Source: a virus
Strand: one strand, 5' to 3'
DNA: 22,408 nucleotides
IMG/VR virus record: IMGVR_UViG_3300035090_000014
Location: 1 to 22,408 of that record
A program made the translations under genes and the position numbers. Every line of letters begins with the position of its first letter. Position 1 is the stretch's first letter. Shown here piece after piece: positions 1 through 22,408 of the stretch. Under the pieces are notes generated by a model. The model did not search any database. It was not told where the DNA came from and saw only the letters and a list, made by a program, of their open reading frames with translations.

Positions 1-2418
1 CATTAAAGGAAAATAAGACGCATTGTTAGTGACTTGAGTAGTTGCCACATTGTTGGCATTAGTGGATGTGGTTGCCGTGCTCGCATTACCACTTAGTGTT
101 GCCGTGATTGTCCCCGCGCTAAAATTTCCACTACTATCCCGCGCTACTAATGTACTCACTGTATTCGCCGAAGTATAAGCCAAAGAAGCTAAGTTTTTAC
201 CAGAATCTGTGACTACTGCTTGAGACGCGGTTAAATGCGGCAAATTAATATTCCCACTGCTATCTACTGAAAAATCGGTAATAGGCGTTGCAGGATTACC
301 ACTTGTTCCCGATATTGCATGTTGTAATTGAATTCCAAATTCGTTTATCAAAAATAGAGCGCCAGTCCCGTTATTAGCATAAACATATCCGAGCGCTGTT
401 GCGTCATATTTTAGACTTCCAGATAAAAACAAACCGTTATTTACGCTCTCAATGCCTAGATAAGAACCGAGTCCGCCGAATTGTAAATAATTACCATAAA
501 GCAATGAGCTGTCAAATGTCATTGCTGACTGATTTCCGATTAGTGGGGTAAAATTATGGGCTATATTTAATTGGCCTATATTTCCCCCTGCATTTTGTAA
601 ATTGGTAGTGAGATTATTAGCGCTATCGGTTGCTATTAAAGTGTTTGCTAACCCAAGCCCGCTTAAATTCAATCCTACACTCGTAAGAATACCGGTATTT
701 GGGTTAAAAGATAATCCGGTTGCCGTATTTATTGCTTGGTTATTAGCCGTATTTGATCCTACAAAAATAGGATAAAAAACTGAATTGGTCGTCACGGCTG
801 ACGTATTAGCGCGTCCTATAGCCACGCCGCTGTCTGTGAGCTGACCGCCGGTTGAATTAAATGAAGCATAGTGTCCAACAGTACCTGAGCCGTTCATAAA
901 TTGAAAAGTCGATCCACCATTTTGACTTAAATAGATATTGCTAGTGCCTTGTGGTAGTCCATCAGTATTTGGAATGCTACCGGCCACACTTGCAACTTTA
1001 GATGTAATGGTATAAGTTGGGTCATTTCCAGTACTTGCTGCACAATATATTTGAGTAAAAACAGTATCGCCTTGCGATAATTCTATGACTCCTGTCATTG
1101 TAGCTGGAACAGACAATAATACATTTTGACGAGAAACATAAGCTCGATAGTTTGTTGTTTCTATAGAAGTATCAGCACGCAATATTGCAATCGCATAATA
1201 ATATTCTACAAAACTAGAAGCAGTTGGGCGCATTGAAACTGCTTGAGTGACCATGAAATTAGTAATTACTGATCCGGTATAAGTTGATCCTACTGTATTT
1301 ACGCCGGCAATTATCATTGTCTGGCTTGTGAAATTCTGATCACTTACATCGGTAAATCCAGAGCTAACCGGTACTGCGACAAATGAGCCACCAACGGCAG
1401 GGCGCGGCGCAGAATTATTAATAACAGAATAGGCAGCAAATGAAGGCTCAGGTACGGGCGCACCACCAGAACCAAATACATCAATAGTACCATCGCCATT
1501 ATCTGTAACTGTCACTGTGCCGGAACCGCTGACATTTTGTGTAGTTAGTATTTTTTGCCAACTTATCCCATCATAATAATCGCGAGTTTTAGTAGTAGAA
1601 TTAAATATTCCAAGACCAATTGGATTTCCAGTTATATTAATGGAATCCCTTTCAGTATTAGTCATGACAGGATCAGAAATACTACCATATGTCGTACTTT
1701 TTATTTGAAAAAATGTTGAATTCGGATCATCAGTTAGAATAACAGATAAGCCATCTGCTCCATTTTGAGAAACAAGAAATGGTTTAAAACAGCTTGTAAA
1801 AGTATCTGAAATAATAAATAAATTATCAGATGTTGAATTAATAAAAGATAAACCGGAACCCGCGCCAAATTTAATTTGCGGCGGACTCGATATATCATAT
1901 ATTTGTTGCAAAGAAGCTGGTACAGGAAAATCATACCAATTGGGTGATAAAATATCGGGAGCCGTATATATATAATTTGAGTTACTTTTTACAACAAAAA
2001 CTGTATCACCATCTGAATTTAAAAAAGTTTGATCAAAATTACTATAGTTATTAATAAAATATATATCTGAAACCGAATTAACATTCAGTAAACTTTTATC
2101 AGGAAATTTAAATGTTTGCGAGCTAGTATGACCAATTGCAATAAAACGTGGCAATGGATTTGGCAATAGAGTTGGCCCATTATCTGAATAAAAAAGATAT
2201 CCATTTCTTAAGCCTAAATTTTGTGCAGATGTGCGTATATTACTGACATCACTCAGATTATTAGCGCTTAATAAAAAATTGCCACTATTTTGTAAATATG
2301 TTTTAATTGCCGAAGCTGCTTGCTTAACATTAGTGCCGCCCTGTACCCAGGGTGCAAAATCTGAATCACCAATAGCGCTACCGGTAGGCAATTGAGAAAA
2401 TTTAATTTCGCCAGGCAT
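1..2418 (-). CDS. Tail fibre protein, C-terminus cut by window edge
   Basis: The frame is open from an ATG at 2418 to position 1 with no stop, giving about 806 codons; the C-terminus lies outside the window. An AAGAGG ribosome site precedes the ATG. The N-terminus (KFSQLPTGSAIGDSDFAPW, residues 6-24) is the short 'LP...D..PwvqgG' opening seen in many phage fibre and tail-spike proteins. The rest is Gly/Ser/Asn/Thr-rich, without membrane segments. It contains an NGDGTIDVFG turn and, at 484-498, a segment like the L-x-EG-x-x-N-x-Y fibre repeat. A 'TT..S.FYP.FVG' module at residues 537-557 seems to restart at 787-806. Inferred role: trimeric receptor-binding fibre at the virion tip. It is the last gene of the leftward late block in this window. 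The tip, chaperone or catalytic end is not visible, so the receptor cannot be guessed. Confidence 0.8.
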   Translation of the reverse strand, partial: MPGEIKFSQLPTGSAIGDSDFAPWVQGGTNVKQAASAIKTYLQNSGNFLLSANNLSDVSNIRTSAQNLGLRNGYLFYSDNGPTLLPNPLPRFIAIGHTSSQTFKFPDKSLLNVNSVSDIYFINNYSNFDQTFLNSDGDTVFVVKSNSNYIYTAPDILSPNWYDFPVPASLQQIYDISSPPQIKFGAGSGLSFINSTSDNLFIISDTFTSCFKPFLVSQNGADGLSVILTDDPNSTFFQIKSTTYGSISDPVMTNTERDSINITGNPIGLGIFNSTTKTRDYYDGISWQKILTTQNVSGSGTVTVTDNGDGTIDVFGSGGAPVPEPSFAAYSVINNSAPRPAVGGSFVAVPVSSGFTDVSDQNFTSQTMIIAGVNTVGSTYTGSVITNFMVTQAVSMRPTASSFVEYYYAIAILRADTSIETTNYRAYVSRQNVLLSVPATMTGVIELSQGDTVFTQIYCAASTGNDPTYTITSKVASVAGSIPNTDGLPQGTSNIYLSQNGGSTFQFMNGSGTVGHYASFNSTGGQLTDSGVAIGRANTSAVTTNSVFYPIFVGSNTANNQAINTATGLSFNPNTGILTSVGLNLSGLGLANTLIATDSANNLTTNLQNAGGNIGQLNIAHNFTPLIGNQSAMTFDSSLLYGNYLQFGGLGSYLGIESVNNGLFLSGSLKYDATALGYVYANNGTGALFLINEFGIQLQHAISGTSGNPATPITDFSVDSSGNINLPHLTASQAVVTDSGKNLASLAYTSANTVSTLVARDSSGNFSAGTITATLSGNASTATTSTNANNVATTQVTNNASYFPLM

Positions 2419-2427
2419 AAAAACCTC

Positions 2428-2604
2428 TTATTCAGTTATAAAATTATCCAATCCGTTTTCTGTGATAAAAAAATTACTTAAATCCTCTTCAATAAAATAA
2501 GCCGATCCCGGCGGTGGCAGCGGGACTTGCCCCTCATTAAAAAATTGACAAAATAAATCTTGTCCCAAGGGATGAGTTAATGCATTGATCAAGAATGATG
2601 ACAT
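2428..2604 (-). CDS. Small hypothetical protein, 58 aa, tail region
   Basis: Fifty-eight codons. The start is taken as ATG at 2604, which shares one base with the TAA stop of the upstream gene (TAATG), an arrangement repeated elsewhere in this genome. A longer reading from TTG at 2661 would overlap the neighbour by 58 nt and is less likely. The product has a Pro-rich centre (VPLPPPG) and an acidic, aromatic C-terminal half in which the pattern NFFITENGLDNFITE repeats an N-F-[F]-I-T-E hexad twice. No family is recognised. It is flanked by a small virion-type gene and the tail fibre, so a tail-associated or assembly role is possible, but this is only positional. Confidence 0.6.
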   Translation of the reverse strand: MSSFLINALTHPLGQDLFCQFFNEGQVPLPPPGSAYFIEEDLSNFFITENGLDNFITE

Positions 2605-2999
2605 TACAAAGGCCCTACATCGAAATAACCTAAATAATTGCAAAATCCTATTATAACCCAATCACTGGGATTCGGAGAGAAAAAATGTAGATACAATGCA
2701 TTTCCTTGGTTATCTTTTGTATCTAACATGACAGTAGGAGGATTGATTTTTGCCAATGTTTGAGTAAAAGAACTACTCGGCGCAGACAGAGTATCGCCTA
2801 CTAATCCCTGAGATACTTTCACAGTTGCACCCGCCGAGTAATATAAAATAGCTGCATTGAATTCTTCTGGAATAGCAATTGCTACATCTGTATTTTGGGT
2901 TAAAGCAATTTCTTGGCTATGCGGAAACCAGGGAGTGCCATAGAAAGTAATACCATTCTGTGATTTGGCAATTGTTAATTTATCGCTGACACTTTGCAT
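2604..2999 (-). CDS. Hypothetical tail-region protein, 131 aa
   Basis: The ATG at 2999 is preceded by a strong AGGAG ribosome site with 7-nt spacing. The 131-residue product alternates short hydrophobic and polar stretches (for example AILYYSAGATVKVSQG), suggesting a beta-rich fold, and has no signal peptide, membrane segment or metal-binding cysteines. No family is recognised. It lies between the collar-domain tail protein and the tail fibre, and translationally couples to the 58-residue gene through TAATG. The likely class is a small structural or fibre-accessory protein. That is inference from position; the sequence alone gives no function. Confidence 0.7.
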   Translation of the reverse strand: MQSVSDKLTIAKSQNGITFYGTPWFPHSQEIALTQNTDVAIAIPEEFNAAILYYSAGATVKVSQGLVGDTLSAPSSSFTQTLAKINPPTVMLDTKDNQGNALYLHFFSPNPSDWVIIGFCNYLGYFDVGPL

Positions 3000-3011
3000 A
3001 AAATTCTCCTA

Positions 3012-5015
3012 TTAATACTTAATGAAGCCATTGACATAAACGTTAATTGGACAGGTTTGATTAATGGGGGCTGGCACTATACTGATGTCCAATCCACCTC
3101 CTGTTTGTAAAGCAAATTCCGGCGTAAGTGCATTGACATAAAGAACGCCACCAATCGCAGTCATAAATGGCTGTTCAGAGCCAACACTATCGGCTATATC
3201 ACCACTGGGTATAAGATATGGAAATTCAGGAAAAGGGCCACCCGCACGGGTACGAGTCAATGCATCGGGATCACGACCCGATCCATTATTCCAGAAACGC
3301 GGAAAATACCCGCGTAAATCAGGTAATGCAATTAAACCATTCGCATCAGCAATTAGCTTATCTCTGACCTGTGTTACGGTATCTGTGGATAAAATAGGGA
3401 TTTGTCTCGCAACATCATGCGGAACATTTGGGATGGTTCCCACACCATTAACCGTAAACCAAAACAATTGAATAAATGCAGGCCCAGTTGTATTGACAGT
3501 TTGAGTATAATAAGTACCGGGAGTAATAGAGCTACCAGGTAATACTGTCCATCTGATAATTTGTTCAGAAACAGTACCCACCCCTGCCTGAATAACTGAA
3601 AAAGTAAAACCAGATGTTCCTATATTTGGAGCAATTTGACTCACATCCCAACGATTCCAAATAGCAGAAAATTGATTAGATGAGGCTGCCACATTTGTAA
3701 AACCATTAACTCCCGTACCCCATGAAAAACCAATTGCAGTCGCTAAAGCAGGATAACTTGAAATGGGTATACCACCTCCATCACAATATAAATAACCTGA
3801 TGGCGCGATTGAGCTCGGTTGACCAGACATAATAATAGTTCCAGTCGGAACCGCATTCTGATAAGTGAATCCCAACTCATTAAATCTATTATGACTAACG
3901 ATAACAAATTTTCCATTATCACTGCCATCATAGGCTGGAATGTCAAAAGAAGCGGGTAAAGTAAATGCTTTATCTTGTTCGGGTGAAGTAGGTGGATAGG
4001 TCAAGACTGGAAATGTGCCAGGCCCCACTAAAATCATGTCGGTATAACTAATATCAGATGTAGATGCCAAAGGAGACTGTAAACTTAATCTAATAAAATC
4101 ACGGTCATCAGTACCAAGCGTTTTTCCGGTAGTGATCGGCATTGTAAAAGGAATATTAAAATTTTGGATTTGCGGTGTAATAGTAACGGTGGCTATAGTG
4201 ACCGTGACTTCTGGCGAACCGCCAGCACCAAAATTTTGTGTAATATTAAAGTTAACATTATGGTTATTCCCATCATTTGAATAACCGCAAAATTGAAATG
4301 TCAATGCCTGCCCTTGCATAAAATTAACATCTGTAATGGCATTGAAAATATCTTTATTAGCATCCCCTGGGTTAGCAAAAGTACATTTTACTTCTACCGC
4401 ATAGCGTGGATTTTGATCAGGATGATCAATCGGCGTATCATAACGAACAAAATTTACATAATTAATAGAAGATGAACTGGGCGTTTGTCGATAGAGCCAT
4501 CCGCCATAGGCAATGTCTGTGAAACCATCTCCACTGCCATCCCCCGCTAATCCACCATTTGGCAAATTCAAATGCATTAAAAATTGACCATTCGGTAGAA
4601 TATTTTCTAGTTGCGTAGTGACGGTATTTGAGCTACCATTAATAGTAGGATAATGGTCACGAGTGAATTGCAGTACATTTTGTGCGCTATAGACAGTAAT
4701 GTAATACAAATCGACATTTCCTTCATCGTCAAAAGGACGATAATAAGGAATGATATCTTGACCATTATTAGGATCAATAAATGTACCGATGCCACTTAAT
4801 GTCAATGGATTAGGCAGTTCGGTAAAAATAGGACTATCTGGTGGGCCACTCACCGTATAGACAGGTTTTAACTGAGTATGGTCGGCATCCCGGTAAAAAG
4901 TGACAACTCCATAGGCTAAAAATTGGCCTGTGTCTTTGTCAACAAACTCCTGCTGTAATGCAGGGGCAATCATAAACTGATCGGCTGGGATGACGGCATT
5001 TACTAAGCAGGGCAT
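3012..5015 (-). CDS. Tail protein with split phage tail-collar domain
   Basis: 667 residues, ATG at 5015 with a GAGGT ribosome site. Residues about 18-125 form a head segment (EFVDKDTGQFLAYGVVTFY, then LPNPLTLSGIGTFIDPNNG and LYYITVYSA) typical of phage tail proteins that anchor to the virion. Residues about 138-335 open with NILPNGQF and read as a beta-sandwich, carbohydrate-binding-like module. From 391 the sequence matches the phage tail collar domain: GTIIMSGQPSSIAPSGYLYC and DGG, then YPALATAIG. The second collar half, LPDLRGYFPRFW with R-D-P-D-A-L-T-R-T-R, appears only at 564-590, so about 120 residues are inserted inside the domain. The C-terminus is Gly/Ile-rich. Inferred role: receptor-binding tail appendage. 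It replaces the P22 gp9 tailspike position; no hydrolase motif is visible. Confidence 0.85.
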   Translation of the reverse strand: MPCLVNAVIPADQFMIAPALQQEFVDKDTGQFLAYGVVTFYRDADHTQLKPVYTVSGPPDSPIFTELPNPLTLSGIGTFIDPNNGQDIIPYYRPFDDEGNVDLYYITVYSAQNVLQFTRDHYPTINGSSNTVTTQLENILPNGQFLMHLNLPNGGLAGDGSGDGFTDIAYGGWLYRQTPSSSSINYVNFVRYDTPIDHPDQNPRYAVEVKCTFANPGDANKDIFNAITDVNFMQGQALTFQFCGYSNDGNNHNVNFNITQNFGAGGSPEVTVTIATVTITPQIQNFNIPFTMPITTGKTLGTDDRDFIRLSLQSPLASTSDISYTDMILVGPGTFPVLTYPPTSPEQDKAFTLPASFDIPAYDGSDNGKFVIVSHNRFNELGFTYQNAVPTGTIIMSGQPSSIAPSGYLYCDGGGIPISSYPALATAIGFSWGTGVNGFTNVAASSNQFSAIWNRWDVSQIAPNIGTSGFTFSVIQAGVGTVSEQIIRWTVLPGSSITPGTYYTQTVNTTGPAFIQLFWFTVNGVGTIPNVPHDVARQIPILSTDTVTQVRDKLIADANGLIALPDLRGYFPRFWNNGSGRDPDALTRTRAGGPFPEFPYLIPSGDIADSVGSEQPFMTAIGGVLYVNALTPEFALQTGGGLDISIVPAPINQTCPINVYVNGFIKY

Positions 5016-5121
5016 AAGGATACCTCATATGTTTTTTTTATTTTTTCTATTTTGCTTATCTGTGACTGCCTACCATTTTGGTGTATTAACATATTTATTT
5101 TGGATATTCTTTTCTTTATTA

Positions 5122-5140
5122 GGATTGGCAGGGATTGGCA
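5122..5140. repeat. Two-copy 10-bp tandem repeat in intergenic gap
   Basis: GGATTGGCA occurs at 5122-5130 and again at 5132-5140 in the 142-nt gap between the large ejection protein gene and the collar tail gene. The gap also holds a T-rich tract at 5032-5056. No convincing promoter or terminator for leftward transcription is visible there. Confidence 0.5.
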
Positions 5141-5157
5141 AATTGATGGGATAGTTT

Positions 5158-7734
5158 TCATTTATTCTGCTGTCCTTGTTGAGCCGCTAATAATTGAGAA
5201 ATTGGAATTTGATTCATATTTTTAGAAACTTGAGGATTAAAAGACTCAAGATATCGTTCAGGAACGTTAGTATTTAAAAGCGCCTTAGTTAAAAGATAAT
5301 TTAAACCCACCGGCCTTATCATATGGCCTATTATTTGAGCAATATTTTTTTTACTAAATATTGAATCCTTGATACTTTTTTCCATTTCTTTAATCGGATC
5401 TTGTGCAGCATTAGTAAATCCAGTCTTAGGAATAAGCATTGGATTAATGTCTGTCGGCGGATACATCCCAGTTGCAGTCCTTAAATCTTCCATTTTTTTA
5501 ACAAAATCTGGAAATTGTTGTCTAAATTGTTCTTTAGTACGAAGCGGTAAATTATCAAATCTTGTAATTACCTGTTGCGGAGTTAATTGAGTTTTGCTAT
5601 TTGCTTCTGTTTGTCCTTTGCTAATTCTATCTAATAGAACTTTAGCTTGTCCTTTCGGAGATAAGGCATTCATTAATCTTCTTGTTAAAGTCGGATTTTC
5701 ATTTTCCTTATTCATTGGAACATAATCTTTAGTAATTCCTTTTGCTTCTCGCTCACCAGTCCCATATTCAAACAATCTTGGATCAAAATTATTTTTTATA
5801 TTATTTATATTTTCAAAAATATCAGGATTGTTTCTTGCTAATATTCTTTGTGTGCCTATTCCCAATCTATCTATATTTTGGAATAATTTTTTAGGATCAA
5901 GGTCATTCATTCCGCGCGTTGCTACCGATAAAGCAACTTTATTTTGACTTTCTGGTGAAATAATAGACATTAATTTATCAGCTAATGTAGTATTTTCATA
6001 TGAACCAGTTTTAAAAAAATCTTTTGCCAATTGTTCAGAAGGACGCTTTTTTAGAGAATGCTCAAAAAGAACTTTATTATCTTGAATAGGTGCTAATTGT
6101 GTCCGCATATAATCATTAGCATCCATATATTGATCTAATAATTTAGAACTAGGATTTTTATTGACATGGTTTATAGCGGCTTTTTTAATATCTTGATCAT
6201 AAGCATTATATAATCCACGATAGGCTTTACCTGCTTTTCTATTCCCAGAGGCATAAGCTTCTTCTGATTTATCCCAATAATATTTCTTTAAAACATTTAC
6301 ATCTTTAAAATCTTGAGCGGGATATTGATCAGGTTGACCTGTAAAAAAATCTTTCGATCTCTTTTGATCTATTATCCTACCTAGATCATCATATAATTGA
6401 GAATCAAATCCGCCTAATGTATGCCTTTCTTTGATAATATCCATATCATCTCGTAATTTTTTTGCTTCTTTAGTAATATTGTCTTGTGTAACCATTGCTC
6501 CTTCATCTTTTGCGGTTTGAGTCATGCTATCATATTTATCATTTTTTATTTTTACTCTTTGTTGCCAGATATTGGATAGTTCATCTTGAACTTCTTCCAA
6601 ATTTTGTCCGCGTGATTCAAGAGGATTTTCCGATTTTCCAGATAAGAATTGTAAATTTCTCATTAATTGTTGTTGAATTGGATCGGAATAATTCTGACCT
6701 ACTTCTTGCGCTATTTCTTCTCTTAAATTGGTAGCTCCTTGTAATCCTTCGCCCTGCGTTCCAAGAGAAGATAAATTTTCATCTAAATTACGTCCAAATG
6801 ATTTACCCATAGCAATCTGAGTTTTAGCCATAGGGGAACCAGGAGAAACAGAAGTTAAAGATTCTGCACCCCCAAGGGCTGGACTTGAAATTATTTTTGC
6901 AGGTGCAGGATTTTTTATTCCAAGAGCATTCAATGCGGAAAGTCTTTCTTGAACTTCTTCTGGTGTAGCGGTTCCCCCACCTTTATTAATGGCTTGTTTT
7001 ATGCCTTGATAAACGTCTGATCCAGATTGAGCTAATGGGCCAAGAGCAGATAGTCCGAGCATTAATGGATTTGTTAATGCTTCTTTACCAGATTCCGAAA
7101 TTGATTTATCACTATAAAATGGAGCAGAAGCTGTTCCAATAGCTATATTTTTTGCATATTGACCTATTGGTTTACCAATATACTTTGATAAAAATCCAGC
7201 AACTTTAGGTAATTGTGCTTCAGAAGCCGATAATAATTCTCCAGCACTTGATTCTGGTGCTGCGACTAAAAATGGGGCAGTTCCCCCCAATAATTGCATT
7301 GATTGAGCTAATGGAGTATTTTCTGTTTCTTTAGGAACAAAATATTGTTTTCCTAAATAACTTTCTGGTATTTGCTCAGGAACACCCTGCAAACCAAATG
7401 CAGATGCTATTTTAGAAGGATGTATACCTAATGACTCTAGTAGTTGCAATTGGACATTACCAATATGACGACCTAAATTTAATGTTCCATATTCAAGATT
7501 ACCCAGTCCGGTTTTTCCTAATAGAGATAATTCATTTATTCTTTCTTGTGGACTTTCTCTATGCATTCCAGAAAGAGTATCTTTAAATGTTTTATGCATA
7601 TTCTGATTATTTTCTTCTTCATCTAATTGCTGAATCATCTGTTTTTGTATTTCAGGAGTCATTGCAGATGATTGGTTTTCTTCATTATCTAATTGAGATA
7701 ACATAGCCTGCTCTTGTGCTTTAGTTAAAGCCAT
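5158..7734 (-). CDS. Large DNA-ejection (internal virion) protein, P22 gp16 position
   Basis: 858 residues; the ATG at 7734 overlaps the upstream stop (TAATG) behind a perfect AGGAGG site. The protein is largely polar and helical, rich in Gln, Lys, Asn and Leu. It opens with two copies of a short helix motif, QAMLSQLDNEEN (9-20) and KQMIQQLDEEENN (31-43). Residues about 135-235 are more hydrophobic and Gly/Ala-rich (LAQSMQLLGGTAPFLVAAP, AIGTASAPFY), which could form the membrane-active part. The C-terminus ends in Gln/Ala-rich sequence. Position directly after two smaller Gln/Ala-rich proteins matches the P22 order gp7-gp20-gp16, whose products leave the capsid ahead of the DNA and form a conduit through the cell envelope. 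Assignment rests on order, size and composition, not on a recognised motif; no lysozyme signature was seen. Confidence 0.65.
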   Translation of the reverse strand: MALTKAQEQAMLSQLDNEENQSSAMTPEIQKQMIQQLDEEENNQNMHKTFKDTLSGMHRESPQERINELSLLGKTGLGNLEYGTLNLGRHIGNVQLQLLESLGIHPSKIASAFGLQGVPEQIPESYLGKQYFVPKETENTPLAQSMQLLGGTAPFLVAAPESSAGELLSASEAQLPKVAGFLSKYIGKPIGQYAKNIAIGTASAPFYSDKSISESGKEALTNPLMLGLSALGPLAQSGSDVYQGIKQAINKGGGTATPEEVQERLSALNALGIKNPAPAKIISSPALGGAESLTSVSPGSPMAKTQIAMGKSFGRNLDENLSSLGTQGEGLQGATNLREEIAQEVGQNYSDPIQQQLMRNLQFLSGKSENPLESRGQNLEEVQDELSNIWQQRVKIKNDKYDSMTQTAKDEGAMVTQDNITKEAKKLRDDMDIIKERHTLGGFDSQLYDDLGRIIDQKRSKDFFTGQPDQYPAQDFKDVNVLKKYYWDKSEEAYASGNRKAGKAYRGLYNAYDQDIKKAAINHVNKNPSSKLLDQYMDANDYMRTQLAPIQDNKVLFEHSLKKRPSEQLAKDFFKTGSYENTTLADKLMSIISPESQNKVALSVATRGMNDLDPKKLFQNIDRLGIGTQRILARNNPDIFENINNIKNNFDPRLFEYGTGEREAKGITKDYVPMNKENENPTLTRRLMNALSPKGQAKVLLDRISKGQTEANSKTQLTPQQVITRFDNLPLRTKEQFRQQFPDFVKKMEDLRTATGMYPPTDINPMLIPKTGFTNAAQDPIKEMEKSIKDSIFSKKNIAQIIGHMIRPVGLNYLLTKALLNTNVPERYLESFNPQVSKNMNQIPISQLLAAQQGQQNK

Positions 7735-9194
7735 TATTGGCCTCCTTCATATTCTACTAAACCACTAGATGTACGCTTATACCATTTACCATCAGGGCCT
7801 TTAATTAATTTTTGACCATTAGCAGACTTCACTTCAAATTGTGTTTTTGGTGCTTGTCCTTCGGGTGCTTTCATTCCCGTACTTTGTGCAAGTTGCTGTG
7901 CCACTGAAGGTTGTTTATCTTCTTGTGCAAACTCTCGCGCTAATTGAGCCTGACTTTTATAACCAGATTTACGGGCAGTATTTGCTTGTTCAATCATCCG
8001 ATTCCATCGGTTCATTGCCATCTGTGGAGTAGCTGCCCAATCATTAGGGTTAAGTAAATCCGTCACAGATTTTATTTCCGCATCGGTTGCTTGTCCTGCC
8101 ATTGTTCTTCTTAATTCATTCGCACTGCCAGGCAAATCAACATGTATAAATTGATCATATTTAAGAAAATCTGGATCGTTCTTAGAGGAACCGACGGCTG
8201 CCAAGGCGCGATCTAATGCGGCTCCCGTTTTCCCATAAGTACCAGAGAATTTAGTAATGGCTGGCATATTAGGCGTAATTTTATCGGTCATGGACTTAAA
8301 CATATCACCGAATAGACGTTGATTTAACTGCGCAGCAGTTGTACCTTCTTTGATTAGTTTTGATCGAATTAAATCAGCGGTATCTTTTGACGCTGCCTGC
8401 TGTTCAGGTGATACTTGTAATCCTAATGAGGCTGGGCTGATTGGCTGCGCTACTGTAGGATTAATTTGTTGAGCCAATGCTGGGCCAACCGCTGATTGCA
8501 TAGGTGATTGAGAAGGAGTTTGAGGCGCAGTAATACCTAATGCAGTCGCTTGAGGTTGGGGTGCATTGGCCAATTGCTGTATACCCTGTGGGCTAATTGT
8601 CATAGGATTTGCGGAAATAGGAGCTTGACCTATAGCCGGTTGACTCGTACTCTGTTGTGCATTAGGCTGAGATAATAAATAACGTTTTGTCATGGAAGCC
8701 GCATAACTAGGAAAATATTCGGCGGGTATCCCAGACTGTAAGAAGCTAGAAAATATACTATCCTTTGCGGTTTGTGGTAATGCATTATAACCGGAGATAT
8801 CCGCATAAGCTTGACGTGAAGCAGTCATGGCTTTCTGTTCAGATAGCTTTGTATTCAATTGATCCATTGCGCCTTTATATTCTTCACTATCTGGCCCATA
8901 AACATCTCTAATTTTCTTTAAATCAGCCTGAGTTTTACCAATATCCGATTGCCACATATCTCCTTTTTGTTGAGCGGCCGCTGCTAATGCATTTTTATAA
9001 TTAATCTCTGCTTCAGTAGACTGTGGATAATATTGATTAGCTAATTGAGTTTTTTGTAGATTAGCTTGATTTATCTGCTGCTGCATTTTCATCTGCTCAG
9101 GCGCATTCAAAGCCTGCATAATTTGACCATAAATACTCAGAGAGTTCTGAATATTTTGAGACATTGGCATATAATTAACTAATGGAAACTGCAT
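7734..9194 (-). CDS. DNA-ejection protein, P22 gp20-like position
   Basis: 486 residues, close to P22 gp20 in size; ATG at 9194 with an AGAGGA site. The first 130 residues are strongly helical and Gln/Ala-rich (MKMQQQINQANLQKTQLANQ, then ALAAAAQQKGD). Residues about 175-270 form a low-complexity Pro/Gln/Ala linker (SQPNAQQSTSQPAIGQAPIS). A more ordered domain at about 270-440 follows and includes KFSGTYGKTGAALDRALAA. The C-terminal 40 residues (GPDGKWYKRTSSGLVEYEGG) resemble a short beta-hairpin tail. The gene lies between the 229- and 858-residue virion proteins, with a 1-nt overlap to the latter. Inferred role: internal capsid protein ejected with DNA. Family membership is by context and composition only. 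Confidence 0.65.
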   Translation of the reverse strand: MQFPLVNYMPMSQNIQNSLSIYGQIMQALNAPEQMKMQQQINQANLQKTQLANQYYPQSTEAEINYKNALAAAAQQKGDMWQSDIGKTQADLKKIRDVYGPDSEEYKGAMDQLNTKLSEQKAMTASRQAYADISGYNALPQTAKDSIFSSFLQSGIPAEYFPSYAASMTKRYLLSQPNAQQSTSQPAIGQAPISANPMTISPQGIQQLANAPQPQATALGITAPQTPSQSPMQSAVGPALAQQINPTVAQPISPASLGLQVSPEQQAASKDTADLIRSKLIKEGTTAAQLNQRLFGDMFKSMTDKITPNMPAITKFSGTYGKTGAALDRALAAVGSSKNDPDFLKYDQFIHVDLPGSANELRRTMAGQATDAEIKSVTDLLNPNDWAATPQMAMNRWNRMIEQANTARKSGYKSQAQLAREFAQEDKQPSVAQQLAQSTGMKAPEGQAPKTQFEVKSANGQKLIKGPDGKWYKRTSSGLVEYEGGQ

Positions 9195-9203
9195 GATGTC
9201 CTC

Positions 9204-9893
9204 TTAAAATAAGCCTGCCAACATACCACCGATACCACCCAATGAAGAGAATAAACCATTCATGGATTGATCTTTATTTGCTGTACCCATATAAGCGAGC
9301 GATCCTTCCATGCCTAAGTTTCGGGCTAATTGTTGCGCAAGACTGGAAGATGCGTCATAACCTTGATGCGTTAAATCACCCAATCCTTGCTGACCTTGTT
9401 GTTGAGTGCGTAGAATAGAATTAATGTATTCTTGTTCATCCCTGGAATTGATACCATTAATCTGATTAGCCACGGCAGCTTGTTGTGCCGGTGTACCGGC
9501 CTGTCCGCTTGCTGCGGCTGATTGTGCAGCCGCCTGTTGCATTTGATCGGTTTGATATTGTGAATAAGGGGAAGCGGTATAACCGGCTGCAATCGTATTA
9601 TAATTATTAGCGGCTCCTTGCGGGGTTGCCCATGTAGAAGCATTATTATAATATTGATTCATCGCCCCTAAACCCGTATCAATATAAGGTTGATAATAAG
9701 GCGTAATCGTGCCAGGAACTTGTTGCAAATAAGGCATTGCAGAATCAGCCGGATTTTTACCTCCACCGAATAAACTACTAAACAAGCTTCCTAGGGTGCT
9801 TCCTCCTATACTTCCTAAAAGCGCATAGATGGGATTAAAGGAAGTAGAAGTTCCTCCTCCTAACCCACCTGCGATATCATCTGCCATTGCCAT
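9204..9893 (-). CDS. DNA-transfer/ejection protein, P22 gp7-like
   Basis: 229 residues, with a GAGGAA ribosome site before ATG 9893 (a second in-frame ATG lies two codons later). The N-terminus is hydrophobic and Gly/Ser-rich (residues about 22-46, YALLGSIGGSTLGSLFSSLF), and the C-terminus repeats that style (LFSSLGGIGGMLAGLF), like glycine-zipper membrane-inserting helices. Between them is a block I recognise from podovirus ejection proteins: PYYQPYIDTGLGAMNQYY, then AAGYTASPYSQY, a Gln/Ala-rich stretch, SGQAGTPAQQAAVANQI and NSRDEQEYINSI. In family members this block reads roughly 'GY..SPgY......A......aAaGG.gSp..q.......a..dY'. The likely role is early entry of the phage channel into the cell envelope. 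It lies directly upstream of two other ejection-type genes. Confidence 0.75.
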   Translation of the reverse strand: MAMADDIAGGLGGGTSTSFNPIYALLGSIGGSTLGSLFSSLFGGGKNPADSAMPYLQQVPGTITPYYQPYIDTGLGAMNQYYNNASTWATPQGAANNYNTIAAGYTASPYSQYQTDQMQQAAAQSAAASGQAGTPAQQAAVANQINGINSRDEQEYINSILRTQQQGQQGLGDLTHQGYDASSSLAQQLARNLGMEGSLAYMGTANKDQSMNGLFSSLGGIGGMLAGLF

Positions 9894-9902
9894 ATCAGTT
9901 CC

Positions 9903-10496
9903 TCATGTCGTCGTAATTGTTCTGGAAACACCATTAATAGAAACCACTAAATTTGTCCCATCAAAACTCAAGAATCTCATCGGAATAGCGGGATCACTTA
10001 ACACCACATCTGATGAAACACCATTAATATTGACTAATAAATTTGTGCCATCTGAAGTAAAACTGATCGGAAATGTTAAAGGCACTGTTAAATTCTGAAA
10101 AGTAGTGCCATTCACATTCGTATAAAGATTTTTATTTTCATCACCATATTGCTCAATACGATTTGGCATCGGTGTTGATGAAACAATCGCTGCCCGAGTA
10201 CTTAATTGATTCACAGTTATATTTTTATATTGTCCCGCTACATTCGCCATGTGATTATCAGTATCACCGTTATAAGCGAAACGAGCCGTATATTGTTTTG
10301 TGCTTAAACCATGTGTACTTGTCCCATTTCCTACTAACTCTGAATTCTTTCGGGTAGGCACTAAATGTCCATCTTGTGAAAAAAATAACTGGCTTTCCTG
10401 ATTATTCATTGATAGAAAATTAAAATAATCCTCTTGTAATTCTCCGGTATTCGCATTAATTGGTTTATTATGGGAGGGAAAGTTTATAACATTCAT
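9903..10496 (-). CDS. Small tail/neck protein with two 30-residue repeats, gp26 position
   Basis: 197 residues; ATG at 10496 forms an ATGA overlap with the hub gene stop. The N-terminus (KPINANTGELQEDYFNFLSM, residues 11-30) is a short motif found at the start of various phage tail proteins ('P..n..tG.l...f..fl'). The C-terminal third carries two repeats, DGTNLLVNINGVSSDVV and DGTNLVVSINGVSRTIT, spaced 30 residues, likely beta-strand pairs. The position between the gp10-like hub and the first ejection protein is that of the P22 tail needle gp26 (233 aa). However, no long trimeric coiled-coil heptads are visible, so a needle function is not supported directly. Call: virion protein of unknown detail. 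Confidence 0.6.
   Translation of the reverse strand: MNVINFPSHNKPINANTGELQEDYFNFLSMNNQESQLFFSQDGHLVPTRKNSELVGNGTSTHGLSTKQYTARFAYNGDTDNHMANVAGQYKNITVNQLSTRAAIVSSTPMPNRIEQYGDENKNLYTNVNGTTFQNLTVPLTFPISFTSDGTNLLVNINGVSSDVVLSDPAIPMRFLSFDGTNLVVSINGVSRTITTT
9925..10029 (-). repeat. 90-nt-period coding repeat, 15-nt identical core
   Basis: GAAACACCATTAATA occurs at 9925-9939 and at 10015-10029, exactly 90 nt apart and in the same frame. It encodes the two NINGVS/SINGVS repeat units of the 197-residue protein. The unit looks like an internal duplication of a beta-strand pair. Confidence 0.7.
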
Positions 10497-11944
10497 ACTC
10501 TCATCCTCGCTGTTCCATCTAATACAACAAAACGATCATGGGATAAAAACATAAATTGTAATCTGAGATCATTCGCTAATCCTAAATTACGAAAGTGAAC
10601 CTGTCCTTTACGATAACCTACTGGTAACATTTCATAACGATTCCAGTTACCGAATCGTTCCCCTCCATCTTTCGACAAAGATAAATCGACATAACGGGAT
10701 GAAGAGTTCTCACCTTGCTCCATGACTAATTCAACTTCTTTGATAACAAATTTCTTATCTTGGAAACGAATAGGAGGGCATACCCGAATACGCGGAATTT
10801 CAGCACCATCATAAGAAGTAAGTTGGGCATCTAATAAATATAGTCCAGGGTTATTTTGATCAAAATTGATGAAATATTGATTGTTATTGAAATAAACCAA
10901 CTCTTTCATGATATGAAAATTTTGGTTTTCATCTGTGCAGTTAGTCCATAATTTAGAACTAAAATCATATTGAATACTGAGATTGTCATCAGGATTATAG
11001 AATGTAATTTGATAAATAATATGACCATTCTCTTGACGCATAGTGGCATAGGATTGTTCAGGAAATTCAATCACATTCTTTAGTAAATAATCTAATCCAT
11101 CGCTCGATAAATCTTTAACTTGACCGCCTTCCGTATATACAATCGTTGGCCCGGATACAGCATTATAAGCTAGCCAAACTAACATATTAAAACCCACGCA
11201 AATACTGGGAACAGACAATACGCCATAGTTAATGGCTAAAGAGTTATTTCGCTGGAAAGGAAAAGAAACCGGATTTCCAATGCCAGAGGCATTGTAACCC
11301 GTTGGATTATCATTCCATAATTCAGATATTTTTTTTCCCATTACCCATAAAGTTCTACTCAATGGTACAACCGCTTGTAATTCATCGGGAGCCGTTTGAA
11401 GAAAAGCGACCATTAAAGCATTATAAGTTGTGCCATCATCACTATTAGAGATTTGCCAAAAATTACGATTGGAATCAGTGATAATAAAATAGGTATCCAA
11501 AAAAGAAATATAAGCAGGGGTGACATCTGGAATATCAATGCGAGTAAAAGTAAAGACACTATAATTATAAACATATAAGGCTAAATTATCCACAATGCCA
11601 ATTTGGCTAGCTAGATTTTCAGTGATATAAACTGGCCCAGTAAAAGTACTTAAAACGCCAATTTCTTGATAATGTAATTGTGCATCAATTGCATAGACAT
11701 ATCGACCAATCACTGCGATCATTTGATTTAATCGAACACTTACATATAAGGCACGTGGTTGTAATCCAGATAAAAAAGAGATATCTTTACAATAACCCGA
11801 ATTATCTACTAAGCATTTGACTTCATTAGCCGTCGTGACCATCATATTAACGGTTTTTTCGTTGGTAATTTTGTCATAGCGTGCAAAATTAGTGCCGCCA
11901 ACTATACCAATGGGAATAGATTGAAACTGATTGCTCATCACCAT
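10493..11944 (-). CDS. P22 gp10-like tail hub / DNA stabilisation protein
   Basis: About 483 residues, beta-rich throughout. The start of the family is visible: an N-terminal IPIGIVGGTNFARYDKI followed by TVNMMVT, matching the P22 gp10 pattern of a short arm then '..NM...'. Repeated WD/propeller-like strands follow (TLWVMGKKISELWND, FPFQRNNSLAINYGVLS, GFNMLVWLAYN). The C-terminal domain (VELVMEQGENSSSRYVDLSL, SKDGGERFGNW, RFVVLDGTARM) is typical of the phage stabilisation family. The protein caps the portal-gp4 neck, holds packaged DNA and anchors tail parts. Start choice: ATG 11944 gives a TAATG overlap with the preceding gene and a GGTGG site 5 nt away. The longer ATG at 11956 has no ribosome site and a 13-nt overlap. 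It couples to the next gene through ATGA. Confidence 0.85.
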   Translation of the reverse strand: MVMSNQFQSIPIGIVGGTNFARYDKITNEKTVNMMVTTANEVKCLVDNSGYCKDISFLSGLQPRALYVSVRLNQMIAVIGRYVYAIDAQLHYQEIGVLSTFTGPVYITENLASQIGIVDNLALYVYNYSVFTFTRIDIPDVTPAYISFLDTYFIITDSNRNFWQISNSDDGTTYNALMVAFLQTAPDELQAVVPLSRTLWVMGKKISELWNDNPTGYNASGIGNPVSFPFQRNNSLAINYGVLSVPSICVGFNMLVWLAYNAVSGPTIVYTEGGQVKDLSSDGLDYLLKNVIEFPEQSYATMRQENGHIIYQITFYNPDDNLSIQYDFSSKLWTNCTDENQNFHIMKELVYFNNNQYFINFDQNNPGLYLLDAQLTSYDGAEIPRIRVCPPIRFQDKKFVIKEVELVMEQGENSSSRYVDLSLSKDGGERFGNWNRYEMLPVGYRKGQVHFRNLGLANDLRLQFMFLSHDRFVVLDGTARMRV

Positions 11945-12654
11945 TAGGGCCACCATGCCGAAGGGAAATTCGCTTGTAAATAAGCGTCTCCGCGTCCCGG
12001 TCGATGAGAGATCATTTGAAATTTATTGGTTAGTAGATCAGTGCCGACTAATTTATTCACTCTTCTTTCTAAGTTAGCTAATTGCTCTTGAACTTTTGGA
12101 TTAACATCCATGCCATTCAATAAATCTAACTCATAAGCTAGCCGATACTTGAGCCATTTCAGATAAAAAACATCATAGGTATTAGTCAGTACGTCATTAA
12201 ATTGCACATCAGCCAACATAAATTTACCAGTAATATTGACCTGATAGACTTTATCAGGAATAGGATACATATAAATTTTGCTGGCATTGTGTTCTCTTTC
12301 GACAGTATAAATTTGAGGAAGAGAAATTAAATTATTGACTCTGGCCCATCCAAAATAACGATTAATACTTTCTCGTGTTAGAGAATATCTGACGTCAGAA
12401 TCTAAATTATAAGTCATTGTACTGACTTCAATTAGATTATTGACCACATAGGTTTCTTGACCGTAAGCAGTATTAAAAGATTGGTGAGTAAAATAAGGAA
12501 TGAGAATGGCATCAAGGGCTACTTCACCGATGATGCCATTCAGCAGTTGCAAACCAACCGAAGCCTGAGAACCAGTCAGTGTCTCATAATCTATCCCGAC
12601 AATATCAGCCAGATAGTAAGCTTGCGTGATGAGGTTGTTTGCAGTAATGGCCAT
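11944..12654 (-). CDS. P22 gp4-like head-tail adaptor
   Basis: 236 residues (P22 gp4 is 166). The first 55 residues have the adaptor signature of a helical N-terminus: NNLITQAYYLADIVG, then TLTGSQASVGLQLLNGIIGE, resembling the family pattern 'i...A...lgi......l......gl..Ln.li.eW'. The middle is beta-rich (YVVNNLIEVSTMTYNL, HNASKIYMYPIP), and residues about 160-200 return to helix with basic residues (KVQEQLANLERRVNKL). The product would form a dodecameric ring under the portal. It lies between coat and hub genes, as in P22. The start is ATG 12654: the ATG overlapping the coat stop at 12658 is out of frame, and the ribosome site (GTGAG) is weak, so coupling to coat translation is likely. Confidence 0.75.
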   Translation of the reverse strand: MAITANNLITQAYYLADIVGIDYETLTGSQASVGLQLLNGIIGEVALDAILIPYFTHQSFNTAYGQETYVVNNLIEVSTMTYNLDSDVRYSLTRESINRYFGWARVNNLISLPQIYTVEREHNASKIYMYPIPDKVYQVNITGKFMLADVQFNDVLTNTYDVFYLKWLKYRLAYELDLLNGMDVNPKVQEQLANLERRVNKLVGTDLLTNKFQMISHRPGRGDAYLQANFPSAWWP

Positions 12655-12657
12655 TCA

Positions 12658-13923
12658 TTAGCTCACAAGGGGGAAAGCTAATCTCATGGCATACTCAGGT
12701 ACTAAGGTTTTACCCCAAATCACGTCATGGACTAAACCCATCACGTTTTGAGTAGGAATATTACCGTAATACACACGCATCGAAATACCTGTTTCCTCAT
12801 CAACTTCTTGGCTAGACGGGAATGGATATTGGTCTGGCAAACGCGGCATTGCTAAAAACAATGCATTACCACCTACAATAAAACCCACATTATGCGAAGC
12901 AGTGACAGTGGCAGTTGCACCAACCAAATCGGCTAATGATACGTTAATATTTTTGGCATTATCGCTTGGTTTATCAACACCAGATACTAATGCAGGATAT
13001 ACGCTCACGGTAACAGTACCACCCGAAGAAGCAGCATCCGCCTGGACAGCGACTTGAATTTTTTGACTGGTAGTATTGAATTGCGTGAATTGCAGGAAGA
13101 AAGCGCCAACCGCATTGTTTGGATCAATGGTGATAATATCATAAGCCGCAAAAGCTTTTGATTCAGTACCGCCGGCGCTTGTAAAAGTAAGACTACTTCC
13201 GTCCGCACTAACTGAAGAAATAGTCAATGCTAAAGTAGAAGGATCAATTTCACCGAATGCACCAGAAATATGCTTCGGCATATTGGTGACACGATGCCAA
13301 GAACACTGGGCAAAATCACCGAGCATCCAGCTCTGGGCAATTTCTTCATTTCGTCCCGGGACAAATTGGTTAATACCAGAGTTGATAATGGCAGAAATGA
13401 CAGTATTCGGCAAATAACCGCGAGTAGGATATCCCGGATCACCATAATCTCTCATGCCCTCTAATGCTTGGTCAAGTTGGGCAAAAGAATTAATTGGACT
13501 ACGTCCGTCACCATAACAACGATAAGTATTGGTTTCTGCTAAAGTCGCGACATCCTGAGAAACACGACCGCCAATACGTCTAATAGCGGGCAAACCAATT
13601 CTATCCATATAGGCATCTATATTGAAAATAAATTGTTGTGCATTGCCCTGAATAGGAACGTTGAACGCTTTGTCCACTTTAAGAGATTGAACACGCTGAG
13701 TAATGGGTTCAAAATCAGCAATCAGAGAGTCGCTTCCAACAAATTTCAACGGCTTGTCGAAAGTGACCGTATCGCCAAGTTGGCCGGAAAAATTTTGAAA
13801 ATCATCGAACATCGTGTTCGCTGTAAAAATCAGCGGATTACAGATGTATAAGGGGCCTAGATCAGACTGTTGATAAGTCTGCACATTTTGTAAAAAATTG
13901 TCTGCCGGTAATGATTGTGGCAT
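12658..13923 (-). CDS. Major capsid (coat) protein, P22 coat family
   Basis: 421 residues (P22 coat is 430). ATG 13923 follows a GAGGT site. The body has the HK97-fold pattern of P22-type coats: GDTVTFDKPLKFVG at 50-63, NIDAYMDRIGLP at 101-112, and a spine helix around 120-135 (RVSQDVATLAETN). A Thr/Ser/Ala-rich beta stretch at about 222-345 (SVSADGSSLTFTSAGG, AFAAYDIITIDP) occupies the place of the P22 insertion (I) domain. The strongest family mark is GFIVGGNALFLAMPRLP at 347-363, followed by ISMRVYYG, the P-domain return and MRLAFPLV at the C-terminus. No N-terminal prodomain of the kind removed by a prohead protease is visible. It assembles on the scaffold encoded upstream and is probably among the most expressed genes here. 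Confidence 0.9.
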   Translation of the reverse strand: MPQSLPADNFLQNVQTYQQSDLGPLYICNPLIFTANTMFDDFQNFSGQLGDTVTFDKPLKFVGSDSLIADFEPITQRVQSLKVDKAFNVPIQGNAQQFIFNIDAYMDRIGLPAIRRIGGRVSQDVATLAETNTYRCYGDGRSPINSFAQLDQALEGMRDYGDPGYPTRGYLPNTVISAIINSGINQFVPGRNEEIAQSWMLGDFAQCSWHRVTNMPKHISGAFGEIDPSTLALTISSVSADGSSLTFTSAGGTESKAFAAYDIITIDPNNAVGAFFLQFTQFNTTSQKIQVAVQADAASSGGTVTVSVYPALVSGVDKPSDNAKNINVSLADLVGATATVTASHNVGFIVGGNALFLAMPRLPDQYPFPSSQEVDEETGISMRVYYGNIPTQNVMGLVHDVIWGKTLVPEYAMRLAFPLVS

Positions 13924-13940
13924 TGTAAAAACCTCGATTT

Positions 13941-13962
13941 GTTAATAATGATTACTATTAAC
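13941..13962 (-). promoter_or_regulatory. Hairpin in scaffold-coat intergenic region
   Basis: GTTAATA (13941-13947) pairs perfectly with TATTAAC (13956-13962) around an 8-nt loop, 18 nt upstream of the coat start codon. With the stop of the scaffold gene 87 nt away and no T-run after the stem, it is more likely to affect mRNA processing or coat translation than to terminate transcription. AT-rich pairing makes it weak. Confidence 0.4.
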
Positions 13963-14010
13963 AGCGGGTTTAATTGCCAAAAAAGCATTACCGAGAGAAA
14001 ATAATACTAA

Positions 14011-14835
14011 TTAGAATCTATTAGCGTATTTTTCTCTGGCTGCTTTCGTCAGATTAACGTCACCGCTGCTACTTGCTTTAGAGGGACGTACTTCGCGGAG
14101 CGGATCATTAGGTATTTTCTTTGCAGCAGATGATTCATTGTTTTTCAAACTGACGGATAAATCATGGAGTTTCTTTTTAGCCATATCAATCTTTGCCTTA
14201 TTTCCACTATTTAACAAAGTTTCCAGTGAAGTAAATTGAGCCGTTTTATCCATGAGGTCATATATAACATCCCCAGGATTATCGACCGTATTCAACACTT
14301 TAAACCATTCATCACCTTGAAAGGCTTCTAAATTAACTCGTTCATTAAAGTCTGCATATTTTTTTTGTGCAGCCTGTACTTTTGGAGTTAAATCAGCCAC
14401 CAACTGTTGCGCTTCTTTTTGTTTCTGTTGCGTTTCAAATTCTTGTTGCTTTTGTGTTACAAACGAACTCAATGCTTGTCTCACAGAGGCATCAATCATT
14501 TGTTGGTGCACTTGAGGATCCATTGGAACAGGGGTTGGTTGTTGAGCCGGTTGATGTTGAGGAATATAAGAGGGAACCGGTTGTACAGGAACTTGCGCTT
14601 GTTGTAGCGCGCGCTCTTGTGCTTCTTTTAACCCCCTTTCATATCCTTTCTGTTCACCTTTTTCTAAACCTTCTTTGTACTTACCACTGACCAAACTACT
14701 CAAATGTGCCTGCTGATCAGCCGCATAAGCCACAGGCTGTGGAGCCGATGACTGTTCCGCAGGTTGACTCGCATGAGAAACGGGTGCTTGTCCGCTAGGC
14801 GGTACAGCACTACCTAAATTCTGCTCTGATTGCAT
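14011..14835 (-). CDS. Scaffolding protein
   Basis: 274 residues (P22 gp8 is 303), ATG 14835 with an AGAGGA site. The first 45 residues are Gln/Ala/Ser/Pro-rich and look disordered. A charged helix (KYKEGLEKGEQKGYERGLKE, about 52-71) and a Pro/Gln linker follow. A coiled, Gln-rich helical region lies at about 110-160. The C-terminal part has the family pattern KYADFNERVNLEAF...NPGDVIYDLMD (about 159-196). A basic, Ser-rich tail (PLREVRPSKASSSG, then TKAAREKYANRF) could contact coat, as the basic C-terminus of P22 gp8 does. The order portal-scaffold-coat fits. P22 scaffold represses its own synthesis after transcription, and here the gene is preceded by a strong promoter and a hairpin-rich leader (14874-14972), a natural place for such control. 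Confidence 0.85.
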   Translation of the reverse strand: MQSEQNLGSAVPPSGQAPVSHASQPAEQSSAPQPVAYAADQQAHLSSLVSGKYKEGLEKGEQKGYERGLKEAQERALQQAQVPVQPVPSYIPQHQPAQQPTPVPMDPQVHQQMIDASVRQALSSFVTQKQQEFETQQKQKEAQQLVADLTPKVQAAQKKYADFNERVNLEAFQGDEWFKVLNTVDNPGDVIYDLMDKTAQFTSLETLLNSGNKAKIDMAKKKLHDLSVSLKNNESSAAKKIPNDPLREVRPSKASSSGDVNLTKAAREKYANRF

Positions 14836-14873
14836 ACGATCCTCTTATTGACTATTGACGCCGTCACGCTAAC

Positions 14874-14972
14874 ACTCAAAACAGTTGAGTACTGAATACA
14901 TTTACCCGTGTATTGCCGGTAACACCTAAATGCGCTTAGGTAGCGATGGTAGAGCCATCATAGCTCTACCAT
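14874..14972 (-). promoter_or_regulatory. Four-hairpin leader of scaffold/coat mRNA
   Basis: Going leftward from the promoter, four inverted repeats follow one another. 14946-14972: a perfect 10-bp stem (ATGGTAGAGC/GCTCTACCAT, 7-nt loop). 14924-14941: 6 bp (ACCTAA/TTAGGT, 6-nt loop). 14902-14922: TTACC/GGTAA plus one bulged G-C pair. 14874-14890: 6 bp (ACTCAA/TTGAGT, 5-nt loop). They lie between the predicted start near 14987 and the scaffold ribosome site near 14845. None is followed by a T-run on either strand, so they are not simple terminators. An RNA stability element, processing site or binding site for a translational repressor are candidate roles. Confidence 0.55.
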
Positions 14973-14982
14973 TGGAGAGACT

Positions 14983-15013
14983 TTGACATGAATATAATAC
15001 TCTTATTTATAAT
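14983..15013 (+). promoter_or_regulatory. Putative rightward promoter facing the scaffold promoter
   Basis: TTGACA (14983-14988) and TATAAT (15008-15013) both match the sigma70 consensus perfectly, with a long 19-nt spacer. It would transcribe antisense to the 47-, 76- and 48-codon genes and the portal. The long spacer lowers confidence. Confidence 0.35.
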
Positions 15014-15034
15014 TTTGTCAAGTATTATATTCAT
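14988..15034. repeat. 14-bp inverted repeat over promoter island
   Basis: ATGAATATAATACT (14988-15001) and AGTATTATATTCAT (15021-15034) are perfect inverted copies separated by 19 nt. The arms overlap the -10 of the leftward promoter and contain TATAAT. It could be an operator for a dimeric regulator or a cruciform/hairpin; the same 12-nt core recurs at 22088-22099. Confidence 0.7.
14994..15021 (-). promoter_or_regulatory. Leftward sigma70-type promoter for scaffold and coat
   Basis: On the minus strand a perfect TTGACA (15021-15016) is followed after 16 nt by TATTAT (14999-14994, five of six consensus bases). Transcription would begin near 14987, giving a leader of about 150 nt before the scaffold ATG at 14835. 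A strong promoter placed exactly before scaffold and coat, the proteins needed in most copies, makes functional sense. Confidence 0.6.
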
Positions 15035-15036
15035 TA

Positions 15037-15180
15037 TTAAGATTTAACGACTTTCTTAATAATCATTGGTACAAAGCCCCCACTCTGAGCGGGCGACTTA
15101 TATTTCGCACGCTGTTCAGGATCACAAGTTTTCCCATCTTTCTTTGGCTCTTCAATAGGCCAGCTTTTAATTCCACTCAT
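15037..15180 (-). CDS. Small hypothetical protein, 47 aa (MSGIKSWPIEEPKKDG...)
   Basis: A 47-codon frame that is easy to overlook. ATG 15180 forms an ATGA overlap with the stop of the 76-residue gene, and a GAGG ribosome site lies 8 nt upstream, which together strongly support translation. The product is Lys/Pro-rich, has one Cys, a central CDPEQRAKYKSPAQSGGF segment and a basic C-terminus (MIIKKVVKS). No family is recognised. It is the third of three small basic genes between portal and scaffold; the scaffold promoter starts just beyond its stop. Confidence 0.65.
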   Translation of the reverse strand: MSGIKSWPIEEPKKDGKTCDPEQRAKYKSPAQSGGFVPMIIKKVVKS

Positions 15181-15407
15181 TTCTTTTTCCTCACGGTTGA
15201 TTTAGATTTACCTAATACACGATCAGCCTTTCGGTCGATCTTTTCTTTTTCAGCAGATGATAAGTTACCTTTCTTCACTTGCTGAGAAGCTCTTGCTTTG
15301 GCATTCCGAGCATGATTTTTATCATTCACTGGATACTTACGCTCATTCGGCAATGCAAATTCATTTTTTTTTAATGATTTACGTTTCTTAGTAGTTAGCT
15401 TAGCCAT
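15177..15407 (-). CDS. Small basic phage protein, 76 aa
   Basis: 76 residues, ATG 15407 in a TAATG overlap with the upstream 48-codon gene. Highly basic: it starts MAKLTTKKRKSLKKNEFALP and ends STVRKKK. The central pattern FALPNERKYPVNDKNHARNA is one I know from small phage proteins near capsid genes and from related larger proteins, where it reads roughly 'FA.P..R.YPi.d..HArnAlaR'. Its biochemical role is unknown. The density of Lys/Arg suggests nucleic-acid or capsid-surface contact, which is inference. Confidence 0.75.
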   Translation of the reverse strand: MAKLTTKKRKSLKKNEFALPNERKYPVNDKNHARNAKARASQQVKKGNLSSAEKEKIDRKADRVLGKSKSTVRKKK

Positions 15408-15553
15408 TAACGACCTCTTTTAGCGCCAATTTTCTTACGGAGGTCTTTAATCGTATTATTAGAATTTTGAATTAATGACTTGAGTTTATTACCAAAATTA
15501 GCAGATTTACCGCCCGGTTTATTCGATTCATTGGGTTTTTTAATATTCCCCAT
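15407..15553 (-). CDS. Small basic hypothetical protein, 48 aa (MGNIKKPNESNKPGG...)
   Basis: A 48-codon frame between the portal stop and the 76-residue gene. ATG 15553 has a GAGG site 8 nt upstream, and its TAA overlaps the next ATG by one base. The product is rich in Lys, Asn and Gly with a basic C-terminus (LRKKIGAKRGR) and no cysteines or hydrophobic segment. No family is recognised. Together with its two downstream partners it forms a three-gene insert that P22 does not have at this place. Confidence 0.65.
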   Translation of the reverse strand: MGNIKKPNESNKPGGKSANFGNKLKSLIQNSNNTIKDLRKKIGAKRGR

Positions 15554-15573
15554 ATTGTTTGCCTCTTTTTGGT

Positions 15574-17868
15574 TTAGCTTTCTTCGATACTTTTCCCTTC
15601 TTCGGTTTCATCTTCTGATCCTCCGTTTTCTCCTTCATTTTTCCCATTACTTTTTTGGGAATCATTTCTTTGTTTTTCATTGATCATTTCTCCAACAGTT
15701 TTAAAAACATTTGCAGCATGTTTTTGCTGCTCCAAAGCATGTTCGCGTTCACTTTCGATCTTGCTATATGCATGTTTATCGAGGGCGATTGCCCCTTCAA
15801 TCAATGTACGCTGACTTTCAGCTTGTGCTTTATTTGCATTAGCGGCGGCTGCCGTTTGCGCTACTAGGATGTCTGATTCTGATTTGGCTTTCATGGCATC
15901 GGCTTTTTCATGATCCGAACGCATTTGAACAGCAGTTTTCATGACCTCTAACCGGCGCTCGGCTTTTTTATCCATTGCATTCATTTCAGCAATCTTCATT
16001 TTATTGACTTCGGGATTAGTCATCATAGCCATTTGCTTTTGCTCTTGTGCCGCTTGTGCCATTTGTTGTTGCTTTTGTTGCCAGAATTTAGCGAATTTCT
16101 CTTTAAGCAAGGAAATATCTTTGACCTCGATATTATCCAAAATAAGCTGAATACCTTCTGGTGTACCAACAAATTCATTAATGGGCGGGCATATCTTCAT
16201 CAGATTAGTAATGGTATCTAGGAATTGAGTGCGCTGTACTTCAAAAGTAGCGTCCATTTTCACTTCAACTTGCAGATCATCAATCTCATATTCCAGTTTA
16301 TACATTGGGTTTTGAATAGAATCATTCACTCTCATGAAAGTGCGATTTCCTTCTTTGTCCATGACAGGAATAGTACGTGCTGTGGTATAATATTTTGGCA
16401 TCAAGTCTACGAATATCTTTAACACTTGATTCATTGATTCCAAAAAATTGACAATATAAGGACGAATAGCATTATTGCTTTGCGTGGCTCCTGCTTGAAT
16501 AGCAGCCCCGCTCATATTGTTTTGCTGACCTTGCTGAGCATCATAGCTGCCCAGAATAGCTTGGATAGTCTGATCACAAATTTCAAAGAAAGAGATTACC
16601 GCCTGGCTGACTTGTCCACGCCCAATGACTTCCGGCGGATTTAAGGGAGCAGTCTGTGCAGGGTTTTGAGTGAATTGATTATAAACTAAAGCTGCATTGG
16701 TTTTTTGAGGATTTAGCCATGCTTGTTGATATTCTTCTTCTTCAGGCAATGCTTCTTTTGGAATTAAGACATCCGTCATACGCATATTTTCAATTTCATT
16801 CACAATATGCTGTAAGCAAACATTCTTCGATTTCTGCATATCCATTGCATAGAAATGGAAAGGAATACACATTTGTATGCCATCTTTCATCCAAATGGAA
16901 TTGCCATCAAAGAAAACACCCGGCAAAAATCGATAGTCTGTTTCTTCTTCTTCTAAGATTTCACTAGCAATAAATTTATAGTTATAGATGGTCGTTTGTT
17001 TCCGTTTAGCTTTCTTAATAATTTGCGGCGGTGCAATCATTGAGCCTTCTACTTCTAACTGAGATACATATTCTTTATATTCTTCACGGGTCCAGGTTTT
17101 CTGCTGATCAGGATGCATGGGATCAGTGGTTAGGTAGAGCATCTTATATTTATATTTCTTTTCATAAAAATCGCATACCATGACAATTTTTTGCTTGGTT
17201 TTTCCATAGCCCTTTGAATAAAACCATGAGAAACCATTGCTAGGGGCTGCACTAAAAGAACTATCTTTGATTTCAATGCCATATTCGTCTTCAACTTCTT
17301 CTTTAGGTTTGGGGTAAAGTTCAAAGTAATATTTTCCGTCACCTTTATGCTTTTCACGAGCCAATACGTCAAAACCAGCTAAGGTATTATCGCGTACCGT
17401 TTCAAATTCCAACATTTGATCAAAGATTTTATCATTTAGATATTTGGTTTTGACTTTGGCAATAGCGAATGATCCCGATAACATATCACTGAATACTTTG
17501 CATTGTTTACTTTTTGTGCTATCCATAATATAACGCATGTGGTTTTCAACCACTTCCGTTTGCGGCGCAAGCTGAGGATCGCCCGCAGCGGGTTGGACGC
17601 TGGGCGCAGGGGTATTTTTAGAGAATTCACCTACTTGATGTGCATGATAAGCATTAATCACATTGGCCTGTACAATAGGACGTTCTAATTCAGTCAGGAC
17701 TGCTGATTCAGAACGATTGAGATTAGAGGCGAAAAGAAAATCTTGAGCTTGACGATATCGGTCATTATTAGGTCTAAACCAATCCATCCAGTCTTCTACC
17801 GCCCGAGTTAAATAGGTTAACCTGGATTCTTTGGTGTTCTCTTCTATATATTGATCAATATCGCTCAA
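15574..17868 (-). CDS. Portal protein, P22 gp1 family
   Basis: 764 residues (P22 portal is 725). The N-terminal helices contain AVEDWMDWFRPNNDRYRQAQ near residue 23, then LERPIVQANVINAYHAHQVG, the usual portal opening. Later blocks match P22-type portals: DYRFLPGVFFDGNSIWM, LQHIVNEIENMRM, then GSYDAQQGQQNNMSGAAIQ and IRPYIVNFLESMNQVLKIF. The C-terminal 150 residues are a long Gln/Ala/Met/Lys helix (FWQQKQQQMAQAAQEQKQMA) equivalent to the P22 barrel, ending in a disordered acidic tail. It forms the dodecameric DNA channel at one vertex. The start codon is TTG at 17868 in a TTGA overlap with the terminase stop. No ATG occurs before residue 28 and the ribosome site is weak, so translation is likely coupled to the terminase. 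Confidence 0.9.
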   Translation of the reverse strand: MSDIDQYIEENTKESRLTYLTRAVEDWMDWFRPNNDRYRQAQDFLFASNLNRSESAVLTELERPIVQANVINAYHAHQVGEFSKNTPAPSVQPAAGDPQLAPQTEVVENHMRYIMDSTKSKQCKVFSDMLSGSFAIAKVKTKYLNDKIFDQMLEFETVRDNTLAGFDVLAREKHKGDGKYYFELYPKPKEEVEDEYGIEIKDSSFSAAPSNGFSWFYSKGYGKTKQKIVMVCDFYEKKYKYKMLYLTTDPMHPDQQKTWTREEYKEYVSQLEVEGSMIAPPQIIKKAKRKQTTIYNYKFIASEILEEEETDYRFLPGVFFDGNSIWMKDGIQMCIPFHFYAMDMQKSKNVCLQHIVNEIENMRMTDVLIPKEALPEEEEYQQAWLNPQKTNAALVYNQFTQNPAQTAPLNPPEVIGRGQVSQAVISFFEICDQTIQAILGSYDAQQGQQNNMSGAAIQAGATQSNNAIRPYIVNFLESMNQVLKIFVDLMPKYYTTARTIPVMDKEGNRTFMRVNDSIQNPMYKLEYEIDDLQVEVKMDATFEVQRTQFLDTITNLMKICPPINEFVGTPEGIQLILDNIEVKDISLLKEKFAKFWQQKQQQMAQAAQEQKQMAMMTNPEVNKMKIAEMNAMDKKAERRLEVMKTAVQMRSDHEKADAMKAKSESDILVAQTAAAANANKAQAESQRTLIEGAIALDKHAYSKIESEREHALEQQKHAANVFKTVGEMINEKQRNDSQKSNGKNEGENGGSEDETEEGKSIEES

Positions 17869-19502
17869 TTTCTTGCTCGCTTAGGAATGGCCTTATAGCC
17901 CTTCGGCACTTGAGATTTAACCAATTGAGAATTGACAAAAGTCAATACAAAATCGGACATTAACCCCATGTTTGCGGCATCCCGCATGGTATCCGCCAAG
18001 TCATCGCGTATATGTGTATCATTTGCAGTAATTTTTGTCAAGTGATTTATGCATAATTCATTTCCATTTGAATCAACTATACCATTCATAATAGTAATGC
18101 GGCCAGTATGCACATAACTTTGACATGCCAGAAAGCCTTCAATTTTATTAGCACGGTGCATCGCTTGCTTAATTTCTTCTTTTAAACCTTTATCAATCGC
18201 GTATTTTCCAGCTATCCGATGGGGAATCGTGTCAATGACCTGAATACCGGGTAACTTCTGTAAGACGGAAAGCAATGTCGTGCCCGTAGATTTTTTCTCA
18301 ATCCCCACTAATTTAGGTTCTACGTGGAACTTTGAGCATTGATAATAGAATTGCATGAACTCATGCTCTAAGTCAGCAGGTTCCACCCATATTTCCCAGG
18401 CGTCCAGCCACACTAAAGCCGTAACACTAGTTTCTTTATTATTTTCTTTAAGCTTATAAAGCCCCCAAAAGCTAAAAGCAGTCGCATCATTGTAGGTTTT
18501 AGAAGTTTCAGCAGTATCTACGGTAATAAAGGTAGAAATAATATTATCTGGAATTGTATCCAATATTCTAATTTTATCGCGTTTAAAGATACCACCACCG
18601 GCTGGCTGAGGGTCTTGTTGATATTGAGCCGAATAGACATATTCATTGATTTCTTTTAATTTCAGCAATTCCTCTTTGGTATGCTTGCTGGGATCAAGCG
18701 CATTACCTGCTGCATCAAGCGCAGGGATAATGAGTCGTTTCCATTGATGCGTATCAAACTTGCCACTCATTAACATGCCGGCTAAATCGCCTTCGTGCAA
18801 TCTTTGACCAATAAAGATAATAGGAGTTTTACGATTGTTTAATCGACTCCGAATCGTCTTATGGAAGTTTTCATTTTGACGATCACGAATAGTATCGCTA
18901 TGCACTTCATTGGGTTTATGAAAGTCATCAATAAAAATGCATCCACCAAATTCATCAGTATGAGACAATCCTGCATGTTTGGAAGTGATAGAGCCTTCTG
19001 AACCATCGGCATATACCATTCCTTTCATATTAGTAATAAAGAATTCTTTACCTCTCGTATGCTGAGAAAGTTCGACACCAAAGATTTGCTGAAATTGCGG
19101 AGATTCAACAATGCATCGCACTTTGGTCGATTGAGTAATAGCGACGCCTGATTGATAGGAAATATATATGAAACGGCTGCGAGGATAGAAGCCAAGTCCA
19201 TAGGCGGTCAACAAAACAGCCCAAGTTGTTTTGCCGTAACTGGGAGGAATATTGACAATCAACCTATCTATTTCATGATGAACGACCTGCATAGCCGTAT
19301 CAGCCAAGATCAATTGATGAGGCTGACGACACATCGGAGTGGAAATTGTGAATTCTTGGTTTTCAAGAATAGGAAAGAAATACTTTTCAAACTCTATGAA
19401 ATTTCGTAAATCTTCTTTATGGGGAAGTTTTTCTCGGGCTGTATAATTAATAGCCTGTATTTTATTTTCTATCCGAGCAATTCTATTGGCATGTCCGCGC
19501 AT
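17865..19502 (-). CDS. Terminase large subunit (packaging ATPase-nuclease)
   Basis: 545 residues from ATG 19502; a TTG at 19538 would add 12 residues, but neither start has a clear ribosome site. The ATPase domain shows a Walker A variant NIPPSYGKTTW (residues about 84-94), Walker B CIFIDDF (188-194), and the coupling motif FIGQRLHEGDLAG (about 230-242). The nuclease domain follows with ITVDTAETS (Asp at 329), the second acidic block VGIEKKSTGTTL, and the C-terminal acidic pair in HIRDDLADTMRDA. The protein pumps DNA into the prohead through the portal and cuts concatemers. No small subunit gene is recognised next to it; a rightward gene occupies the place where P22 has gene 3. Confidence 0.92.
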   Translation of the reverse strand: MRGHANRIARIENKIQAINYTAREKLPHKEDLRNFIEFEKYFFPILENQEFTISTPMCRQPHQLILADTAMQVVHHEIDRLIVNIPPSYGKTTWAVLLTAYGLGFYPRSRFIYISYQSGVAITQSTKVRCIVESPQFQQIFGVELSQHTRGKEFFITNMKGMVYADGSEGSITSKHAGLSHTDEFGGCIFIDDFHKPNEVHSDTIRDRQNENFHKTIRSRLNNRKTPIIFIGQRLHEGDLAGMLMSGKFDTHQWKRLIIPALDAAGNALDPSKHTKEELLKLKEINEYVYSAQYQQDPQPAGGGIFKRDKIRILDTIPDNIISTFITVDTAETSKTYNDATAFSFWGLYKLKENNKETSVTALVWLDAWEIWVEPADLEHEFMQFYYQCSKFHVEPKLVGIEKKSTGTTLLSVLQKLPGIQVIDTIPHRIAGKYAIDKGLKEEIKQAMHRANKIEGFLACQSYVHTGRITIMNGIVDSNGNELCINHLTKITANDTHIRDDLADTMRDAANMGLMSDFVLTFVNSQLVKSQVPKGYKAIPKRARN

Positions 19503-19593
19503 TATGTATAAAATACCATATATTATTGAATAAATCAATCAATACTTAGTATATATAATTTTATTTATCAGCTATTCTATTTTCGTTATTTGT

Positions 19594-19612
19594 ATTAAAA
19601 TTAAATTTTAAT
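19594..19612. promoter_or_regulatory. 19-bp near-perfect palindrome, possible operator
   Basis: ATTAAAATT (19594-19602) and AATTTTAAT (19604-19612) are perfect inverted copies around one central base. The site lies 18 nt upstream of the rightward ATG at 19630 and in the divergent gap with the terminase. Low base complexity means it could be chance; an operator controlling either direction is the alternative. Confidence 0.4.
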
Positions 19613-19629
19613 TCATTAGGAGAGCGTTT

Positions 19630-19995
19630 ATGAAAATGCTAGATATTTATTGTTCAAAATGCGGGGCTATTGAATGTGATTGCGCCAATAAAAAAGCTGA
19701 AGAATATGAGAAAAAATTTATTGATGCAATGAATAATGATTTTAATACTGGAGAGGCACTTAATGTGATAGATCATGTAACAAAAGAGCTTAATCAGATT
19801 AAACAAGAAAAAATGAAAAGAGATAAAGACTGGAAGGAATATTGCAAAAATATGACAATTGAAAAAGCTAAGTTAATATATGAAGAATTAAAAGATGCAC
19901 ATAATAATCCTATTATATATAAACATTTGACTCAAGATCATAAATTAGTATTTGAAATGCTTAAAAAATTAGCTGAAAAATTGAAATGGGACTAG
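19630..19995 (+). CDS. CysRS C-terminal-domain-like small protein with Cys cluster
   Basis: 121 residues, the only complete well-supported gene on the plus strand, with an AGGAG site before ATG 19630. The N-terminus has a compact Cys cluster (CSKCGAIECDC: C8, C11, C16, C18) that could bind zinc. Residues about 24-45, EYEKKFIDAMNNDFNTGEAL, closely resemble the start of the cysteinyl-tRNA synthetase C-terminal (DALR_2) domain, usually 'F.eAMdDDfNTp.Al'. The remainder is Lys/Glu-rich helix (VTKELNQIKQEKMKRDKDWK). There is no catalytic Rossmann fold, HIGH or KMSKS motif, so it is not an aminoacylating enzyme. It is more AT-rich than the structural genes and lies opposite to them, like a moron gene. 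Possible roles are RNA/tRNA binding or interference with host CysRS; both are speculative. Confidence 0.8.
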   Translation: MKMLDIYCSKCGAIECDCANKKAEEYEKKFIDAMNNDFNTGEALNVIDHVTKELNQIKQEKMKRDKDWKEYCKNMTIEKAKLIYEELKDAHNNPIIYKHLTQDHKLVFEMLKKLAEKLKWD

Positions 19996-20150
19996 CTATC
20001 AATATTTCTATTAATGATTTCATTAAATGTTTTGATAATTGTATCTAATTCTATCAAAAATTGAGGTTCTCCATGGATAAATTTATAAAGAATTTTATTA
20101 CATTCAATAATAGTCTGAAATTCATGATTAGTAATAGTAATAGTTTTCAT
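19992..20150 (-). CDS. Small hypothetical protein, 52 aa (MKTITITNHEFQ...)
   Basis: A 52-codon frame from ATG 20150 to TAG at 19994-19992. The product is mixed hydrophobic and charged, with one Cys, reading like a compact helical protein (EFQTIIECNKILYKFIHGEP, then FLIELDTIIKTFNEIINR). There is no good ribosome site, but the coding-like composition and the lack of any other gene in this gap argue for it. It follows the ClpP-like gene on the same strand, and its stop shares the CTAG tetranucleotide with the stop of the convergent rightward gene. No family is recognised. Confidence 0.5.
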   Translation of the reverse strand: MKTITITNHEFQTIIECNKILYKFIHGEPQFLIELDTIIKTFNEIINRNIDS

Positions 20151-20193
20151 TTAATATTTTTCACGTTTATGATATATTGAGACATACATTTCC

Positions 20194-20763
20194 TTAAAGT
20201 GGGTTAAAGTTCCTATATAATCTTTCTTTTAAGGAAGCATCATCGGCATGAATATAAATTTCTTGATCGTTCAACAATAATTTAACTTCTCTTTCCGTAA
20301 GAAATGGAAGATAAATATTATTAAAAATAGATTCATGTATTTTGTCTATATTTTTAACATAGTCCTGTAACGATCTGCCATAGCAGGGCTCAACGCCTTT
20401 AGTGTAATTATGAAAGTACATGCAAGTACTTGGCTCCATAATTAAACACTTTCCAGATAAAGCAATAAAAGTAGCCGCACTACCACATTCACCGGAAACT
20501 ATACAGGTAACATTATAGGTTGATTTTTTAATAGCATTTGCAATTTGATTGCCAATGGATGACTTTCCACCTGGCGAGTCAATATAAATAAAAATATTAC
20601 CTTCTGCTAAATTATTTGGATTGCTATGTAATAATTGTAATAAACCAAAATAGTGATCAATTTTAGATAGTTCACCATGGATATAGACTGCATATCCACT
20701 TATTATTGAATATATACTTAATCGCTTATTCTCTTCTATTTGAGCGAAGTCTCTATAACTCAT
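20194..20763 (-). CDS. ClpP-like serine protease
   Basis: 189 residues from ATG 20763, chosen because it forms an ATGA overlap with the upstream stop and has GGAGGT 10 nt before it; a GTG at 20781 would lie inside that site. The ClpP/crotonase fold is clear: IFIYIDSPGGKSSIGNQIA (57-75; ClpP has 'i.iNSPGG.v..g.aI'), the nucleophile block SGECGSAATFIAL with Ser95, CMYFH with His118, and LLLNDQEIYIHADDA with Asp166. The spacings of 23 and 48 are close to those of E. coli ClpP (25 and 49), so the triad looks intact and the length is near mature ClpP. No ATPase partner gene is seen. Possible roles are degrading host or phage regulators with a host Clp ATPase, or processing virion proteins. Confidence 0.88.
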   Translation of the reverse strand: MSYRDFAQIEENKRLSIYSIISGYAVYIHGELSKIDHYFGLLQLLHSNPNNLAEGNIFIYIDSPGGKSSIGNQIANAIKKSTYNVTCIVSGECGSAATFIALSGKCLIMEPSTCMYFHNYTKGVEPCYGRSLQDYVKNIDKIHESIFNNIYLPFLTEREVKLLLNDQEIYIHADDASLKERLYRNFNPL

Positions 20764-21083
20764 ATCTGATTCCACCTCCACTGATATTCTTTCGGTTTAA
20801 ATGCCTCTAAATATTTCATTTGAACTTCTGCCCATTTACCCTCACATAGGGAACAATTCACTTGATGATATCGGTCAATTAATACGCAAAAAAAAGGAGT
20901 ACACTTTTTTTCCGTTTCTTCGACTTTAATTCCTTCTTTTCTTCTCTTATAAACTGCGTTCGCTTCTTTGGCACATATTTTACATCGAATGCGTAATTTT
21001 CTTCTGCCAGTTTGGTTAATCAGGCGAGCTATCGTTTTTCCATGTCTTTTACAGTCGATGAATATTTCATTGGGTAAAAGCAT
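20760..21083 (-). CDS. Zinc-knuckle protein with two metal sites, 107 aa
   Basis: 107 residues, ATG 21083 in a TAATG overlap with the upstream gene. Eight potential ligands form two groups: C11-x2-H14 with C34-x2-C37 (CKRHG and CKIC), and C61-x4-C66 with C77-x2-C80 (CSLC). Between them is a basic stretch (VYKRRKEGIKVEE). The first group repeats the CKxHG...CxxC layout of the 157-residue neighbour, suggesting common ancestry of the N-terminal module. A DNA- or RNA-binding role is likely but not specific. It ends Trp/Lys-rich (YQWRWNQI) and couples to the ClpP-like gene by ATGA. Confidence 0.75.
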   Translation of the reverse strand: MLLPNEIFIDCKRHGKTIARLINQTGRRKLRIRCKICAKEANAVYKRRKEGIKVEETEKKCTPFFCVLIDRYHQVNCSLCEGKWAEVQMKYLEAFKPKEYQWRWNQI

Positions 21084-21292
21084 TATTTTTTATTAGCTTT
21101 TCCCAAAAATGATATTTCATTATTTGCACCAGTCATTTTATTGTACTCAAGCTGCATTTTGACGCTGGATATCATTTTCCCAGCAATATTAGCTTGTGAG
21201 TTAGCTACTGCTGGCGTAATATCTCCGGAAGCGACGCGCTCTAATTGTTCGGCTAAAAAGTTTCGTAGCTTATCTATGGTTTGAATTGACAT
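21083..21292 (-). CDS. Small phage protein of unknown function, 69 aa
   Basis: 69 residues with a good AGGAG site before ATG 21292; its first 23 nt overlap the end of the preceding gene. The layout IDKLRNFLAEQLERVASGDI, then ANSQANIAGKMISSVKMQLE, is one I have seen in small phage proteins from early regions: two helices with a 'G.it...a......a......s......y' pattern. Its function is not known to me. Its size and helical nature leave open a regulator or a small terminase-like DNA-binding role, but no HTH is evident. Confidence 0.75.
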   Translation of the reverse strand: MSIQTIDKLRNFLAEQLERVASGDITPAVANSQANIAGKMISSVKMQLEYNKMTGANNEISFLGKANKK

Positions 21293-21743
21293 TATTTTTC
21301 TCCTTTAGAAAACGTTTTAATTTGATTAATTCTCTATATGTTTCAATAAACATAGGAGAGAAATCTGATTTCTTTAATATTTCTGAATTCTTCATTAATA
21401 AGTTATTAATATATTTATCAGAAATTTCTGATACTTGTTTTTCATTCCATTTCTTATGACTATATGAAATAATTTCTCGGTTATTAATTCGATATTTTTT
21501 TTGATATAATTTTATTGCATCTTTATTTTTCATCCTATATTCTTTTTTTCTTCTTTTTATAGATTCAATATTTTTCATCCTATATTCTTTAATTTTTTGC
21601 ATTAACTTTTGCGTGTTTTCTTCATAATATTTTTTATTATATTCATCACGACATTCTTTACAATAATAATAATAATTTTTATTTAAAAAAACATCTTCAG
21701 TATATCCATGTATTTTACAATTAGCCGATGGTTTATCTTCCAT
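21270..21743 (-). CDS. Zinc-knuckle protein with five 15-residue repeats, 157 aa
   Basis: 157 residues, ATG 21743 with an AGAGA site, overlapping the upstream gene by 11 nt. The N-terminus has a C9-x2-H12 / C28-x2-C31 knuckle (CKIHG, then CKEC). From residue 37 to 111 five 15-residue units follow, each starting K-[KEW]-[YW] and mostly continuing R-x-x-N-x-x-x-I: KKYYEEN (37), KEYRMKN (52), KEYRMKN (67), KKYRINN (82), KKWNEKQ (97). They would make a long, strongly basic helix. Such knuckle-plus-repeat proteins are common in phages, sometimes joined to endonuclease VII-type nucleases, but no nuclease residues are visible here. Nucleic-acid binding is the likely role. Confidence 0.75.
   Translation of the reverse strand: MEDKPSANCKIHGYTEDVFLNKNYYYYCKECRDEYNKKYYEENTQKLMQKIKEYRMKNIESIKRRKKEYRMKNKDAIKLYQKKYRINNREIISYSHKKWNEKQVSEISDKYINNLLMKNSEILKKSDFSPMFIETYRELIKLKRFLKEKNNVNSNHR
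21525..21590 (-). repeat. 21-bp direct repeat, 45-bp period
   Basis: The same 21 nt occurs at 21525-21545 and 21570-21590, exactly 15 codons apart, encoding KEYRMKN twice. DNA identity shows a recent unit duplication or gene conversion within the repeat array of the 157-residue protein. Confidence 0.8.
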
Positions 21744-22044
21744 GAATATTCTCTAATTCATTTATTTTTTGCTTTAATTTCTCTATATTTTTCCATAAAT
21801 CACTTATATTATGATGCAAATTAGCAACATGAAGCTGAATACTATTTCGGCACATTTCATGCAGGTCGTCTAAACCTTGTGCAATATATTCAGTTCTCAT
21901 GTGCAAGCTCATCGGCTTTTCTTTTCCATTCTTATCTTTAATAGGCCGATTAAGAAACTCTCTAACTTTCTGTTGAGAGGCTTCTTGTCTTTGCTTTAAC
22001 TCAGCTTCAAAATCTGCTATTTGCTGGAGAGTAAGTTCTTTCAT
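21733..22044 (-). CDS. Coiled-coil hypothetical protein, 103 aa
   Basis: 103 residues, first gene of the leftward early-type cluster, ATG 22044 with only a distant GGAAAAG as ribosome site. It is Gln/Glu/Lys-rich and helical: an opening helix QQIADFEAELKQRQEAS, a central loop with KDKNGKEKPMS, then heptad-like LHHNISDLWKNIEKLKQKIN near the C-terminus. It has one Cys and no metal cluster. No family is recognised. The minus-strand TATAAT at 22094-22089 might be its -10 box, but no good -35 is found. Confidence 0.7.
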   Translation of the reverse strand: MKELTLQQIADFEAELKQRQEASQQKVREFLNRPIKDKNGKEKPMSLHMRTEYIAQGLDDLHEMCRNSIQLHVANLHHNISDLWKNIEKLKQKINELENIHGR

Positions 22045-22148
22045 TGATTTGTCTTTTCCAAATAAGTAAACTATCCGTACATTACACTATTATATTCATA
22101 ATGTAAATAGTATTTGACATATTTATATTAATTAAATATCATTAGTAC
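22045..22148. promoter_or_regulatory. Divergent control region of early-type genes
   Basis: Between the leftward and rightward starts lie a 7-bp inverted repeat (TACATTA 22078-22084 / TAATGTA 22099-22105), a copy of the 12-mer found in the scaffold promoter island (TATTATATTCAT, 22088-22099), and the rightward promoter. A regulator binding here could control both directions. Confidence 0.45.
22114..22142 (+). promoter_or_regulatory. Rightward sigma70 promoter
   Basis: A perfect TTGACA (22114-22119), a 17-nt spacer and TATCAT (22137-22142, five of six bases) make a near-ideal promoter. Transcription would begin at about 22149-22150, at or within the ATG of a 36-codon frame and about 100 nt before the lipoprotein gene. 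Confidence 0.7.
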
Positions 22149-22259
22149 ATGATAAGATATAAGGCATTAAATAAATGGGGTGGGCGATTGCCAAATACGA
22201 TGGTTAATAGTGCGGTTCCATTTATTGGAGTTGGATCGGCAGGCTCAAGAAATGAATAA
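22149..22259 (+). CDS. Possible leaderless 36-codon frame
   Basis: ATG 22149 to TAA 22259 encodes 36 residues beginning MIRYKALNKWGGRLP. It has no ribosome site and starts where the promoter predicts the transcript to begin, so it could be a leaderless peptide whose stop overlaps the lipoprotein start by 8 nt, or simply untranslated leader. Listed at low confidence. Confidence 0.25.
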   Translation: MIRYKALNKWGGRLPNTMVNSAVPFIGVGSAGSRNE

Positions 22260-22408
22260 AATATTTATTATTGGATTAATGAGTTTCTTATTGATCGGAT
22301 GTAAGGAACAGTCATGTCAGAAAGGCTTTCATAAAGAATGTGAAACTATATGTATGGCAGCAAATAATGTGCCTATTCCAATTCAGAATTGTTCATGCGT
22401 GAAGATCA
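22252..22408 (+). CDS. Small Cys-rich lipoprotein, 3' end beyond window
   Basis: ATG 22252 runs open to the window end (52 codons). The N-terminus MNKIFIIGLMSFLLIGC is a classic lipoprotein signal: a short basic start, a hydrophobic core and a lipobox L-I-G-C with Cys17 as lipid anchor; Lys at +2 is compatible with outer-membrane sorting. The mature part has five more cysteines, C22, C30, C34, C47 and C49, with the C-x3-C ... C-x-C spacing typical of disulfide-knotted helix-plus-hairpin peptides. The ribosome site is weak (AGG). It is transcribed away from the virion genes behind its own strong promoter. Such phage lipoproteins include outer spanins and superinfection-exclusion proteins that block receptors; the sequence does not decide between them. 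Confidence 0.7.
   Translation, partial: MNKIFIIGLMSFLLIGCKEQSCQKGFHKECETICMAANNVPIPIQNCSCVKI

What the first reader, a model, noticed from the sequence alone, without database searches (positions are those of the whole stretch)
19630..19995. Opposite-strand gene with a cysteinyl-tRNA synthetase C-terminal-like segment
KFIDAMNNDFNTGEAL is strikingly like the opening of the CysRS DALR_2 domain, here without any catalytic domain and joined to an N-terminal Cys cluster. A free-standing piece of this domain in a phage, with its own ribosome site and inserted against the direction of the late genes, could be an RNA-binding decoy or a modulator of host translation. Resemblance is from motif memory and covers about 16-20 residues only.
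Basis: partly seen in the sequence, partly recalled or inferred. Interest (0 to 1): 0.6.

Follow-up and report, generated by a model that had tools for sequence, protein, structure and literature searches.

The report
Phage gene with borrowed CysRS hairpin
A small accessory gene in an uncharacterised tailed phage carries a helical hairpin clearly related to part of cysteinyl-tRNA synthetase, without the enzyme around it; it may touch the host's cysteine-tRNA machinery, but no other copy of the gene was found and its function is untested.

Summary
The 121-aa ORF at 19630-19995 (+) matches Pfam DALR_2 at 3.5e-8 (34.3 bits, cut-off 22). A CysRS-built profile scores it 44.4 bits against 15.5 for the best of 200,000 shuffles. 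Profile-profile alignment covers 38 residues (21-58), 34% identical. The match is confined to the first 33 of 57 DALR_2 positions, the F..AM..DFNT..AL hairpin of the CysRS helical bundle. There is no catalytic domain, and residues 59-121 do not resemble the CysRS anticodon-binding domain. The ORF has a strong ribosome site and coding-like base composition. It is the only convincing opposite-strand gene among the structural genes and lies in an island replaced by unrelated genes in an 83%-MCP relative. No other free-standing copy turned up among viral, phage, plasmid or sampled bacterial records. Best reading: a moron-like accessory protein built round a captured CysRS hairpin. Action on CysRS or tRNA-Cys is plausible but not shown; structure prediction was inconclusive. 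It is a singleton, so interest is moderate.

The parts
19630..19995 (+). ORF of 121 aa, the gene described
   Evidence: GC by codon position 0.39/0.20/0.20, consistent with coding
19618..19624 (+). Shine-Dalgarno AGGAGAG, 5 bases before the ATG
   Evidence: sequence printed
19651..19683 (+). Cys cluster CSKCGAIECDC (C-x2-C-x4-C-x-C), possible metal site
   Evidence: translation; no family match to this part and no phage relative
19714..19818 (+). DALR_2 / CysRS helical hairpin, residues 29-63
   Evidence: PF09190 positions 1-33 of 57; hhalign; shuffle control
19819..19992 (+). C-terminal helical part, residues 64-121, unrelated to CysRS by sequence
   Evidence: predicted helices
19510..20760 (.). 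variable accessory island between terL and the conserved 107-aa gene; different genes stand here in the relative L019
19992..20150 (-). 52-aa ORF of the same island, convergent, stop overlapping by 4 bases (CTAG)
   Evidence: no family match
20194..20781 (-). ClpP-like protease gene of the same island
   Evidence: PF00574 2.6e-9; phrog_1827 2.7e-28
17865..19502 (-). terminase large subunit, conserved flank; start MRGHANRI conserved in the relative
   Evidence: phrog_38, 79% identical in L019

Best explanation
The gene is a real, independently translated accessory (moron-type) gene of a tailed phage, carried in a variable island next to terL and inverted against the structural operon. Its protein is a chimera: an N-terminal four-cysteine cluster, a helix-DFNT-helix hairpin descended from the DALR_2 helical bundle of a cellular CysRS, and an unrelated helical C-terminal part. 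Shown: gene anatomy, homology of the hairpin, loss of the rest of CysRS, island variability. Inferred: expression early or from its own promoter, separately from the late genes, and a role in which the hairpin docks onto the host cysteine-charging machinery (CysRS itself, or tRNA-Cys) as a non-catalytic modulator or competitor, similar in spirit to T4's valyl-tRNA synthetase-modifying protein. I put the anatomy and homology at about 0.9 and the docking mechanism at about 0.3.
For: Homology; controls. All four residues invariant within this hairpin across nine CysRS (F30, M34, D37, N39) are kept, plus T40 and N55. Real gene: ribosome site and codon-position GC. Accessory: absent from the relative with 83% identical MCP and 79% identical TerL, whose island of almost equal length (1,248 vs 1,250 bp) holds other genes; GC is low (ORF 0.27 against 0.37 for the window). 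Translation setting: the relative's genome carries RtcB and tRNA-Thr, -Pro and -Leu genes, so this phage group brings its own tRNA functions.
Against: No homologue of the whole protein was found, so there is no comparative support for selection. The kept residues could be those that shape the helix-loop-helix, so they do not show tRNA or CysRS binding. The part of CysRS that reads the anticodon is missing. Fold comparisons did not recover CysRS. No promoter stood out from chance.
Confidence: 0.4

Rival explanations
1. Exapted scaffold: the hairpin does come from CysRS but now serves only as a generic helical module in an accessory protein (for example an anti-defence or regulatory protein with a Cys-cluster metal site) that does not touch tRNA or CysRS.
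For: Only the structural hairpin is kept, while the anticodon-binding domain and the rest of DALR_2 are gone. The island holds unrelated cargo in the relative.
Against: The hairpin motif is kept almost perfectly, more than a free scaffold would seem to need.
Confidence: 0.4
2. Decaying remnant of a phage-carried or captured cysS gene, without function.
For: Singleton; only part of the enzyme remains. Full cysS genes do occur in phage and plasmid records.
Against: Intact frame with a good ribosome site and coding base pattern; N- and C-terminal parts without any CysRS trace, unlike a truncated gene.
Confidence: 0.12
3. Chance or convergent resemblance of a helical phage protein.
For: Short match; no fold confirmation.
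Against: E=3.5e-8 against all Pfam and 29 bits above the best of 200,000 shuffles.
Confidence: 0.06

Closest known systems
Cysteinyl-tRNA synthetase, DALR_2 segment (PF09190 / TIGR00435)
   Same: Residues 21-63 align with the helix-DFNT-helix start of the segment; all residues invariant there are kept
   Different: 121 aa against about 460; no catalytic domain, no KMSKS, no second half of DALR_2, no anticodon-binding domain; new N-terminal Cys cluster and C-terminal helices
T4 Vs, the phage factor that modifies host valyl-tRNA synthetase (Muller and Marchin 1977, cited in PMC8076793)
   Same: Proposed way of working: small phage protein acting on a host aminoacyl-tRNA synthetase
   Different: Different synthetase; no sequence relation known to me (not tested); here no activity has been shown
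Free-standing tRNA-synthetase or amidotransferase domains such as Trbp111 and YqeY/GatB (own knowledge)
   Same: A tRNA-related domain living without its enzyme
   Different: Different domains; those are whole domains with many homologues, this is part of one and a singleton

Membership tests
DALR_2 (PF09190) | score above Pfam's gathering cut-off (22 bits) | tested here: met
   34.3 bits, E=3.5e-8; 34.4 bits from the DNA
DALR_2 (PF09190) | whole 57-position domain present | tested here: not met
   only positions 1-33 align; so homologous to part of DALR_2, not a complete domain
Cysteinyl-tRNA synthetase | catalytic Rossmann domain with KMSKS motif | tested here: not met
   absent from the 121-aa translation; cysS model scores 25.1 against a cut-off of 340
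Cysteinyl-tRNA synthetase | C-terminal anticodon-binding domain | tested here: not met
   residues 59-121 score -0.7 bits, rank 47,843 of 49,980 among shuffles
DALR_2 / CysRS helical bundle | CysRS-like helical-bundle fold | tested here: inconclusive
   models at pLDDT 70 and 80 show helices 17-36 and 41-64 joined at DFNT, but no significant structural match
DALR_2 / CysRS helical bundle | binds tRNA-Cys | not testable with these tools
   needs a binding assay

The most novel reading that the evidence does not exclude
A phage has turned the CysRS hairpin into a free-standing regulator that binds host CysRS or tRNA-Cys to redirect cysteine decoding or to shield tRNA-Cys from anticodon-cutting defences.
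Probability: 0.2. Interest if true: 0.75.

Novelty: new variant of a known kind. Interest (0 to 1): 0.38.

Why it matters
Phages are known to carry tRNAs, whole synthetases and tRNA-repair enzymes. A non-catalytic piece of a synthetase as separate phage cargo would be a different way of acting on host translation and would point to Cys-tRNA charging as a control point in infection. At present it rests on one sequence.

Tried and rejected
Relatives of the whole protein: none in viral contigs, phages or plasmids; hits there were complete or contig-cut CysRS, or short chance matches. In genome contigs the four matches were three CysRS and one spurious regulator match. HCTV-5 gene 154 is not a lead: the match at E about 1 lies on the strand opposite to that gene. 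Short-frame DALR_2 hits in 295 genomes of one phylum looked free-standing, but the eight examined are ordinary CysRS in TGA=Trp organisms; this window uses TGA as a stop in five genes and the ORF is bounded by TAA upstream and ends in TAG, so that explanation does not apply here. Weak hits phrog_14682 (0.009), DrmC (0.004), DUF244 and START are at the level that shuffles reach (0.0017) and were dropped. Foldseek and VIA-align gave nothing significant; CysRS is absent from those lists, which says little. The second model used CysRS rows in its alignment, so its higher confidence is not independent evidence. A KDW triplet in the C-terminal part recalls the CysRS anticodon-binding domain but fails the shuffle test. 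Paper searches found no description of a free-standing DALR_2 piece in phages, within an open-access library.

Full report
The thing itself. The ORF at 19630-19995 (+) encodes 121 aa: MKMLDIYCSKCGAIECDCANKKAEEYEKKFIDAMNNDFNTGEALNVIDHVTKELNQIKQEK..., ending at TAG. AGGAGAG stands five bases before the ATG. Codon-position GC (0.39/0.20/0.20) fits a coding frame, and the other two frames of that strand hold 14 and 23 stops. It runs against the structural genes: ClpP-like protease, terL, portal and major capsid protein are all on the minus strand.

Is the resemblance real? Yes. Pfam DALR_2 gives E=3.5e-8 and 34.3 bits against a cut-off of 22, over residues 29-63 and profile positions 1-33 of 57. 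NCBIfam cysS aligns residues 20-83 with positions 340-402, and among solved structures E. coli CysRS 1li5 is first at 3e-5. Reversal and nine shuffles give no DALR_2 match. A profile built from nine CysRS sequences scores it 44.4 bits; the best of 200,000 shuffles reaches 15.5. hhalign gives probability 95.6 and E=1.1e-8 over 38 columns. Of the columns invariant over nine CysRS in this stretch, all four are kept (F30, M34, D37, N39).

What is missing. There is no catalytic domain. The second half of DALR_2 is not found, and residues 59-121 score below most shuffles against the CysRS C-terminal domain. The Cys cluster at residues 8-18 has no family match and no phage relative. So the protein is a chimera around one hairpin, not a trimmed CysRS. 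In CysRS this hairpin is part of the helical bundle, which PMC4519929 lists apart from the anticodon-binding domain; the assignment of DALR_2 to the bundle is my own knowledge. Calling it an anticodon-binding piece is therefore inexact.

Surroundings. The phage has no close named relative (best TerL matches about 30%). One IMG/VR record of 58,965 bp (G001; locus L019) is a true relative: MCP 83%, TerL 79%, about 72% DNA identity over most of the late region. There, the stretch between terL and the conserved 107-aa gene holds four different ORFs, all in the direction of terL, in almost the same length (1,248 against 1,250 bp), and homology stops close to each edge. DALR_2 is absent from that record, from a second short relative and from ten distant records; several of these are fragments. 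Hence a variable cargo island. The relative also carries RtcB RNA ligase and tRNA-Thr, -Pro and -Leu, so a tRNA-directed function would not be out of place, but that is context and not evidence about this protein.

How rare is it? No free-standing DALR_2 piece was seen elsewhere. Viral-contig pattern scans found complete or contig-cut CysRS and chance matches. Of the phage-record hits, those read in full were CysRS, and one weak hit was antisense to its gene; plasmid hits are annotated cysS or unannotated. Among 295 bacterial genomes, short frames turned out to be CysRS read with the wrong code in the eight examined. These searches are limited: pattern scans need near-exact peptides and not every collection was open.

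Structure. AlphaFold2 gives a mostly helical protein with a break at the DFNT turn, pLDDT 70 alone and 80 with five CysRS rows. Neither model matches any solved structure significantly, nor the first any viral one. This neither supports nor refutes the CysRS fold.

Mechanism. I commit, with modest confidence, to a moron-type accessory protein in which the borrowed hairpin docks on host CysRS or tRNA-Cys. [quoted passage not shown] The main rival, about as likely, is that the hairpin is now only a scaffold. The kept residues probably cap and shape the hairpin (inference) and do not decide between the two.

Verdict. It is an unusual domain arrangement in a singleton gene.

Noticed in passing
L021 (G001:C1:1-19500) 6250-7491 +, and 6177-6249, 8689-8764, 13265-13340: The relative phage encodes an RtcB RNA ligase directly after a tRNA-Thr gene, plus tRNA-Pro and tRNA-Leu: a tRNA-repair and tRNA-supply set.
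   Followed up: partly
window 19510-20760 and L019 3156-4404: Accessory islands of nearly equal length (1,250 and 1,248 bp) with unrelated genes stand at the same place; the first codons of the first island gene overlap the end of the conserved 107-aa gene and are conserved, then homology stops.
   Followed up: partly
window 22225-22407 +: A second possible opposite-strand gene at the window edge: short lipoprotein-like ORF (MNKIFIIGLMSFLLIGCKEQSC...), cut by the window end.
   Followed up: no
window 20194-20781 -: ClpP-like protease gene in the variable island, absent from the same place in the relative.
   Followed up: partly
window 21270-21743 -: 157-aa ORF with very low GC (0.21) and a weak HNH-endonuclease-like match, possibly a recent insertion.
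   Followed up: no
L002/L008 (IMGVR_UViG_3300012093_000008) 2-724: A viral contig begins inside a CysRS gene and continues into phage-like genes: a host/prophage junction at cysS or a contig artefact.
   Followed up: no
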